A DNA stretch of 64,000 nucleotides from Armatimonadota bacterium (GTDB lineage: Bacteria > Armatimonadota > Fimbriimonadia > Fimbriimonadales > Fimbriimonadaceae), in NCBI GenBank assembly GCA_018268355.1, contig JAFDWR010000001.1, positions 91,961 through 155,960 of the forward strand, read 5' to 3'. The translations under genes were made by a program, and so were the position numbers. Below are positions 1-64,000 of the stretch, one piece after another; positions within the stretch are counted from its first letter, which is position 1; every line of letters starts with the position of its first letter. Below the pieces are notes generated by a model. The model was not told where the DNA came from. It ran no database searches and saw only the letters and a program-made list of their open reading frames with translations.

Positions 1-24
1 GTCTACCAATTTCGCCACTCGCCC
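1..24 (-). tRNA. tRNA-Leu, 5' part only
   Basis: On the minus strand, position 24 reads back to the window edge as a seven-base acceptor strand (GGGCGAG), then TG and a D-arm ending in AATTGGTAGAC. This D-arm form is typical of bacterial tRNA-Leu and matches the same segment of the complete tRNA-Leu at 27425-27510. Only the first 24 bases are in the window, so the anticodon is not visible. The gene lies 13 bp downstream of the DUF2993 gene on the same strand. Confidence 0.75.
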
Positions 25-37
25 AGCGACGCTCCTA

Positions 38-568
38 TTATGACCGCAGGCGGGGGGCGGCGTGGGCGAAGATCGTCATCCGGCCATCGCCAACCTCCAC
101 CCGGTCGATCACCGTCGGCAAGGGCAGGCTCTCCGCGTCAAAAACCGGATTCATCCCGTCGATGAACCCCTGCACGAGCGAGCGCGCATTCACCCCGATC
201 ACGTCGACCCGGTCGAGCGCAACGTCCAAGAACCGGCCTTCCCGAACCACGATGTGGCATTGGGCCGCCGCCCGGACCTCGATGATCTTGCGCGCGGTCG
301 CGTGGACGTGGACCGACCCATCGGTGAGCTGGACAAAGAAGTCGCGCAAACCGGAAGGACCTTTCGCGTTCAGGTAGTCCTGAAGGTCTTTGTCGGTGAC
401 CACCGCCTCGACGGCGGCATCTTCGGGCGCTTCCAGCGCAACCGGGGGACCGAGGAGCGAAACCGAGGCCGCTTCGACGGAAAGGGAAGCGAGCCGAAGG
501 CCCATCGGGAGCTTCAGTCCGACCGCCCGGAGCGAGAGTTGCTCAATTTCCGCACGATCAGAAGCCAT
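38..568 (-). CDS. DUF2993 (LmeA-like) protein
   Basis: A 176-aa protein beginning MASDRAEIEQL. It resembles the DUF2993 family: a short beta-rich protein ending in the usual block of Asn-Pro-Val-Phe-Asp, a run of leucine/proline and a final 'VEVGDGRM' strand. DUF2993/LmeA proteins are envelope-associated lipid-binding-like proteins; mycobacterial LmeA takes part in lipomannan metabolism. No signal peptide is obvious with this start. The open frame extends further upstream, but that part runs over the divergent hydrolase gene, so the internal ATG at 568 was chosen. It leaves a 43-bp divergent promoter region. The precise substrate is unknown. Confidence 0.7.
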   Translation of the reverse strand: MASDRAEIEQLSLRAVGLKLPMGLRLASLSVEAASVSLLGPPVALEAPEDAAVEAVVTDKDLQDYLNAKGPSGLRDFFVQLTDGSVHVHATARKIIEVRAAAQCHIVVREGRFLDVALDRVDVIGVNARSLVQGFIDGMNPVFDAESLPLPTVIDRVEVGDGRMTIFAHAAPRLRS

Positions 569-611
569 TTCGCTGACAAGGTACCCGGTCGAGTACGTCA
601 GAATAGGTCGT

Positions 612-2042
612 ATGGGACTCGTCAGCGCCCTCGCCGCCGTCGTCATTGCGCCGACTGCACTTCCGCCCCTCAAAGCGATTCCGCGTGAATTCCGAGCCGC
701 ATGGGTCGCCACCGTCGCGAACATCGACTGGCCCTCAAAGCCGGGCCTCCCGGTGGAAACCCAGCGCGAAGAAATGGTCGCGATCCTGAACAAGGCACAA
801 GAGCTCAACCTCAACGCGCTTGTTTGGCAGGTCCGACCCGCTTGCGACGCGCTCTACGATTCAAAGTTCGAACCCTGGTCCGAATATCTCACCGGCGCCC
901 AGGGCAAGGCCCCCGAACCCTATTGGGACCCCCTCGCCTACCTGGTCCAAGAGGCCCACAAGCGCGGAATCGAGGTCCACTGCTGGTTCAATCCCTACCG
1001 CGCCAAGCACCCGACCGCCAAGAGCCCGCTCGCGAAGACTCACATCGGCGTGACCAACCCGAACGTGGTGAAGAGCTACGGCAAATACCTCTGGATGGAT
1101 CCAGGCGAGCCGATGGTCCAGAAGCGGTCGATCGACGTCATGCTCGACGTCACCAAGCGCTACGACGTCGATGGCATCCACATGGACGACTACTTCTATC
1201 CGTATCCCGAAAAGGATTCGGCGGGAAGCAAGATCCCATTCCCCGATGACCCCAGCTGGCGCAACTACCAAGCGGGCGGCGGAAGGATGACCCGCGATGA
1301 CTGGCGACGCGAAAATGTCGACGGCTTCATCAAGCGACTTTATGACGGCATCAAGAAGGAAAAGCGATGGGTGAAGTTCGGCATCTCGCCGTTCGGCATC
1401 TATCGACCCGGCATCCCCGAAACGATCAAGGCGGGCGTTGACCAATACGGCGAGCTTTATGCCGACTGCCTGAAGTGGTACGAAAAGGGCTGGGTGGACT
1501 ACTTCACGCCCCAGCTCTATTGGCCGATCAGCCAGACCGCCCAGGCCTATCCCACGCTTCTGAAGTGGTGGGCGGCGAACAACGCCTCGAACCGCAACCT
1601 CTGGCCCGGAAACTACACGTCTCAAGTCGGCGAGAAGTGGAAGGCCCAAGAGATCGTCGACCAGATCGACATGACCCGCGAGATGGTCGGATCGGGCGGC
1701 AACGTCCACTTCAGCATGAAGTCGCTGATGGTGAACGCGGGTGGCCTGAGCGACATGCTCAAGTCGGGACCCTACGCGACGCCGGCGTTCGTGCCTGCCT
1801 CGCCGTGGCTCGCCAGCTCGAAGCCGGCGGTGCCGGAATTCGATGCCAAGAATGGCACCGAACTCGTTTGGCGCTCGTCGGCAAGCCAGTTCGCGGTGTG
1901 CGCCCTCGTGAATGGATCGTGGACGCCGTGGCAGCCCTGCTCCCAGAAGGCATGGCGCGCCCCCGAAGGTGCGGAAAGCGTGGCGGTGGTCGCGTTCGAC
2001 CGTGCGAATCAGGAAAGTCCCGCGCTCGTCGTCAAGATGTAA
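612..2042 (+). CDS. Glycosyl hydrolase-like 10 (UPF0748/YngK-type) protein
   Basis: A 476-aa protein with a short hydrophobic N-terminus (MGLVSALAAVVIAP) that looks like a signal peptide, so probably exported. The mature part starts with the family-typical 'EFRAAWVATVANIDWPSK', followed by a TIM-barrel with 'NALVWQVRPACDALY', 'WFNPYR', 'DGIHMDDYFYPYP' and 'KFGISPFGIYRP'. These are hallmarks of the GHL10/DUF187 family, predicted glycosidases related to E. coli YddW (DigH), which hydrolyses the glycosidic bond in denuded peptidoglycan. The Asp-Asp in 'HMDDY' is the likely catalytic region. Start at 612 rather than the longer frame because it begins the signal sequence and clears the divergent gene. 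Peptidoglycan as substrate is inferred. Confidence 0.85.
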   Translation: MGLVSALAAVVIAPTALPPLKAIPREFRAAWVATVANIDWPSKPGLPVETQREEMVAILNKAQELNLNALVWQVRPACDALYDSKFEPWSEYLTGAQGKAPEPYWDPLAYLVQEAHKRGIEVHCWFNPYRAKHPTAKSPLAKTHIGVTNPNVVKSYGKYLWMDPGEPMVQKRSIDVMLDVTKRYDVDGIHMDDYFYPYPEKDSAGSKIPFPDDPSWRNYQAGGGRMTRDDWRRENVDGFIKRLYDGIKKEKRWVKFGISPFGIYRPGIPETIKAGVDQYGELYADCLKWYEKGWVDYFTPQLYWPISQTAQAYPTLLKWWAANNASNRNLWPGNYTSQVGEKWKAQEIVDQIDMTREMVGSGGNVHFSMKSLMVNAGGLSDMLKSGPYATPAFVPASPWLASSKPAVPEFDAKNGTELVWRSSASQFAVCALVNGSWTPWQPCSQKAWRAPEGAESVAVVAFDRANQESPALVVKM

Positions 2043-2260
2043 TCGAGGTTCTCTCGAACCCGGTCCAACAGGTGGAGTCCCGCGTAATCGCCGGACTCCA
2101 CCCAGTTTTTAACCTCACTGTTTTCGACGGAAAATGCGGCGGCGGGCTGGTTGCCCACGCGGACAAGGAATTGCACCGCCGAAGGATCTGCGCCGAGCGA
2201 AAGTGCCTCGCGCCATGCAAAAGGGAACTCCGGACGAGCGGGGACAACGCTCAACGGCAT
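2009..2260 (-). CDS. Hypothetical 83-aa protein downstream of NifU domain protein
   Basis: A possible small gene starting with ATG 8 bp after the NifU stop codon, same strand. The 83-aa product has a plausible soluble composition (for example 'VGNQPAAAFSVENSEVKNWVE' then a helical 'LLDRVRENLDYILTT'). It matches no family I recognise. Against it: the 3' end overlaps the hydrolase gene by 34 bp and the frame crosses the hydrolase terminator hairpin. No clear ribosome-binding site is seen. Called because otherwise this stretch is empty and the spacing suggests an operon. Confidence 0.4.
   Translation of the reverse strand: MPLSVVPARPEFPFAWREALSLGADPSAVQFLVRVGNQPAAAFSVENSEVKNWVESGDYAGLHLLDRVRENLDYILTTSAGLS
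2071..2110 (+). terminator. Rho-independent terminator after the GHL10 gene
   Basis: GGTGGAGTCC at 2071-2080 pairs perfectly with GGACTCCACC at 2093-2102; a run of five T follows at 2106-2110. It sits 29 bp after the hydrolase stop codon. The hairpin also lies inside a possible minus-strand reading frame (2009-2260), which weakens that frame's case as a gene. Confidence 0.75.
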
Positions 2261-2268
2261 GGCCGGGC

Positions 2269-2550
2269 TTAGAGGACCTGCTCGATCTTTCCGATCGCGG
2301 GGACGCGGTCGCGGAGGTGGCGCTCAATGCCCTGGCGGAAGGTGATTTCCGACATCGGGCAGCCCTGACAAGCACCGCGCAAGCGAATCTTCACGTCGTT
2401 CTCGGGCGAAACGCTCAGGAGGTCGATGTGGCCCCCGTGGGAACGGACGTAGGGGTCGAGGTCCCGCAGCGCATTCTGCACATCCGCGCTCGCCGAACCC
2501 AAATAGGCCTCGGTTGACTTCGGACGTCGCAGAAAGGTGAAGACTCCCAT
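2269..2550 (-). CDS. NifU C-terminal-domain Fe-S scaffold protein
   Basis: A 93-aa single-domain NifU-like protein. It shows 'VRSHGGHIDLLSV' and the cluster-binding 'GACQGCPMS' with its CxxC pair, then a C-terminal helix 'ERHLRDRVPAI'. Such proteins (NfuA C-domain type) hold a 4Fe-4S cluster bridged at the dimer and pass it to apo-proteins. Start at 2550 begins MGVFTFLRRPK; the upstream part of the frame is unlike the family and is left out. No other Fe-S assembly gene is adjacent. Confidence 0.88.
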   Translation of the reverse strand: MGVFTFLRRPKSTEAYLGSASADVQNALRDLDPYVRSHGGHIDLLSVSPENDVKIRLRGACQGCPMSEITFRQGIERHLRDRVPAIGKIEQVL

Positions 2551-2596
2551 TCGTAACTTATTGTACGTCGGTTTCGCCCCGATCAACACCCGTCGA

Positions 2597-3742
2597 TCAA
2601 GCCCAAAAGAGGTGAGGAACAAAGCGGCTGAGGTTGTCGGTGATGGGGCCATTGCTCTCGCGAACCCCGATTCCGCGCGATTCACCGCCGATGACCCAAC
2701 TGCCGATCACGGGCCGCGCGCCATCAAAGCGTGGCAACGGAGCGAGGGCCTGATAGATGTAGCCTTCTTCGCCATACGGCCCCTCCATCGTGCAGTCGTC
2801 ACCCTCGCCGACCAGGGTCACGTTTGCGCCCTCCCGGCTGAAAATCGGCTTCTTCGCATAGGCAGTCATGCCGTTCGGGTCATCGAAAAAGGCGGGCAGC
2901 AGGTTGGGATGGCCCGGGAACAACTCCCAGAGAATGGGGAGGATCGCCTTGGAGCTGAGGATCGCCTTCCATGCGGGCTCGATCCACTTCACTTGGCCGC
3001 GGCCCTGCATCGCGTGGACGCCGAACTCGTCGTCGATCAGCCACTCCCAGGGGTACAGCTTGAACAGGGTCCGGATCGGGCGTCCGGCAAGATCAACAAA
3101 CGAATTCGTCGTCTCGCGAAAGCCGATGTCCTCGAGATAAAGGAAGTCGGTCATGAGGCCAACCGCCTCGGCAGCATCACGCAGGAGGGTGACCGTCATG
3201 AGGTCCTCGTCGCTCTGCACGCTGGTGAAGTGGATGAGCGGCAAACCAAAGGAGTTCCGGTCCTTGAACCATTCCCACGTTTCGACGAGGCCCTCCCAGA
3301 TTGAGTTGAACTGGTCCGCCTCGGGGAACAGCTCTTCCTTCCACTTCCACTGGATGACGGCTGCTTCTAGCAAGGCGGTCGGGGTGTCGGCGTTGAATTC
3401 GAGCAGCTTGGGCTTGCCGCCGCCGGAATAGGAGAAGTCAAACCGACCGTAGAGGTTGGGATAGTCGTCGTCTTCCCACGATTCCTCGACGAGCCCGCGA
3501 ATTTCCTCGGGCAGTTTCAGGCGTTCGTAGTCGCCCTTTTGGACGATGCTTTCCACCGCTTCCAGGCAAAGGCGATAGACCTCGTTGGTCGCGGACTCCA
3601 GCTCGTTGACCTCGTCAAGGGTGAACTCGTAGTAGGCCGACTCGAACCAATAGGGTTCGCCTTCGTGGGTGTGATAGGTCATCCCCCACGCCTCGACGGC
3701 TTGTTGCCAACCCTCTCGAGGCGCGACGAGATGGCGTCGCAT
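2597..3742 (-). CDS. YgiC-like glutathionylspermidine synthase family ATP-grasp ligase
   Basis: A 381-aa protein. Family features run in order: 'YHTHEGEPYWFESAYYEFTLDE' near the N-terminus, 'YGRFDFSYSGGGKPKLLEFNADTPTALLEA' (substrate and ATP site), 'FTSVQSDEDLMT', and the C-terminal 'FSREGANVTLVG' and 'VIGSWVIGGESRGIGVRES'. The family joins an amine or amino group to a carboxylate using ATP, but stand-alone YgiC/YjfC proteins lack a proven substrate and do not act as glutathionylspermidine synthases. Its ATG shares one base with the stop of the upstream lipoprotein gene, so the two are translationally coupled, as in enterobacterial ygiB-ygiC. True glutathionylspermidine synthesis is not implied. 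Confidence 0.88.
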   Translation of the reverse strand: MRRHLVAPREGWQQAVEAWGMTYHTHEGEPYWFESAYYEFTLDEVNELESATNEVYRLCLEAVESIVQKGDYERLKLPEEIRGLVEESWEDDDYPNLYGRFDFSYSGGGKPKLLEFNADTPTALLEAAVIQWKWKEELFPEADQFNSIWEGLVETWEWFKDRNSFGLPLIHFTSVQSDEDLMTVTLLRDAAEAVGLMTDFLYLEDIGFRETTNSFVDLAGRPIRTLFKLYPWEWLIDDEFGVHAMQGRGQVKWIEPAWKAILSSKAILPILWELFPGHPNLLPAFFDDPNGMTAYAKKPIFSREGANVTLVGEGDDCTMEGPYGEEGYIYQALAPLPRFDGARPVIGSWVIGGESRGIGVRESNGPITDNLSRFVPHLFWA

Positions 3743-4158
3743 TAGCTCGAGAACGAAGAGCCGCCGCTGGAGCCAAATCCGCTTCGTCGGGTTCCGCCGA
3801 CCCAGTTGCCACCTGAATCGACGATCTCAGCGCCCGAGCGCGGCGTGCGGCTGTAGCCCGAGAGGCGATTGCCGTTCATCAGGCCGCCATACGTCCAAAA
3901 CGGGGTGTAGTAAGACCGGGAATAGCCTCGGGTGCCATTGGCGCAATAGGAATCCGGCACCACCTTGCCCTTGGAGTCGAGGCAGCGATACTGGGCCGCG
4001 CCGCTGGCGCAAAGGGAATCGCTCACGACGTTGCCCTTGTCATCCACGCACCGGCGAACATCGCGGGGCGTTGATCCGCACCCGCTGGCCAGGAGGGCCG
4101 CAGAAACGGCCACCACACAGGGCAGTTGGTCGGGCGTCAGTTTCCTCGATTTCGGCAT
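3742..4158 (-). CDS. Small lipoprotein with duplicated Cys motif, YgiB-like context
   Basis: A 138-aa protein with a signal peptide ending in the lipobox LASGC (Cys27), so predicted to be a lipoprotein. Two copies of a short Cys-bounded repeat follow, 'CVDDKGNVVSDSLC' and 'CLDSKGKVVPDSYC'. After these come an aromatic stretch ('YYTPFWTYGG') and a Gly/Ser-rich tail containing 'RSGFGSSGG'. E. coli YgiB (DUF1190), encoded next to ygiC, is also a small lipoprotein with an aromatic middle and a Gly-Phe-Gly tail, so this is probably the functional counterpart; sequence homology is not certain. Function unknown. Confidence 0.75.
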   Translation of the reverse strand: MPKSRKLTPDQLPCVVAVSAALLASGCGSTPRDVRRCVDDKGNVVSDSLCASGAAQYRCLDSKGKVVPDSYCANGTRGYSRSYYTPFWTYGGLMNGNRLSGYSRTPRSGAEIVDSGGNWVGGTRRSGFGSSGGSSFSS

Positions 4159-4202
4159 TGCGATAGCAGTTTACGAAATTTGGCGAAAAATGGGTGCAAA
4201 TC

Positions 4203-4835
4203 TTAGTGTTCGGTCGCGTAGAGGCGGTCGCCGAAGTCGCCAAGCCCGGGCACGATGTACTTCTTTTCGTTCAGACCGCGGTCCAAGGCACCGACGACGA
4301 TGGGGACATCCGGGTGGTCGGCTTGGAGCTTGGCGACCCCTTCCGGCGAGGCAATCACGCTCACCATCGTGACCTGGGTGGCCCCGCTTTGCTTCACCGA
4401 GGCGATCGCTTGGCTTGCCGAACCGCCCGTCGCGAGCATCGGGTCAACGACGAGGACGTACTTGCCGCCAAAGTCGGGGAGCTTGCTGTAGTAGCTCCTC
4501 GCCACCGCCGTCTCCGCTGACCGCTCCAGGCCAATGTAGCCGACCGCCACCTCTGGGAAGAGGTCGAACACTGGCTCGAGCATGCCAAGGCCTGCGCGGA
4601 GGATCGGCACCACCGCGAGCGGGCAACCGAGCACTTCGGCTGAGGTCTCCTGGATCGGGGTGCGGACGGTGACCGGTCGAAGGGGCACGTCTCGCGTTGC
4701 CTCAAGCACCAACATCGTCGTGAGCGAGCGCGCGAGTCGCCGGAACGCAAACGGCTCGGTTTCCGCATCGCGAAGGCCGGTGATGAGGTGTTTGGCCAAG
4801 GGGTGATCGAGGACGGTGAGGCTCACGACGAACAT
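4203..4835 (-). CDS. upp: Uracil phosphoribosyltransferase
   Basis: A 210-aa protein, the usual length for Upp. It converts uracil and PRPP to UMP in pyrimidine salvage. Visible motifs: 'DHPLAKHLITGLRD' at the N-terminus, 'VVPILRAGLGML', the PRPP loop 'VVDPMLATGGSA' and the C-terminal 'GLGDFGDRLYATE' that contacts uracil. Start at 4835 (MFVVSLTVLDHPL) fits the family; the longer frame would overlap the divergent peptidase gene. Divergent from the M20 peptidase with 37 bp between starts. Confidence 0.95.
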   Translation of the reverse strand: MFVVSLTVLDHPLAKHLITGLRDAETEPFAFRRLARSLTTMLVLEATRDVPLRPVTVRTPIQETSAEVLGCPLAVVPILRAGLGMLEPVFDLFPEVAVGYIGLERSAETAVARSYYSKLPDFGGKYVLVVDPMLATGGSASQAIASVKQSGATQVTMVSVIASPEGVAKLQADHPDVPIVVGALDRGLNEKKYIVPGLGDFGDRLYATEH

Positions 4836-4872
4836 TATGGGGGATGAAACCGCCGAGGGGTAACCTGTCGGC

Positions 4873-6012
4873 ATGATCGTCGAAAGTCGGCTGATTGAAC
4901 TCTTTAAGGAGCTTTGCCTGATCGATGCTCCTGCGCTTGCCGAGGCAGACTCGGTGGCCTACACCAAGGCCCTTCTCACCTCGATTGGCCTCGAAGTTTG
5001 GGAGGACGAGGCGGGGAAGGCGATTGGCGGCAACGCAAACAACCTCATCGCGCGACTCCCGGCGACCAACCCCGATGCGCCGACAATCTTCCTTTCCGCC
5101 CACTTCGACACCGTCGAGCCGACGGCAGGGCTGGAGATCGAAGAGCGCGATGGCGTGTTCTATTCCTCTTCCGACACGATCCTTGGTGCCGACGACAAGG
5201 CGGGCATGGCCCCCGCCATTGAGGCAGTCCGCGCCCTCATGGAGTCAGGCGCGCCCCACGGCACCGTCTACCTCTTGCTGAGCGTGGCTGAGGAGATCGG
5301 CCTGCTAGGCGCGGGAGCCCTCAAGATCGAGGAGCTCGACATTGACTTTGGCTACGTGCTCGACACCGGACCTCCCGTCGGCACCTATGTCACCCGCACC
5401 GCGACCCACGACAAGCTCGACGTCACCATCCACGGCATCCCCGCCCACGCGGGCAAGGACCCAGAGAAGGGCGTGAATGCGATTGAAGTCCTCGCCGACG
5501 CCGTTCACGGCATGAAGCTCGGCCGCATCGGACCGGAGACCACTGCCAACATCGGCATCGTCCACGGCGGAACGGGCACCAACGTCGTTTGTGCCAAGGT
5601 CGAGGTGAAGGCCGAGGCTCGCAGCACCTCCACCGCCGACCTCGACGCCCAGGTCGACCACATGATCCAGCGGTTCGAAGAAGCTGCGCGGAATCGAGGC
5701 GCGAAGGTGGAGATCACCCATCGCCGCGAGTACCTTGCGTACGAAGTGCCCGCCGATGCGCCAGTAGTCCAGATCGCCGCTGAGGTCAGCCGTGAGATGG
5801 GCCTGGAGCCGACCTTGCGCACTACGCTCGGTGGCTCTGATGCCAACCGCTACAACGCGAAGGGCGTCCCGACGATCGTCATGGGAACGGGAATGGAGAA
5901 GATCCACACCCACGACGAGCACGTTTCACGCAAGGACCTAGTCCTCATGGCCGAACTGTGCTTCAATCTGTTGAAGAAGGTAGGAACGCTGAGTAAGTCC
6001 CAGGTTAGGTAA
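4873..6012 (+). CDS. M20 family metallopeptidase, PepT-like
   Basis: A 379-aa protein of the PepT-like M20 group. Metal ligands are in place: 'LSAHFDTVEPT' (His and Asp), 'GADDKAGMA' (bridging Asp), 'SVAEEIGLLGA' (catalytic Glu pair), 'GYVLDTG' (Asp) and the C-terminal 'EKIHTHDEHV' (His). The dimerisation domain, with 'GIPAHAGKDPEKGVNAIEV', lies between. The enzyme is a cytoplasmic di-zinc aminopeptidase or tripeptidase; exact specificity cannot be read from sequence. Confidence 0.9.
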   Translation: MIVESRLIELFKELCLIDAPALAEADSVAYTKALLTSIGLEVWEDEAGKAIGGNANNLIARLPATNPDAPTIFLSAHFDTVEPTAGLEIEERDGVFYSSSDTILGADDKAGMAPAIEAVRALMESGAPHGTVYLLLSVAEEIGLLGAGALKIEELDIDFGYVLDTGPPVGTYVTRTATHDKLDVTIHGIPAHAGKDPEKGVNAIEVLADAVHGMKLGRIGPETTANIGIVHGGTGTNVVCAKVEVKAEARSTSTADLDAQVDHMIQRFEEAARNRGAKVEITHRREYLAYEVPADAPVVQIAAEVSREMGLEPTLRTTLGGSDANRYNAKGVPTIVMGTGMEKIHTHDEHVSRKDLVLMAELCFNLLKKVGTLSKSQVR

Positions 6013-6045
6013 ATTTGCGGAACCGGGTGGACAAGTCTTCGCGTC

Positions 6046-6075
6046 TTTACATTCGGCGTGGAAGGTTGCTATCCT
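6046..6075 (+). promoter_or_regulatory. Candidate sigma70-type promoter for the barrel protein gene
   Basis: TTTACA at 6046-6051 is followed after 18 bp by TATCCT at 6070-6075. It lies about 40 bp before the start codon at 6116, which is preceded by a purine-rich GGAGGAAA ribosome-binding site. This is a match by eye; no start site is known. Confidence 0.45.
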
Positions 6076-6115
6076 GACATCGGGACGCAAGTCCACAACA
6101 CGGAGGAAACAAACG

Positions 6116-6625
6116 ATGAATCGCAAACTCACTACCCTCGCGCTCGGCATGGCTGCCGTGCTTGCGGCTGTCCCTGCCTTTGCCCAGGAAACCAAGCCGG
6201 TTGGCCTTTCGGTCCGACTCGGTATCTTCCTTCCTTCCGATAGCGGCACTCAGTCGGCTGTTGGCAAGACCTGGTTCGGTGGCGGCGTGGAATACAAGAT
6301 TCAGAACCTGAATTTTGGAACCATGAACAAGGGCTACACCTCGGCTCTCTCGATCTCGCTCGACTACTACAGCAAGAGCAGCGTCAGCATCATGCCGATC
6401 ACCGTCAACTACGTTGGCAGCATGAACGAGTTCTTCTACACCGCCGGTGCTGGTATTGCCATGCTCAAGGACGGTTCGACCGAGAACCGATTCTGCTACG
6501 TCCTCGGACTTGGCTACAACTTCACCAAGGGTCCGCAGCCCATCTTCCTTGAGGCCCGCTACCTCGGCGTCCCGAGCGCAACCGGTGCTCAGGGCTTCGG
6601 CATCTTCGTCGGAACCCGCTTCTAA
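6116..6625 (+). CDS. Small outer-membrane beta-barrel-like protein
   Basis: A 169-aa protein with a clear Sec signal peptide ending AFAQ. The mature chain alternates short hydrophobic/aromatic strands with Gly- and Ser-rich turns ('VGLSVRLGIFLPS', 'ALSISLDYYS', 'FCYVLGLGYNF', 'IFLEARYLG') and ends in 'GIFVGTRF'. The terminal Phe is the typical signal for insertion of outer-membrane barrels. About eight strands fit the length, as in OmpX/OmpA-like barrels. It has its own promoter, strong ribosome-binding site and terminator, so probably a single abundant transcript. Specific function unknown. Confidence 0.75.
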   Translation: MNRKLTTLALGMAAVLAAVPAFAQETKPVGLSVRLGIFLPSDSGTQSAVGKTWFGGGVEYKIQNLNFGTMNKGYTSALSISLDYYSKSSVSIMPITVNYVGSMNEFFYTAGAGIAMLKDGSTENRFCYVLGLGYNFTKGPQPIFLEARYLGVPSATGAQGFGIFVGTRF

Positions 6626-6653
6626 GCAAAAGCCAGGAAGCATCTTCAACGTC

Positions 6654-6690
6654 AGGGACCGGTTCGAAACGACCGGTCCCTGTGTTTTTT
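6654..6690 (+). terminator. Rho-independent terminator
   Basis: AGGGACCGGT at 6654-6663 pairs perfectly with ACCGGTCCCT at 6672-6681 around an 8-base loop, followed by GTG and six T at 6685-6690. It ends the barrel-protein transcript. Confidence 0.92.
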
Positions 6691-6719
6691 ACTGAGAATG
6701 AATTTTCGAAGAGCTTGTG

Positions 6720-6750
6720 AGTGAACCGGAGGGGTTATGAGACGTTTAAC
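6720..6750 (+). promoter_or_regulatory. Possible ECF-type promoter for the sigma factor operon
   Basis: TGAACC near 6721-6726 and ACGTTT near 6741-6746 resemble the GAAC and CGT cores of ECF-dependent promoters, with a spacer near 15 bp. They stand upstream of the ECF sigma gene, as expected for autoregulation. The match is short and could be chance. Confidence 0.3.
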
Positions 6751-6804
6751 CTCACATAGCTCATGGAATGGGTCCTCGGAAAACCAACGGGGCGACAAGC
6801 GCCA

Positions 6805-7416
6805 ATGAATGATCTAGCGACGGAATCGGCACTGATTGACCGATGCAGGAAGCAAGATCCAAAGGCCTTCGCCGACTTTATCGACCTCTATCAAGCTCGA
6901 GTCCTCGGGTTTGTGAAGCGGATGGTCGAGAACTCGGAAGACGCCGCCGACGTGACCCAAGAGGTCTTCATCCGGGCCTACCAAAACTTCCACCGCTTTG
7001 ACCAGCGATCCTCTGTCCGCACGTGGCTATTCCGGATTGCCCACAACCTTTGCATCGACCGGGCACGAAAGACGGACCGACGACTCAAGACCGCAAGCCT
7101 CAGCTATTCCGACGAGGACGGCGATGAGGTGATCGATGTTCAGGACACCCGCTGGGAGCCGGAGACGATGGCTCTCGACAACGAGTTAGCAACCGTAATT
7201 GAAAGAGGAATCGGTGAGCTTAGCGAGAAGCTGCGCCCCGTCCTCCTTCTCCACGACCGCGAGGACATGGCCTACGAGGAAATCGCCGAGCTGCTCCAGA
7301 TTCCCGTGGGAACGGTAAAAAGCCGACTTTTCCTTGCAAGAGCGCATTTGCAACAAGTTTTGACCAACTATTGGAATGGAGATGTCGTTCCAAGCCGAAA
7401 GGGCGTGACATCATGA
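6805..7416 (+). CDS. ECF-family RNA polymerase sigma factor (RpoE-like)
   Basis: A 203-aa sigma factor with region 2 ('FIDLYQARVLGFVKRMVENSEDAADVTQ', then 'RTWLFRIAHNLCIDRARK') and region 4 ('MAYEEIAELLQIPVGTVKSRL', the helix-turn-helix for the -35 element). It lacks regions 1 and 3, which defines the ECF group. Start at 6805 (MNDLATE) is preferred; GTG/ATG codons further up, such as 6763, would add 14 residues. Its stop overlaps the next start (ATGA), so it is coupled to its presumed anti-sigma factor. The operon context suggests envelope-stress control of cell-wall synthases. Confidence 0.93.
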   Translation: MNDLATESALIDRCRKQDPKAFADFIDLYQARVLGFVKRMVENSEDAADVTQEVFIRAYQNFHRFDQRSSVRTWLFRIAHNLCIDRARKTDRRLKTASLSYSDEDGDEVIDVQDTRWEPETMALDNELATVIERGIGELSEKLRPVLLLHDREDMAYEEIAELLQIPVGTVKSRLFLARAHLQQVLTNYWNGDVVPSRKGVTS

Positions 7417-7865
7417 AAGAAAGAATGAACTCTCGACATGACCTGGACCAACTGCTCAACGCAGAGGCTCAGCAAGGCGTGGCTAAGCTCGTCCGCGATC
7501 TGAAAGACGAGGAGCCGGATATGGCCTGGCGCGCAGCCCTGAGCTCGAAGATCATGGAACAGTCCGTCGCCGTCCAACGCCGACGCAAGTTCAACTTCTT
7601 CCTCAAGCCCGCCAGCGGCCTTGCCCTCGCGAGCTGCTTGGCCCTTGTCGTCGTGGTTTCGACCCAGCGCCCGCAGACCGTGCCGAGCAACCCGGCTCCT
7701 GCCGTTGCTTCAGCGTCGATCGAGAAGCTCATCATCGATGAGCATCAGAACGTCGCCTATGCCACGGATGTCTCCGGCGTTGGCCTGGCGCAGCCCGAAG
7801 CGAATTACGAACGCGCTCCGCGGGTTGCCGATGACCCGATCCTGGTGGACTTCTTCCAGCTATGA
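7413..7865 (+). CDS. Putative anti-sigma factor, single-pass membrane protein
   Basis: A 150-aa protein. A charged N-terminal cytoplasmic part of about 60 residues with helices ('LDQLLNAEAQQGVAKLVRDLKDEEP') precedes one membrane segment at about residues 67-83 ('SGLALASCLALVVVVS'), then about 65 periplasmic residues. This is the layout of RseA-type anti-sigma factors, and the gene is coupled by ATGA overlaps to the sigma gene before it and the RseB-like gene after it. No zinc-binding HxxxCxxC motif is seen, so it would not be a ZAS-type protein. Assignment rests on context and topology. Confidence 0.7.
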   Translation: MKERMNSRHDLDQLLNAEAQQGVAKLVRDLKDEEPDMAWRAALSSKIMEQSVAVQRRRKFNFFLKPASGLALASCLALVVVVSTQRPQTVPSNPAPAVASASIEKLIIDEHQNVAYATDVSGVGLAQPEANYERAPRVADDPILVDFFQL

Positions 7866-8815
7866 CCTGTCGTTGGCTTCCGATTCCTCTGAGCATCGCA
7901 ATCGTTTCGGCTGCGGTGGCCCAAGGTTCGGATGCCCAACGTGCCGCGGACCTCATCCGCGCCTACATCAACAATCAGTCGAAGACTCGGTTCCACGGCG
8001 AGCGAGAAGTCACTTTTTCCGGTTCAAAGGGAAGCCAGAGTCACGTTGAGGTCATCCGAAAGGATGGCGTTCGCGTCCGCGTCGACTTTCCCGCCGGATC
8101 GCCCTTCGAAGGCCAGATCATTGTCGAGAACGGCAAAGAGCGGCGTCACTACCTGCCCGCTCGCAACGAGATTCGAATCCAGCCGGTGCGATCCGACCGC
8201 TTTGTTCAGCGACTCAAGCGATTGATCCAATCGAGCGATGTCAGCCGACTCACCGTGACCGATGGCGGGGAAGTGGCGGGCATGCCAACGCAAATGGTCG
8301 AGTTTCGCGGCCAGCGCGAGCCCGGATTCAAGCTTTGGATCGAACCCAAGTCGAAGCTGATCGTCAAGCGCCAGATTTACGGCCCGAACCAAGAGATCAT
8401 TGGCGGCTACACGTTCCGCACGCTCAACTTCAAGCCCTCGTTCGACGGCATCGACTTCGGCCTCAGCGTCCCCGGTGCCAAGACCACTCGCCCGAGCGAT
8501 GAGCTTGCCCGCGCGGCGTCGAAGCTCGGCCTCCCCGCGCTCCAGCTCGACCGCTCGACCAAGTTCACCCTCGAGTTCGTCCGCACTCCCGAGCGAAAAG
8601 AGGCGAAGGTCATCATTCAAGGCTATTTCCGTGCCGATGATGTCCAGGTCACCCTCTTTATCCTCGGCCAAGACGTGAATCCGGAGATGCTGAAGCGCTT
8701 TGCAAAGGGCCCGGTGAAGACCTATGCTTGGAAGGTGAACGGCGTTCAATGCGTCCTCACCGGCGAGGTTGGCGAAGAAGAACTTCAACGACTATCGACC
8801 CAGGTGAAGGCCTAA
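7862..8815 (+). CDS. RseB/MucB-like periplasmic sigma-factor regulator
   Basis: A 317-aa protein with a signal peptide ending AVAQG. The N-terminal about 210 residues look like the LolA-like half-barrel of MucB/RseB ('DGVRVRVDFPAGSPFEGQIIVENGKERRHYLP', 'GQREPGFKLWIEPKSKLIVKRQIY'). A smaller C-terminal domain follows (residues about 235-317). In RseB both domains sense mislocalised lipoproteins or LPS and protect the anti-sigma factor from proteolysis. Gene order sigma / anti-sigma / RseB-like supports the same role here. The C-terminal domain is less recognisable. Confidence 0.75.
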   Translation: MTCRWLPIPLSIAIVSAAVAQGSDAQRAADLIRAYINNQSKTRFHGEREVTFSGSKGSQSHVEVIRKDGVRVRVDFPAGSPFEGQIIVENGKERRHYLPARNEIRIQPVRSDRFVQRLKRLIQSSDVSRLTVTDGGEVAGMPTQMVEFRGQREPGFKLWIEPKSKLIVKRQIYGPNQEIIGGYTFRTLNFKPSFDGIDFGLSVPGAKTTRPSDELARAASKLGLPALQLDRSTKFTLEFVRTPERKEAKVIIQGYFRADDVQVTLFILGQDVNPEMLKRFAKGPVKTYAWKVNGVQCVLTGEVGEEELQRLSTQVKA

Positions 8816-8866
8816 AAGTAGGCCCAAAGGAACTCCCCAGGAACCCTAAAGGTTATACTGACCAGA

Positions 8867-11113
8867 ATGGCGACGCGGACCTCAACGGTGCGGCCACGGG
8901 CGGAACGGAAGCCAAGCCCGAAGTGGTGGAGATGGACCAAGCGAATCCTCACCTTTGGGATTCTCCTGTTCTCCATTTTGTCCGTCGTCTTTGGCGTGAT
9001 GTTCTTCCGCGAATACAAGAACGCGGAAGTCCTGCTTGAGAACCTCGATCAGAAGATCGCCCAATTCTCGTCCGACACCGTCCCGAGCGTCATCGTAGAC
9101 AGCACCGGCAAGGAGCTTTACCGCGTCCAGGTCGAGTTCCGAAAGGTCGTCCGTAGCATCGACGAAGTACCCACCGACATGCGCAACGCCATCGTCGCTG
9201 CCGAGGACCGGCGGTTCTGGGGCCATAGCGGCGTCGACCCCCAAGGCATGCTTCGCGTGCTCTTCACTGCAGCGCGAGACCGGCGCTTCGGTCAGGGTGG
9301 TTCGACGATCACCATGCAGCTCGCCAAGCTGCTTTATTCGAATTCAGAGCGCACCTTCCGGCGCAAACTCCAAGACCTGGCTCTCGCGATCGCGATGGAG
9401 CGCAAGCTCACCAAGGAGCAGATCCTGCTGCTCTATCTCAATCGTGCGTTCTTCGGACAGCGAGCGAACGGCGTTGCTGCCGCTGCCGAGGTCTACTTTG
9501 GCAAGGAGCTGAAGGAACTCACCCTCGGCGAATGCGCGATGCTCGCCCGATGCGTCCAGTCGCCCAGCCGCGAGAACCCGTTCACGAACCTCAAGAAGGC
9601 GACCGACAACCGCAACCTTGTCCTTGGCATCATGCGCACCGAGGGCATGATCGACGAAGCCCGCTATCAAAAGGCGCTCGCCGAAGTCCCCCAGCTGCGC
9701 AAGAAGCGAAAGTCGAATACCGCCGGCCAGATCAAGGACGCCCCCTACTTTGTACAGCACGTGATGATGGAGCTCGAAAAGGAGCACAACATCGACACCG
9801 ATATGCTCGCCCAGGGCGGCTATCGCATCACGACGACGCTTGATCCCGAGCTCAACGATTGGACCGAACAGCAGGTTCGCAACATTGTCCGTCGCAACCG
9901 TGGCAGCGGCGTCACCCAGGCCGCGTTTGTCCTCATGGACAAGGATGGCCGCATCCTCGCCGAAGTCGGCGGCGTGGACTATCAGCGAAGCCAGTTCAAC
10001 ATCGTCACCCAAGGTCGTCGACAACCGGGATCGTCGTTCAAGCCGTTCGTTTACGGTTCCGCCTTTGCCCAGGGGGTGCTCTCGCCCTACGACTACCTGC
10101 CGAACAGCCGGATGAAGTTCCGCCAGGCAGGTGGCCCGGCCTATAGCCCCCGAAACAGCAACGGCCGCTACTCCGACTCCGAAGCCGTCGTCACCGCGTT
10201 CAAGTGGTCGATGAACGTGCCTGCCGTCGCCGCGATCTCGAAGGTCGGCCCCCAGCAGGTCATCAACTACGCGAACGGCGCGTTCGGCTTCACCAGCCGG
10301 TTCCAGCCCTACCTGTCACTCGCCCTCGGTGCAGGTGAGGTTTCGCCGCTCGAAATGGCCCAGGCTTACAGCGTCTTCATGCTCAGCGGAAGCCGCGCCA
10401 CGCCGTACACGATCACGAGCATCATCGCTCCTGACGGCGAGACAATTGCCCAAGAGCAACCGCGCATCGTGCCAAACGTTTTCCCGGGCGGCGCGTCGAT
10501 GCAGGTCGATGGCCTCCTCCGCGAAGTCGTCGAATCGGGCACCGGCCACGAAGCCGCCTCGATCCCCAACGCTCGTGGCAAGACGGGAACGACGTCGGAC
10601 AACAAGGACGCCTGGTTCTGTGGTTATGCCGACGGACTCGTGGGTATCGGCTGGATTGGCCACGAGGTGATCGGCAAGGATGGCCGCACGCGCTACCTCG
10701 CGATGGACCGCGACGTCTTTGGTGGCACCGTCACCGTCGACCTGTGGCGGTCGGTCATGTCTAAGGCCCACGACAAGTACAGCTTCGACCTCCCGACGAG
10801 CAAGCGGACCAACATCAACGGCACCGATGAGTCGACCAAGCCCGTCGAGAACCCCGGTGACACCCCAGGGGATACCACGACCGGTGGCGACGGCGGCAAC
10901 CCCGACCCCGATCCTGGCGCGCCCGCCACGCCGCCGACCGACGATCCCGGCACCACCGGTGGCCGCCGCGGACCTGTAATCGATCCTGACCCCGAACCTC
11001 GAAAGGGAAGAGACCCCGGCGTTGACCCGCCCAACCTCGATCCCGGCCCCGACAGGGGCAACGGCGGTGGCGGCGGCGGCATTGACCCTCCTCCACCAGG
11101 GGTGAATCACTGA
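8867..11113 (+). CDS. Class A penicillin-binding protein (PBP1A-type)
   Basis: A 748-aa bifunctional peptidoglycan synthase. One membrane anchor at about residues 27-46; glycosyltransferase domain (GT51) with 'AAEDRRFWGHSG' (catalytic Glu113), 'GGSTITMQLAK' and 'RKLQDLALAIAMERKLTKEQI'; transpeptidase domain with 'PGSSFKPF' (Ser389, Lys392), 'SMN' and 'KTG' (572-574). It polymerises lipid II and crosslinks peptides on the outer face of the inner membrane. The last about 100 residues are a Pro/Asp/Gly-rich low-complexity tail with 'GNGGGGGGIDPPPP' near the end, beyond the catalytic fold. It follows the stress-sigma operon by 51 bp and precedes PBP2 by 4 bp. Confidence 0.95.
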   Translation: MATRTSTVRPRAERKPSPKWWRWTKRILTFGILLFSILSVVFGVMFFREYKNAEVLLENLDQKIAQFSSDTVPSVIVDSTGKELYRVQVEFRKVVRSIDEVPTDMRNAIVAAEDRRFWGHSGVDPQGMLRVLFTAARDRRFGQGGSTITMQLAKLLYSNSERTFRRKLQDLALAIAMERKLTKEQILLLYLNRAFFGQRANGVAAAAEVYFGKELKELTLGECAMLARCVQSPSRENPFTNLKKATDNRNLVLGIMRTEGMIDEARYQKALAEVPQLRKKRKSNTAGQIKDAPYFVQHVMMELEKEHNIDTDMLAQGGYRITTTLDPELNDWTEQQVRNIVRRNRGSGVTQAAFVLMDKDGRILAEVGGVDYQRSQFNIVTQGRRQPGSSFKPFVYGSAFAQGVLSPYDYLPNSRMKFRQAGGPAYSPRNSNGRYSDSEAVVTAFKWSMNVPAVAAISKVGPQQVINYANGAFGFTSRFQPYLSLALGAGEVSPLEMAQAYSVFMLSGSRATPYTITSIIAPDGETIAQEQPRIVPNVFPGGASMQVDGLLREVVESGTGHEAASIPNARGKTGTTSDNKDAWFCGYADGLVGIGWIGHEVIGKDGRTRYLAMDRDVFGGTVTVDLWRSVMSKAHDKYSFDLPTSKRTNINGTDESTKPVENPGDTPGDTTTGGDGGNPDPDPGAPATPPTDDPGTTGGRRGPVIDPDPEPRKGRDPGVDPPNLDPGPDRGNGGGGGGIDPPPPGVNH

Positions 11114-11117
11114 TCTC

Positions 11118-12938
11118 ATGTCAGTGATTCACACTCCCCGAGGAACCGAGGTCAACGTCCGGCTCGCCCTCTTTCCGATCCTGATTGGCCTCGCCCTGGT
11201 CATGCTCTTTATCCGGCTGTGGTACTTCCAAGTTGTCAAGGGGCCTGAACTTGCTGATGCCGCCCAGGTGACCGCCGAGACTGCGATTGAGCGCAATGCG
11301 CCGCGCGGGGCGATCATGGATCGCCGTGGAGTGCTCCTCGCGGGCGTCCATTCGGAGAACGTCCTTTTGGCGACAAAGGCGATCGTCGAAAAGAATCCCA
11401 AGGTTCTGGATCAGGCCGCCGCGATGCTAAAGATCGACCGCAAGGACCTCGAAAAGGCACTGAAGCGAATGGCTTGGCGACCGTTCGTTCCCGTGCCGAT
11501 CTACCGAAACCTGCCCATCGACGTCGCAACGCGGATCGCAGAAATGGGCGAGAACCTCCCCGGCCTGACGGTGGAATCGCAGAGCGTGCGAACCTATCCC
11601 GACTCAGCTTCCTTTGCCCACGTCCTCGGCTATGTCGGCGTCCCCGGCGAGAAGGACGTTGAACGACTGAAGTCGATGGGCCGCAAGGATCAACCAAATT
11701 TCGTCGGCCGAAGCGGAGTTGAGCGCTATTACGACGGCCAGCTCCTCGGGACCCCGGGCAAGGACTCGCTGGAACTCGACGCCAAGCGTCGCCCCCTCCG
11801 GCAGTTCATCGGTGAAGCCCCGATTCCGGGCGACCAGCTTATTCTTTCCATTGACGCCGATCTACAGAAGTATGCGATTGCCGCGATGGGGAACCGCCGC
11901 GGCGGACTCGTTGCAATTGACCCCTCGACGGGCGAAATCCTCGCCGCCGTGAGCACTCCCGGCTACGACACGCGCATCTTCATTGAAGGCGGCAGCCAGT
12001 CTGACTTCGACGCGCTTTACAAGAACGAGGCGCGGCCGCTCTTCAACCGCGCCTTTTCGGGTGCGCTCGCTCCTGCGAGCACGTTCAAGATCATCACGTC
12101 CCTCGCCGCCGCCCGGGAAGGGAAGTTTGATCCGAACCGCTACGTTTTCTGCGATGGCGGCTACCACATCGGTCGGCAGACCATTAAGTGTCTGAGCCAC
12201 CACGGTTCGCTCTCGTTCCAGTCCGCCTTCACCCATTCTTGCAACACCTATTTCTGCGACATGGCGATGCGGGTTGGGCCCGAAGCGATCAGGAAGGCGG
12301 CGAACGAATGCGGATTGGGCGTGAAGCCCGAACTCGATGCGCTCGGCGTGAGCCGGGGACTCTTCCCGACCGAGGAGACGATCCGAAAGGCTCACGGTCG
12401 AGGATGGTATCCGGGTGACACCGCCAATAGCGGCATCGGACAGGGTGATGTCACCGCAACCCCGCTCCAGATGGCGGGCCTCGTGGCAACGGTCGCCAAC
12501 GACGGGATTCGATACAAGCCGCGCCTGCTGCATGCCTTCCGAAAGGGCGGACCCGCGGGCGAAGCGGTCTACCTGAAGCCCGAGATTGCGGCCAGGGTCG
12601 ATGCACCGCCCGGCTTTTGGTCGATGATGCGCAGCGCGATGGTGAACGTTATTCAGTCAGGAACGGCGCGAACCGCCCAGATCCAGGGTTACACCTGGGG
12701 CGGCAAGACGGGTTCGGCGGAAAAGCTGGGCCAAGAGAAGACGAACTCTTGGTTCGTCGGCATCGCACCGATCCAAAACTCGACAATCGCGATTGCGATT
12801 GTCGTTGAGGATGCTGGTCACGGTGGCGACGTCGCCGCGCCGATTGCGGCCTCCGTCGTCGCTCACTACTTGCGCAGATCCGAAAGTGCCTTGTCGACCG
12901 CTTCCTCGAAGCGCGCGACGTCGGCTGCTCGCCCCTGA
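11118..12938 (+). CDS. mrdA: Penicillin-binding protein 2 (class B transpeptidase)
   Basis: A 606-aa class B PBP. One N-terminal membrane segment ('LALFPILIGLALVMLFIRLWYF'), the PBP dimerisation domain starting 'RNAPRGAIMDRRGVLLA', and a transpeptidase domain with 'PASTFKII' (Ser321, Lys324), 'HSCNTYF' (SxN) and 'GGKTGSAEK' (KTG 530-532). PBP2 crosslinks peptidoglycan during elongation with a SEDS partner; no rodA, mreB, mreC or mreD is adjacent. ATG at 11118 is 4 bp after the PBP1A stop. The last 24 codons overlap tail-to-tail with the minus-strand O-antigen-ligase gene and are Ser/Ala/Arg-rich, possibly gained by read-through of an older stop. Confidence 0.93.
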   Translation: MSVIHTPRGTEVNVRLALFPILIGLALVMLFIRLWYFQVVKGPELADAAQVTAETAIERNAPRGAIMDRRGVLLAGVHSENVLLATKAIVEKNPKVLDQAAAMLKIDRKDLEKALKRMAWRPFVPVPIYRNLPIDVATRIAEMGENLPGLTVESQSVRTYPDSASFAHVLGYVGVPGEKDVERLKSMGRKDQPNFVGRSGVERYYDGQLLGTPGKDSLELDAKRRPLRQFIGEAPIPGDQLILSIDADLQKYAIAAMGNRRGGLVAIDPSTGEILAAVSTPGYDTRIFIEGGSQSDFDALYKNEARPLFNRAFSGALAPASTFKIITSLAAAREGKFDPNRYVFCDGGYHIGRQTIKCLSHHGSLSFQSAFTHSCNTYFCDMAMRVGPEAIRKAANECGLGVKPELDALGVSRGLFPTEETIRKAHGRGWYPGDTANSGIGQGDVTATPLQMAGLVATVANDGIRYKPRLLHAFRKGGPAGEAVYLKPEIAARVDAPPGFWSMMRSAMVNVIQSGTARTAQIQGYTWGGKTGSAEKLGQEKTNSWFVGIAPIQNSTIAIAIVVEDAGHGGDVAAPIAASVVAHYLRRSESALSTASSKRATSAARP

Positions 12939-14956
12939 GGCGGCGTCTGCTTCAGCGTGGTGGCGAGCTCCTTCGCCTTCTCCATCTTCTTGATCGCCAT
13001 CTCTGGAGTCTCTTCGGCGTAACCGCCCTCGCTCTTGAACCGCACAATCGGCGGCACAGCAACCTGGGCGTACTTCATGTAGATGTCCATCGCACCGGCA
13101 AGAAGGTCGAGCTTTTGCGCCTGGTCCGGCATCTGCTGAGCGAGATAGAGGCGGGCCTCGCAGGTCTCGGTAGGGACGACCTCGCCGAGGGCGCGGACGG
13201 TGAAGTAGGGCGACGATTCAATCTTGACCATCTCCCTCGCCACCTCGGTCGCTTCTTCGCGGTCGGCACGGCCGATTGCGTTGCGGAGGAGACGCAGGTT
13301 GGTCGGCAGGTTGTAGGGGTCGAGGGTGAGCGCTTGGCGAAGGGCGTTGGCGGCTTCGTCGTTCTGCCCGAGAGTCGCATAAGCGTCAGCGAGTCGGCGC
13401 ATTGCCGAGGTCGACGGCGTCACCTTCGAGGCTTCAAGCGCGAGTCGCAGCCGCTCCTCGGGGGTGTCGCTCAAGTTAGCGAGGAGTCCCAGCGCGTCGC
13501 CGTCGAGCGCGGACATTCCCACCGCCGAAGATGCGAGCGCACGCGCCTCGCTACGGTTGCCCTGGAGCGCCTCATATTGGGCGCGCGACCGGAGAACCTC
13601 TTGGATCCCAACCAGAATCGCTAGCGCGAGGAAGCAGAAACCGATGACGGCGGCAGTCCCGCGCACGAACCGCTGGGCAAGCTCGAGTGCGACGCCGTCG
13701 GTGGAAAGCAGCAGCCCTGCCGCAAGCAGCAGGAAGAAGACCGAGCCGATACCAAAGAACACGATGTTGCTTTCAAACATCCCGTGGGCAAGGGTCATGA
13801 TGACCGCGCCGAACACACCGGCTCGAACACCCAGCGACTCCTCGTCCATCGCGCGCAGGCCTTGGAGCGTCGAGCGCAGCCAATAGCCGATCAAAACAAG
13901 GAACGCGATGAGCGAAATCGGCCCCGCTTCGACCCAAAGGTGGAGGTAGCTCTGGTGGGGGTTGAAGGTTTGGGTGGTGAGCTTTGGCTTCGCGCTGAAG
14001 AAACGGTAGTTGCCGAGGCCGAGGCCAAAGGGATTCTCTTTGATCAGCTGGGCGGTGCCTTGCCAAAGCAGCTTTCGAAACTGGGACGAGTTGTCGGCGA
14101 CGGAAACGCTGAGGTTGCGGTTGTCCACCGGACCCGACTTCACCTGGGCCTTGTTTGCGGCAATCGAAAGGCCGATGAGCACGATGCCGACCGCAAGCGA
14201 GACAAACGCAGGGACCAGCCTCTGGAACTTGGCCTTCGCGATGAGGGCGTAGGCGAGGGTCGCCACGCCACCCACGAAGATAGCGAGCAGCCCACCGCGC
14301 GAGCCGGTGAGGAACAGCGCGAGAAGGCAAAGCGCGGCACCAAGCCCACTCGCGAGCCGCACCCGCCGATCAGGCCGAAGCGACAAGCCAAGCAACAACA
14401 ACACGCCGATCCCAAGAATTCCTGCGGCGGCGTTGGGCTCGATCCAGCCCGCGTGAATTCGGTAGTTGGGGTCGATCGCCCGCATCTGGGCGTATTCGCG
14501 AATACCGATGATGGCGACCATCGTGCAACCGGTGGCCAACGAACCCACGAGTGCAATCGGACCTTCACGACGACCAAGCACCGCCACCGCGGCAAAGAAT
14601 GTGACTCCGATGAGCACCCACTCCACCGAGTAACTCGCGGCGACAAGCTGGAAACGCGCCATCCCGACCGAAATCAGCATCGTCGCGAAGAAAGCCGCCG
14701 CTGCCACGCCGAGCCGAGCCCGAGGAACGTGAACAATCCGCCGCTTGAAGAGCGAGATGCAGATCGCGGTCACGGGCAGGATCAGCAGAAGCGCGTGGGT
14801 GAGAAACGGCGCCTCAAAGCCGCCCGCCAGCGCCTTGAGGAGGGGGACAAAGCCGGGTTCCAGGCCCTGACGACCCGTCGAAAGCTGTCCGCCCAAGATC
14901 GCGGTGAGCGCGGCAAAGGCGCAGAGGAGGATGATCTCGGTCGATGGACGTTTCAT
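12866..14956 (-). CDS. O-antigen ligase/polymerase-family membrane protein with TPR tail
   Basis: A 696-aa protein with ten or more membrane helices in the first about 450 residues. They include the Wzy/WaaL signature region 'ENPFGLGLGNYRFF' and 'NPHQSYLHLWVEAGP' (the conserved His in the periplasmic loop) and 'LTGSRGGLLAIFVGG'. The C-terminal about 200 residues form TPR-like helices ('AYATLGQNDEAANALRQALTLDPYNLPTNLRLL'). It likely transfers or polymerises surface glycans, or glycosylates proteins. Its ATG overlaps the stop of the preceding glycosyltransferase gene (ATGA), so 14956 is the start. Confidence 0.85.
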   Translation of the reverse strand: MKRPSTEIILLCAFAALTAILGGQLSTGRQGLEPGFVPLLKALAGGFEAPFLTHALLLILPVTAICISLFKRRIVHVPRARLGVAAAAFFATMLISVGMARFQLVAASYSVEWVLIGVTFFAAVAVLGRREGPIALVGSLATGCTMVAIIGIREYAQMRAIDPNYRIHAGWIEPNAAAGILGIGVLLLLGLSLRPDRRVRLASGLGAALCLLALFLTGSRGGLLAIFVGGVATLAYALIAKAKFQRLVPAFVSLAVGIVLIGLSIAANKAQVKSGPVDNRNLSVSVADNSSQFRKLLWQGTAQLIKENPFGLGLGNYRFFSAKPKLTTQTFNPHQSYLHLWVEAGPISLIAFLVLIGYWLRSTLQGLRAMDEESLGVRAGVFGAVIMTLAHGMFESNIVFFGIGSVFFLLLAAGLLLSTDGVALELAQRFVRGTAAVIGFCFLALAILVGIQEVLRSRAQYEALQGNRSEARALASSAVGMSALDGDALGLLANLSDTPEERLRLALEASKVTPSTSAMRRLADAYATLGQNDEAANALRQALTLDPYNLPTNLRLLRNAIGRADREEATEVAREMVKIESSPYFTVRALGEVVPTETCEARLYLAQQMPDQAQKLDLLAGAMDIYMKYAQVAVPPIVRFKSEGGYAEETPEMAIKKMEKAKELATTLKQTPPQGRAADVARFEEAVDKALSDLRK

Positions 14957-15852
14957 CGGCGCAATCGCCGTTTTACCGCGTCCAACCCATTCTTTGCGAA
15001 GAAGAGGCACGCCCGGGCAAAGAGAGCGGTCACCGCGAAGCCATAAGCAAGAGGCCGAAGCAACGGCGTGACCTCGCTCAGCATGTTCTTGCGATAGAAC
15101 CTTGCCATCGAAACGTGGAACCGCAGGATCATCTTGTTAGCGACGCGGTCGGTGCTGCGGCCTATCGCGTGGGTGATGACGCTGGTGGGGAGATAGGTGA
15201 CTTTCCAGCCCGCCTTATTCACCCGCCAACACCAATCGACATCCTCGCAATACATAAAGTAGTTCGGGTCGAGGGTGCCGACGGTCTCGATGACCTTGTC
15301 GCGGACGATGAAGGCCGCGCCGCTCACCCAGTCAACGTTTCGCTCGGATTGGTGATCCCAATCTTGCATCAGGTACTCGCGGGTGAACCGATTCTTGGGG
15401 AAGAGCCGACCGAGGAAGGTGTTTCGAAAGAGCGCGGCGACCGGGTTCGGGAAGGTGCGGCAGCTGTATTGGAGGCTTCCGTCGGGGTTCAGCAGCTTGG
15501 GGCCGATGATGCCGGTTTCGGGCCTTTCGTCAAGGGCATCGAGGAGGGTGCGGAGTGCGCCGGGGTGGACCACGGTGTCGGAGTTGAGCAAAAAGGCGTG
15601 GGCGCCCTTGCGGTGTTCGAGGGCAAAGTTGTGGCCGCCGGTGAAGCCGAGATTCTGGTCCATCCGAAAGAGGCGAACCCAGGGGAACTCCTTTTCGATC
15701 ATATCGGGCGAGCCATCACGCGAATGGTTGTCGATGACGATGACCTCAAAGCTGGCTTCGTCGCGGATCCTCTCCAGGCTGGCAAGGCAAGCGCGGGTGT
15801 CTTCCAGCGTGTTCCAACTGCAGATGGTAACGCTAAGGTCGAAATCCGGCAT
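14953..15852 (-). CDS. GT2 family glycosyltransferase
   Basis: A 299-aa family-2 glycosyltransferase. GT-A fold motifs: 'LSVTICSWNTLEDTRACLASL', 'FEVIVIDNHSRDGSPDMI', 'LLNSDTVVHPGAL' (nucleotide/metal-binding DxD-like) and 'VSGAAFIVRDKVIETVGTLDPNYFMYCEDVDWCWR' (acceptor-site ED). The rhamnosyltransferase-like WcaE/RfbN group has this form. Start at 15852 gives MPDFDLSV directly before the first strand and a 20-bp overlap with the upstream glycosyltransferase gene. It probably assembles the surface glycan handled by the neighbouring ligase. Confidence 0.92.
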   Translation of the reverse strand: MPDFDLSVTICSWNTLEDTRACLASLERIRDEASFEVIVIDNHSRDGSPDMIEKEFPWVRLFRMDQNLGFTGGHNFALEHRKGAHAFLLNSDTVVHPGALRTLLDALDERPETGIIGPKLLNPDGSLQYSCRTFPNPVAALFRNTFLGRLFPKNRFTREYLMQDWDHQSERNVDWVSGAAFIVRDKVIETVGTLDPNYFMYCEDVDWCWRVNKAGWKVTYLPTSVITHAIGRSTDRVANKMILRFHVSMARFYRKNMLSEVTPLLRPLAYGFAVTALFARACLFFAKNGLDAVKRRLRR

Positions 15853-16699
15853 GATATCCTCGGGCGCGAACCCAGGCGGCCGCGTAGATGATCGGCGTGA
15901 GAAGATGGACGCCAAGCCGCGCAAAGCCGTTCCTTGAGTGTTTCAACAAGAATCGGACCAAGCTCCGGTGGGACTCCCAAATCATGCTCTTTTTGACCTG
16001 CTTGGTGCTCTCGCCGCCGTGGTGCAAGATCGAAAGGTCAGGGAAGTAGCGACACTTGAATCCGGCATTAGCGAGGCGCAGCATCAGGTCCACCTCGTTA
16101 AAGAAGATCGGGAATCCTTCGTCAAACGGCTGCTTGGGGTCGCCGATCTTGGCGAGGGCGTCGCGCTTGAAGAGGATAAAGGTGCCCATCGGCTGGGGCA
16201 CGTCTTGCTCCTTCTCGTAGTCGAGGCCAGAGAGGCGGTAAGAGTCCCACTTGGTTCCCGGGCGTCGGCGACCGATGCCGGTGAAGTCGCCCAGAATGCC
16301 GGAAAGCGTCGGGAAGCCGCGCACCGAGCTTTGGGTCTCGCCCTTGATGCCGATCTGGCGGACGCAGGCCGCGCCATAACCCTCCAAAGACGCGAGGCGC
16401 TCCGAACAACAGTCGAGGCTGTCGTCGGTGAACTCGGTGTCGGGGTTGAGGGTGAGCAGCAGGTCACCGCGGGCGGCCGCGAAAGCGAGGTTATTGCCCG
16501 CCGCGTAGCCCGTATTTTTACCAGGGCAGACGAGGTTCACCTCGGGGAACTCCTCGCGGACCATCGCCGCACTGCCGTCAGAGGAGTCATTGTCGACGAC
16601 AATGACCTCGTGGGGGACCTTCACCCACTGCCGAATCGAGGCGAGACACGACCTCAAAAGGCCAGCAGTATTCCAGTTCACAATGAGAATGCTGACCAC
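15833..16699 (-). CDS. GT2 family glycosyltransferase
   Basis: A GT2 enzyme of about 288 aa with 'VVSILIVNWNTAGLLRSCLASI', 'HEVIVVDNDSSDGSAAMV', 'NTGYAAGNNLAFAAARGDLLLTLNPDTEF' and 'PFDEGFPIFFNEVDLMLRLANAGFK'. It is a paralogue of the next gene, with a C-terminal hydrophobic segment ('LLTPIIYAAAWV'). The start is uncertain: there is no ATG in the N-terminal region. GTG at 16699 starts the fold, while the frame stays open to a TTG at 16825, which would overlap the promoter of the divergent NlpC/P60 gene. First gene of the three-gene glycan operon. Confidence 0.85.
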   Translation of the reverse strand: MVSILIVNWNTAGLLRSCLASIRQWVKVPHEVIVVDNDSSDGSAAMVREEFPEVNLVCPGKNTGYAAGNNLAFAAARGDLLLTLNPDTEFTDDSLDCCSERLASLEGYGAACVRQIGIKGETQSSVRGFPTLSGILGDFTGIGRRRPGTKWDSYRLSGLDYEKEQDVPQPMGTFILFKRDALAKIGDPKQPFDEGFPIFFNEVDLMLRLANAGFKCRYFPDLSILHHGGESTKQVKKSMIWESHRSLVRFLLKHSRNGFARLGVHLLTPIIYAAAWVRARGYHAGFRP

Positions 16700-16818
16700 G
16701 GTCGGCCCGGTTATACCCGCAACCTTCGCATCCAACAGTTCTTGCGGAAAGTGCCTCAAGATCGGAATCCTTAGGGGCCTTTTCACCGTAATTTCAACAG
16801 GGAGCGTCCACCTCTGGG

Positions 16819-16848
16819 TTGACAAAACAACGGGGGAAGGGCTACTCT
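16819..16848 (+). promoter_or_regulatory. Sigma70-type promoter of the NlpC/P60 gene
   Basis: A perfect -35 TTGACA at 16819-16824 is followed after 18 bp by TACTCT at 16843-16848. Transcription would begin near 16855, which produces a leader of about 85 nt before the TTG start codon at 16939. Confidence 0.65.
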
Positions 16849-16852
16849 ATCC

Positions 16853-16932
16853 ATGGCCGCCCAGGGCAGCCGTCGAAAAAGACCGCAGGGACTCGTCCCT
16901 GCTGCGGCGCGGATAATGCCGCGCAAAGGAGG
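16853..16932 (+). ncRNA. Structured 5' leader RNA of unknown class
   Basis: Between the promoter and the ribosome-binding site the leader folds by eye into GTC-loop-GAC (16872-16883), a hairpin GCAGGGA/TCCCTGC closed by a CTCG loop (about 16895-16912), and GCGCGG/CCGCGC around ATAATG (16907-16924). The last stem ends directly before AAAGGAGG. An alternative pairing, CCGCA with TGCGG, would enclose the middle hairpin and compete with it. Mutually exclusive stems next to a ribosome-binding site are typical of cis-regulatory RNA. It does not match the c-di-GMP or c-di-AMP riboswitch cores I know. Confidence 0.4.
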
Positions 16933-16938
16933 AAAGTC

Positions 16939-18237
16939 TTGACGATTAAAACCATCACCTTGGGGGCATTGCTGTTTACTGCAAGTGCCATCTCCCTTGC
17001 CACCGGGACCCTTCACAAGAAGGCGACCAACTCCGGCAAGTCCACAACCTATACCGTCCGTGCGGAAGATAACGATTGGACCATCGCACGCCGAGTCGGA
17101 ATCACCCCGAAGCAGCTTCGCGCTCTGAACCCAGACGTGAACTGGGCCAAGCTTGGCCCCGGCAAGAAGGTTAAGATTCCCACCAAGAACGTCATCGCCC
17201 AGCTGGCGAAGCCGACCGCAAAGTCGAAGTCCAGCCGAGTTGCGAAGGCTGAGCCGAAGAGCTCCAGCAAATTCCCCACCATTCGCGGTCGCTATGCCGT
17301 GATCTCGAAGGATGGAGTCATCCTACGGCGCGCTCCTGGCGTCGGTGCAGGAAAGGTCGCGGTCGTTGATCGCGGCACCCCCGTCCTCGTTCTCGACCGA
17401 GACACCCACTGGTACAAGCTCCGCTTCCCGAAGGGAACCGAAGCTTGGGTCCGCGCCGATAACCTCGCGCCGGCCAAGTCGCCCAAGCTGCAAGTTGCTT
17501 CCGCTCCTCGAAACGAGCGCAGCAAGCGAGTGGCTAAGGTCGAAACGCCGAAGAATCGACGCGTTGCCGAGCGAACCGCTCCTGGCAAGCGATCGACGAA
17601 GACTTCAACCCGTGTCGCCCAGCGACACACCGCTCCGAAGGTCACTTCGAAGCCGTCGTCGAGCACGCGAATCGCCGCGCTCCGCGCTGAGCGAACTCGA
17701 CTTTCCTCGATCCGAAAGACCACCACCGTCAACCGACGCGCCGAGCCGCGCTACGCGCTTCGCGATGCAGATGACAACAAGGTCGTCCGAGACGCGCTCG
17801 CCATGCAAGGCACCCGCTACGTTTGGGGCGGCGCGAGCCGAAGCGGCACCGACTGCAGCGGCCTCGTGATGCAGGTCTACGGTCGAAACGGCGTCCGCCT
17901 GCCGCGCACCAGCCGCGAGATGAGCCGAGTCGGCCAAAAGGTCGACAAGACCGGCCTGAAGAAGGGCGATCTCGTCTTCTTCGGTGGTCGAGCGAACAGC
18001 GGTGTCGGTCACGTCGGCATGTACATCGGCGAGGGCAAGTTCGTCCACGCCAGCTCGGGCAAGGGCCGCGTGACGGTCAGCAACCTCAGCGACAACTACT
18101 ACGCCAAGCGCTATCGCGGCGCACGACGAGTGGCCAGCTCCAAGTCGTCGAAGTCCTCCAAGTCGGAGACCGTGGCGAAGAAGGCTGAGAAGGTCGAGAA
18201 GCCGACCAAGACCCAAGACGAAGATCCAGACCAATAA
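16939..18237 (+). CDS. Secreted NlpC/P60 peptidoglycan endopeptidase with LysM and SH3 domains
   Basis: A 432-aa exported protein starting at TTG 16939, fixed by an AAAGGAGG site 6 nt upstream. Domains: signal peptide (1 to about 22), LysM (about 37-82, 'YTVRAEDNDWTIARRVGITPKQLRALNP'), bacterial SH3 (about 118-177), a long Arg/Lys/Ser/Thr-rich linker (about 178-275), and NlpC/P60 (about 278-395) with triad Cys306 ('GTDCSGLVMQ'), His358 ('GVGHVGMYIG') and His370 ('FVHASSG'). A Lys/Ser-rich tail follows. It should bind peptidoglycan and cleave gamma-D-Glu-DAP bonds in stem peptides. The unusually basic linker may bind the anionic wall. Confidence 0.95.
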   Translation: MTIKTITLGALLFTASAISLATGTLHKKATNSGKSTTYTVRAEDNDWTIARRVGITPKQLRALNPDVNWAKLGPGKKVKIPTKNVIAQLAKPTAKSKSSRVAKAEPKSSSKFPTIRGRYAVISKDGVILRRAPGVGAGKVAVVDRGTPVLVLDRDTHWYKLRFPKGTEAWVRADNLAPAKSPKLQVASAPRNERSKRVAKVETPKNRRVAERTAPGKRSTKTSTRVAQRHTAPKVTSKPSSSTRIAALRAERTRLSSIRKTTTVNRRAEPRYALRDADDNKVVRDALAMQGTRYVWGGASRSGTDCSGLVMQVYGRNGVRLPRTSREMSRVGQKVDKTGLKKGDLVFFGGRANSGVGHVGMYIGEGKFVHASSGKGRVTVSNLSDNYYAKRYRGARRVASSKSSKSSKSETVAKKAEKVEKPTKTQDEDPDQ

Positions 18238-18257
18238 GGTCGACCGTCGTCGAGACA

Positions 18258-18292
18258 AAAGAAGCCATCACGAAGTTCGTGATGGCTTCTTT
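18258..18292 (+). terminator. Terminator hairpin after the NlpC/P60 gene
   Basis: AAAGAAGCCATCACGAA (18258-18274) pairs with TTCGTGATGGCTTCTTT (18276-18292), a stem of about 15 bp. A-rich on one flank and T-rich on the other, so it may work in either direction, though the T run is short. Confidence 0.75.
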
Positions 18293-18328
18293 GCTGATGA
18301 AGTTGTCAACAAAGTCGTAAATCTCTTC

Positions 18329-18787
18329 ATGAATAGCCAGTCCACCTCAGCCGGACTCGCCTTCTGGCGACTCCATCAACGATGGACCAAGCAGGCGAAT
18401 CGATCTCTCAACCCTCTTGGTCTCAATACAACGAAAGCCGGAGTGTTGCTTTGCATCGCTAAGCTTGAGGCTGGATCGTCTCCCGTTGTCCAGGCGCGCG
18501 TGAGCGAATGGACTGGTCTCGACCCGATGGTGGTCTCCAACACGGTTCGCGCCCTCTCCGAAGTCGGCCTGATCAATCAGGTCTCGGCGAGCCACGACCT
18601 GCGGGCCAAGGTGATGACCCTCACGGAAACGGGCGAAAGCCTGATCCCCCGCATTGAAGAGGCGCTTCGGCGCGCCAACGAGCGATCCTGGTCTGCCGAG
18701 GTCAACGAGACGCTTAACGGAGCCTGCGAGTCGGTGCTCGATGAATTCAGTGACCGCCCTGCTGAACGTCTTGCATCGCGAGCATAA
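18329..18787 (+). CDS. MarR family transcriptional regulator
   Basis: A 152-aa protein with the MarR winged-helix layout: N-terminal dimer helix ('AFWRLHQRWTKQANRSLNPLGLNTTKAGVLLCIAKLE'), recognition helix ('TGLDPMVVSNTVRALSEVGLINQ'), and the wing ('ASHDLRAKVMTLTETGESLIPRIEEAL') with the conserved Asp-x-Arg. It likely represses its own or a neighbouring gene in response to a small ligand; no operator was identified. The 3' end overlaps tail-to-tail with the cyclic-nucleotide-binding gene by 41 bp. Confidence 0.9.
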   Translation: MNSQSTSAGLAFWRLHQRWTKQANRSLNPLGLNTTKAGVLLCIAKLEAGSSPVVQARVSEWTGLDPMVVSNTVRALSEVGLINQVSASHDLRAKVMTLTETGESLIPRIEEALRRANERSWSAEVNETLNGACESVLDEFSDRPAERLASRA

Positions 18788-19226
18788 CGGTCAGATAGGC
18801 GTTATTCGACCGTAGCCGCTCACAGAGCACAAAGCACAGGTTCTGGAGGACCACGTTGAACTCCACCGGATTCTCCTTCAGCAGCGTCGCGAGTGGCTCA
18901 GCGGGGAACCGGAGCACATCACAGTGCATTGCCGCGACGACGGTTGCCGCGCGGGGCTTTCCATCAAGCATGGCCAGTTCGCCAAACGGCGCACCCGGCA
19001 GGATCGAGTCAAAGGTTTCGCCCGTCATCGCGAGGATGTCGGCCTTGCCTTCCACGAGCAGATAGAGGTCCTTACCGGTGTCCCCGATGGAAATGATCGT
19101 CTCACCGTCTTGATAGGTTTCGCGCACGGCGAGCGCGGCGAGTTGATCGACGAAACCAGCCGAAAGCCCCTTCGCGAGGTAGCTTCGCATAATCCAATCC
19201 TTCGTTTCCATGAGCATCGTGACCAT
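18747..19226 (-). CDS. Cyclic nucleotide-binding (CAP_ED) domain protein
   Basis: About 159 aa. One cNMP-binding beta-roll: 'YQDGETIISIGDTGKDLYLLVEGKADIL', then the phosphate-binding cassette region 'APFGELAMLDGKPRAATVVA' (the Gly-Glu-Leu and Arg-Ala contact the cyclic phosphate). No DNA-binding domain follows; a C-terminal helix takes its place. So it is a stand-alone sensor, not a CRP-type regulator. ATGs at 19226, 19217 and 19211 are all possible starts. Confidence 0.87.
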   Translation of the reverse strand: MVTMLMETKDWIMRSYLAKGLSAGFVDQLAALAVRETYQDGETIISIGDTGKDLYLLVEGKADILAMTGETFDSILPGAPFGELAMLDGKPRAATVVAAMHCDVLRFPAEPLATLLKENPVEFNVVLQNLCFVLCERLRSNNAYLTVMLAMQDVQQGGH

Positions 19227-19300
19227 CAGTGGGCAATCTCCAAAGCCCTTTGACGGCAAGAAACGGCCCAATGGACGAACCCCCGGGGAAAAAGTCCCGC

Positions 19301-20626
19301 CTAGAATAGGCCAGTTAGCCTACCGGTGCTGTCTCCCAGCTTCTCTGCACGGGCACCCATCCGGTCGAGCATCGAGAGATACAGATTGGTAAGCGGGGTT
19401 CCGTTCTTATAAACCACGTGGCGGCCCTGCTTAAAGGCTCCACCGGCGCGACCGGCAAAAAGGATCGGCAGGTCGTCGTGGTTGTGACGGTCGCCGTCGC
19501 TGATGCCACCGCCATAAACCAGCATCATGTTGTCGAGCATGCTACGGCCGTTCTCCCTCGTGTCGCGAAGGCGCTTGAGGATGTAGGCCAGCTGCTCGGT
19601 GTGATATCGGTCGATCAGTCGCTTGGCTTCGAGTTTGCGGACGTCCTTGCCGTGGTGGCTGACTTCGTGGTGACCCTCGTTGACGCCGATGTTCGAATAG
19701 CTACGGTTGCTGCCCTCGTTGGCAAACATGAACGTGCAAACCCGGGTGAGATCGGCCTGGAAGGCGAGGATCATCATGTCGCCCATGATCCGGATGTGGT
19801 CGCCGAACGACGACGGAACGCCGGGGCGGTTGCCCTCGATCTTGGCGATCTTGTTGTCGGATTCGAGCTTGGCAAGCCGCTTTTCGATGTCGCGAATGCC
19901 GGTGAGGTATTCGTCGAGCTTGCGCTGGTCCTGGGTGCCGAGCTTCCCGCGCAGGGAGACGGCGTCGTCGAGGACGAAGTCGAGGATCGACTTGCGGAGT
20001 TCTTGTCGTTCCGATGAGTTGGGGCCGCTTGGGTCGCCGAACAGCCGGTCAAAGAGAGCGCGCGGGTTGACCTCCTTCGCGACCGGCGTGGTCTCACTGC
20101 GCCAGCTGATCGAGTTGGAATAGGCGCACGAATAGCCTGAGTCGCAATCGCCCGCAGTTCCGCCGCGTTCGCATCCGATTTCGAGGCTGGGGAACTTTGT
20201 CTGCGACCCAATGATGTTCGCCGCGAGCTGGTCAGCGGAGATTCCGTTCCGGATGTCCGCGCCCGAGGTCTTCTTCGGTTGGACGCCAGTCAGCCAGGCC
20301 GCCGAGCTTCGGGCATGGTCGCCGGGGCCGTCGCCGTTGGCAAAGGCGTGATACTGAGTCAAGCCGGTGAGGATTGAGAAGTCGCCACGGAGGTCGGCGA
20401 GCGGCTCCAAGACTGAGCCGAGTTCAAAGCCAGTCCCAACCTTGCCCGGGGTCCACTCGTTCATCGAAATCCCGTTCGGCACGAAGAGGAACGCCATGCG
20501 CAGGGGGCTCGTCGGCGCGAGCGTGGAAGCTGAGGCAATCACGGGCGCGAAGGCCTCAAGCATGGGCAAGGCAACCGATGCGCCAACTCCGCGAAGAAGG
20601 GTCCGGCGAGAAAGAGGTTCGAACAT
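19301..20626 (-). CDS. DUF1552 domain protein with Tat signal
   Basis: A 441-aa protein starting with a twin-arginine-type signal (SRRTLLRGVGASVALPML). The body matches DUF1552: 'MAFLFVPNGISMNEWTPG', 'LTGLTQYHAFANGDGPGDHARSSAAWLTG', 'PSLEIGCE' and 'MLVYGGGISDGDRHNHDDLPILFAGRAGGAFKQGRHV'. This family is related to sulfatase-like DUF1501/DUF1552 proteins abundant in Planctomycetes and Verrucomicrobia; the biochemical role is unproven. The gene starts 2 bp after the stop of the haem-binding partner gene's neighbour frame at 20629, that is, the DUF1592-type gene lies upstream in the same operon. Confidence 0.9.
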   Translation of the reverse strand: MFEPLSRRTLLRGVGASVALPMLEAFAPVIASASTLAPTSPLRMAFLFVPNGISMNEWTPGKVGTGFELGSVLEPLADLRGDFSILTGLTQYHAFANGDGPGDHARSSAAWLTGVQPKKTSGADIRNGISADQLAANIIGSQTKFPSLEIGCERGGTAGDCDSGYSCAYSNSISWRSETTPVAKEVNPRALFDRLFGDPSGPNSSERQELRKSILDFVLDDAVSLRGKLGTQDQRKLDEYLTGIRDIEKRLAKLESDNKIAKIEGNRPGVPSSFGDHIRIMGDMMILAFQADLTRVCTFMFANEGSNRSYSNIGVNEGHHEVSHHGKDVRKLEAKRLIDRYHTEQLAYILKRLRDTRENGRSMLDNMMLVYGGGISDGDRHNHDDLPILFAGRAGGAFKQGRHVVYKNGTPLTNLYLSMLDRMGARAEKLGDSTGRLTGLF

Positions 20627-20628
20627 GG

Positions 20629-22881
20629 CTATTTGATGCTCCGTGAGGTGAAGGGTTCGCTGGTGACGACGACGGTGATGAGGTCGGAAAACGTGACGCT
20701 GGGGCCCTTTTTGACGGCCGCGTCGAGAACGCAGGCGTCGGTCGGGTTGAGACCCCGCCCGAGGGCAAAAGTGAGAAGCTTTTCGGTGAGGCAGTGGATG
20801 AACTCGTCCTTGCGGTCGAGGATGAGCCCTCGGAGGCCACGCACGCCCTCAAAGGACTTGCCGTCGGGGAGAACGCCCTTGGAGTCGATCTTTTGACCAC
20901 TATCAGCGTCGCGCCATTTGCCCACCGCATCGAAGTTCTCGAGGCTGAGGCCCATCGCGTCCATCTGGTTGTGGCAGACCGAGCATTCCGGCTTGCGGCG
21001 GTGGAACGCAAGCCGCTCGCGAAGGTTGGCGGCGGTTTTCACTTCGTCTTCCTTCAGGTTGCCCACCCCGGGCGGAGGTGGTGGCGGCGCGGCACCGAGC
21101 AGCGTCTCCAGTATCCACTTGCCGCGCTTCACTGGCGAGGTGCGCGTGGGGTTGGAGGTCGAGCTGAGAATGGCGCTCATGCCGAGCAACCCGCCACGCC
21201 TGTCGTCGGGCCACGACGTCTTGCGCAAGGTCTGGCTGCCGACGGGGCCGATGCCATAGAAGTTTCCAAGCCGGTCGTTTAGGAACGAGTAATCGGCGGT
21301 AATGAAGTCAAGCGCGGGCCGATTGTTGACCACGACGTAGTTGAAGAACGACTTAACCTCGTCGATCAGGTCGGCCTTGAGGGCATTCGTGAACTCGGGG
21401 AACTGCTTGGCATCCGGGCGATAGGTTTCGAGTCGCCGAACTTGGAGCCACTGGGTCGCAAACGAGTCAGCGAGTGCGCTTACCTTGGGTGAACGCAGCA
21501 TCCGTGCGGTTTGAGATTCGATCCCGGCGTTGGTGTCCAGTTCACCACGATCGGCCGCCGCAAGGAGGGCGTCGTCGGGAGTCGAGCTCCAGAGGAAGTA
21601 GCTGAGCCGCGAGGCGATTTCATAGCCGCTCAGTCGCCTGGTCGTGCCCTTGATCCCGGCGGGATCGGCTTCAACCAAGAAGAGGAAGTGGGGCGAGGTC
21701 AGGACCGAAGCAACTGCGAGCCGGAGGCCAAAACCAAACGACTTGCCGCGCTTTGTCGCGTTGTTCACGAGTCCGACGAGCTTGTTGAGCTCCTCATCGG
21801 TTGCGGGTCGGCGATAGGCTCGCTTGACGAACCGGGAGAGCATGGTTCGAACCTGGGCCTTGGTTTCGCCAGGGTTGGCGAGCCACTTGGGAAGCTCGCT
21901 CTGACCACCCGAAAGCGGACCCCGAATCGTCACCGACGAGACCATCATGTTGCGGTCGCGGTTCCGAGGATTAGGATCGTCGGGCTTGTAGTAGTCGTTG
22001 GTGAAGGCGATGGAAATCGCGTTCGTCCCTTTGAAAAGGTCGACCGGGATCTCGATTTCGGTCGGCTTGTCCTGGACGCCCGGCACCGCGATCGGCTGGA
22101 TGATCTTGCTGTTGACGATGATCGCGCCGCGACAGATGTCAGGACCGGCCTGCTGACCCCAGGCGACTACCTTCAGGGCATAGCGACCCGCTTCGGGAGC
22201 CGAAAAGCGCATGTCGGCGGTGCTCGCCATGTAGAGCGAGTAGTCGCCCTGGTTCGTTGGGTTGCCGCGACCGTCCATCTCCGAACCGTTGAAGGTCTTG
22301 GTCACGGTCGCGCCGGATGGGATCGCCTTTTCGACGACGTTTAGCGCGGCATCAAGGTACTTCTCGAGGTGCAGGGTCGACATCGACAGGACGTCACCGA
22401 TGTTGTCAAAACCGTAGCCGACGTCGTCGCTCGGGAAGTCGGCGCTGAAGGTACCCGTTAGGCCGAACAGGTCTCGAATGGAGTTGTCGTACTCGACCTT
22501 GTTGAGCCGCCTAAGCGTGACCCGGCCCGGGTCCTTCACGTCGCACTCTTCCGATTTGCCCTCTTTGATCCAATTGAGGACGGCCGCCTTTTCCTTCGCC
22601 GACGGCTTCGGTGAACCCGAGGGCGGCATCGTGCCCGCACTCATGCGGCGATAGACCTTATCCCAAAGTGCTTTCTGGTTGACGCCGCCCTTGCCCGCGA
22701 TGAGCTTGGTCAGCGAAAGACCGGCCATGGGATCTTTATCGCCATGACAACCGGTGCAGTATTTGCCAAGAACCGGAGCAACTTTTGACTTCAGGTCGGC
22801 CTGTGATCCTTCCCGTGCAAAGCTCGGAATCGCAATGACCCCTAACAGGCCTGCGCAAATCAACCAACTCCTGCGAATCAC
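20629..22881 (-). CDS. DUF1592/DUF1588/DUF1587-type protein with N-terminal cytochrome c motif
   Basis: A 750-aa exported protein (signal ending SFAREG). Near the N-terminus is a haem-binding 'CTGCHGDKDP' (CxxCH) followed by 'RMSAGTMPPSGSPKPS', a cytochrome-c-like PSD1/DUF1587 domain. The following segments match the DUF1595-DUF1592-DUF1588-DUF1585 series: 'VTLRRLNKVEYDNSIRDLFGL', 'YEIASRLSYFLWSSTPDDAL', 'SSTSNPTRTSPVKRGKWILETLLG' and 'CSVCHNQMDAMGLSLENFDAVGKWR' (a second CxxCH). Always found next to DUF1552 genes, as here (2-bp gap); the pair is thought to be a periplasmic redox or polysaccharide-processing unit, but that is inference. GTG start. Confidence 0.9.
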   Translation of the reverse strand: MIRRSWLICAGLLGVIAIPSFAREGSQADLKSKVAPVLGKYCTGCHGDKDPMAGLSLTKLIAGKGGVNQKALWDKVYRRMSAGTMPPSGSPKPSAKEKAAVLNWIKEGKSEECDVKDPGRVTLRRLNKVEYDNSIRDLFGLTGTFSADFPSDDVGYGFDNIGDVLSMSTLHLEKYLDAALNVVEKAIPSGATVTKTFNGSEMDGRGNPTNQGDYSLYMASTADMRFSAPEAGRYALKVVAWGQQAGPDICRGAIIVNSKIIQPIAVPGVQDKPTEIEIPVDLFKGTNAISIAFTNDYYKPDDPNPRNRDRNMMVSSVTIRGPLSGGQSELPKWLANPGETKAQVRTMLSRFVKRAYRRPATDEELNKLVGLVNNATKRGKSFGFGLRLAVASVLTSPHFLFLVEADPAGIKGTTRRLSGYEIASRLSYFLWSSTPDDALLAAADRGELDTNAGIESQTARMLRSPKVSALADSFATQWLQVRRLETYRPDAKQFPEFTNALKADLIDEVKSFFNYVVVNNRPALDFITADYSFLNDRLGNFYGIGPVGSQTLRKTSWPDDRRGGLLGMSAILSSTSNPTRTSPVKRGKWILETLLGAAPPPPPPGVGNLKEDEVKTAANLRERLAFHRRKPECSVCHNQMDAMGLSLENFDAVGKWRDADSGQKIDSKGVLPDGKSFEGVRGLRGLILDRKDEFIHCLTEKLLTFALGRGLNPTDACVLDAAVKKGPSVTFSDLITVVVTSEPFTSRSIK

Positions 22882-22928
22882 ACTTTTATTCTAGGCTCAA
22901 ATTTGCATCTTGGTAGCAAAATGTCCAG

Positions 22929-23840
22929 GTGGCTTCATCGATTGTTGGGATGGTGGTCCCCAAGGCTTTTGGTTCGAACCCAGAAACGGCTTCGACGAAC
23001 TCGTTTCAGGGTGAAGGCGTCACGAGTGATGTCGGCCAAATGGCCCAATCCGAAGCCGAGCGAATGGCCGACCAGCTCGACCGTTCCGGGGTGGATGTTC
23101 GGGTCTTTCAGGACGACCCCGCCTTAAGCCTTCCCGACGCCGTATTCCCCAACAACTGGGTCTCGACCCACGGTGACGATGGCCTCGTGCTCTATCCGAT
23201 GCTCTCGCCGAACCGGCGCCGCGAACGGCGCGGCGAAATCATCCAGCAGCTCGTCACCGAGTTCGGGCTGAGCAACATCCACAACTTCGCGGTTCACGAA
23301 CTCTCCGACCAGTTCCTTGAGGGCACCGGTAGCCTCGTCCTCGACCGCGAGCGCAAGATCGCCTATGCCGCCCTCTCGGCCCGCACCCACATCGACCTTG
23401 TCGAAGAATGGTGCGACATTTATGGTTACCGGGCGGTGCCCTTCTTCACCCAGGACCGCCAACGGCTGCCGATCTACCACACGAACGTGGTCATGGGGCT
23501 GGGCCACGGGATGTGCGCGATCTGCCTCTGGTCCGTCCAATCAGGAAAGTACCGCGACGACCTGACGGAGTCGCTTGATGGCCTTGAAGTCATCGACCTT
23601 TCGCCGCAACAGATGGAGGCGTTCGCGGGCAACTGGCTGGCCCTGCAATCCCTTCGGGGTGAGCCGCTCGGAGTGTTTTCATCGACCGCTTGGTATGCGC
23701 TCGGCGCGCACCAGAAGGCGAAGATTGAGGCACGAATGAGCCCGGTGGTGGTGGAGATTCCGACGATTGAGAAGGTCGGCGGCGGCTCCGCGCGCTGTAT
23801 GTTGCTCGAAATCTATCCCGCGTCGTCTTTTGCGAGATAG
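22929..23840 (+). CDS. CtlX-like amidinotransferase/citrulline hydrolase family protein
   Basis: A 303-aa protein of the arginine-deiminase superfamily, closest by eye to CtlX. The start region 'MVVPKAFGSNPETASTNSFQ' matches the family's 'RPxxFGFNxETAxxNxFQ' block. Later come 'LPDAVFPNNWVSTH', 'EGTGSLVLDRERKIAYAALSARTH', 'HTNVVMGLGHGMCAICL' (His) and the catalytic-Cys region 'GGSARCMLLEIY' at the C-terminus. These enzymes hydrolyse guanidino or ureido groups (arginine, citrulline, dimethylarginine). Start is GTG at 22929, the only option after an in-frame stop at 22914; ATG 22950 is an alternative. The 3' end overlaps the convergent gene by 28 bp. Confidence 0.85.
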   Translation: MASSIVGMVVPKAFGSNPETASTNSFQGEGVTSDVGQMAQSEAERMADQLDRSGVDVRVFQDDPALSLPDAVFPNNWVSTHGDDGLVLYPMLSPNRRRERRGEIIQQLVTEFGLSNIHNFAVHELSDQFLEGTGSLVLDRERKIAYAALSARTHIDLVEEWCDIYGYRAVPFFTQDRQRLPIYHTNVVMGLGHGMCAICLWSVQSGKYRDDLTESLDGLEVIDLSPQQMEAFAGNWLALQSLRGEPLGVFSSTAWYALGAHQKAKIEARMSPVVVEIPTIEKVGGGSARCMLLEIYPASSFAR

Positions 23841-24445
23841 GTGAGCTGCTGGAACAGGGCGCACGAGGTGGGATCGTCCTTGTCGGTGAGGACCCAAACC
23901 GCGAGTCCCGGCGCGAGAACGGTGCCCTTCGAGACGATCGCCTCGGCGTCGTACTGGTCGTCTTCGATGTTGTAGGTGTACGAAATGCGCTGGCCACCGT
24001 GGTCGACTTGGTCGACCGACTCGATCCGGCCCGTAACCCACGTGCTGTTCTTCGCCGCCGTGACCTGGCGACGGTAGGCAATCCACGGATTGAGAACAAA
24101 GAAGACGCCGATCGCAATCGACATCACGAACATCGCCGACCAAAGTCTCTCCGCCTCGTTGGAGCTCTCCGGAGGTCGCAAACCGAAAATGCGACCGTCC
24201 TCGGCGACATACAAGTCGATCGTACGACCCGGGGTGACGCCGGCAAGGCTCGTCACGAACTGCTCCTTGCCATCAAATTTGACCTTCGCTCCCGTGTTTG
24301 ATTGAGAGAGGACCAGGGCCTCAACGCGCCGGCTCGGCTCTGCGGAAGGGCGGATGATGAGCGACACACCGATGAGAACCACGAGAATGGCCGCGCCGAT
24401 CAAGGTCGCTCGCCAAAAGTCTTTGGAAGGCTTGAACGTCTTCAA
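23813..24445 (-). CDS. Two-pass membrane protein, DUF3592-like
   Basis: A 210-aa protein with membrane segments near residues 13-31 ('LIGAAILVVLIGVSLII') and about 105-123 ('SAMFVMSIAIGVFFVLNPW'). A beta-rich domain lies between them and a second one after ('TWVTGRIESVDQVDHGGQRISYTYNIEDDQYDAEAIV'). This second part resembles DUF3592, where a short extracytoplasmic beta domain follows a membrane helix. Function unknown. It lies 4 bp downstream of the NTF2-like gene, which suggests co-transcription. Confidence 0.7.
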   Translation of the reverse strand: MKTFKPSKDFWRATLIGAAILVVLIGVSLIIRPSAEPSRRVEALVLSQSNTGAKVKFDGKEQFVTSLAGVTPGRTIDLYVAEDGRIFGLRPPESSNEAERLWSAMFVMSIAIGVFFVLNPWIAYRRQVTAAKNSTWVTGRIESVDQVDHGGQRISYTYNIEDDQYDAEAIVSKGTVLAPGLAVWVLTDKDDPTSCALFQQLTYLAKDDAG

Positions 24446-24449
24446 GGTC

Positions 24450-24839
24450 TCACGTCACGGCGTTGAGCCATCCCCTCAGGTTGTAATAGGAGGTCACCCG
24501 ACCGATCTTGTCGCCCTTGAGCTCAAAGAAAACGGCGGCAGGAATCGCGTAGGTCTGGCCATTGGCGGGTGGCAGCCCCTCGTCGGTTTGAAGGTAGGTG
24601 CCAGAACAGGTGAATTCGGCCGCTCCGCGCGTGCCCTCGACCATGATCACCAGGTCGGTGATCTCCTCTCGGTAGCACCGCGCCATGTGGTTCTTGAACG
24701 CCCGGAAGGCCTCGATGCCGACCTCGGTTCCGCCCTCGTTAATGTCGTGTTGAACGTCCTCGGAGAGGGTGGAAAGCATCCCCTCGATATCTTGTCGATT
24801 GAAGGCGTCGAAGTAATCTTGGATCAGGTCTCGGAGCAT
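24450..24839 (-). CDS. SnoaL/NTF2-like domain protein (ketosteroid isomerase-related)
   Basis: A 129-aa protein with the cone-shaped NTF2-like fold signature: 'LIQDYFDAFNRQDIEGMLSTLSEDVQHDIN', 'IEAFRAFKNHMARCY', 'GAAEFTCSGTYLQTDEGLPPANGQTYAIPAAVFFELKGDKIGRVTSYYN'. Members bind or isomerise small hydrophobic molecules; the substrate here is unknown. Divergent from pdxH with 42 bp between. Confidence 0.87.
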   Translation of the reverse strand: MLRDLIQDYFDAFNRQDIEGMLSTLSEDVQHDINEGGTEVGIEAFRAFKNHMARCYREEITDLVIMVEGTRGAAEFTCSGTYLQTDEGLPPANGQTYAIPAAVFFELKGDKIGRVTSYYNLRGWLNAVT

Positions 24840-24881
24840 CGCTTAGGGTTGAAGACGTAGTATCGGCTAGGATCGAACCGA

Positions 24882-25511
24882 ATGAACTTTGAGTTTGAAC
24901 GCTCTCATTATGCCTTGGGGAACCTCGACGAGGCTGAACTGCCAGCGGGTCCGCTCGACCTCCTACGCGATTGGCTCCGCGAGGCGACCGAACGCGGCTG
25001 CCCCGAGCCCACCGCAATGGCCCTCGCGACCGCGAGCGCAGAGGGACGTCCGAGCAACCGCTTTGTCCTGGTTCGCGGGTTGAGCGAGGACGGGATCGAG
25101 TTCTTCACCAACTACCTCTCGCGCAAGGGCCAAGAGCTGACCGAGAACCCCTTTGCGGCGGCGACGTTTTGGTGGCCGCTGATGGAGCGGCAAGTGCGGC
25201 TCGAAGGCCGCGTGGAGAAGCTCACCGCGGCAGAGTCAGACGCCTATTTCAACGCCCGCCCCCTGGAGAGCCAGCGCGCGAGCGCGGCAAGCCCCCAGAG
25301 CCAAGTCGTGGAAAGCCGCGAGGCCCTGGAGCGGCTGATCGAGCAGTTTCCCGCCGATGGCCCGGTGGAGCGACCCGACCACTGGGGCGGCTACCGGCTG
25401 ATCCCGGGCCGGATTGAGTTCTGGCAAGGTCGTCCCGCCCGGCTCCACGACCGCGTGGTCTATGAGCGCAAGGACGACGGCACCTGGACCCTGAGCCGCC
25501 TTGCGCCTTAG
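24882..25511 (+). CDS. pdxH: Pyridoxamine 5'-phosphate oxidase
   Basis: A 209-aa FMN enzyme that oxidises PNP/PMP to pyridoxal phosphate. Motifs: 'ALATASAEGRPSNRFVLVRGLSEDGIEFFTNYLSRKGQEL' and 'AATFWWPLMERQVRLEGRVEKL' (FMN and substrate binding), 'PESQRASAASPQSQ' equivalent, and the C-terminal 'RIEFWQGRPARLHDRVVYER' with the substrate-binding Arg and His. Normal length. Its TAG stop interlocks with the stop of the convergent VirK-like gene (TTAG at 25508-25511). Confidence 0.95.
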   Translation: MNFEFERSHYALGNLDEAELPAGPLDLLRDWLREATERGCPEPTAMALATASAEGRPSNRFVLVRGLSEDGIEFFTNYLSRKGQELTENPFAAATFWWPLMERQVRLEGRVEKLTAAESDAYFNARPLESQRASAASPQSQVVESREALERLIEQFPADGPVERPDHWGGYRLIPGRIEFWQGRPARLHDRVVYERKDDGTWTLSRLAP

Positions 25512-25972
25512 TTCACAAAGAGGCTGACGCCGTTCGCGTCCTTGCCATTGCTGATCGCGCCATTGAAGGTCTCGTCCATCACGACCTTGTAGGTGGTTGG
25601 ATCGTAGTAGCGCGCGGTGACCTGGACGGTGCCGTCCGAGTTGATTCGAACCCGAACGTAGTTCAATACGGTGCCATAGCCGGGGTGGGCGATGAGGACG
25701 GTCTGGGAGGTCGCAAGGTAGCCGAGCTTGTTACGCACGACGCCGGGGGCGAAGTATTCCCAGTTGTCGAGCGTCATTCCGCCGATCGCATCAGGCGCGG
25801 GGACTTCTTTCCCTTCCGAGGTGAGCTTCAGCTTGGCGTAGTGGAAGACAACGCGGACGTTGGAGTCCGACTCCAGCGACTTCATCATGTCCGCAAAGGT
25901 GGTGATCCGCTTGGGTCCGGCATAAGCCAGGCTCGTCAGGAGGGCGAAGGGAAGTAGGGCCGCGGGTCGCAT
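25508..25972 (-). CDS. VirK-like secreted protein
   Basis: A 154-aa protein with a signal peptide ending LAYAG. The mature part, 'FADMMKSLESDSNVRVVFHYAKLKLTSEGKE', followed by a glycine-containing strand region and 'TVLNYVRVRINSDGTVQVTARYYDPTTYKVVMDETFNGAIS', resembles the VirK family, whose members start with a helix and 'SVRAVVHYADC'. The family cysteine after 'HYA' is absent here. Function unknown in free-living bacteria. Confidence 0.65.
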   Translation of the reverse strand: MRPAALLPFALLTSLAYAGPKRITTFADMMKSLESDSNVRVVFHYAKLKLTSEGKEVPAPDAIGGMTLDNWEYFAPGVVRNKLGYLATSQTVLIAHPGYGTVLNYVRVRINSDGTVQVTARYYDPTTYKVVMDETFNGAISNGKDANGVSLFVN

Positions 25973-25991
25973 CTATCCAAGCTACCCGATG

Positions 25992-25997
25992 TATAAT
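25992..25997 (+). promoter_or_regulatory. Candidate -10 box for purA
   Basis: A perfect TATAAT preceded directly by TG stands 84 bp before the purA ATG, in the gap between purA and the divergent VirK-like gene. No good -35 match is seen 16-18 bp upstream. Confidence 0.45.
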
Positions 25998-25999
25998 AG

Positions 26000-27370
<1,371 letters not shown>

Positions 27371-27424
27371 CCCAGACACGACCTCGCGCCAAGCTCTCGC
27401 TCTGATCCGAAAGGAAAGGGGGCT

Positions 27425-27510
27425 TGGTGCCGGGGGCGGGACTCGAACCCGCACGAGCTTTCACCCAGCGGTTTTTGAGACCGCCGCGTCTACCATTCCG
27501 CCACCCCGGC
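27425..27510 (-). tRNA. tRNA-Leu (anticodon CAA)
   Basis: A full class II tRNA of 86 nt on the minus strand, from GCCGGGG at 27510 to an encoded CCA at 27427-27425. D-arm with GGTAGAC; anticodon loop CTCAAAA flanked by GCGGT/ACCGC gives anticodon CAA; a long variable arm (TGGGTGAAAGCTC) and T-arm with GGTTCGAGTCCC follow. Reads UUG codons. Confidence 0.97.
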
Positions 27511-27540
27511 AGCCGAGTCGGAATAGTACCTAATCTTGAA

Positions 27541-27572
27541 CCTCCCCGAGAGAAGCGCTCTCGCGGGAAGGT
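27541..27572 (-). terminator. Possible terminator of the chemoreceptor gene
   Basis: An imperfect inverted repeat (CCTCCCCGAGAG with CTCTCGCGGGAAGG, plus-strand reading) lies just past the receptor stop codon at 27589. No T run follows on the minus strand, so termination is uncertain. Confidence 0.4.
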
Positions 27573-27588
27573 GGGTCGTGACGCGCTA

Positions 27589-29079
27589 CTAGGCCGCGCG
27601 TCGAATCGGCTGAGCTTCGGTGGCCAGGGCCGACCGATCAAGCGTGAACTGCGCGATCATCTCCATCAGCTCGGAACCGTGGACGGCCAACTTCTTCGAG
27701 GAAGCCTCAAGCTCTTGGAAGCTCGCCGACAGTTCTTCCGCCGCCGCCGCTGACTCCTCGCCAATTGCGGCAACTTCCGTGATCGAATTGTTGACCTGGA
27801 GAGCGTTTTCGGCCATGGCTTGGAAGTTCGAAGTGTGCTCTTGAGCGAGCTGTCCGACCTTCTTCATTTCCAGGCTGACGTGGGTGACCTCTCCCGAAAC
27901 CGAGGAGGCCTTGTTGGCCACCTCCTTGGCCGAGGTGACGATTTGGTCGAGCGAGTTACCGGCGGCAGTGCTCTCCTCCGACGCCTGGGTGGCGCTCGAT
28001 GACGTTGCCTTCATCGACTCAACCGTTTCGAGAACCGACCGCTGAACTTCATTCAGCTGGTCCGAGATCTGTTTGGTGAGCGAGCCCGACTGTTCGGCGA
28101 GCTTGCGAACTTCTTCGGCGACGACAGCAAAGCCGCGGCCATGCTCGCCCGCGCGGGCTGCTTCGATCGCCGCGTTGAGCGCAAGGAGGTTGGTTTGCTC
28201 AGCGATGGCCTCGATGGAGCGGGTGATGACTTCGATCTGGCGACCCGAGCTTTCGAGTTCGGCGACAATCGACGACGAGCGCTCGACTGATTCGCCAACG
28301 AGTTGGATCGCCTTGATCGTCTGGTTCACCGCTTGTTGACCCGCGAGAGCATGAGTTGCGACGAGTTCGGTCGCGCCTTGCATCGCTTTGATCTCCTCAG
28401 ATGCCGAGAGGAGGGATTCGCAGGTCGTTTGGATGGAGCTGGACTGCCTGCTCGTGCTCGAAAGCATGTCTTGAACGGTCTCGGAGAGCACGTTCATCGA
28501 TGCGCCCGCATCGGCGGTGCTGTAAGCCAACCGCTCCGATCCCTGGGCGATTTCTCGCGCCGCGAGCTCACTTTGTTCGCCCGAAGATGCCAAGTCGCGG
28601 CTCATCGCCGAGACGTGGTCGGCGACGACGGTCACCGAATGGATCTTTCGGGAAAGGTCTCCGCGCATACCGTTGTACGAAGCGACGATGCCCTGAACCT
28701 TGGCAAGGATCTGATTGAACCGAGTGGCAATCTGGCCGAGCTCGTTGTCGGAAGGATCAGGAATGGGCTTGGTGCCCGGAATGACCTCGTAAGTCAGGTC
28801 TCCGTTCGACAGCGCAACCATGCCTTCGGAAAGTTGGCGGACGCAGATGTTCTCCATGGAGTCAAGCCTCTGGGTGAGGGCTTGAAGAGGAGAAAAGATC
28901 TGGTCGAGGAGTCGCCGAGTGTAGAAAACGGCGATGCCTAGCGAGGCCACGGGTGCGGCCACCTTGAGCCAAAGCGGAGGGTTGATCGCCAGGAATTGGT
29001 CGGCCACGAGGACCGACATGGGCAGGAGCGGGAGCGCAGCTGCAACCCAAATCTGATTGCGAATAGTCAGGGATTTCAT
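27589..29079 (-). CDS. Methyl-accepting chemotaxis protein
   Basis: A 496-aa receptor. Two adjacent membrane helices in the first about 60 residues ('[21 protein letters not shown]' and '[17 protein letters not shown]') leave almost no periplasmic sensor domain. A HAMP-like stretch follows, then a long coiled coil with the signalling hairpin tip '[35 protein letters not shown]'. So it probably senses inside the membrane or cytoplasm. The start at ATG 29079 (MKSLTIRNQ) is preferred over an earlier alternative at 29109. No other chemotaxis gene is in the window. Confidence 0.93.
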
Positions 29080-29210
29080 GAAAATAGTTACGTTCCTCGT
29101 ACTAATCATCGGAACGTGATACGTGGTCTTTTAGGCCGCACTGATGCGGCTTAACATCCAACCGCTGGCCCTGGCCACGAGTGGTACCCATTCGAATACA
29201 ATGGAGGGCG

Positions 29211-30410
29211 ATGAAGGTTCTAGTTGCGGACAAGTTCGAAGATAGCGGTTTGGAAGGCCTGCGTGGCCTCGGTCTGGAGGTCATCTATGAGCCGAACCTC
29301 AAGGACGACGACCTTGCCCAACGGATCAAGGATTCGCAAGCCCGCGTCCTCGTGGTTCGATCGACCAAGGTCACCGCGCCGATGCTTGAGAACTGCGCCC
29401 TCGGTCTCATTGTCCGCGCGGGAGCTGGCTACAACACCATCGACGTCGCCGCCGCGAGCGACCACGGAATCCTCGTTTCGAACTGTCCGGGCAAAAACTC
29501 CATCGCGGTGGCCGAGCTCGCCTGGGGACTCATCATCGCCTGCGACCGCCGCATCCCCGCCAACGTCATCGAGCTGCGCGAAGGGAAGTGGAACAAGAAG
29601 GAGTACAGCAAGGCAAAGGGCCTTTATGGCCGAACCCTCGGCCTCGTCGGCATGGGCGCGATTGGCCAGGAGATGATCACCCGCGCGAAGGCCTTCGGCA
29701 TGAACGTCGTCGCCTTTTCGCGCTGGATGTCGCCCGAGGTGGCCGCTGCGCTCGGCATCGGTCCCGCCGGCTCGCTTGAAGAGCTCGCCCGCATGAGCGA
29801 CGTCGTGAGTGTCCACGTCGCCCTGAACTCGCAAACCCGGGGGATGCTTGGCAAGGAGTTCTTCAGCCGCATGAAGGACGGCGCGATTTTTGTCAACACG
29901 AGCCGCGGCGAAGTCGTCGACCAGCCCGCACTGCTTGAGGCCGTTCACTCAAAGGGCATCATCGCCGGACTCGACGTGATGGAAGAAGAGCCCACCGGTG
30001 CCGAAGGCGCCTATGAGGGCACCCTGCGCGGCGAGAACCACGTCTTTGCCACCCACCACATCGGAGCGAGCACCGAACAGGCCCAAGAGGCCGTCGCCGC
30101 CGAAACCGTCCGCATCATCAAGGAATTCAAGCTCACCGGTTCGGCCCCGAACTCGGTGAACGTCGGAAAGAAGGAAGTGGCGACCCACCTGCTCGTTGTG
30201 CGCCACCTCGACCGGGTTGGCGTCCTCGCCCACGTGCTCGACGTGCTTCGCGATGAGGGCGTCAGCGTGCAGGAGATGGAGAACGTCATCCTTGGCGGCG
30301 CGAAGGCGGCCATTGCCCAAATCTCGCTTGATAAGCCCGTCAGTGGGGAAGGCCTCTTCCGAATCAAGACGCACGACGCGATCTTTGACGCGACGCTGAA
30401 CCCGCTTTAG
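29211..30410 (+). CDS. serA: D-3-phosphoglycerate dehydrogenase
   Basis: A 399-aa NAD-dependent enzyme for the first step of serine synthesis. It has 'LIVRAGAGYNTIDVAAASDHGILVSNCPGKNS', the Rossmann 'GLVGMGAIGQEM', 'VSVHVALNSQTRGML', 'NTSRGEVVDQPALLEAV' and 'FATHHIGASTEQAQEAVA' (catalytic His). The last about 75 residues form an ACT-like regulatory domain ('LLVVRHLDRVGVLAHVLDVLRDEGVSVQEM'), so feedback by serine is likely. ATG 29211 follows a GGAGGG site. Its stop interlocks with that of the convergent TPR gene. Confidence 0.93.
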   Translation: MKVLVADKFEDSGLEGLRGLGLEVIYEPNLKDDDLAQRIKDSQARVLVVRSTKVTAPMLENCALGLIVRAGAGYNTIDVAAASDHGILVSNCPGKNSIAVAELAWGLIIACDRRIPANVIELREGKWNKKEYSKAKGLYGRTLGLVGMGAIGQEMITRAKAFGMNVVAFSRWMSPEVAAALGIGPAGSLEELARMSDVVSVHVALNSQTRGMLGKEFFSRMKDGAIFVNTSRGEVVDQPALLEAVHSKGIIAGLDVMEEEPTGAEGAYEGTLRGENHVFATHHIGASTEQAQEAVAAETVRIIKEFKLTGSAPNSVNVGKKEVATHLLVVRHLDRVGVLAHVLDVLRDEGVSVQEMENVILGGAKAAIAQISLDKPVSGEGLFRIKTHDAIFDATLNPL

Positions 30411-30751
30411 CAGTAAGCGATCTGCTGCTGGGCCTTTTCGTGATCGGGGTTCCGGGCCAAGATGGTCCGGAAGTTCGAGCATGCCAGCTCATCCTCGCCG
30501 AGCATCATCTGCGTCATCGCGAGCTCGTAAAGGATCTCATCGTCGGTCGGGAATCGCTGGTGGAGCGTCGACAGGGCGGCAAGAGAGCCGTCGAAGTCGC
30601 CCGTGAAGCCAAGAATGAGTGCGCTCTGCAGCAGCGAAGGCTTGTGGTTCGGGTCCAGGCGTAGGGCCTGTTGGAACAATTCCTGCGCGGGCGCATATTC
30701 GCCGTTGCAGCGATGCTGAAATCCTCGTTGATAAAGTGCGTCTGCGCTCAT
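30407..30751 (-). CDS. Small TPR-repeat protein
   Basis: A 114-aa protein made of three TPR-like helix pairs ('ALYQRGFQHRCNGEYAPAQELFQQALRLDPNHKPS', 'QSALILGFTGDFDGSLAALSTLHQRFP', 'LAMTQMMLGEDELACSNFRTILARNPDHEKA'). It lacks a signal peptide, so probably a cytoplasmic adaptor. Start at 30751 (MSADALYQRG) is taken; upstream codons are unlike the repeat. It lies downstream of ftsH beyond a terminator-like hairpin. Confidence 0.8.
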   Translation of the reverse strand: MSADALYQRGFQHRCNGEYAPAQELFQQALRLDPNHKPSLLQSALILGFTGDFDGSLAALSTLHQRFPTDDEILYELAMTQMMLGEDELACSNFRTILARNPDHEKAQQQIAYC

Positions 30752-30804
30752 CGGCCCTTGATTGAGTCGGAGTGTAGCACACTCTGGCGAGTCTTGCAAA
30801 ATAG

Positions 30805-30850
30805 AACGCCCGGGTACCGAAAATCATTCGACTTTCGACACCCGGGCGTT
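30805..30850 (-). terminator. Terminator hairpin after ftsH
   Basis: AACGCCCGGGT (30805-30815) and ACCCGGGCGTT (30840-30850, counting the shared A at 30840) form an 11-bp stem around a loop of about 24 nt, 8 bp past the ftsH stop. On the minus strand it is followed by CTATTTTGC, a weak T run. Confidence 0.6.
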
Positions 30851-30857
30851 GGTTCGA

Positions 30858-32828
30858 TTAGGCCGTGCCCGGCTCGAGGCGAGGCGGCGTCACGGGGTTG
30901 CTCTTGACCGCTTCTTCTTCGGTTTCGGGGCTACCGGTGGGCGGCTCCGGCTTCTTCGGCTCCATCGGAGGAAGCGCCTTACCCGCCATGACGGCAAGGA
31001 ACTCATCTCGGTCGAGGGTCTCTCGCTCAAGAAGGGCCTGGACGAGCGTGTCAAGCTGCTCGCGGTGCGTGGTCAGGATGTCCTTGGCTCGCTGGTGAGC
31101 GTGCTCAACGATAGCGCGGACCTCTTCGTCGATAACCTTGGCCACTTCTTCCGAGTAGTTCTGCTCTTCGCTATAGACCTTGCCGAGGAACGGGTTCTCC
31201 GATCGTCGACCAAGGGCGAGGGTTCCGAGCCGAGCGCTCATTCCGAACCGGGTGACCATGCTTCGCGCAATGCGCGCCACACGCTCAAGGTCGTTGGAAG
31301 CACCCGTCCACATTCGGTTGTAGACAATCTCTTCCGCCACGCGACCACCCAGGAGCGTCGCGATGTCGTCCTCAAGCTCCTCGCGGGAGACGAGATACTT
31401 GTCCTGGGCGGGCATCGACCAGGTTGAACCGAGCGACATGCCTCGCGGCAGAATCGTCACCTTGTGGACTGGATCAGAGTGCTCGAGCACTTCACCGACA
31501 ACGGCGTGACCCGCTTCGTGGTAGGCGATGACCTCGCGCTCTTCGGCGTCGATGATGCGACTCTTGCGCTGCGGACCGGCGATCACGCGGTCGAGCGCCT
31601 CTTCGGCGTCGGCCATCGAGATGCGAGCATGGCCCCGTCGAGCGGCAAGGAGCGCGCTCTCGTTGAGCATGTTCGCAAGGTCAGCACCGGTGAATCCGGG
31701 CGTTCGCTTGGCGAGCACGGCGAGATCGACATCCGACTCAAACGGCTTACCCTTCGCGTGGATCTTCAGGATCATCTCGCGGCCATTCTGGTCCGGCGCA
31801 TCGACGACGATTTGGCGGTCGAAGCGGCCCGGTCGGAGAAGGGCCGGGTCAAGGACGTCGGGTCGGTTGGTTGCGGCGATGAGGATGACGCCCGAATTGG
31901 GGTCAAAGCCGTCCATCTCGACGAGAAGTTGGTTGAGCGTCTGCTCGCGCTCGTCGTGACCACCACCGAGTCCGGCACCGCGCTGGCGACCCACTGCATC
32001 GATTTCGTCAACAAAGACGAGCGACGGGCGATGTGCCTTGGCGGCTTCAAAGAGGTCGCGGACGCGGGCGGCACCCACACCGACGAACATCTCAACGAAG
32101 TCCGAACCGGAGATATGGAAGAACGGGACGCCCGCTTCTCCCGCAATTGCGCGAGCGAGGTGGGTCTTACCGACGCCTGGAGGGCCGGTGAGAAGGATGC
32201 CCTTCGGGATCTTGGCACCGAGGGCGGCGTACTTCTTCGTGTTCTTCAGGAAGTCGACAATCTCAAAGAGTTCTTGCTTGGCTTCGTCGATGCCAGCGAC
32301 GTCGTCAAACGTCACCTTGGTGCCCGTTTCGCCGACGCGTCGAGCACGGCTGCGGCCAAATTGCATCGCCTGATTGCCGCCCGATTGGGCCGGCCGGATC
32401 ACGAAGAACCAGAACAGGACCACGAGCAAAAGCGGGAATAGGATGACCGAGAACAGATTCACCACGGTGTTTGAAACCGGGGGAGACTTGCGGTCATAAG
32501 GGACGGGCTTGTCGCCTCGTTCGCCACGGAGGAGCGCCTCAAAGCTGCTGCCAGCCTGGGTGTCTGCACTCGCAACGCGGGCGGTGACTTCGCTTCCGTC
32601 GCTCAACTTCGCCTTGAAGGACTGCTCTTGCCATTCACTCGAAACGATGTACGGACTGGTTCCGCGGTGAGTGTTGTCAATGAGCGTGTTCAGCTCGGAG
32701 GTCTGGAGTTGCTTGGTGCTTGAACCAAGCACCGAACCGGCGCCATTGACCAAGTTCAGGAGCACGATAAGCGCGATGATGCACAGAAACACGGTCACCA
32801 TCGTGCGAGCATTCTTACTGATATTCAA
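30858..32828 (-). CDS. ftsH: ATP-dependent zinc metalloprotease FtsH
   Basis: A 656-aa membrane AAA+ protease that degrades misfolded membrane and regulatory proteins. Membrane helices at about residues 10-27 and 122-144; Walker A 'GPPGVGKT' (215-222), Walker B 'VFVDEID' (271-277), second region of homology '[20 protein letters not shown]', and zinc site HEAGH (437-441). The C-terminal tail is Pro/Glu-rich. The start is TTG 32828, with a GGAG site 8 nt upstream directly beside a hairpin (32840-32855). Confidence 0.97.
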
Positions 32829-32839
32829 ACGTGATCTCC

Positions 32840-32855
32840 ACGGGGGAACCCCCGT
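32840..32855 (-). promoter_or_regulatory. Hairpin next to the ftsH ribosome-binding site
   Basis: A 16-base perfect palindrome, ACGGGGG-AA-CCCCCGT in plus-strand reading. In the ftsH mRNA it forms a G/C-rich stem of about 6 bp with a GUUC loop directly before the GGAG site. It could be an operator, a translational control element or an mRNA-stability stem. Confidence 0.4.
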
Positions 32856-32885
32856 TCATACATTACGCCCCGGAGGCATAACCCG

Positions 32886-34283
32886 TTACCCTCTATTATG
32901 GCCCGGTAGGTCCAGAAGTGGACCAAACTGCAGCAGGAACGCGCTTTCGCCGGGTTGAACCCGGCCTACACGTTCGGCGAGGCACACGCCCGGAGCCCAA
33001 ATCGGGCCTTGGATGTCGCAGACAATCGGGAGTCGACGGCGGGCAAGGGCGGTGAGTCCTGCCTCACCAAAAAGGTCACTGAGCATTCGGTGCCCCGTTC
33101 CGCCGAGGGGGATGAGCTTGTCGCCCTCCTTCCACGTTCGGAAGTGGAGCGGACCCTTGATCTCGCTCGCCAAGAGGGCGGCCGTTAGGCTGGCGCGCTC
33201 GTTGGCTGTTTCAGCGGGGGCGACGTGGGCCTGGAAGCTCCAGCCGAACTCCTCGCTGTCGGTCTCGCCAGGCACGGTGAGCGGGTAGCGGAAGGGAACG
33301 GTCGCATTCAGCCGCTCAAAGTGGACCATCGACTCGTTCCAGGTCACCACGACTTCGCCGCCTTCAGCGGTCACCGAACCTTGGCTGCCCGCGGAGATGC
33401 CCTCAGTGAGGCGGTGGGTCTGGTCAAAGCTGAGGCTTGCCCCGAGGACGCGACTCGCGAGGCGCAATCCCCTTTTCAGCAGCACCGGCGGTAGCGCAGA
33501 AAGAACGTCGCGGCGGTAGGCCAGCTCAACATCTTGGGACAAAAAGGCGAGGTCGCCGTTTTGGGGCAGTTCTGCGTGTTCGAGACCCGCCGCCGCCGCT
33601 CGGTTGAGGAAGTCATCTTCCTCTTGAGCGATCTCCGAAAGCCGCACGATGCTTTCATCGGCACCCGGGTGAACGAGCCGCAGTTCGGGAACCACCTTGT
33701 GCCGAATCCTTGCCCGAGAGAAGTTCAGGTCGCCGTTGGCGGGGTCGTCGTGGAACCAGAAGCCACGCTCCTTGCAATACGCGCGGGTTTCTTCCCGCGT
33801 GAAGATGAGGAGCGGCCGGACGAGGCCGTCGCGGTCGGCATGGATTCCGGTGAGGCCGGAGAGTCCGGTGCCGCGAACAAGGTGGAAAAGGATCGTCTCG
33901 ATGTGGTCGTCGCGAGTGTGACCGGTGGCGATGCGGTCGGCCTCGACCCGGAACGCGACCTGCCGGAGGAAGTTCTGCCGCGCCATGCGGCCTGCTTCTT
34001 CGACGCCGACCTTGTGGGCTTCGGCGAGTTCGTAGATGTTCGCGCGGCCCGTCGCGAGGGGCACTCCAAGCTGGTCGCAAAACGCCTGGGCCTGGGCCAT
34101 CTCGTCGTCGGCCTCGGGGCGCATGCCGTGGTGAAGGTGGGCGGCGACGACGTCTACGCCGAGCTCGTGGAGCAGGTGGAGAAGGCAAGTGCTGTCCGCT
34201 CCCCCGCTATAGGCCACCACCACGCGGCAGCCGGATGGGATCATCCCGGTTTCGTCGAGGTGGGCGCGAAGGCGGTCGAGCAT
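32886..34283 (-). CDS. tilS: tRNA(Ile)-lysidine synthase
   Basis: A 465-aa enzyme that converts C34 of tRNA-Ile(CAU) to lysidine so it reads AUA. The N-terminal ATP-PPase has 'VVVAYSGGADSTCLLHLL' (SGGxDS loop), 'VVAAHLHHGMRPEADDE' and 'IATGHTRDDHIETILFHLVRGTGLSGLTGI'. The TilS substrate-binding and C-terminal domains follow ('LHFRTWKEGDKLIPLGGTGHRMLSDLFGEAGLTALARRRLPIVCD'). Essential in most bacteria. Divergent from the homoserine dehydrogenase gene (53 bp). Confidence 0.95.
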   Translation of the reverse strand: MLDRLRAHLDETGMIPSGCRVVVAYSGGADSTCLLHLLHELGVDVVAAHLHHGMRPEADDEMAQAQAFCDQLGVPLATGRANIYELAEAHKVGVEEAGRMARQNFLRQVAFRVEADRIATGHTRDDHIETILFHLVRGTGLSGLTGIHADRDGLVRPLLIFTREETRAYCKERGFWFHDDPANGDLNFSRARIRHKVVPELRLVHPGADESIVRLSEIAQEEDDFLNRAAAAGLEHAELPQNGDLAFLSQDVELAYRRDVLSALPPVLLKRGLRLASRVLGASLSFDQTHRLTEGISAGSQGSVTAEGGEVVVTWNESMVHFERLNATVPFRYPLTVPGETDSEEFGWSFQAHVAPAETANERASLTAALLASEIKGPLHFRTWKEGDKLIPLGGTGHRMLSDLFGEAGLTALARRRLPIVCDIQGPIWAPGVCLAERVGRVQPGESAFLLQFGPLLDLPGHNRG

Positions 34284-34336
34284 TCACCTCAAGGTACCTG
34301 TTAGCTCAAACGCCCATCACGGACATAATCAGTTGC

Positions 34337-35260
34337 ATGGTGAAGGTCGGGCTTTTTGGTGCAGGCGTCGTCGGTCGTGGGGTGGTCGAGCTTGTCCGAA
34401 CCCAAAAGGATCGGATTCGGCAGACCCTCGGAGCGGACCTCGAGGTTAGCGGCATCTACGTGCGCGACACGTCGCGACCCCGCACCGACCAACCAGAGCT
34501 GGAAACCACCGACCAAGCCCGCGTTCTCGAATCCGCCGATATCGTCGTTGAGGTCATGGGCGGCATCGAGCCCGCTCGGTCGATCATCCAGGCCGCCCAC
34601 GCAGCAGGGAAGCCGGTGGTCTCGGCGAACAAGATGCTGCTGTCCAATCACCTCGGCGAATTCAGCGGCCCCTTGCGCTACGAGGCGGCGGTTGCGGCGG
34701 CAATCCCCATCCTCAGCAGCCTGCGCGAAGGCTTCGGCGCGATCCGAGCCACCCGCTTCGAGGCGATCCTCAACGGCACCACCAACCTCATCCTCGGCCT
34801 CATGAGTGAGGGAATGGACTACAATGCCGCGCTGCAGGTCGCCCAGGACAAGGGCTTTGCCGAGGCCGACCCGAGCAGCGACGTCCTCGGTCATGACAGC
34901 CTCTACAAGGCGGTCCTCCTCACCCATGCGCTCACCGGGGAGATGCCCAATTGGTCGATGGACGCCGCCGCCGGGATCACCGGCGTCACTTTGGACCACA
35001 TTCGCGCCGCCGAGGCGGAAGGGAAGGTGGTCAAGCTGATCGCGAGCGGCGACATCGCCGCCAGCCGGGTCAGTGTCAAGCCACAAGCCGTACCCAAAGA
35101 AGCCTGGGTCCGGATCCAAGGCGGTCGCAACCGAATCTCGATCATCACCGATGTGGCGGGCGAACTTGTCTGGGAAGGACCCGGCGCGGGCAGCCACGAA
35201 ACCGCAAGCGCGGTCCTTGGCGACGCCATCAGCCTCGGGAGGACGCTTGTTCTTTCTTGA
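34337..35260 (+). CDS. hom: Homoserine dehydrogenase, short form
   Basis: A 307-aa enzyme reducing aspartate semialdehyde to homoserine for threonine and methionine synthesis. Rossmann start 'VGLFGAGVVGRGVVELV', then 'VVEVMGGIEPA', 'VVSANKMLLSNH', 'ILNGTTNLILGLMSEG' and 'GFAEADPSSDVLGHDSLYKAVLL' (catalytic Lys/Asp region). It lacks the C-terminal ACT domain found in longer forms, so it is probably not feedback-inhibited through that route. Start at ATG 34337. The next gene overlaps or starts 13 bp after it. Confidence 0.92.
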   Translation: MVKVGLFGAGVVGRGVVELVRTQKDRIRQTLGADLEVSGIYVRDTSRPRTDQPELETTDQARVLESADIVVEVMGGIEPARSIIQAAHAAGKPVVSANKMLLSNHLGEFSGPLRYEAAVAAAIPILSSLREGFGAIRATRFEAILNGTTNLILGLMSEGMDYNAALQVAQDKGFAEADPSSDVLGHDSLYKAVLLTHALTGEMPNWSMDAAAGITGVTLDHIRAAEAEGKVVKLIASGDIAASRVSVKPQAVPKEAWVRIQGGRNRISIITDVAGELVWEGPGAGSHETASAVLGDAISLGRTLVLS

Positions 35261-35273
35261 AACCCCGCTCACG

Positions 35274-35825
35274 ATGCGGATGGTCCGCGAGCGCTACCTC
35301 TTTTTCGGCCCGCCGACGCCCTATCTCGTGCTCGTCGCGGCCTGTATCTTCGGGGGGCTGTTCATGATCATCTACGGCGTGGCCGCAAACCCTTATTGGT
35401 CATTCGTCGGCCTCATGGTCCTGCTCGCTGGACTCTGGGGGATGATCGCACTGCAATGGATCACCTTTGACCTTAAACAGCGCACCTACCTGCGGCGGGA
35501 CGGCGCGAGCGCGACCACCAAGCTCGCGCGGGGCGGGATTGAGCAACTCGAATGCCTGTTTCTGCTCGCCGAAGAGCGTCCGTCGCTCGGCAACCTCGCG
35601 GGCCGGAACATCACCTACCGAATCGTGCTGCAATGGCGTGGGATGCACCTGCCGAGCATGATCTTGCTCCAGGATTACCGGGTCATCCCGAGCGGAGCGC
35701 CGCTCCAATACGCAGCAGACCCGCTGTTCCAGGTTGCGACGCGCATCGGAGGCTGGACCAAGCTGCCGGTGATTCCTCACGCCCACGTGAGCATCAGCGA
35801 CCCCATTCGGGGCCGCCGACCCTAG
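35274..35825 (+). CDS. Two-pass membrane protein of unknown function
   Basis: About 183 aa. Two membrane helices close together ('PYLVLVAACIFGGLFMIIYGV' and 'WSFVGLMVLLAGLWGMIAL') are followed by a cytoplasmic beta-rich domain that starts 'WITFDLKQRTYLRRDG', a pattern seen in small membrane proteins with a PH-like fold. No family recognised with confidence. Start at ATG 35274; a TTG at 35247 would overlap hom by 14 bp. Its stop interlocks with mgtE's (CTAG at 35822-35825). Confidence 0.7.
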   Translation: MRMVRERYLFFGPPTPYLVLVAACIFGGLFMIIYGVAANPYWSFVGLMVLLAGLWGMIALQWITFDLKQRTYLRRDGASATTKLARGGIEQLECLFLLAEERPSLGNLAGRNITYRIVLQWRGMHLPSMILLQDYRVIPSGAPLQYAADPLFQVATRIGGWTKLPVIPHAHVSISDPIRGRRP

Positions 35826-37204
35826 ATCTTGCCTAAGACGTGGAGGGCGATCTCGAAGTAGATGATCAGCCCGGTGGCATCAACAAAGGTGGTAATGAAC
35901 GGCGCGCTCATCACCGCCGGGTCCAGCCCAAGCCGCTTAGCCGCGATGGGCAGCAGGCTTCCAATCGAGGTGGACCAGAGGATGATCGCAGGGAGCGTGA
36001 GGCCGACCACAAGGGCAAGGCCGGGCGACTCCGCCCAACCGATGATCGGCACCTTGAGCCAAACCCGGAGAAAGCCAACCAGGCCGAGGATGGCACCCGC
36101 CACCACCGCGGCGGCGAACTCGCGGCGCATGACGCGCCACCAGTCGCTTGGCCTCACTTCGCCGAGGGCGAGCGCGCGCGTGATCGTGGTCGTGACCTGC
36201 GAACCCGAGTTGCCCCCCGCACCGATGAGGAGCGGAATAAAGAACGCAATCGGGTTGAGCTTCACCGACTCGGTGCCCTGGCCGTAATAGCGCAGGACAT
36301 TACCGGTGAGCGATTCAGCGACAAAGAGGGCGAGCAGCCAAGGCACGCGGCGACGGACCAGTTGCCAAACGCTGAGCGAAAGATAGGCCTCCGAGTCACC
36401 CGAAACGGCGGCCATCTTGAGGACGTCTTCGGTGTCCTCTTCGCGGATGATCGTCTGGGCGTCGTCACCGGTGAAGAGACCGACCATCCGGCCACGACCA
36501 TCGAGAACGGGCAGCGCATAGAAGCCGTAGCGTGCCATGCGGCGAGCAGCGTCTTCGGCAGGCTCCCGGGCTTCCGCGGTGATCGGCTCCTCGTGCATGA
36601 CCTCGGCCGCAGTGACCTGGGGCAACGCGCGGAGGGCCTTTCGGAGCGAGAAAACGCCGAGTAAGTGCTTGCGCTCGTCAAGGACATAGATGTCGTTGAC
36701 GGTTTCGTACTCGTCTTCCGGCGCCTGGCGGATCATCTCCAGAAGCTCAGCCATCGTGGTCTCCGGCTTCACTTCGAAGAAGTCTTCGGTGAGGATTCGA
36801 CCGACGGAGTCTTCCGGATAGTCGAGCAGGCGGCGAATCTCCTGGGCGTCCTCGGTGGGGATCAGCTCAAGGAGGTCATCAAAGCGCTCGGGACCGACTT
36901 CCTCGCGAAAATCGAGGGCGTCGTCCATCGGCAGGATGTCGAGGTAGTGCGCGAGCGCCTCGTCGGAAAGCTCGGTTGTGTAGCTTCGCGCGATCTCAGT
37001 TGGCAGCTCGACAAGGATATAAGCCGCCTTTTCCGAGTCGATCGCCTGAAGGATGGAGAGTCCTTCCTCGACCGACATTCGTTGAAACTCTTCCGCGATG
37101 TCCTCGGCACGCACGTCGACGAGCTCGAGCCGAATTTGCTCTGCATCGTCGTTCCGGGCAAGCGCTCGGAGGCGCTCACCGAAGGTCTTGTCGTCCATCA
37201 ACAT
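35822..37204 (-). CDS. mgtE: Magnesium transporter MgtE
   Basis: A 460-aa Mg2+ channel. N-terminal superhelical domain ('VDVRAEDIAEEFQRMSVEEGLSILQAIDSEKAAYILVELP'), two CBS domains ('VMHEEPITAEAREPAEDAARRMARYGFYALPVLDGRGRMVGLFT') that sense Mg2+, a plug helix, and five membrane helices with 'LIGAGGNSGSQVTTTITRALALGE' and the pore region with 'SAPFITTFVDATGLIIYF' (the Asp binding Mg2+). A 103-nt leader separates it from the thioesterase gene and may hold a regulatory RNA. Confidence 0.96.
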   Translation of the reverse strand: MLMDDKTFGERLRALARNDDAEQIRLELVDVRAEDIAEEFQRMSVEEGLSILQAIDSEKAAYILVELPTEIARSYTTELSDEALAHYLDILPMDDALDFREEVGPERFDDLLELIPTEDAQEIRRLLDYPEDSVGRILTEDFFEVKPETTMAELLEMIRQAPEDEYETVNDIYVLDERKHLLGVFSLRKALRALPQVTAAEVMHEEPITAEAREPAEDAARRMARYGFYALPVLDGRGRMVGLFTGDDAQTIIREEDTEDVLKMAAVSGDSEAYLSLSVWQLVRRRVPWLLALFVAESLTGNVLRYYGQGTESVKLNPIAFFIPLLIGAGGNSGSQVTTTITRALALGEVRPSDWWRVMRREFAAAVVAGAILGLVGFLRVWLKVPIIGWAESPGLALVVGLTLPAIILWSTSIGSLLPIAAKRLGLDPAVMSAPFITTFVDATGLIIYFEIALHVLGKI

Positions 37205-37242
37205 CGGGCACCTCCAGGTAGGGAAATAGGGGACTGCGGGGG

Positions 37243-37312
37243 AAGGTTAAGAATACCGTCCCAGTCCATTGTGGGCGTAAATGTCTCGGGGCAAAAGCCC
37301 AAAAACCTTAAC
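37243..37312 (-). ncRNA. Possible structured leader of mgtE
   Basis: In the mgtE direction AAGTTAAG (near 37312-37305) can pair with CTTAACCTT (near 37251-37243) with one bulged base. This encloses about 55 nt with an inner GGGC-TTTT-GCCC hairpin. mgtE genes are often controlled by Mg2+-responsive leaders (M-box), but the M-box core is not recognisable here. Structure judged by eye only. Confidence 0.3.
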
Positions 37313-37733
37313 TTGGGGATTCTGCCGGTAGTTCCAGGTAGGCGGAAAACGACTCGATGACTTCGGGGCGGAAGCGCACGGGCTTGCGTGAGGCCGCATC
37401 GACCCACAGGCCGCGTTGACGTGCCTTCGCGGCGAGATCGCCGTTTTCGTGGCGGATTTCGTACTCCATCCAGGCACTCGCTCCCTTCATTTCGCTGATC
37501 CAAACCGTAAGGGTGGGGCGGTCGGAGATGCGGAGCTCGCGGTGGTACTTGATCTGGGTCTCGACCAGCACGGGGAGCCAGCCTTCGTTGATCATGCGAT
37601 CAATCGAGTAGCCCGCCTCACGGCAGACCCAGAGCCGGGCTTCTTCCAGCCAGTTGATGTAAACCGCGTTCCCGACGTGTCCCGAGAAGTCGATCTGGTA
37701 GGTGTGGATTTCGAGCGAGCGGGTTAGCCTCAT
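37308..37733 (-). CDS. Acyl-CoA thioesterase, 4HBT/YbgC-like hotdog fold
   Basis: A 141-aa hotdog-fold protein with 'IHTYQIDFSGHVGNAVYINWLEEARLWVCREAGYS' (the YbgC-type active-site Asp and the central hotdog helix) and 'ISDRPTLTVWISEMKGASAWMEYEIRHENGDLAAKARQRGLWVD'. Such proteins hydrolyse acyl-CoA or acyl-ACP. Its ATG overlaps the accB stop (ATGA), so the two are co-expressed; a link to fatty-acid metabolism is likely. Confidence 0.88.
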   Translation of the reverse strand: MRLTRSLEIHTYQIDFSGHVGNAVYINWLEEARLWVCREAGYSIDRMINEGWLPVLVETQIKYHRELRISDRPTLTVWISEMKGASAWMEYEIRHENGDLAAKARQRGLWVDAASRKPVRFRPEVIESFSAYLELPAESPS

Positions 37734-38200
37734 CCGATGTAGAGGAGGACATCGCCGGGGGCAACGACTTGGCCGTTTTCGGCGACCACCTTGAGCACGC
37801 GTCCGCTGACCGGAGCGTGGATCTCGTTGAACACCTTCATCGCTTCGATCAGGCCGACGACCTGGCCGGCGGTGACGGTGCTGCCTTCTTCGGCGAAGGC
37901 CTTTGCGTTCGGGTTCGGCGTGGCGTAAAAGATGCCGTTCATCGGACTCGTGAGCGGGGTCCCGGCCGGTGCAACGGGGGCCACATCGACGGCAGGAGCC
38001 TCGTCGATCTCAGCTTCTGCATGGCCCGATTCGGCGGGAGCAGCCATGCTTGGCGCGGCCACAAACTGCTTCGTTCGCGGGGACTTGATGAGCGAAATGC
38101 TCAATTCCTCATCTTCCCACGTAGCCTCGGCGAGGTTGAATTCGTCAATGAGGTTAGCAAGGGTCGTGATTCGATCTTTGGCGCCGTCCACGGTTCGCAT
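37730..38200 (-). CDS. accB: Biotin carboxyl carrier protein of acetyl-CoA carboxylase
   Basis: A 156-aa protein. N-terminal helix and strand typical of AccB ('ITTLANLIDEFNLAEATWEDEELSISLIKSPR'), an Ala/Pro-rich linker, and the biotinyl domain ('SPMNGIFYATPNPNAKAFAEEGSTVTAGQVVGLIEAMKVFNEI') with the biotinylated Lys in EAMKVF. Carries CO2 between biotin carboxylase and carboxyltransferase in fatty-acid synthesis. accC is not adjacent. The start codon is only 30 bp from that of the divergent paralogue gene. Confidence 0.95.
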   Translation of the reverse strand: MRTVDGAKDRITTLANLIDEFNLAEATWEDEELSISLIKSPRTKQFVAAPSMAAPAESGHAEAEIDEAPAVDVAPVAPAGTPLTSPMNGIFYATPNPNAKAFAEEGSTVTAGQVVGLIEAMKVFNEIHAPVSGRVLKVVAENGQVVAPGDVLLYIG

Positions 38201-38230
38201 TATGACGGAAGTGGATGGGTTTGGGGAGAC

Positions 38231-39994
38231 ATGATGTTCGGATTGCTACTCCACTTGGTTTTGCCGCGGCTGCCCGCCGAGCCGATGCCCCTCCAGCGGT
38301 GGCTGAGCACCTATAACCAGGCGAACGGGACGAAGTGGTCGGCCTCGCCGAAGTTCCGAGATGAGGTGGTGGTCGTCTACGGTTCGCCGGATGCCGAGGG
38401 CGTGCGTAGCGGACTCGCGAAGCTGATGCGCGCGCGGTGGAAGCAGGACGTCCTTGAGACCGCATCGGACGCCGACGCTGTGGAAGAAGGTGACGCCCTT
38501 TCCCAAGCTGAGCGCATCAAACAAGCCTTGCTGAAAAAGCTTCGGGACCCAAGCGCCAAGCAGGTGGAGCCCTTTCCGGGCAATCGGCCCTTCGAGGCCA
38601 ACTTCATCGACATTCGACCCGAACTGATTCAGATTGCCGAAAGGCTGCCCGCGAGATGGTTTGCCAACCTTGCTTTCACCCGCAGTCGAACGATTGACCT
38701 CAATTCCGAGCCACCGATGGAGCCCGTCTCGAAGGGGTTGGAGCCCGTTCTCGATCGGCTCATTGCCAAGTGGAACATCGCCTACGGGAAGCGCAAAGCC
38801 GAAATCGATCCCTTTCACCGCAACGGGGACAAGGTGCTTTCTCGCACTCTTACAAGGTCAACCGCCTGGCTTAGAGTGACCATCGAGGGAAATTTCATGG
38901 GCTACTCAATTGAGCTCAAATTAGCCACCAAAGAGGGTGAAGTCCTCGCGATGGAAGAGTATGAGATTGCCGGAAAGGAGACGACGGCACCGCTCCCCCG
39001 ATGGGCCATCACGAGTGACTATGCAAAGACACTTCCGTTTGGTCGCCGATTGGAGGACTTCCGAGTCTACTGGTCGGCCTACCGGCGGTGGTTCCAATCG
39101 AGAGGAGGTTCTCGAGAGGAGCCGAAAGCTCCTTTAGGGATGAAGGCCGAGATGGCGGCATGCACCGTCAACGATCCCGTCACGTGGACTTTCATGGACC
39201 TGATACAGCACGAGCCGGCCCTCGACGGCCGGCCGGTTTTCGCGCTCGTGCCCGACGAGGTTTTGAAATTGACCTACCGCGCGTGGTACGAGGATGAGGT
39301 TGACCGTGAGCAGAAGCAGTTGTCGATCGCGGACTTGATGCGGCTCTGGAATGGCTACATCCTGAACTGGACTCGCTCGGACGAGGCAACCTTTATTCGG
39401 CCCACAAATCCTGCGTTGACCCGGCAGAGAAGGCTGAAGCGCGACCAGTTGGAACCGCTCTTGAAGTGCTATCTGACGGGCAAGTTCGCTTCGCTTGATT
39501 CGATGTTGGGTTTACAGAATCTCAGAGAGGCCGAAGTGCTGGCCACTGTGCTCGGTTCGGCCACCCCAATTGCCTTTTTCAATGGTCGTTTACTTCCTTT
39601 GGCAAGACTTCGGGGCGAGTTCCGCGGTCGGCTCGAAGATTTTCCAACTTGGATTCGCGAGGTCGTCACTTTTTACGGGCCAACAAAAAAGGACCCTTTG
39701 TTTCCGGACGAAACCATCTTTTCCTCCCGAGCGCGCGGGGCCAGGCAGTGGATTGCGACGATCAAGCCGTATCGCTGGCCGCCAGATACTCGCGTCTCGA
39801 TCAAGGTCTGGAAGGCGGACCGCTACGGATCAGAATCGCCGCCGCCCGATCCCAAGGACAACTCGACCTCCGTTTGGTTAGACTGCGACCTTGTTGCCCC
39901 CGACGGCGCGTCCACCAAGATCGAAAGGTACTTTGAGTTTGCTCGCGAGCCGGGGTTGACCCCCTATCCTCCCTCCTTCTTTCCCGACCGCTAA
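38231..39994 (+). CDS. Hypothetical protein, tandem paralogue 1
   Basis: A 587-aa protein of no family I recognise. It starts with a short hydrophobic segment (MMFGLLLHLVLPRLPAEP) that may be a signal or anchor, then 'MPLQRWLSTYNQANGTKWSASPKFRDEVVVVYGSPDAEGV'. The first about 70 residues are nearly identical to the next gene, also at DNA level. The remaining about 500 residues align with it only patchily; shared blocks include 'RPVFALVPDEVLKLT', 'LWNGYILNWTRSDEATFIRP' and a 'LPLARLRGEFRGRLEDFPTWI' segment. No catalytic motif is apparent. Confidence 0.82.
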   Translation: MMFGLLLHLVLPRLPAEPMPLQRWLSTYNQANGTKWSASPKFRDEVVVVYGSPDAEGVRSGLAKLMRARWKQDVLETASDADAVEEGDALSQAERIKQALLKKLRDPSAKQVEPFPGNRPFEANFIDIRPELIQIAERLPARWFANLAFTRSRTIDLNSEPPMEPVSKGLEPVLDRLIAKWNIAYGKRKAEIDPFHRNGDKVLSRTLTRSTAWLRVTIEGNFMGYSIELKLATKEGEVLAMEEYEIAGKETTAPLPRWAITSDYAKTLPFGRRLEDFRVYWSAYRRWFQSRGGSREEPKAPLGMKAEMAACTVNDPVTWTFMDLIQHEPALDGRPVFALVPDEVLKLTYRAWYEDEVDREQKQLSIADLMRLWNGYILNWTRSDEATFIRPTNPALTRQRRLKRDQLEPLLKCYLTGKFASLDSMLGLQNLREAEVLATVLGSATPIAFFNGRLLPLARLRGEFRGRLEDFPTWIREVVTFYGPTKKDPLFPDETIFSSRARGARQWIATIKPYRWPPDTRVSIKVWKADRYGSESPPPDPKDNSTSVWLDCDLVAPDGASTKIERYFEFAREPGLTPYPPSFFPDR

Positions 39995-40009
39995 CGACTT
40001 TCGAACACC

Positions 40010-41746
40010 ATGCTTGCGCTACTCCTTTCTAAGCTCCTCGTGCCACGGCTGCCCGCCGAGCCGATGCCCCTCCAGCGGTGGCTGAGCACCTATAACCAGG
40101 CGAATGGGACAAAGTGGTCGGCCTCGCCGAGGTTTCGGGATGAGGTGGTGGTGGTCTACGGCTCACCGGATTCCGAAGGCGTGCGAGGCGGACTCGCGAA
40201 ACTGATGCGCGCGCGGTGGAAGGAGGACGTCCTTGAGCCAGATCCCGAACGGGACAAGGAGAAGGCAGACGAAGAGGTCCAGCACACCAAGCGGGTCATC
40301 GACCGCCTGGTTGAAGCGTTCCGAAATCCACCCCAAGAGACCGCCGGGATGAGCTTTGTCAAAGAGTTTCCGCCCTCACGGTTCATCCGTGCGAACGAGG
40401 AAGCGGCCGACTTACTGAAAAGCCTGCCTGCCAAATCGGTGGGGCTGTTCCTGGATGACACCGAGCAAACCCTAGCGCTTCGCCCCAATCCGATGCAAAG
40501 CAAGCTGCCTCCCGAGGCGATGCCCGCGCTGCGAAAGCTGATCGACAAGTGGAACGCGGCCTACGCCAAAAGGAAGACCGAGGTTGACGAGGCGCATCGC
40601 CGCAAGGGCGTGATGCTCGCGGGCAAGTTGGACGAGTCGACGGTGCGGGTCCACGTGAGGTTTCGCACCGAACTCGGCCAAGTGACGGCATCGCTGCTCG
40701 TCGCGGGGGCCAATGGCGAAGTGCTTGTCCTCGAAGAAGCGAGTGCGGAGCTCCGATTCTGCACCGTGCCACTGCCCGAGTGGGCAAAATCCGAGGAGTT
40801 CCAGGAGCCCCTCGCGTTCAAGGGGCGGCTGCGGAGGTACCTCGACTTTATTGACCGCACCAACGAGGGGGGCATTCAGATCGAGGCCGACGAGGTCATG
40901 CGCCAGGAGATGGCCGACCCGCTCACCCACGATCCCCTCGCATGGTCGATGATCAACGTGCTCGACGACGAGGCGCGGGCTGAGGGGCGGCCAGTCTTTG
41001 CCTGCGTGCCCGATTCCTGCCTCACGGCCACCGAGCTTCTGACGGGCTCCAGGCGATTTCAGCGCAGCAAGGGCGTGGCCACCCTACGAAACGTCATCGA
41101 AGAGTTGAACGGCTACCAACTGAGCTGGGATCACGGCGAGGAGGCAACCTTCGTGAGACCTGTCCTTTCCTCCGTTGCGGCGCAAAGCACGTTCTCCCGC
41201 GCCAAGCTCGCCAAGCTCTACGCCGAGTACGTGAGGCGCCGGAAGCCGACCGCCAAGCTGGCCGGTGAAATCGGTCAAGCCACACCGTGGCCACTTTTTG
41301 ATCAGGCGCTCTTTGCGGGGTCGGTGGCGTATGACGTTCTGCCGAAGGCTTGGTGGCTACCCCTGGCCGAGCTGAAGGGGAATTTCAAGGGCCGGTACGT
41401 GGACTTGCCGGTTAAGATTGCGACTCTTCTGCGGCGATTGCCCGCGCGCAAAGCCGATCCGCTCGCCGCGACCGAAGAATGGGCCGTGCAACGGGACCGT
41501 GGTCCACTCACTTGGCTCGATGCCCACGGGTCGGAATGTCCTTGGGTGACTTGGCCACCCGGCACGCAGGTCGAGATCAACGTCAGCCGCCGCGCGAGCT
41601 GGTACGCCACCGGATGGAAGATCAAGAACGGGGTGAGCGGTGACCCCACCGAGAAGGTGCCTTGCACGAAGGTCACGATCTCGGTGGAGATGACGTCGCC
41701 CGACGGCTGGTACGCGAACGAAACCGTCGAGCTGGTTCTGCCCTGA
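40010..41746 (+). CDS. Hypothetical protein, tandem paralogue 2
   Basis: A 578-aa paralogue of the preceding gene, 15 bp downstream, with the same layout: hydrophobic start (MLALLLSKLLVPRLPAEP), the near-identical 'MPLQRWLSTYNQANGTKWSASPRFRDEVVVVYGSP' block, and a divergent body. Corresponding blocks are 'RPVFACVPDSCLTAT', 'LNGYQLSWDHGEEATFVRP' and 'LPLAELKGNFKGRYVDLPVKI'. Both genes end in similar strand-rich regions. The two probably form an operon. Function unknown; the N-terminal hydrophobic segment suggests export. Confidence 0.82.
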   Translation: MLALLLSKLLVPRLPAEPMPLQRWLSTYNQANGTKWSASPRFRDEVVVVYGSPDSEGVRGGLAKLMRARWKEDVLEPDPERDKEKADEEVQHTKRVIDRLVEAFRNPPQETAGMSFVKEFPPSRFIRANEEAADLLKSLPAKSVGLFLDDTEQTLALRPNPMQSKLPPEAMPALRKLIDKWNAAYAKRKTEVDEAHRRKGVMLAGKLDESTVRVHVRFRTELGQVTASLLVAGANGEVLVLEEASAELRFCTVPLPEWAKSEEFQEPLAFKGRLRRYLDFIDRTNEGGIQIEADEVMRQEMADPLTHDPLAWSMINVLDDEARAEGRPVFACVPDSCLTATELLTGSRRFQRSKGVATLRNVIEELNGYQLSWDHGEEATFVRPVLSSVAAQSTFSRAKLAKLYAEYVRRRKPTAKLAGEIGQATPWPLFDQALFAGSVAYDVLPKAWWLPLAELKGNFKGRYVDLPVKIATLLRRLPARKADPLAATEEWAVQRDRGPLTWLDAHGSECPWVTWPPGTQVEINVSRRASWYATGWKIKNGVSGDPTEKVPCTKVTISVEMTSPDGWYANETVELVLP

Positions 41747-41747
41747 A

Positions 41748-42212
41748 CTACATCCAGTGCATTTCGTTATCACCGTGGATCGCCTGAAGGTAGTTCAGCT
41801 GAGCACAGTGATACATGTTGTGCATGATCATGAAGTTCGCGGCGTGGAGCGGGCAGCTCGGACCGCGCGGGGTCTCGAAAGTGGTGAGAATCTGGTCGTC
41901 GGGCACGGCCTCGACGGCGGCGATGAGGTCGGCCATCGACGAATCATATTCCGCAACAATCGCCTCGCGTGACTTCATGTTGTCGGGAGCCATGACCCAA
42001 CCCTCCGGGGTCTGCATCGGCTCGCCGTTGCCCTGAATACGCTTGATGAACATGCGGTTGACGACCGCGACTTCGTAAGTGAAGTCGACCGGTGACCGTG
42101 AGACTCCGCCGGGGGAGGTAACGAGTTGCTCATCCGTGAGGGCAGCAAGGTCCTTGAGATAAACCGAGCGGGCCATTTGTAGACCCTCGAGGGCAATCGA
42201 CTTAGCAGTCAT
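41748..42212 (-). CDS. DinB-family protein
   Basis: A 154-aa four-helix-bundle protein of the DinB superfamily. It has 'FTYEVAVVNRMFIKRIQGNG', 'REAIVAEYDSSMADLIAAVEAVPDDQILTTFETPRGPSCPLHAANFMIMHNMYHCAQLNYLQ' and the C-terminal HxxxH ('HNMYHCAQLN') that binds a divalent metal in this fold. The usual first His is not obvious. Members act in thiol transfer or detoxification; the role here is unknown. Stop 1 bp from the convergent paralogue's stop. Confidence 0.83.
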   Translation of the reverse strand: MTAKSIALEGLQMARSVYLKDLAALTDEQLVTSPGGVSRSPVDFTYEVAVVNRMFIKRIQGNGEPMQTPEGWVMAPDNMKSREAIVAEYDSSMADLIAAVEAVPDDQILTTFETPRGPSCPLHAANFMIMHNMYHCAQLNYLQAIHGDNEMHWM

Positions 42213-42269
42213 AACCCCACCATCCTACAAGGTGACCAGGAATCTCGGCAATTCCGTTACAAATTCTTC

Positions 42270-43373
42270 CTACGGATCGCCCACGTACGAGATGAGGTAC
42301 GCCATGAAGCCGCTGATCCCCGCGCTAAAGAGGCTGAGGAGCTGGGCGGGAATGTTGCCCCACGAAGCCAGCATGCTGAGGATGTCACGCAGACATCCGA
42401 TGATCGATAGCCTAAACGCCCACCATTGACAGAACTCGTTCTGGAAGAGAAGGCCAATGGCAAGGAGGAAGTTCGCACCCGCCCAGATCGTCACGATCGC
42501 ATAGGGGAGCTCGAAGATCGGTAGGCCGCGCATCGCAAAAGCAATTACGGGCAGAGCAGAAGCAAGGCAGTAAATGCCGGAAACGACCATATAGGCCACG
42601 TCTTGCCACGCCACCGAAGGACCTTGCTTGAGGTGGGCAAATCCCGTCGGGTTCGCCTTGATTTGGCGCGAACAGTGCGGACAAATCGTCGCCCATTCCA
42701 TCACCTTCGCCTTTCCGCACGGACAAGCAACCTCCTGGGCGGCCTGAATGGCGGCCTTCGCGGAAACCTGCTGGGTTGCGGCCTGAATCTGAACGTTGTA
42801 GCTGATGCCCAACTTCATCGCGAGAGCCTGCATCTCCGAATTGGTCGAGAGGTGGGGAAGTGCCGCGGTGACCACCTGCTTGGCGCGCGCCTCCTGGCCC
42901 ACCTTGATGAAGTGGTTGGCAAGGGCAACCGGCGCATAGTGCGACGTCCGGTTGAGCTTCATCGCCATCTCGAGGTCGTGCTCGCCGTGCTGATAGTCGT
43001 CGTTCTGCAGTGCAAGGGTCCCGCGATAGACGAGGGCCGTAGAAAGGGCCTCCTTGGCTGCATTGTCGTTCGGCTTGTGGGTGAGCGCCTCTTGGAAGTT
43101 CGCAGCCGCCTTGTCCCAATGGTGCTGCTGACTGTGGACGAGTCCGAGGGCATAGTAGCTGTCGCCATCCTTGGAATCGAGGGCGATCGCCTTTCCGATG
43201 TTCACCTCAGCAAGGTCAAACTTGCCTTGGGCCATCTGAGAAAGGCCGAGGGTGCGCCAAAGTTGGGTGCTGTTGGGCACCGAACCTGACGCAGTGATCA
43301 GCTTCTCTTCCGCTTCCAAGTAGCGCTGCTGCTGGTAGAGCATCAGGCCTTCATCCAGTTGATAGACACTCAT
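42270..43373 (-). CDS. TPR protein with zinc ribbon and C-terminal membrane domain
   Basis: A 367-aa protein in three parts. Residues 1 to about 175 are TPRs ('GLMLYQQQRYLEAEEKLITASGSVP', 'LGLSQMAQGKFDLAEVNIGKAIALDSKDGDSYYALGLVHSQQHHWDKAAANFQEALTHKP'). Residues about 200-230 hold a four-Cys zinc ribbon ('CPCGKAKVMEWATICPHCSRQIKA'). The last about 120 residues contain three or four membrane helices. The combination suggests a membrane-anchored scaffold with a cytoplasmic protein-binding face. Start at ATG 43373; no known family for the whole. Confidence 0.78.
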   Translation of the reverse strand: MSVYQLDEGLMLYQQQRYLEAEEKLITASGSVPNSTQLWRTLGLSQMAQGKFDLAEVNIGKAIALDSKDGDSYYALGLVHSQQHHWDKAAANFQEALTHKPNDNAAKEALSTALVYRGTLALQNDDYQHGEHDLEMAMKLNRTSHYAPVALANHFIKVGQEARAKQVVTAALPHLSTNSEMQALAMKLGISYNVQIQAATQQVSAKAAIQAAQEVACPCGKAKVMEWATICPHCSRQIKANPTGFAHLKQGPSVAWQDVAYMVVSGIYCLASALPVIAFAMRGLPIFELPYAIVTIWAGANFLLAIGLLFQNEFCQWWAFRLSIIGCLRDILSMLASWGNIPAQLLSLFSAGISGFMAYLISYVGDP

Positions 43374-43450
43374 GGGACTTTCATCAGAATAAGGGAAACA
43401 TGGTTCTTGTGTATAGAGGGTGAAAAGAATCTGACAATTTCGCCAGTGGG

Positions 43451-44071
43451 GTGCCTTGGGCCACAATAAAGACCTTGGCGGAACAGAACCCACCTCAGGC
43501 GGTCATCATTGCCGGACCCAACGGGTCGGGCAAATCCACATCGGCAACGGGCCTTCTGCCGCCCGGCATGCCCTTTGTGAATGCCGACATGATTGCGACC
43601 GAGCTGAGCGGCATCCCCGGCACGGCGGGCGACATCAACGCCGGGAGACTGTTGATTGACCGGGTGCGCCAGCACGAGATCGACCGCGTGGACTTCGCGT
43701 TCGAAACCACTCTCGCCACCCGCATGCTGCTCACCCGCGTGAAGGAATGGAAGGAGATGGGCTACGAGGTCCACCTCCTTTATTTCTGGCTACCCAGCGA
43801 CGAGCTCGCGATTCATCGCGTGCGCAGCCGGGTGCTCAATGGCGGTCACCACGTCCCCGACGAAACCGTCCGACGCCGCTACAAGAGCAGCCTCTCGCAC
43901 TTCTTTAACCTCTACCGTCATGCCGCCCACACCTGGCGGATCTATGACAACTCGGGCGCGGGTGACCCGGTGCTGATCGCCAAGCTCGGCCGGAGTGGCG
44001 TGGTTACAGTCAGCAAGGAAGAGCTCTGGACCCAGCTGCTCAAGGAGTATTCCGATGAAGAAGCCGATTGA
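43451..44071 (+). CDS. Zeta-toxin-like P-loop kinase
   Basis: A 206-aa protein with Walker A 'IIAGPNGSGKSTSATGLLP', then 'MPFVNADMIA' (substrate-binding Asp region), 'VDFAFETTLATRMLLTRVKEWKEMGYEVHLLYFWLPS' and 'RVLNGGHHVPDETVRRRYKSSLSHF' (Arg residues of the zeta family). Zeta toxins phosphorylate UDP-N-acetylglucosamine and poison wall synthesis; many chromosomal relatives have unproven roles. GTG start at 43451 (TTG 43475 is an alternative). Overlaps the small downstream gene by 17 bp. Confidence 0.87.
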   Translation: MPWATIKTLAEQNPPQAVIIAGPNGSGKSTSATGLLPPGMPFVNADMIATELSGIPGTAGDINAGRLLIDRVRQHEIDRVDFAFETTLATRMLLTRVKEWKEMGYEVHLLYFWLPSDELAIHRVRSRVLNGGHHVPDETVRRRYKSSLSHFFNLYRHAAHTWRIYDNSGAGDPVLIAKLGRSGVVTVSKEELWTQLLKEYSDEEAD

Positions 44072-44246
44072 TCGATCTGACCAATTCACCGAAGACGAGC
44101 ACGTCGATACTGCGATTCGGCAGGCCGCCCAACGCGCCATTGCCGACCACAAGCGCCGGGGAGCCTGGATTGCGATTTGGCGCGATGGCAAGGTGGTCCA
44201 CCTTCCGCCCGAAGAGATTCCGCACGAAGAAGATGCTCAGGGATAA
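44055..44246 (+). CDS. Small partner protein of the zeta-like kinase
   Basis: A 63-aa acidic-ended protein: 'EDEHVDTAIRQAAQRAIADHKRRGAWIAIWRDGKVVHLPPEEIP'. Short proteins with a helix, then 'GxxIAxWRDGKVVxxPPEEI', recur directly downstream of zeta-like kinases, which suggests a cognate partner or antitoxin. This is inferred from position and recollection, not from a named family. Classical epsilon antitoxins lie upstream and look different. Start at ATG 44055 gives a 17-bp overlap. Confidence 0.72.
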   Translation: MKKPIDRSDQFTEDEHVDTAIRQAAQRAIADHKRRGAWIAIWRDGKVVHLPPEEIPHEEDAQG

Positions 44247-44256
44247 CTCAATTGAC

Positions 44257-44427
44257 ATGAACGGCGTGCGGACGCTGATGGCGATCGCCGTGCCCTTCTT
44301 CCTGCTCGTGGTCATCGTCGGCTACTTCCTCTTTTCAAGGTGGATGGGTCGCGATCGGTCGGCGGAAAACCGTCGCAAGAGCGAGTCATCGCCGCCCCCG
44401 AAGGACCGGCGCCGAAACCTCAAGTAG
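44257..44427 (+). CDS. Small single-pass membrane protein
   Basis: A 56-aa protein: one membrane helix ('LMAIAVPFFLLVVIVGYFLFSRWM') followed by a strongly basic Arg/Lys tail ('GRDRSAENRRKSE'). It starts 10 bp after the partner gene, so probably the third gene of the zeta operon. An ATG at 44233 would overlap the partner gene and add 8 residues. No family known. Confidence 0.5.
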   Translation: MNGVRTLMAIAVPFFLLVVIVGYFLFSRWMGRDRSAENRRKSESSPPPKDRRRNLK

Positions 44428-44431
44428 GATT

Positions 44432-44447
44432 TCCCCGTTTTTCCCCG
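44432..44447 (-). promoter_or_regulatory. Possible third MraZ-box pair, reverse strand
   Basis: On the minus strand CGGGG starts at 44447 and again at 44437, separated by AAAAA, which keeps the YGGGN-N5 pattern. It overlaps a weak hairpin past the upstream operon, so chance similarity is possible. Confidence 0.3.
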
Positions 44448-44493
44448 CTTTCAGGGGTCTTCCCGGCCTTGCCGCCCTAACAGCTTGTCAAAA

Positions 44494-44675
44494 TAGTAGA
44501 CAAAAGCCTACTTAATCGTTAGTGCGGGGCCACCATTTTGCGTCCTCGACAAAAAATCTTCCCAAATTTTCCACGCCCCTCTGAGGGCTAAGGGATCGCA
44601 CAAATCGAGCCTCTTTCTGGTTCAAATCTGCGATTTTCTACATAAATTGTCTACTAGTAGACATCGTTAGTAGAC
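44494..44675. repeat. TAGTAGAC repeats with 14-bp palindrome
   Basis: TAGTAGAC occurs at 44494-44501, 44655-44662 and 44668-44675. The middle copy forms the right half of the perfect palindrome GTCTACTAGTAGAC (44649-44662), and the first copy is followed by the inverse half CTACT. This clustering in one intergenic region points to an operator for a dimeric regulator other than MraZ. Confidence 0.5.
44560..44574 (-). promoter_or_regulatory. Possible second MraZ-box pair, reverse strand
   Basis: On the minus strand GTGGA (44574-44570) and TGGGA (44564-44560) are separated by AAATT, the same spacer and 10-bp period as in the main array at 44697. Confidence 0.4.
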
Positions 44676-44696
44676 GTATTCTTCTGGCTGTGAAAA

Positions 44697-44731
44697 CGGG
44701 AAAATTTGTGAAAATTTGGGACCAAACGGGA
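44697..44731 (+). promoter_or_regulatory. MraZ-box array (four direct repeats, 10-bp period)
   Basis: CGGGA, TGTGA, TGGGA and CGGGA start at 44697, 44707, 44717 and 44727, each separated by exactly 5 bp (AAATT, AAATT, CCAAA). E. coli MraZ binds TGGGN direct repeats with 5-bp spacers to repress its own cluster. The array stands 156 bp before mraZ on the same strand. So autoregulation by the MraZ encoded here is likely. Confidence 0.7.
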
Positions 44732-44833
44732 AAGAAGTTGAGTTATCATATCGACGTCCGGCGATCGGGGGAAAGGGATTGACTCGAGAAGCGGAGACAG
44801 GGCGGGGGCCCTTGTCAGCGGAAAATCAGTGGT

Positions 44834-44863
44834 GGCAGATCCTCGGATGAAATAGGATCTGCC
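44834..44863 (+). promoter_or_regulatory. Leader hairpin before mraZ
   Basis: GGCAGATCCT (44834-44843) pairs perfectly with AGGATCTGCC (44854-44863) around a 10-nt loop, ending 23 bp before the ATG and about 12 bp before the AGGTGAGG ribosome-binding site. No T run follows, so it is not a simple terminator; attenuation or mRNA protection is possible. Confidence 0.5.
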
Positions 44864-44886
44864 CCACTCATCTATCAGGTGAGGCA

Positions 44887-45384
44887 ATGGCAACCAAGGA
44901 CAAGAGCATTGAAAACAAGCCTTGGTTGTTTGCGCGTGAAGATGTCACGATCGACGACCGGGGAAGGATCTCGGTCAAGCCTCGCTACCGACAGTTTCTG
45001 GGCGAAGAGATCGTCCTGCGACTTCACCCGATGGGCTATGTCGAAGTCCTCAAGCTCGCCGACTTCGAAGAGCAGGTGCGCCGAATCCAAGCGTTGGACC
45101 AGATGGACCCCGACGTCCAGCTCTATCGCAAGCTCGTCTTCAACTACACCTACAGCGAAGAGGGCTGGGACAACCAGGGCCGACTCGTCATTCCGCGACC
45201 TCTGCGCGAGGCGGCGGGACTGAAGCGCGACGTCATTCTCATCGGCGAGAACATGAACGTCGAAGTTTGGTCGGCCGAGCTTCGCCACCAGTTCGACTTC
45301 AAGAACGACACCTTCGACATGAGCCGCACCAAGCTTTACGGTGAGCTCTACCAACGAATTCGTCAGAACGGAGGGCAGCTTTGA
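44887..45384 (+). CDS. mraZ: Transcriptional regulator MraZ
   Basis: A 165-aa protein with two SpoVT/AbrB-like domains: 'DDRGRISVKPRYRQFLGEEIVLRLHPMGYVEVL' and 'EEGWDNQGRLVIPRPLREAAGLKRDVILIGENMNVEVWS', each with the MraZ Asp-x-x-Gly-Arg. MraZ is a ring-forming DNA-binding repressor or activator of the dcw cluster. First gene of the cluster; the AGGTGAGG site precedes the ATG. Its stop overlaps the rsmH TTG start. Confidence 0.95.
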   Translation: MATKDKSIENKPWLFAREDVTIDDRGRISVKPRYRQFLGEEIVLRLHPMGYVEVLKLADFEEQVRRIQALDQMDPDVQLYRKLVFNYTYSEEGWDNQGRLVIPRPLREAAGLKRDVILIGENMNVEVWSAELRHQFDFKNDTFDMSRTKLYGELYQRIRQNGGQL

Positions 45385-46331
45385 CCGCGGCCATGAGTGA
45401 GCTCCCTCCTTCTTCCGGTTGGATGCACGAATCGGTGATGCTCCGCGAGTGCCTGCAATATCTGCGCCTCCTTCCGGGGATGACGGTGGTGGATGGCACA
45501 CTCGGACTAGCGGGTCATGCCCTCGCGATGAGCCGCGAGATTGGCCCCAACGGACAGCTTTATGGCTTTGACTGGGACGAGGCAATGCTGCAGGAAGCGG
45601 CTCGGCGACTCACGGATGAGTCGGTTGCCCCGTATGAACTGGTCCATGCCAACTACCGTTCGATTCCCGACCACGTGTCGGGCGTCGACGCGATTCTGCT
45701 TGACCTCGGGTTGAGCAGCGTCCATATCGACACTGCGGGGCGAGGCATCAGCTTCCGGAACGAAGATGAGCCCCTTGACATGCGGATGGACCTCTCGCGA
45801 GGCGAGCCCGCATCGGCCCTGCTGAACCGATGGACGGCCAGCCAAATCGAGCGCATGCTGAAGGACTTTGGCGACGAGCGTTGGGCCAAGCGAATCGCCG
45901 AGAAGATCGTTGAGCGACGCCGAGACAAGCCGATTCGAACCGTCGGTGACTTCGTGCAGTGCGTGCTCGCCGCGATTCCCGTAGCGGCGCGCGAGAAGCG
46001 AATTCACCCCGCCACGAGGTCGAGCCAAGCCCTGCGCATCGCAGTGAACGGCGAGCTCGACGAGCTTTCCGAAGCGATTGAAGACATCGCCCGCTGCCTC
46101 GGTCCTGATGGCCGGATGGTGGTCCTCAGCTACCACAGCGGTGAGGATCGCGCGGTGAAGCAGGCCTTCCGGCGACTCGCCAGCGAAGGCGACTTTGAAG
46201 ATTTGACGAAAAAGCCTCTGGAGCCAAGCACCGAAGAAGTGCAACGCAACAGCAGGAGCCGAAGCGCGAAGCTTCGAGCAATTCGACGAAAGAACGGCCA
46301 TGAAGGCCAACGTGAGGATGACTTAGGATGA
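45381..46331 (+). CDS. rsmH: 16S rRNA (cytosine(1402)-N(4))-methyltransferase
   Basis: A 316-aa SAM-dependent methyltransferase (MraW) acting on C1402 of 16S rRNA in the decoding site. 'WMHESVMLRECLQYL' is the N-terminal block; 'VVDGTLGLAGHALAMS' replaces the usual D-x-T-x-G-x-G-G-H-S and so lacks one Gly; 'LYGFDWDEAMLQEA' and 'AILLDLGLSSVHIDTAGRGISFRNEDEPLDMRMD' follow, then 'ATRSSQALRIAVNGELDEL'. Start is TTG 45381, supported by GGAGGG 5 nt upstream and a TTGA overlap with mraZ; ATG 45393 is less well placed. Confidence 0.95.
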   Translation: MTAAMSELPPSSGWMHESVMLRECLQYLRLLPGMTVVDGTLGLAGHALAMSREIGPNGQLYGFDWDEAMLQEAARRLTDESVAPYELVHANYRSIPDHVSGVDAILLDLGLSSVHIDTAGRGISFRNEDEPLDMRMDLSRGEPASALLNRWTASQIERMLKDFGDERWAKRIAEKIVERRRDKPIRTVGDFVQCVLAAIPVAAREKRIHPATRSSQALRIAVNGELDELSEAIEDIARCLGPDGRMVVLSYHSGEDRAVKQAFRRLASEGDFEDLTKKPLEPSTEEVQRNSRSRSAKLRAIRRKNGHEGQREDDLG

Positions 46332-46720
46332 GCACAGTTCCCGTATCTCGACCCTTTCCGCGCATGCGCGAGCCCTATGTCCAGACGCCGGTCAAGGTCC
46401 GCGCTCGGCGCGTCGCCAAGGCCCGTTCGCGATCGAAGTCGCACGTCGCTATCCTCGCGAACCTCATTGCCTTTGGCGCGGTCGTCGGAGTGGCTTTCGT
46501 CGCGACGAGCTTGCTCGGTCACGTGATGGTGGAGAAGGCTCGGCGACAGAACAGCCTTGCCTTGAGCCGGCTCTCGGCGGCGAAGACGGCGATGGGGCCG
46601 CTCAAGCTGGCGATCACGACGTACAACGACCCGCGCGAAATTGCCAAGTGGTCGGAAGGCCATGGCTATGCCCCGGCTAGCTTTGCCTCGACCTCAAAGG
46701 AACAGGAGCATGCGAACTAA
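46328..46720 (+). CDS. ftsL: FtsL-like cell division protein
   Basis: A 130-aa bitopic protein: basic cytoplasmic N-terminus (about 45 residues, with 'RARRVAKARSRSKSH'), one membrane helix at about 42-64 ('VAILANLIAFGAVVGVAFVATSLLGHVM'), then a helical periplasmic part that could form a coiled coil ('EKARRQNSLALSRLSAAKTAMGPLKL'). Size, topology and position between rsmH and ftsI identify FtsL, which recruits and activates FtsW-FtsI with FtsQ and FtsB. Sequence is weakly conserved, as usual for FtsL. ATGA overlap with rsmH. Confidence 0.8.
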   Translation: MSTVPVSRPFPRMREPYVQTPVKVRARRVAKARSRSKSHVAILANLIAFGAVVGVAFVATSLLGHVMVEKARRQNSLALSRLSAAKTAMGPLKLAITTYNDPREIAKWSEGHGYAPASFASTSKEQEHAN

Positions 46721-49058
46721 AAACCACGTCAAGCTCGGCGGAGTTGACCGCATGGGCGTCATCACGTACGGCATGTTGCTCGCCTTTGTCATGGCGGCAG
46801 GAAGCCAAGCCAAGGTCCAGCTGATGGAGCGGCAGTCGATCATGACGAAGGCCGAAGCCAGCAAGCGATTCTCGGTGAAGCGCACCGAGAGGGCCAAGCG
46901 TGGACAGATCTTCACGTCGGACATGAAGATGCTCGCGGGCGATGATGACGATGCGGCGTTGGTGGTTGATTTCAGCGAGTGCCCCAATGTCGAAGGCTTT
47001 TGGGTGGACCTCAGCTCGGCCACCGGCATTCCTGCAAGCGAATTCATGGGCCTCGCCCAGTCGGGCGTTCGGTCGAAGACCTGGGCTGACCCGATGTCGT
47101 CCGCTCAGCAAAAGCAGATTTCTGAAGTGAAGCGGCGATGGCGCGCGAACGGCGTGTCCACGTCGTCCACGGGTCGGCGGGTCTATCCGCTCGGCCTGGC
47201 GTTCTCGTCGATCGTGGGCATTAAGGGCCAGGGACACATTGGCTTTGAAGGCACGAAGGAAGACACGCTTCGCGGAAAGGACGGCGTCACCGAGGGTCTT
47301 ATCGACCGCCAGGGGCAGTTCCTTCCCACCCGCATGAAGGCGGGCACGATGCCGCGCGAGGATGGAAAGGACATCGTCCTCACCCTCGACAGCGAACTGC
47401 AGGTCCTCGCGATGAACGAGGTGAAGAACGCGGTGACCTCGAACAACGCGGATTCTGGAATTGCCTACGTCGCGGACCCGAAGACGGGCGACATTCTCGC
47501 GATGGCGAGTTGGCCGACCTTTGATCCCGACAAGGCGGATGGCGGATCGGACTTCAATCCGAACACGATGCTGCGCCTCGAGCCGGGTTCCACTTTTAAG
47601 ATTCTCACCCTTGCCGAAGCGCTGGATCGGGGCGTTCTGAATGAACACAGTGTCTCGCATTGCCCCGGCACGCTCAGCATCGGAAATCGCACGATCCATT
47701 GCGACGACCACGGTTCGGGTCGTGCCCACGGCGATCTCACCAATGTCATGGCGATTGCGAAGAGCTGCAACGTGTCGGCTGCAAATTGGGCCCTGAAGAT
47801 TGGCCGCGAGCCGTACATCAAGTTCCTCACCGACCTTGGCGTCTTCGAGAGGCCAAACCTTGGCCTCCCGAACGAAAAGCCCGCGATCTTCAATCGCGAG
47901 GAGTCGGCGAAGCAGCTTCAGCTCGCAACGGTTGGATTTGGTCAATCGATCAACGTCACCCCGGCGCGACTGGGCGCGGCCTTCCTCATGCTCGGCAATC
48001 ATGGCGAGCGCGTGGAGCCACGACTCATTCGCTCGATCGGCGGCGTTGCTCAGCCCGTGATCCACAAGGGCCAGGTCATCAAGCCTGAGTCGGCCGAGCA
48101 GGTCCTTGACGCGATGGAAGCGGTCATCCAGACCGACCAAGGCACCGGAAAGACCGTCCGAATTCCTGGCTACCGCATGGGTGGCAAGACCGGAACCGCG
48201 CAGCGCATCGGCGCAGGCCGAACTGGCTACGTTTCGAACTTCGTTGGCTTCGTGCCGAGCAAGGACCCCAAGGTCATGATCCTCGTCATGATCGACAACC
48301 CGAAGGCAGGCAAGTACTACGGTGCCGACGTCGCGGGTCCGGTCTTCCTTAGCCTCGCGAAGGCGGCGATCCGGCGACTGAACATCCCGCCCTCGCGGGT
48401 TGAAGAGGTCGAAAACGTGAAGGTCGCTTCGCTCAAGAGTGAGCCGAAGAGCGAGAAGGTTGCAAAGTCCCCTGAAAAGGCGACCGAAGCTCCCCGAGTC
48501 AAGAAGGCGGAATCGCCGACGATCAAGACCTTCTCCAAGTCCGAAGTGGGCCAGGAACAGCCGGTTGTGGAGTCGCCGAAGACCGTGGTCAAGTATCAGA
48601 AGCACGACGACGATCGCGACGAGCCGAAGGCGAAGCCCGCTCGAAAGGCGAAGTCGAAGACGGAAGACGACGATCAGGACGAGCCGAAGCCGAAGTCGAA
48701 GCGATCGGATGAGGTTTCCAACGCACGACGCAAGGTCTCCGAAGAGCCCGAGAAGGTGACCCGGATGAAGCCATCGAGCGTGAAGTCGAAGCCGAGGGCC
48801 AAGGATGCTCAGGATGAGATCAAGCCGCTTCAACCCAAGGCAAGTTCGAGGAAGAAGTGGTCAGCCGATCCCGAAGTGAGCTCGTCGCGACGCCAGGTGC
48901 CGACGTCGAAGCTGCGCGGAACCGTGGGGCAACGCTCGGAAAGCGATCGAGACTCGGAGAAGCCGAAGCCGAAGGCGAAGAAGCCGACCGACTCGAAGTC
49001 CACGAAGAAGCCTGCCTCGAAGGGTACAAAGAAGTGGGTCATCGGCGCACCCAAATAG
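46710..49058 (+). CDS. ftsI: Septal transpeptidase FtsI (PBP3/PBP2B-type) with long charged tail
   Basis: A 782-aa class B PBP. Membrane helix about 15-32, dimerisation domain with 'RTERAKRGQIFTSDMKMLAG', transpeptidase with 'PGSTFKILT' (Ser294, Lys297), 'KSCNVSA' (SxN) and 'GGKTGTAQ' (KTG 493-495). It crosslinks septal peptidoglycan with FtsW. Homologues end near residue 560; here about 220 more residues follow, rich in Lys, Ser, Glu, Asp and Pro, highly charged and probably disordered, in the periplasm. Overlaps ftsL by 11 bp. Confidence 0.95.
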   Translation: MRTKNHVKLGGVDRMGVITYGMLLAFVMAAGSQAKVQLMERQSIMTKAEASKRFSVKRTERAKRGQIFTSDMKMLAGDDDDAALVVDFSECPNVEGFWVDLSSATGIPASEFMGLAQSGVRSKTWADPMSSAQQKQISEVKRRWRANGVSTSSTGRRVYPLGLAFSSIVGIKGQGHIGFEGTKEDTLRGKDGVTEGLIDRQGQFLPTRMKAGTMPREDGKDIVLTLDSELQVLAMNEVKNAVTSNNADSGIAYVADPKTGDILAMASWPTFDPDKADGGSDFNPNTMLRLEPGSTFKILTLAEALDRGVLNEHSVSHCPGTLSIGNRTIHCDDHGSGRAHGDLTNVMAIAKSCNVSAANWALKIGREPYIKFLTDLGVFERPNLGLPNEKPAIFNREESAKQLQLATVGFGQSINVTPARLGAAFLMLGNHGERVEPRLIRSIGGVAQPVIHKGQVIKPESAEQVLDAMEAVIQTDQGTGKTVRIPGYRMGGKTGTAQRIGAGRTGYVSNFVGFVPSKDPKVMILVMIDNPKAGKYYGADVAGPVFLSLAKAAIRRLNIPPSRVEEVENVKVASLKSEPKSEKVAKSPEKATEAPRVKKAESPTIKTFSKSEVGQEQPVVESPKTVVKYQKHDDDRDEPKAKPARKAKSKTEDDDQDEPKPKSKRSDEVSNARRKVSEEPEKVTRMKPSSVKSKPRAKDAQDEIKPLQPKASSRKKWSADPEVSSSRRQVPTSKLRGTVGQRSESDRDSEKPKPKAKKPTDSKSTKKPASKGTKKWVIGAPK

Positions 49059-49062
49059 ATCG

Positions 49063-50508
49063 TTGAACATTACTTTCCAAGAACTTTGCGAAAGAACGCG
49101 CGCGGTCGGTCGATCCGTCCACGCGCGTTCTGCTTCTCTCATCACGGGAATCGTTGATGACTCTCGCCTCTGGTCGGAAGGCAAGCTCTTTGTCGCGATG
49201 CCGAGCGAGGCCACCGATACCGAAAGCTTCATCCCCGACCTTGCCGCCAAGGGCCTGAAGGCCGCGATTGTCCATTCGCCGCGAGGCCTCAGCCTGTGTG
49301 AAGCGCATGGCGTCGCTGCGGTTGCTCTGTCGCCGTTTTATGAGCAAGTTTGGAAGTTCGCCACTCTCCTGACTCACGGCGAGGATCTGCCAAAAGGGTC
49401 GATCGCGGTCACCGGCACGAACGGCAAGACGACGATTGCTTGGCTTCTGAGTCAGGCGCTCGAGATGAGCTATCTCGGCACGCTTGGTTACCGAGCAGCG
49501 GGTTCGGATGACCCTGTCGAGCTGAGCAACACGACCTTGATGCCGGTTCAGCTCATGAACCTCCTGCGTGACAAGGGGCTGTTGCCCGCGGTCATGGAAG
49601 TGAGCAGTCACGCGCTCGACCAGCGGCGGGCCGATGGCGTCGAATTCTCGCTTGGACTCTTCACCAATCTCACTCAAGACCACCTCGACTACCACGGCAC
49701 GATTGAGAACTACGCGAACGCAAAAAAGCGGCTTTTCACCGAGCTGGTTGACCACGCGATCCTCAACGTGAAGGACCCGATTGGTGCGATGTGGTACTCG
49801 GAGCTAGGTTCGCGGGCCACGTCGGTCGCGGTGTCGGACGATGCTGATTTGCGGATCGATCCCCTTGAGGTCGGTCTTGCCCACTCCGTCCTTCGGCTGC
49901 GAGTTGGCAACGAAACCTATGAGGGCACGACGTCCATCGGAGGACGGTTCAACATCGAGAACCTCGCCCTTGTCCTCGCCGCGCTCATCCACCGGGGCCA
50001 CCACCCGGAAAAGGCACTCGAAATGGCGGGCCAGCTGAAGGCCGCGCCCGGGCGATTCGAGTGCATGGAGGCGCCGGGACATCCCCAAGTCATCCTTGAC
50101 TATGCCCACACCCCGGATGCCCTTGAGAAGCTACTGCTTGCCGTTCGCGAAGTCACGAAGGGACGCATGATCTGCGTTTTTGGCTGTGGCGGCGACCGGG
50201 ACCGGCTGAAGCGCCCTCGGATGGCGAGCGCGGTTTCGTCGCGCGCAGATCTCACCATCGTCACCGAGGACAACCCGCGGACAGAGCCGAGCGATCAGAT
50301 CTTTGGCGACATCTTGCAGGGCATCGTGCAGGGCCGACCGGTCGAAGTCGTCAAGAATCGCCGGGAGGCAATCCACCACGCGATCCGGTCGGCAGAGCGA
50401 AACGACGTCGTCGTCATCGCCGGAAAGGGCCATGAGCGGATGCAGATTGTCGGCCGCGAGCGCATCCCAATGGACGAGCGGGAGATCGTCCGCGAGGCTT
50501 GGGCATGA
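49063..50508 (+). CDS. murE: UDP-MurNAc-L-Ala-D-Glu:meso-DAP ligase
   Basis: A 481-aa Mur ligase. ATP loop 'VTGTNGKTTIAWLLS', 'VMEVSSHALDQRRADGVEFSLGLFTNLTQDHLDYHG', 'APGRFECMEAPGHPQVILDYAHTPDALEKLL', and 'TEDNPRTEPSD'. The Asp-Asn-Pro-Arg motif (about 403-406) marks enzymes that add meso-diaminopimelate rather than lysine. TTG start 4 bp after ftsI; no strong ribosome-binding site, so perhaps coupled to ftsI. Confidence 0.95.
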   Translation: MNITFQELCERTRAVGRSVHARSASLITGIVDDSRLWSEGKLFVAMPSEATDTESFIPDLAAKGLKAAIVHSPRGLSLCEAHGVAAVALSPFYEQVWKFATLLTHGEDLPKGSIAVTGTNGKTTIAWLLSQALEMSYLGTLGYRAAGSDDPVELSNTTLMPVQLMNLLRDKGLLPAVMEVSSHALDQRRADGVEFSLGLFTNLTQDHLDYHGTIENYANAKKRLFTELVDHAILNVKDPIGAMWYSELGSRATSVAVSDDADLRIDPLEVGLAHSVLRLRVGNETYEGTTSIGGRFNIENLALVLAALIHRGHHPEKALEMAGQLKAAPGRFECMEAPGHPQVILDYAHTPDALEKLLLAVREVTKGRMICVFGCGGDRDRLKRPRMASAVSSRADLTIVTEDNPRTEPSDQIFGDILQGIVQGRPVEVVKNRREAIHHAIRSAERNDVVVIAGKGHERMQIVGRERIPMDEREIVREAWA

Positions 50509-51851
50509 GAGAACTGACCCTTCAAGAATTCGCACTTGCCGCGGGTGGGACCCACCACGGCCCTGATGCCAAGGTGCTGCGCGTCACGTTTGATAGCCGG
50601 GATGTCCGTGCGGGCGACCTGTATGTTGCGGTGCGCGGGGCAAACGTCGATGGCCACGACTTCTGCGCTTCCGCGCTCGACTCGGGAGCGGTGGCGTGCC
50701 TCGTTGAGCGGGCGATTGACGGTCCGCACATCCTCGTCGAGGACGTCGTCCAGGCTCTCGCGCGGTTCGGCGCCTCCTTCCGAGACCAGTTCACCGGGCC
50801 CGTCGTCGGCGTCACCGGGTCGGCGGGGAAGACCACCACCAAGGAGCTGATCGCCGCCGCCCTTTCGCCCCTTGGGCCGATCATCAAGACCGAAGGCAAC
50901 CGCAACAGCGAATTCACCTCGCCCCTCGTTTGGGTCGAGGGTCCGGCGGACGCGAAGGCGGCCGTCATCGAGATGGGGATGCGGGGGTTCGGCCAGATTG
51001 CCCACCTTGCTTCGTTCCAAAAGCCAACCATCGGCGTCATCGTGAACATCGGTTGGTCGCACATCGAGATGGTGGGGAACCGCGATGGCATCGCCACCGC
51101 CAAGGGCGAACTCTTTGAGGCCCTTCCCGCCGATGGCGTCGCCATTCTCAACGCGGAAGAGGATGAGAACTACACTGAGGTGCTCGCCGGGAAGTTCGCC
51201 GGTCGCAAGCGCACGTTTGGGCTCGCGGGTTCGGGCGCGGACCTCGAGATCGAGGACTACCAGGCGCTCAGTTGGAGCGAGTGTTCGTTCCTGGCGAAGC
51301 TCGGCGACGAGCGACACCCGGTTCGGCTTGGCTTTGTCGGCTCCGCCCTGGCGCGCAATGCCGCCGCCGCGCTGCTCGTCGCGGTCGAGTGTGGGGTTCC
51401 ATTCGCCGAAGCTTGCCGCGCCATCCAAACCGTGAAGCTGCCGCCGATGCGCATGGAAGTGCGCGAGTTCAACGGTGCGACCGTCATTCTCGACGCCTAC
51501 AATGCCGCCCCTAACTCAGTCATCTCGGCCCTCGAGTCGTTCCGTGCGCTCTGTCCGACCGGACGCAAGGTGGCAATCCTCGGCGAGATGCGCGAGCTTG
51601 GCATCGACGAAGAACGCGGCCACCGCATCGTCGGCAAGGCCCTCGTCGAAGCAGGAATTGACCGCGCGATCACCCTCGGCGAGCCGACGAAGTGGATCGT
51701 CGACGAGGCGAAAGCCCACGGGATGGCTTACATCCGCCTAGCGGGCGATATCGACGAGGTCAAGGCGTTTTTGCGCACCGTTTCTCCCGGCGACACGGTC
51801 CTAATTAAGGGCAGCCGGGCGGTCGCGCTTGAACGTGCCCTAGAACCATAA
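50505..51851 (+). CDS. murF: UDP-MurNAc-tripeptide:D-Ala-D-Ala ligase
   Basis: A 448-aa Mur ligase that adds D-Ala-D-Ala to complete the pentapeptide. N-terminal 'VTFDSRDVRAGDLYVAVRGANVDGHDF', ATP loop 'GVTGSAGKTTTKELIAAAL', 'IEMGMRGFGQIAHLASFQKPTIGVIVNIGWSHIEMVG', 'LDAYNAAPNSVISALESF' and 'LGEMRELG'. Starts at ATG 50505 overlapping the murE stop (ATGA). Confidence 0.95.
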   Translation: MRELTLQEFALAAGGTHHGPDAKVLRVTFDSRDVRAGDLYVAVRGANVDGHDFCASALDSGAVACLVERAIDGPHILVEDVVQALARFGASFRDQFTGPVVGVTGSAGKTTTKELIAAALSPLGPIIKTEGNRNSEFTSPLVWVEGPADAKAAVIEMGMRGFGQIAHLASFQKPTIGVIVNIGWSHIEMVGNRDGIATAKGELFEALPADGVAILNAEEDENYTEVLAGKFAGRKRTFGLAGSGADLEIEDYQALSWSECSFLAKLGDERHPVRLGFVGSALARNAAAALLVAVECGVPFAEACRAIQTVKLPPMRMEVREFNGATVILDAYNAAPNSVISALESFRALCPTGRKVAILGEMRELGIDEERGHRIVGKALVEAGIDRAITLGEPTKWIVDEAKAHGMAYIRLAGDIDEVKAFLRTVSPGDTVLIKGSRAVALERALEP

Positions 51852-51854
51852 GCC

Positions 51855-52799
51855 ATGCTCTTCGTCGGTCTCCCGTTTTACGTCACGCTCCTCGTTTCTG
51901 CGGTTTGCGCCTACCCGGTGTACAAGTGGCTGCTCGCCGTGAAGGTGCGGCAAACCGTTTCGAGCCACCTGCCCACCCACCAAGGCAAGCAAGGCACTCC
52001 GACGATGGGCGGCATCATCTTTGTGCTCGGCATCACCGCGGGCCTCATCACGGCAGCGGCGAAGGGCGAGGGAAGCTGGTGGACGGTCGGACTCTTTGCC
52101 GGCTTCTCGCTGATCGGCTTCGTGGACGACTTCGTGGTCCCGAGGATGTTTCCCGGCAAGCGCGGCCTTGGCTGGATGCAAAAGCTCGGCGGACAGCTCC
52201 TGCTCGGCGCATTGCCCTCAATTGCCGCCAAGCAGATGGATCCGCTCTCGATTGGCGCGTCGATCTTCCTCGTTCTGTTCTTTGCCAACGCTTACAACTT
52301 CGCGGATGGGCTTGATGGGCTTGCGTCGCTCATCGGCATCTTCCTGTTCTTCGGGCTCGGCGCGCTTGCGCTCACCCAAACCGCGAACGGAGCGTCCCCC
52401 GACCTTCATGTTGCGAGTTGTGTCATCGCGGGGCTCGCGATCTTCCTCTTCCTCAATGCGCCTCCCGCCAAGATCTTCATGGGCGACGTCGGCTCGATGG
52501 GGATTGGCGCGCTCGGCGGCCTCATCACGTTCCAGGCGCTCTTTGCCGGTTCGACCCCGATGGGCCAGAGGCCTTGGCTGCCGGTTGCGGTGCTTTCGGT
52601 CGTCATGCTGATCGAACTCGTTCCGGGGCCGATCCAGATCCTTTCCGTGAAGCTGCGCAAGAAGCGAATCTTCCCGAAGACACCCATCCACCACGCGTTC
52701 GAGGATGCGGGATGGCCGGAAACGCGCATCGTCTTCACCTTCGCGATGGTCCAGCTGCTCTGCACGCTCATCGCGATCAATCTGATGCTGAAGGTCTAG
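51855..52799 (+). CDS. mraY: Phospho-MurNAc-pentapeptide transferase
   Basis: A 314-aa polytopic membrane enzyme with about ten helices. It transfers phospho-MurNAc-pentapeptide to undecaprenyl phosphate (lipid I). Motifs: 'HQGKQGTPTMGGIIFVLGI', 'IGFVDDFV' (the Asp pair binding Mg2+), 'ANAYNFADGLDGLASL', 'FMGDVGSMGIGALGG' and 'TPIHHAFEDAGWPETRIV' (catalytic His motif). Starts 3 bp after murF. Confidence 0.95.
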   Translation: MLFVGLPFYVTLLVSAVCAYPVYKWLLAVKVRQTVSSHLPTHQGKQGTPTMGGIIFVLGITAGLITAAAKGEGSWWTVGLFAGFSLIGFVDDFVVPRMFPGKRGLGWMQKLGGQLLLGALPSIAAKQMDPLSIGASIFLVLFFANAYNFADGLDGLASLIGIFLFFGLGALALTQTANGASPDLHVASCVIAGLAIFLFLNAPPAKIFMGDVGSMGIGALGGLITFQALFAGSTPMGQRPWLPVAVLSVVMLIELVPGPIQILSVKLRKKRIFPKTPIHHAFEDAGWPETRIVFTFAMVQLLCTLIAINLMLKV

Positions 52800-52802
52800 G
52801 CC

Positions 52803-54176
52803 GTGGGGAGCATCCTTCCGCGCCGCATCGCAATTTTGGGCCTCGGGAGGAGTGGTCTCGGGGTGGCGAAGGCTGCGCTTCGTCACGGATCGCAGGTCAC
52901 CGTATTCGACCGGGCTACTGCCGAGGGCCTCTCCAAGCCAGAACTCCTCGACGAGGCGCGCGCGCTTGGAATTGAGGTGGTGCTGGGCTGGAACCCGCCC
53001 GGTGCATGGGAGCGCGAGGCCACCGGGCCGTTCTTTGACCCGGAAGCGTTCGACGTTCTTGTGACTAACCCGGCGGTCGACTCGCGGTTTGCCGTCCTTC
53101 ACCATGCCGGGATTCCCGTCTGGAGCGAGGTCGAGTTTGCAAGCCGGCTCTCCCGCGCACCGATCGCTGCGGTCACGGGCACGAACGGCAAGAGCACGAC
53201 TGCGGCGATGACCATGCTCGCCCTGCGCGCGGCGGGCGTCGATGCGGTGCTTTGCGGCAACATCTTCGGCTCCGGCTACCCCGAGCAAACCCTCACCGAG
53301 GCGGCCCTAGAATCCACGCCCGACCAGGTGCTCGTCGCCGAGGTCAGCTCGTTCCAACTCGAGTGGGTGCCGACCTTTGCGCCCCAGGCCGCCGCAATCA
53401 CCGCGATCTCCCCTGATCACCTCGACCGCTACGACCGCTTTGAGGACTACGCCCAGACCAAGCGCGACCTGTTCAAGAACCAACGCGAGGGTCAGGTCGC
53501 GATCGTGGGGCCGGACGTGGTCGCGCCCGAAGTCGATGGCCGGGCGTGGAGGTACGGGTTTCCGGGCTCAAAGGCGTGGGTCGAGGGCAGCACGATGCAC
53601 CTCGCTGGGCAGTCGTTCGACTTTTCGGGTCGCGGAAGCCTCGTGCCCCACAACCGGCTTAACGCCTGCGCGGCCTTGCTCCTCGCGCTGGGTTGCGTGC
53701 CCGATCTTGACCTTGCGGCGGCGGCAAAAGAGCTTTCCGACTTCAAGGGCATTCGCCACCGGATGGAATGGATCGGCGAGCGCGAAGGAATCGAGGTCTT
53801 CAACAACTCGATGTGTACGAACCCAGCGGCGGTGGTTTCGAGCGCGGCAACGTTCAGCGGTCGGGGTCGACATTTGATCGTGGGTGGCGCGAACAAAGAC
53901 TTAGATTTCTCGCCGCTTGCGCCGCTGCTTTTGGATTCCCAGGTTCACCTCTACCCCTTTGGTCGCGACGGTGAAAAGATCGCAGAATCTATCGGCTTTT
54001 CTGGGCCGTGTTATCGTACAATGGAAGAAGCCGCGCGGAGTGCGCTGGCAAACGCGGAGCCCGGAGAGGTCATCATGCTCTCCCCTGGTTGCGCAAGCAT
54101 GGATGCATATAGAGATTTTCGCCATCGCGGCGAGGTCTTTACGGAACTAGCTAAGGATTGGCTTACTCATGGTTAG
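52803..54176 (+). CDS. murD: UDP-MurNAc-L-alanine:D-glutamate ligase
   Basis: A 457-aa Mur ligase. Rossmann start 'IAILGLGRSGLGVAKAALRHGSQVTVFD', ATP loop 'AVTGTNGKSTTAAMTMLAL', 'AEVSSFQLEWVPTFAPQAAAITAISPDHLDRY', 'GIRHRMEWIGEREGIEVFNNSMCTNPAAV' and 'ILSPGCASMDAYRDFRHRGEVF'-type C-terminus. The usual 'D-S-K-(G/A)-T-N' reads 'NNSMCTNPAA' here, with Ser and Asn kept and Lys replaced by Met. GTG start at 52803, 3 bp after mraY. Confidence 0.93.
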   Translation: MGSILPRRIAILGLGRSGLGVAKAALRHGSQVTVFDRATAEGLSKPELLDEARALGIEVVLGWNPPGAWEREATGPFFDPEAFDVLVTNPAVDSRFAVLHHAGIPVWSEVEFASRLSRAPIAAVTGTNGKSTTAAMTMLALRAAGVDAVLCGNIFGSGYPEQTLTEAALESTPDQVLVAEVSSFQLEWVPTFAPQAAAITAISPDHLDRYDRFEDYAQTKRDLFKNQREGQVAIVGPDVVAPEVDGRAWRYGFPGSKAWVEGSTMHLAGQSFDFSGRGSLVPHNRLNACAALLLALGCVPDLDLAAAAKELSDFKGIRHRMEWIGEREGIEVFNNSMCTNPAAVVSSAATFSGRGRHLIVGGANKDLDFSPLAPLLLDSQVHLYPFGRDGEKIAESIGFSGPCYRTMEEAARSALANAEPGEVIMLSPGCASMDAYRDFRHRGEVFTELAKDWLTHG

Positions 54177-55410
54177 GCGCTTTACGATTCAGGACCCCGT
54201 TCTGTTCTTCTTGGTCCTTCTTGCCACGTTAGTGGGGATGATCTTCATCTTCGACGCGGGCTACGCACGTGCGATTGGAACCGGAAAGGCGTCGTTCGGA
54301 AGCATCCCGCCTGAGTTCCTCGCCCAGCTGAAATTCCTCATTCCCGCCGTCGGTCTTGGCCTCCTCTTCGCCAACCTCATGCCGGGAACGCTGCGCCGAT
54401 TCGCTCCTTGGTTCTGGGGCATCGGAATCGCCCTCCTCATCTTTGTCCACTTTAAGGGCACGGTGCAAAACGGTGCACGGCGATGGATGCCGCTCGGGCC
54501 GTTCACCTTCCAACCCGCCGAATTCACCAAGTTCTTCGCGATCCTGTACCTTTCGAACGTCTTCGCCGACCGCGAAGCGTGGGTTGCGCCGAAGAAGCGG
54601 ATTGCCCACTGGGCCGAATGGATGGATCGCGTGGCAATCCCGAAGCTGCAACGCTTCATGCCCGCTTTCTGGCTGCTTGTGGTCTCGTTCCTCATCGAAA
54701 AGGAGAAGGACCTTGGCACCGCCACGATCGTCTTGATGACCTCACTGATCATCTTCTTTGCCGGTCGCGTCAGCCGCTCGTCCATGATCTGGCTCTGCGG
54801 CCTTGCCCTCATGGGTGGCCTCGTCTTCGCGAAGCTCGAACCCTACCGCATGGAGCGAATCACCAACCACTTCGCCCGCTGGGAACCGAGCAATGTTGAC
54901 GACGTCGGCTACCAAACCGTCCAGTCCGAAATCGGCATGGCGAGCGGCGGTCTCTTTGGCGTCGGGCTAGGAAACGGCCGCGCCAAGCACGTGATCCCCG
55001 CACCCACCACCGACTTCATCATGGCGACGGTGGCGGAAGAAACTGGCCTCTTTGGATCGGTGTGCGTCCTGAGCATCCTCGGCGTCATCGTCTGGCGAAT
55101 GATCTGGCTCTCCCGGCGGGCACCTGATGAGTTCGGGAAGCTGGTGCTGATCGGCTCGGCGGCGTGGATCGGCGTCCAGTCGATCACCAATTACGTGATG
55201 GCGAACGCGACTGCGCCCGCGATTGGCGTGCCGCTCCCGTTCTTCAGTTCGGGCGGATCAAGCCTGATGGCGCTTTGGATGACGATGGGCGCGTGTCTCG
55301 CGGTGATGAACCCCGAGCGTGTGCATGGTCGAAACCCCAATAAGGAGGCGGCACATGCGGCTAGCGGTCAGCGGCGGCGGAACCGGCGGGCACGTCTATC
55401 CGGCGCTTGA
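54169..55410 (+). CDS. ftsW: SEDS peptidoglycan polymerase FtsW
   Basis: A 413-aa polytopic SEDS protein that polymerises lipid II at the septum with FtsI. Visible: 'GARRWMPLGPFTFQPAEFTKFFAILYLSNVFADRE', 'EKEKDLGTATIVLMTSLIIFFAGRV', 'GYQTVQSEIGMASGGLFGVGLGNGRAKHVIPAPTTDFIMATVAEETGL', 'NATAPAIGVPLPFFSSGGSSLMALWMTMG'. The catalytic Asp lies in the 'PTTDFIMATVAEE' loop region. 8-bp overlap with murD; its last 18 codons (basic, 'SGQRRRNRRARLSGA') overlap murG. Confidence 0.94.
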   Translation: MVRRFTIQDPVLFFLVLLATLVGMIFIFDAGYARAIGTGKASFGSIPPEFLAQLKFLIPAVGLGLLFANLMPGTLRRFAPWFWGIGIALLIFVHFKGTVQNGARRWMPLGPFTFQPAEFTKFFAILYLSNVFADREAWVAPKKRIAHWAEWMDRVAIPKLQRFMPAFWLLVVSFLIEKEKDLGTATIVLMTSLIIFFAGRVSRSSMIWLCGLALMGGLVFAKLEPYRMERITNHFARWEPSNVDDVGYQTVQSEIGMASGGLFGVGLGNGRAKHVIPAPTTDFIMATVAEETGLFGSVCVLSILGVIVWRMIWLSRRAPDEFGKLVLIGSAAWIGVQSITNYVMANATAPAIGVPLPFFSSGGSSLMALWMTMGACLAVMNPERVHGRNPNKEAAHAASGQRRRNRRARLSGA

Positions 55411-56413
55411 GATCGCGCGGCATGCGATCAGCCTCGGGGACGAAGTCTTCTACCTTGGTAGTCATCGGGGCCAAGAGGGCGCAGCCTGTCAGGCCGCAGG
55501 GATTCCGTTTCAGGCCTATCCCGCCGAACCCCTTTGGTCGCTGAAGACCCCGCAGGGCTGGAAGGCGGCGATGAAGCTGCTCCAGTCGGTCGGGATGGCG
55601 AAGACCTACCTTCGATCGGCAAAGCCCCAAGCCTTACTTTCGACCGGCGGCTACTCGTCGGCCCCTGCGCTGGCGGCGGCACGCCGCCTCGGCATCCCGT
55701 TCGTGATCTACGAAGCGAATTCGGCACCGGGCCGGACCCACCGAATGTTCGCCCGCGACGCGAGGGCGTTTTGCACCCTTTTCAAGTCCACCTCAACTCG
55801 ATTGCCGAACGTTCGGACCATCCGCACCGGCGCCCCGATCCGAAAGGCGCTCCGCGAGGCGGCCAAAGACCTCCATCCCGATGGCCTTGTCCTCGTGGTG
55901 GGCGGCTCTCAAGGAAGCGCATTCCTCAATGAGCGGGTCCCCGAGCTTCGTGACCACGTCGAAGGCGGTCGGTTTCTCCATGCCTTTGGCAAGAAGAACT
56001 TCACCGCCGAGATTGCCGAGCAGAGCAACGCGGAGTACGAACGGGTCGCCTACCTTGAATCCGAAGCCATCACCAAGGCCTATCAGTCGGCGTCGGTCGT
56101 GATTGCACGTTCGGGTGGAACCCTCGCCGAATTGGCCCTCTTTCGCACCCCGAGCGTGCTTGTTCCGCTGCCGACGTCGGCGGACGGACACCAGCGGCAC
56201 AACGCCGAGGAGTTCTTCTCAATGGGGGCGGCCACCCTCATCGATCAATCGTCGTGGTCGGCCGAAGCTGCCGCCGCAGCAGTGAACCGATGGCTCCAAG
56301 ACGGCGATGCTCGTGGCATGGCACAAAGTGCGCTTGCAGAGTGGGATATTCCCGACGCGACCGAGCGCGTTTACGAACAACTCGCCACGAAAAGTGCCCC
56401 GCGTCTGTCTTAA
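55355..56413 (+). CDS. murG: UDP-GlcNAc:lipid I GlcNAc transferase
   Basis: A 352-aa GT28 enzyme making lipid II on the inner membrane face. 'AVSGGGTGGHVYPALEIAR' is the first Gly-rich loop; 'LSTGGYSSAPALAAARRLGIPFVIYEANSAPGRT', 'LVVGGSQGSAFLNERV' and 'VVIARSGGTLAELALFRTPSVLVPLPTSADGHQRHNAEEF' complete the donor and acceptor sites. The ATG at 55355 is fixed by an AAGGAGG site and gives a 56-bp overlap with ftsW. Confidence 0.95.
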   Translation: MRLAVSGGGTGGHVYPALEIARHAISLGDEVFYLGSHRGQEGAACQAAGIPFQAYPAEPLWSLKTPQGWKAAMKLLQSVGMAKTYLRSAKPQALLSTGGYSSAPALAAARRLGIPFVIYEANSAPGRTHRMFARDARAFCTLFKSTSTRLPNVRTIRTGAPIRKALREAAKDLHPDGLVLVVGGSQGSAFLNERVPELRDHVEGGRFLHAFGKKNFTAEIAEQSNAEYERVAYLESEAITKAYQSASVVIARSGGTLAELALFRTPSVLVPLPTSADGHQRHNAEEFFSMGAATLIDQSSWSAEAAAAAVNRWLQDGDARGMAQSALAEWDIPDATERVYEQLATKSAPRLS

Positions 56414-56429
56414 TTGATGAGCAAGAATC

Positions 56430-58778
56430 ATGCGCCGTCAAGAAGAGATCCAGCAGGCATTCGCGGACACTGAGGAACTCGTTTCCCAGGTCTATTTCTG
56501 CTTGATCGGCATCGGTGGGGCAGGGATGAGCGCGATCGCGCGCATGCTCCACTTTCGAGGCTACACGGTTTGCGGCGCGGACCTCGTGGAATCAGGCGAA
56601 GTGCTTGCCCTTCGCGAGCTTGGCATCGAGGTCCAAACCGGCCATTCCCCCGACCTGATCAAAGCGGGGATGGCCGTCGTCTTGAGCGACGCGATTGACC
56701 TTGACACCAGCCCCGAATTTGCCCGCGCGAAGGAGCTTGGTCTCAACTGCTTCCGCCGAACCCAGGTGCTCGGCTGGCTGCTCCAGGACCGCAAGGTCAT
56801 CGCCGTGACCGGCACCCATGGCAAGACCACCACGACCGGCATGATCGGCGCGGGCCTTCAGAGCGCGGGGGCAAGTCCGCTCATCGTGGTCGGGGCGAGC
56901 GTGCCGCAGTTTGGCGGCCAGGTCGTCGAGGGTCCGGGCGAGTGGGCGGTCGTTGAGGCGTGTGAGGCCTACAACGGCTTTCACGACCTCAAGCCCCAGA
57001 TCGTCGTTCTCACCAACTTGGAGCTTGACCACGCCGACTTTCACGGCAACTATGAGCGGCTACGGGAGTCGGTCGTGCAGTTCGTCGACACCCTTCCCGC
57101 CGACGGCTGGCTGGTCTATTGCAGCGAAGATCGTGGCGCGAGCGAGGTGGCCGAACTCTCGAACGTCCGGGCAATGCCGTATGGCATCAGCGCGTCTTGG
57201 GTTCGCCAAAGCTTCAACATCATGGGGCAGCCCGCTCCTGACCTAGGCGACCTACCCTCGTTCGATGAGAACGACCTCCACATGCCCGGCATCCACAACA
57301 AGCTGAACGCGGCGGGGGCGATCATGGCGGTCATGCTATCGGGCTACGACGTCGAGCGCGGCGCGGAAGGCATCCTGCGATTTGAGGGTGCGGAGCGGCG
57401 ACTTCAGGTCATTCACGACGACGAGGTCACCGTGGTCGACGACTACGCGCACCACCCCACCGAGGTCCAGGCCAGTCTCTCTGCCTTGCGCACCAAGTTC
57501 GCGGGCCGCAAGATCAGGGTCGTTTTCCAGCCCCACCTTTATTCCCGCACCGCGCCCCTTGTGGCCGACTTTGCGGAAGCACTGTCGCTCGCCGATGAGG
57601 TCGTCCTGACCGACATTTATCCCGCCCGCGAGGACCCGATGCCGGGAATGAGCTCGGCGCTCATCGCGGAAAAGGTCATCAAGCCCTGCCGCTACGTTCC
57701 AAATCGACACCTGCTTCCGCGTCTCGTCGCCGGTTGGACCTCGAAGGGCGACGTGGTGGTCGGAATGGGGGCGGGCAACATCTCTGAGTTTGCTCCCGCG
57801 CTCATCGAAGAGCTCGACCGCAAGAGCGCGAAGAGTTACCGCGTTGCCGTCGTCTTCGGCGGCGATAGCGCGGAGCGCGAGGTCTCGATTCACACCGGCC
57901 GCTATGTCGCCGACGCCCTCGAGCGGCTTGGCCACACGCCGGTGATGGTTGATGTCTCGAACTTGCTCCTCTCGGATGGCGACCTGAGCGTCTTCACCGG
58001 CGCGGGCCGCCCCGAAGTTGCTTTCCTCGCCGTCCACGGCACCCACGCCGAAGATGGCGCGATCCAGGGGCTATTCGAGCTGCTTTCGATCCCCTACGTC
58101 GGTTCTGGCATCCAGGCGAGCGCGCTCGCGATGGACAAGGCACTGACGAAGACGATCCTGCGCGACCGCGGCTTGCCATTCGTCGAGAGCACCTTGGTGA
58201 CCCGTAAGACGCCCCGTCCAGTCCCGATCGAGCCCTGGCGACCGGTCGTCGTCAAGCCCAACGCGCAAGGTTCCACGGTCGGACTTAGCTTCGTCAAGAC
58301 GCCCGAGCAGCTTGAGCACTCGCTCGACGTCGCCCTCGCCTACGACGATGCCGCCCTTGTCGAAGATTGGGTCACCGGCATGGAGATTTCGGTCCCGGTG
58401 CTCGGAGGACGCGCGCTCACTCCGGTGGAGATCTGCCCGGTTTCGGGGATGTACGACTTTGCGAACAAATACACGCCGGGAGCGACCGAAGAGATTGCGC
58501 CTGCCCGGTTGCCGCAGGCGGTGCTCGATCAGGTTTGCGACATCGCGGTGCGGGCCCATCAAGCGCTCGGCTGCGAAGGGGCGACCCGCACCGACATGAT
58601 CGTCCAGGACCCGCAAGGCAACGCCCGGCCGATCGTGCTTGAGGTGAACACCCTGCCGGGAATGACGGGGACTTCGCTGTTCCCGAGGGGCGCGGCGGCA
58701 TCGGGCATGACGTTCGACGAGGTTGTGGGATGGTTGGTCGAGGACGCTCGGAGGAGATATGCCGAAAAGACGTCGTAG
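56430..58778 (+). CDS. murC: MurC-Ddl fusion: UDP-MurNAc:L-Ala ligase joined to D-Ala-D-Ala ligase
   Basis: A 782-aa bifunctional protein. Residues 1 to about 465 are MurC: 'VYFCLIGIGGAGMSAIARML', ATP loop 'AVTGTHGKTTTTGMIG' (about 126-140), 'VEACEAYNGFHDLKPQIVVLTNLELDHADF' and 'VDDYAHHPTEVQASL'. Residues about 468-782 are Ddl: 'VAVVFGGDSAEREVSIHTG', 'AVHGTHAEDGAIQGLFELLSIPYVGSGIQASALAMDK', 'PVVVKPNAQGSTVGLS' (ATP-grasp) and 'EVNTLPGMTGTSLFP' (metal site). It makes UDP-MurNAc-L-Ala and D-Ala-D-Ala, the first and last parts of the stem. murB, usually beside murC, is missing. Such fusions are known in Chlamydiae. Confidence 0.95.
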   Translation: MRRQEEIQQAFADTEELVSQVYFCLIGIGGAGMSAIARMLHFRGYTVCGADLVESGEVLALRELGIEVQTGHSPDLIKAGMAVVLSDAIDLDTSPEFARAKELGLNCFRRTQVLGWLLQDRKVIAVTGTHGKTTTTGMIGAGLQSAGASPLIVVGASVPQFGGQVVEGPGEWAVVEACEAYNGFHDLKPQIVVLTNLELDHADFHGNYERLRESVVQFVDTLPADGWLVYCSEDRGASEVAELSNVRAMPYGISASWVRQSFNIMGQPAPDLGDLPSFDENDLHMPGIHNKLNAAGAIMAVMLSGYDVERGAEGILRFEGAERRLQVIHDDEVTVVDDYAHHPTEVQASLSALRTKFAGRKIRVVFQPHLYSRTAPLVADFAEALSLADEVVLTDIYPAREDPMPGMSSALIAEKVIKPCRYVPNRHLLPRLVAGWTSKGDVVVGMGAGNISEFAPALIEELDRKSAKSYRVAVVFGGDSAEREVSIHTGRYVADALERLGHTPVMVDVSNLLLSDGDLSVFTGAGRPEVAFLAVHGTHAEDGAIQGLFELLSIPYVGSGIQASALAMDKALTKTILRDRGLPFVESTLVTRKTPRPVPIEPWRPVVVKPNAQGSTVGLSFVKTPEQLEHSLDVALAYDDAALVEDWVTGMEISVPVLGGRALTPVEICPVSGMYDFANKYTPGATEEIAPARLPQAVLDQVCDIAVRAHQALGCEGATRTDMIVQDPQGNARPIVLEVNTLPGMTGTSLFPRGAAASGMTFDEVVGWLVEDARRRYAEKTS

Positions 58779-59496
58779 GCGGCGCGTAGCCCTGAATTGG
58801 GGGCCGATTCTCTTCCTTGCGAGCGTCGCCAACATCACGGCGGGGCTCTTCTTTAGTCCGCTGACCGCGATCCGCAAGGTCCGAGTGGTTGGGGCTTCGC
58901 CCAGCGACCAGGCGCGAATCCAAACGATCCTCGATGACGAGCGTGGCAAGCCCGCGGTCCAAGTTTCGCCGAGACTAGTCGAAACTCGCGCCTTGGAGGC
59001 GAGCGAAGTTCGCACCGCCCAGTTCGGCCGCAACCTCTTTGGTCATGCCGAGCTGACAATCTCGCTTCGGCGGCCCGTGGCGACGGTGAACGGTGCTCCG
59101 GGGATGGCGATGGACCCGACCGGCAACCTCTTTTCGACCAAAGCCGACCTTTCCGCGCTGCCGTCGGTCTATCCGCCCCAAGGCGACGATTGGAAGCTCG
59201 AATGCGCCCTTGTCGGCACCTGGGCGAGGGGGCGAATGGCCGAATTGAGCGAAAGCCTTAAGACGACCTTCCAAAACGACGCGCTTACCCTACACGACGA
59301 CCCCAGTTCCGGCGTATTCTTTACGATAGGAGACCGCGTCCGAGTGATTCTTGGTGACTGGTCCGACCTGCAAGTGAAGTTGCGCACCCTTCGGGGCCTC
59401 CTCAGCAAAGATGGAGAGCTCCTCAATGAAAGTTCTGAGATCAACCTCACGGCACCGGACCATCCGACCAGAATCAAGAGGACGGACACGCCGTGA
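58759..59496 (+). CDS. ftsQ: FtsQ/DivIB-type cell division protein
   Basis: A 245-aa bitopic protein: very basic start (MPKRRRRRRV), one membrane helix about 14-33 ('GPILFLASVANITAGLFFS'), and a POTRA domain beginning 'LTAIRKVRVVGASPSDQARIQTIL'. A beta domain follows ('AELTISLRRPVATVNGAPGMAMDPTGNLFST'). Position after murC/ddl and topology identify FtsQ, the scaffold of the FtsQLB complex. ATG 58759 has AGGAGAT just upstream and gives a 20-bp overlap with murC/ddl. Confidence 0.87.
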   Translation: MPKRRRRRRVALNWGPILFLASVANITAGLFFSPLTAIRKVRVVGASPSDQARIQTILDDERGKPAVQVSPRLVETRALEASEVRTAQFGRNLFGHAELTISLRRPVATVNGAPGMAMDPTGNLFSTKADLSALPSVYPPQGDDWKLECALVGTWARGRMAELSESLKTTFQNDALTLHDDPSSGVFFTIGDRVRVILGDWSDLQVKLRTLRGLLSKDGELLNESSEINLTAPDHPTRIKRTDTP

Positions 59497-60245
59497 ACAT
59501 CTTTTCGAACCAATACCGACAAAACAAGAACTGGCTCTGGTCCATGAGCCTCATGTCGGCGCTGCTCGGTTTCATGATGATGATGGCGTGGGTGACGCGC
59601 GAAAGCCGCACCACCCGCATTGACAGCACCGACGCCGACCAGCAGAACCGAGTGCTTAAGGGCTCGATTGACATCCAGGAGCAGTACCTGAAGGTCAGCG
59701 AAGAAGTGAAGCGACTTCGCGCGGACAAGACGAAGCTGGAAGAAGCGCTCGCCAAGAACGACAACGGCTCGAAGACGCTCAACGACTCGCTCCAAGAAGC
59801 GAAGATGCTCGCCTGTCTCACCGAGCTGGAGGGCCCCGGCCTTGTCGTCACCCTTCGCGATAGCCAGAAGCCGACCGCGATCCCGAGCGACGCTGCCATC
59901 CACGACCTCGACGTCCTTCGAACGGTCAACGAGCTCTGGAATGCAGGCGCAGAAGGGATTGCCGTGAATGGCCAGCGCGTGACGACGAATTCGAGCATTC
60001 GCTGCGTCGGCAGCACGATCCTCGTCAACGACATCAAGATCGCACCGCCCGTGCGCATCGAGGCGATTGGCGACGGCAAGACCCTCAGCGGCGCGATGAG
60101 CCTTCCCGAAGGCGTTCTTGACGTCATGCGACGGCTCGACCCCGCGATGGTCAACATTGAACTCGCCGAGAAGCTCCGCCTACCCGCCTTCGCGGGAAGC
60201 ACGACCCGCAAGTGGGGAACCGTGCCGAAGGAGACTCCGAAGTGA
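59493..60245 (+). CDS. DUF881 family protein (YlxW/YlxX-like)
   Basis: A 250-aa bitopic protein. Membrane helix about 16-34 ('SMSLMSALLGFMMMMAWVT'), coiled coil about 45-100 ('EEVKRLRADKTKLEEALAKN'), then the DUF881 domain ('LEGPGLVVTLRDSQKP', 'DLDVLRTVNELWNAGAEGIAVNGQRVTTNSSIRCVGSTILVN'). Found beside division genes in Firmicutes and Actinobacteria; role in division is suspected but not defined. GTG start overlaps the ftsQ stop (GTGA). Confidence 0.9.
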   Translation: MNIFSNQYRQNKNWLWSMSLMSALLGFMMMMAWVTRESRTTRIDSTDADQQNRVLKGSIDIQEQYLKVSEEVKRLRADKTKLEEALAKNDNGSKTLNDSLQEAKMLACLTELEGPGLVVTLRDSQKPTAIPSDAAIHDLDVLRTVNELWNAGAEGIAVNGQRVTTNSSIRCVGSTILVNDIKIAPPVRIEAIGDGKTLSGAMSLPEGVLDVMRRLDPAMVNIELAEKLRLPAFAGSTTRKWGTVPKETPK

Positions 60246-60646
60246 TCCTTGTCCCGTTCATTTCGCTCTTCCTCGGCGTGCTCGGCGCGTTTTTTCTCGT
60301 CGGGCCGATCAAGGGCGAAGCGGGCCAATACCTCGCGGTGGCGTGTCTTGCCGGACTCGACACGATCCTCGGCGGCATTCGGAGTTTGCAGGAAGGGAAG
60401 TTTAGCAACGACGTCTTTGTCACTGGCTTTTTCTCCAACGTCATCATTGCCTTCTCCTTGGCTTGGCTCGGCGACAAGATCTTTTTGAACCTCTTTCAGG
60501 TCGTTGCTCTTGTCCTTGGAGCACGAATTTTCACCAACCTCAGCCTCATTCGGCGAATCCTTCTCACGAAGTGGCATGACGCGCGCGAGCGAAAACGGTT
60601 AGAATCTCTGGCGAGCCAACCGCAAGCAGAGACTAGTCGTTCATGA
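60242..60646 (+). CDS. sbp: Small basic protein (DUF1290), SbpA-type
   Basis: A 134-aa membrane protein with three helices ('ILVPFISLFLGVLGAFFLVG', 'YLAVACLAGLDTILGGIRSL', 'VIIAFSLAWLGDKIFLNLFQVVALVLGARIF') and a basic C-terminal tail. The 'ACLAGLDTILGGIRSLQEGKFSNDVFVTGFFSN' block is the signature of DUF1290, encoded next to DUF881 genes in dcw clusters of Gram-positive bacteria. Function unknown. GTG start overlaps the DUF881 stop (GTGA). Confidence 0.9.
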   Translation: MILVPFISLFLGVLGAFFLVGPIKGEAGQYLAVACLAGLDTILGGIRSLQEGKFSNDVFVTGFFSNVIIAFSLAWLGDKIFLNLFQVVALVLGARIFTNLSLIRRILLTKWHDARERKRLESLASQPQAETSRS

Positions 60647-61854
60647 AACCTGTCTTCGTCCTCGATATCGGCACCTCCAAGGTCGTTTGCCTTGCTGCCT
60701 CGCTGAGCGAAAAGGGCCCCATGAAGGTCCAAGCGATCGGCATTGCGACGAGCAAGGGCGTGAAGCGAGGAGCGATTGTCGACCTCGCCGAAGTTTCGGG
60801 CGCGATTCAGCTTGCGATTCAACGCGTGGAGTCCGACCTCGGACAAAAGGTGACCGACCTCCTCGTGAACGTCGGCGGCACTGAAGTGGAAGGGACGGTG
60901 GGCCAAGGCCTCGTTCCAATCTTCCCCCGCTCGCGCTCGATCACCCGCGAAGACGTCCTCCAGGTGATCAATCACAGCCGCCAGATCATGCTCCCGCCGG
61001 ACCGCGAGATGGTCCAATCGATCCCGCGCGAGTTCCGCATCGACGGTCAGCGCGGCATCCAAAAGCCGATTGGGATGAACGGCTCGCGGCTTGAGGTTTC
61101 CACCTTCATCGTCACGTCGCCGATGAGCCTCGTCCAGAACCTGGAAAGCGCGATCGGAACGACGGGCGGACGCATCGACCAGTTTTGCCTCGGTGGCCTA
61201 GCGAGCGCGCTCGGCGTCGCCACCGAAGAAGAGATCGAGAGCGGCGTCGTCGTTCTAGACATCGGGGCCGGAAAGACGGACCTCGTGGTGCTCTCGGGTG
61301 GATCGATCAACTACGCGGCCACGCTGCCGATTGGCGCGGGCCACGTCACCTCGGACCTCAGCAAGCTCCTCAAGGCATCGCCCGACGAAGCAGAGCGGCT
61401 GAAGATTCGCCACGGCATCGCCCAAGCGAAAGGCGTCCGCGAGGATGAGTCGGTCGATGTGGTTCAGCTCGGCCAAACCACGCCGCGACCCCTCCAACGC
61501 CGCGTGCTCTGCGAGATCATCGAGAGCCGCATGCGTGAAATCGCGACAATGACTTGGCAGCATGTGGAGCGGAGCGGAATGGTTGGAATGCTTCCGGGCG
61601 GGCTTGTGCTCACCGGGGGTGGCTCGCGACTTCCCGCTACCGACGAGCTTTTTGCTGACACCGTGCGCCACCTGCGGGTTCGCCAGACCGAACCGAGCGA
61701 GAAGGCCGCGCGAGATGCGGTGGGCCTTGCTTGTGCGCTGGGGCTTGCCCGCTATGGCCTCCAGTGCCAAGAGGACGAACTCATTCCTGCCTCCGGGGGC
61801 ACCGGTTGGAAGGAAAAAGTTCGTACCTTCTGGTCACTGATGTCGGGTCGCTAA
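60643..61854 (+). CDS. ftsA: Cell division protein FtsA
   Basis: A 403-aa actin-like ATPase that anchors the Z ring. 'VLDIGTSKVVCLAAS' (phosphate 1), 'GVKRGAIVDLAEVSGAIQLAIQRVE', 'VVLDIGAGKTDLVVLSGGSINYAATLPIGAGHVTSDLSKLL' (phosphate 2 and 1C domain area), 'GLVLTGGGSRLPATDEL' (adenosine), and a C-terminal amphipathic helix 'GWKEKVRTFWSLMSG' that binds the membrane. Last gene of the cluster; ftsZ does not follow. Its TAA interlocks with the SPFH gene's stop (CTAA at 61851-61854). Confidence 0.95.
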   Translation: MKPVFVLDIGTSKVVCLAASLSEKGPMKVQAIGIATSKGVKRGAIVDLAEVSGAIQLAIQRVESDLGQKVTDLLVNVGGTEVEGTVGQGLVPIFPRSRSITREDVLQVINHSRQIMLPPDREMVQSIPREFRIDGQRGIQKPIGMNGSRLEVSTFIVTSPMSLVQNLESAIGTTGGRIDQFCLGGLASALGVATEEEIESGVVVLDIGAGKTDLVVLSGGSINYAATLPIGAGHVTSDLSKLLKASPDEAERLKIRHGIAQAKGVREDESVDVVQLGQTTPRPLQRRVLCEIIESRMREIATMTWQHVERSGMVGMLPGGLVLTGGGSRLPATDELFADTVRHLRVRQTEPSEKAARDAVGLACALGLARYGLQCQEDELIPASGGTGWKEKVRTFWSLMSGR

Positions 61855-62723
61855 GGCGACGCGCTACCCGCGCTGAGAACGGGCTGGGCGGCCTGTTCGC
61901 TGCAGAGCACGACCATCAGGTTCGAGACAAGCTGCGATTTCTCGCTGTCGGTTAGCTCGACAATCTTGTCCTTCTCCAGCCTCGTCAGTGCCATTTCGAC
62001 CATGCCGACCGCGCCCTCGACGATGAGCTGACGAGCGGAAACGACCGCGCTCGCCTGCTGGCGGCGAAGCATCGCTCCCGCGATTTCGGGGGCGTAGGCA
62101 AGGTGGCTGAGCCGCGCTTCGATGATCTCGACGCCGGCAAGGGCCAGACGCTCACCGAGTTCGTCACGAAGGTGGTCACCGACCTCGGTCGTGTTGCGCC
62201 GTAGGCTGATGCTCTCTTCGTCGGCGTCATAGGGGAACATGCTCGCGGTGTGGCGCAGAGCGGTCTCGCTCTGCATCGCGACATACGACTCGTAGTTCTC
62301 GACCTCGAAGAGGGCGCGATAGGTGTCCCGGACCTGCCAAACGACAACGGCGGCGATCTCGATCGGGTTGCCCATCGAGTCGTTCACCTTGAGCGGGACG
62401 CCGTTGAGCGTTCGTGCCCGGAGCGAAACCGGCTTCTTCGACGTGAACGGGTTCACCCAGTGCATGCCGTCCTTGCGAGCGGTGCCCACGTACTTGCCGA
62501 ACAGCGTGAGGACGCGGCTGTTGCCCGGCTCGAGGACAAAGAGCCCGCCCATGAAGATGCTCCATAGGATGAAGCTCACGAAGGCGACGATGGCGAGAGC
62601 GACATCACTGATGCCACCGCTTTGGTGCAGACCATACAGCCACTTCCCATAGAAGAAGGGCCCGACCATGAGGATGATAAACAGGGGCCAGCCTGGAATT
62701 GAAAATGCAGGACGTTCCTTCAT
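61851..62723 (-). CDS. SPFH/band 7 domain membrane protein
   Basis: A 290-aa protein with two N-terminal membrane helices ('PLFIILMVGPFFYGKWLYGL' and 'VALAIVAFVSFILWSIFMGGLFVL') followed by the SPFH domain ('LEPGNSRVLTLFGKYVGTARKDGMHWVNPF', 'NPIEIAAVVVWQVRDTYRALFEVENYESYV') and the helical 'GVEIIEARLSHLAYAPEIAGAMLRRQQASAVVSARQ' typical of slipins and stomatins. These organise membrane microdomains or regulate proteases. Starts 3 bp after the preceding gene's stop, so part of a three-gene operon. Confidence 0.92.
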   Translation of the reverse strand: MKERPAFSIPGWPLFIILMVGPFFYGKWLYGLHQSGGISDVALAIVAFVSFILWSIFMGGLFVLEPGNSRVLTLFGKYVGTARKDGMHWVNPFTSKKPVSLRARTLNGVPLKVNDSMGNPIEIAAVVVWQVRDTYRALFEVENYESYVAMQSETALRHTASMFPYDADEESISLRRNTTEVGDHLRDELGERLALAGVEIIEARLSHLAYAPEIAGAMLRRQQASAVVSARQLIVEGAVGMVEMALTRLEKDKIVELTDSEKSQLVSNLMVVLCSEQAAQPVLSAGSASP

Positions 62724-62726
62724 GCC

Positions 62727-63557
62727 CTAATGTACGTGGGCGTCGATGCTTTGGATGCGGTGAACCGTTGCTTCCCATGCGCCTTTCGTCGACGGCACGA
62801 GTCGGACCTCAAACGCGTCGCCGAAGACGGTCACCCGCGTGGAAACGGGGAGTTCGGCCAAGTTCCAAACCGCTTCGATGAACTGGTTCAAAACGGCCTG
62901 AATCAGGATCTTCTGGTCGGGTCGGATGGGGGCGGTGCGGACTTCGGGAAGGCCTTGCTTGGCCAGTCCCCGGGTTTCGGCGCGGAGCAGCCCGCTTTGC
63001 ATGCAGAACACCGTTCTGGCGTGGCTTGTCGCGAGCTTGAAGTACCGGTCGGCCTTGATCCTGGCCCCAAGGTCGTCGAGGCTAAGGAGCTCCTCGGAGA
63101 CGGTGTCAAAGATCACGCTGCTACCCGCGGTGCGCGCGATCACGAAGGCCATCGTCGGCATGAGGATCAGCCCCGGCTTCGCCTTGTGAGGAGGGGAAAT
63201 GAATCGGATTCGCGCGATCATCTTCGAGTTCGCGAGCTCGGTGAGTTGCTCGGCGGTGGGGACGATGTGGTCCTCGAAAAGATCAGGGCGGAAGACATGG
63301 GGATTTTCGGCGCGGGCGACCCGGCTGTAGGTGAACCGGATGTCGTGGAGCAGTCCCAGCTCTTCCGCACCGACCGCCTCGGCCTGGGCGAGCTTGGGGA
63401 TGAGAATTTCGATGCTGGGGAGCTCCTCATGGGGAAGGAAAATCCAGAACTCCATGTGGGCATCGCGCTGGCGACAAAGCCGAAGCTTGATGCGTTGGGC
63501 GAGATAGAAACTGCCGATCGCGCCGATCACGAAGCCAGCAAGAAGGGACCAGATCAA
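62727..63557 (-). CDS. Membrane-anchored protein of unknown function
   Basis: About 276 aa: one N-terminal helix ('WSLLAGFVIGAIGSFYLAQRI') and a large soluble domain ('FWIFLPHEELPSIEILIPKL', 'MIARIRFISPPHKAKPGLILMPTMAFVIAR', 'SRVTVFGDAFEVRLVPS'-like strands). No family recognised. TTG at 63557 overlaps the preceding stop (TTGA), which fits the coupling style of this genome; a TTG at 63578 would give 7 more residues. Its position between a zinc ribbon and an SPFH protein suggests a shared membrane function. Confidence 0.72.
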   Translation of the reverse strand: MIWSLLAGFVIGAIGSFYLAQRIKLRLCRQRDAHMEFWIFLPHEELPSIEILIPKLAQAEAVGAEELGLLHDIRFTYSRVARAENPHVFRPDLFEDHIVPTAEQLTELANSKMIARIRFISPPHKAKPGLILMPTMAFVIARTAGSSVIFDTVSEELLSLDDLGARIKADRYFKLATSHARTVFCMQSGLLRAETRGLAKQGLPEVRTAPIRPDQKILIQAVLNQFIEAVWNLAELPVSTRVTVFGDAFEVRLVPSTKGAWEATVHRIQSIDAHVH

Positions 63558-63772
63558 GGCATTCGCCCCTCGAACCAAGCATGAAGCAGCTTCAATTCAT
63601 CGGGACGATCAATCATCGCCGTGCAGGTCATGCAGAGTCCGGCCTCGTTCACGTGCTTGGAACGGCACAGCAGGCATCGGTCAACTTGGCGAGCCAGGCG
63701 GACAAACCGTCCCTGGGTGAGCACATAGGCCAATTCTTCCCTAGGGAAACCCTCCTCATGAAGCCTCGCCAC
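63554..63772 (-). CDS. Small zinc-ribbon protein
   Basis: A 72-aa protein with two CxxC pairs, 'CLLCRSKHVNEAGLCMTC', spaced 11 residues apart as in a zinc ribbon. A charged N-terminal helix ('REELAYVLTQGRFVRLARQV') and a C-terminal 'ELKLLHAWFEG' flank it. GTG start at 63772, without a strong ribosome-binding site. First gene of the operon with the 276-aa protein and the SPFH protein. Confidence 0.65.
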   Translation of the reverse strand: MARLHEEGFPREELAYVLTQGRFVRLARQVDRCLLCRSKHVNEAGLCMTCTAMIDRPDELKLLHAWFEGRMP

Positions 63773-63817
63773 AACGGAGAATGTACCGCGAAATTAGGGT
63801 AAAAGCCGGACGTCATC

Positions 63818-64000
63818 ATGAACGCAATGCTGTCTCTGGCTCTCGCCACCGTTATTGGCCACGCACAGTTGCCCGAACCGAATCCGTCGGCCATTGTTGG
63901 CGCAAGGTCCCTCGCCTTGAGTCCTGATGGTAGCCGGCTCGCCTTTAGCTATCGCGGCGACGTCTGGGTTGTATCAAGCAAGGGTGGACGCGCCGTCCCC
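63818..64000 (+). CDS. Secreted beta-propeller protein (TolB/tricorn-like), N-terminal part
   Basis: The first 61 codons of a gene that runs off the window. Signal peptide 'MNAMLSLALATVIGHAQ', then 'ALSPDGSRLAFSYRGDVWVVSSKGGRA', the classic WD40-like PD40 repeat of TolB, DPP-IV and tricorn-protease propellers. The C-terminal domain, which would tell a protease from a binding protein, is outside. Divergent from the zinc-ribbon gene (45 bp). Confidence 0.75.
   Translation, partial: MNAMLSLALATVIGHAQLPEPNPSAIVGARSLALSPDGSRLAFSYRGDVWVVSSKGGRAVP

Follow-up and report, generated by a model that had tools for sequence, protein, structure and literature searches.

Immediately before mraZ, in the window analysed here (a 64-kb stretch of a Fimbriimonadaceae genome, phylum Armatimonadota), four G-rich pentamers follow each other at a period of exactly 10 bp. 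Judging from sequence comparison, we consider it very probable that this array serves as the operator through which MraZ regulates its own operon, and that it forms the middle part of a larger control region, in which it lies between a probable LexA box and a folded leader RNA. There is good support for assigning it to a known kind of MraZ operator, as already proposed in the earlier note on this DNA: the genome has no second such array, its location is the promoter of mraZ, and arrays that correspond to it in place and period are found in relatives, from which we infer that MraZ binds here. Beyond the operator itself, the larger point appears to be that the whole compound region, LexA box, MraZ operator and leader, is conserved in the family. 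The following features are discussed below:

44432–44446, minus strand: third box set, GGGGA-AAAAC-GGGGA, outside the consensus YGKGA and scoring poorly against the boxes of relatives; probably due to chance
44495–44512, no strand assigned: possible second LexA box, AGTAGACAAAAGCCTACT, with the inverted repeat AGTAG-N8-CTACT
44557–44575, minus strand: second box set, in which a good MraZ-type box stands 10 bp from a degenerate one (score 10.9, chance level); function uncertain
44649–44676, no strand assigned: predicted cluster of LexA (SOS) boxes, GTCTACTAGTAGACATCGTTAGTAGACG, which includes a perfect palindrome of 14 bp; its GTAGAC core is found at lexA, repair genes and mraZ
44697–44731, plus strand: predicted MraZ operator, boxes CGGGA, TGTGA, TGGGA and CGGGA with a period of exactly 10 bp; equivalents in relatives
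44744–44749, plus strand: -10-like hexamer TATCAT, about 56 bp upstream of GGGCGGGG, a spacing as for TATAAT/TATCAT in relatives
44796–44816, plus strand: P2 hairpin of the leader, GACAGGGC-GGGG-GCCCTTGTC, from folding and covariation across relatives
44834–44863, plus strand: P3 hairpin of the leader, CGGA in a 10-nt loop (fold z = -2.5); relatives have GCA-NGGA-UGC
44867–44883, plus strand: small hairpin CTCATCT-ATC-AGGTGAG, from folding, seen in this genome only, which would cover the likely mraZ Shine-Dalgarno sequence
44887–45384, plus strand: mraZ, 165 aa (PF02381, 4.9e-16), two half-domains with the DxxGR motifs DDRGRI and DNQGRLVIP
45381–46331, plus strand: mraW/rsmH, the next dcw gene (PF01795, 8e-86)

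The array before mraZ and its proposed action

The dcw cluster has the order mraZ, mraW/rsmH, penicillin-binding transpeptidase and Mur ligase. MraZ is known as a multi-subunit ring, and several structures of related MraZ proteins have been solved (9sx6, 9qlg, 9qlr and 1n0e in the PDB, identified by title). Just upstream of the dcw region lies a gene for a Zeta-toxin-like P-loop protein (43451–44071; PF06414, 3.6e-10); the small open reading frame that follows it (to 44246) is a possible partner.

The array reads CGGGA AAATT TGTGA AAATT TGGGA CCAAA CGGGA, with YGKGA boxes starting at 44697, 44707, 44717 and 44727. The description in the earlier note, four such boxes with exact 5-bp spacers and AAATT used twice, was found to be exact. 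Runs of at least three YGKGA boxes at 10 bp occur at this one site in the window, and about 2e-5 four-box arrays would be expected in 64 kb. When the three-box pattern was searched in the whole 2.7-Mb genome, two overlapping matches were obtained, both of which are the same array (reversed control, 0). A single genomic occurrence directly before mraZ would be expected of a self-regulator whose targets are few.

From the end of the array, it is 13 bp to the -10-like hexamer downstream and 155 bp to the mraZ start; relative to the start of the MraZ match, the array stands at -190. The hexamer was placed by using as an anchor GGGCGGGG, a conserved stretch of the mraZ leader; a consensus scan of the region found no consensus sigma-70 promoter and did not pick up TATCAT. 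With this placement, the -35 region would be covered by array boxes. The MraZ ring would sit on the four boxes, one per helical turn and on a single face of the DNA, and occupy a stretch that begins about 13 bp before the -10 hexamer and reaches to about 47 bp before it. Bound MraZ would then block RNA polymerase at the dcw promoter, and MraZ would limit its own operon. Since the boxes lie over the -35 region, repression by exclusion of RNA polymerase is the likeliest action; on the other hand, the promoter is weak by consensus, so that some activation by MraZ is possible. DNA looping through distal half-sets would not be required.

Such looping had been suggested in the earlier note, which described two further box pairs of the same period on the opposite strand as parts of a three-set arrangement. 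The letters of these pairs are real, and the AAATT spacer does recur in the second set (GTGGA-AAATT-TGGGA, 44560–44574, minus strand), but the consensus YGKGA is not kept, as GTGGA lies outside it, and the pairs are near chance. If each box of a pair may carry one mismatch, about 1.2 pairs arise by chance per 300 bp; if one mismatch is allowed for the pair as a whole, the figure is about 0.19 per 300 bp; thus, the two distal sets are not significant alone. Nor does their opposite orientation speak for looping: across the order, boxes stand in either direction with respect to mraZ, and they are commonly opposite in relatives that lack any second set. A ring that bridges the array and the half-sets at 44560 and 44432 would close a loop of 140–270 bp. 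Besides the ring form of MraZ, this idea can draw on the minus-strand box TTTGGGAAGA (44557–44566), whose score is among the best in the window, and on a minority of relatives with distal strict box pairs. However, the mismatched, near-chance letters of the distal sets, the poor score of the third set and the rarity of regions in which a proximal and a distal strict pair are both present (7 of 75 non-redundant upstream regions) make it quite unlikely here, and looping via the distal half-sets is an unsupported possibility rather than a finding. The locus best suited to examining it among the relatives is L021, which has a proximal array and also a distal run of six minus-strand TGGG boxes, 10–11 bp apart, between -465 and -412 relative to the mraZ match.

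Equivalent arrays in relatives

We compared 90 mraZ upstream regions, including that of the window genome, and used 75 non-redundant relatives for counts. The window genome is the only one of its genus in this set, and its MraZ has no match elsewhere above 33% identity, so conservation was compared as arrangement rather than base by base; a scan of genome contigs with the window MraZ gave no match. Among the 75 relatives, CCCA pairs (that is, TGGG on the minus strand) were found 18 times at 10 bp and 37 times at 11 bp, with about one expected for each distance. A minus-strand TGGG pair at 10 or 11 bp is present in 36 of the 75 regions compared with 1.7 in shuffles (maximum 6), and these pairs cluster between -240 and -160, counted from where the MraZ match starts. 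The distances between boxes peak at 10–11, 20–22, 31, 42 and 53 bp, which places the boxes on the same side of the helix. Many relatives have a TATAAT-like -10 element flanked by the boxes.

Within the family of the window genome, antisense arrays of three to four boxes occur, and a few genomes have sense-strand arrays in the same place. Ten genomes of a sister family (loci L048, L049, L051, L055, L058, L060, L061, L074, L077 and L080) have four sense-strand AGTGG boxes, spaced at an 11-bp period, a short distance before mraZ; in the loci where the -10 element was read (L074, L077 and L080), the boxes lie downstream of it. These AGTGG arrays look like canonical MraZ arrays. What is conserved is therefore the place and the 10–11-bp period; strand and letters vary, a strict box pair is absent in about half of the relatives, and the CGGGA and TGTGA letters of the window array, as well as its orientation, do not match those of most relatives. 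This combination of conserved place and helical phase with variable strand and letters is characteristic of an MraZ operator, and it sets limits on how the MraZ ring reads DNA. Across the relatives, no clear correlation was observed between intact DxxGR motifs and the presence of boxes.

The E. coli operator of MraZ, described by Eraso and colleagues in 2014, reportedly consists of TGGGN-N5 direct repeats near its promoter. In Burkholderia cenocepacia, MraZ binds a fragment, PmraBc, with four 7-nt repeats (PMC7761207), the same number of repeats as in the window array. Both operators share with the array here G-rich direct repeats, a period of about 10 bp and a location beside the dcw promoter directly before mraZ. 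In contrast to both, the array here lies upstream of the -10 element and includes CGGGA and TGTGA boxes, and the boxes of the relatives are mostly antisense with an 11-bp period. A third site, AAAGTG[T/G] repeats of Mollicutes, is cited in PMC8475190; it likewise consists of successive direct repeats within the mraZ promoter, and its GTG core recurs in TGTGA in the window and in AGTGG in the sister family, although box letters and phylum differ from those of the window array. If the assignment is correct, MraZ self-regulation extends to a little-studied phylum.

It is conceivable that the array serves a different regulator that also uses direct repeats, given that the box letters here are unlike the TGGGA of most relatives and that the MraZ-operator reading in this phylum is built on sequence comparison. 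We consider this improbable, since the array shares place, period and core with boxes that precede mraZ in the sister family and across many genera, and since it occurs once in its genome, directly before mraZ. A chance periodicity of AT-rich promoter or UP-element sequence would agree with the A/T-rich spacers, which lie in the -35/UP-element region, but is very improbable, because none of 20,000 shuffles of 44601–44890 gave even three boxes in register and because the period is kept in relatives.

A probable SOS box upstream of the operator

The GTAGAC element at 44649–44676 is, on comparative grounds, most probably the SOS/LexA box of Fimbriimonadaceae. The perfect palindrome within GTCTACTAGTAGACATCGTTAGTAGACG occurs once in the genome, and plus-strand AGTAGAC words occur three times in the window, all at 44495–44675. 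Of 74 relatives, 61 have GTAGAC in the equivalent position before mraZ, compared with about 10 expected. Its identity as an SOS box is based on the presence of the same core at lexA (within 110 bp upstream in 30 of 30 loci examined in relatives, and also upstream of lexA in the window genome) and at DNA-repair genes. In 85 family genomes, the 12-mer ATAGTAGACATA was counted 71 times and its reversed control 3 times; most of these occurrences are away from mraZ. Sampled 12-mer or core sites lie before or beside genes for Y-family polymerases, methylpurine glycosylases, RuvA, SSB and a LigD-type domain, and further ones before or beside FtsZ and a Clp N-domain protein. A terminator-like match at 44648–44676 was not accepted as such, since it consists of the LexA palindrome with T's after it.

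In one family genome (G061, locus L201, site at 1485), the same SOS-type 12-mer is located 134 bp before the ftsZ open frame.

The LexA box is some 70–100 bp upstream of the promoter covered by MraZ boxes, which suggests that a second, upstream promoter may be the target of LexA. A link between LexA and mraZ is not new in itself: in the SOS meta-regulon of gut Gram-positive bacteria, a LexA box also lies upstream of mraZ, and B. subtilis LexA has been shown to bind such a site in vitro (PMC3998124). The case described here differs from it in phylum, in the GTAGAC type of the box, in its family-wide occurrence and in its combination with an MraZ array and a folded leader. What appears to be new is the motif, the phylum and the conservation of the link throughout a family, and a narrow literature search found no work on the SOS box in Armatimonadota. 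Fimbriimonadaceae would thus be a second lineage with a LexA–mraZ link, and the identification of a probable SOS box for this family would place mraZ, and ftsZ in one genome, under it.

The leader RNA and the proposed compound control region

Between the -10 element and mraZ lies a structured leader (44756–44886). In many members of the family it contains three hairpins: P1 with a GGA loop, P2 with a GGGG or GGGGU loop, and P3 with a GGA loop. In the joint P2–P3 alignment P3 was misaligned, so P2 was evaluated by permutation of its arms and P3 by a separate model. When pairings of the P2 arms were permuted among 42 genomes, none of 5000 permutations reached the score of the true left and right arms, and RNAalifold supported two pairs with double changes. 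For P3, seven pairs are changed on both sides and none of 500 shuffles reached the covariation score, in a set of 17 sequences which had been picked for P3 shape. The P3 model built from these 17 sequences gave 29 matches (E up to 1) in 229 kb, whose coordinates correspond to the mraZ leaders of 28 loci. The leader model R2 gave few matches with weak E-values across 21 whole genomes, some of them away from mraZ. In relatives, stems with GGA loops are 3–4 times more common in the leader than in shuffles, and no such excess was observed further upstream.

P2 is retained in the leader of the window genome. Its P1 hairpin lacks a clear GGA loop, leaving a single GGA, in a 10-nt loop, and the P3 model from relatives gave no match in this genome. 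A search of the region against Rfam returned two weak matches at chance level, neither of them inside the leader.

The inner part of P3 in relatives, GCA-NGGA-UGC, resembles the consensus RUACARGGAUGU of CsrA-binding RNA (PMC7652899). The csrA gene is present in the window genome (8.9e-25) and in all 70 of 70 complete family genomes. A CsrA target leader is expected to present GGA in hairpin loops, best with ACA/UGU-type closing pairs. In the relatives, one or two leader hairpins have GCA-NGGA-UGC loops, in a family in which csrA is universal, although the leader stems of relatives are longer than those of selected CsrA ligands (PMC7652899). Based on these features, we hypothesize that CsrA may bind the mraZ leader, with a weaker case for the window genome than for its relatives. 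The literature searched contained no report of CsrA control of mraZ or the dcw cluster.

Considered together, the sequence data suggest that three controls, LexA, MraZ and a folded leader, converge on the cell-division genes of Fimbriimonadaceae. The compound region would comprise, in order, the LexA (SOS) box, an MraZ operator placed over the promoter, and the folded leader with its GGGG-loop and GGA-loop hairpins. A more far-reaching version of this model, to which we give somewhat less than an even chance, is that in Fimbriimonadales LexA in response to DNA damage, MraZ by feedback at the promoter and CsrA on a new leader RNA act through a single dcw control region; the leader would then consist of two GGA-loop hairpins around a GGGG-loop hairpin. 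If this is true, the leader, conserved and so far unnamed, would represent a new RNA family that links CsrA directly to dcw expression, and CsrA may in this way control cell division at the post-transcriptional level.

Two groups of genomes in which MraZ had at first escaped detection or was not detected were also observed, both too small to weigh as a test. In two reduced genomes without a detected MraZ, the GTAGAC element, the leader and the strict box pair are all absent (n = 2). Three loci (L258–L260, in genomes G024, G017 and G019) encode a very divergent MraZ that had been missed by the search with the window protein; by eye these have no strict MraZ box pair (n = 3), and both the GTAGAC LexA-type boxes and the leader are kept.
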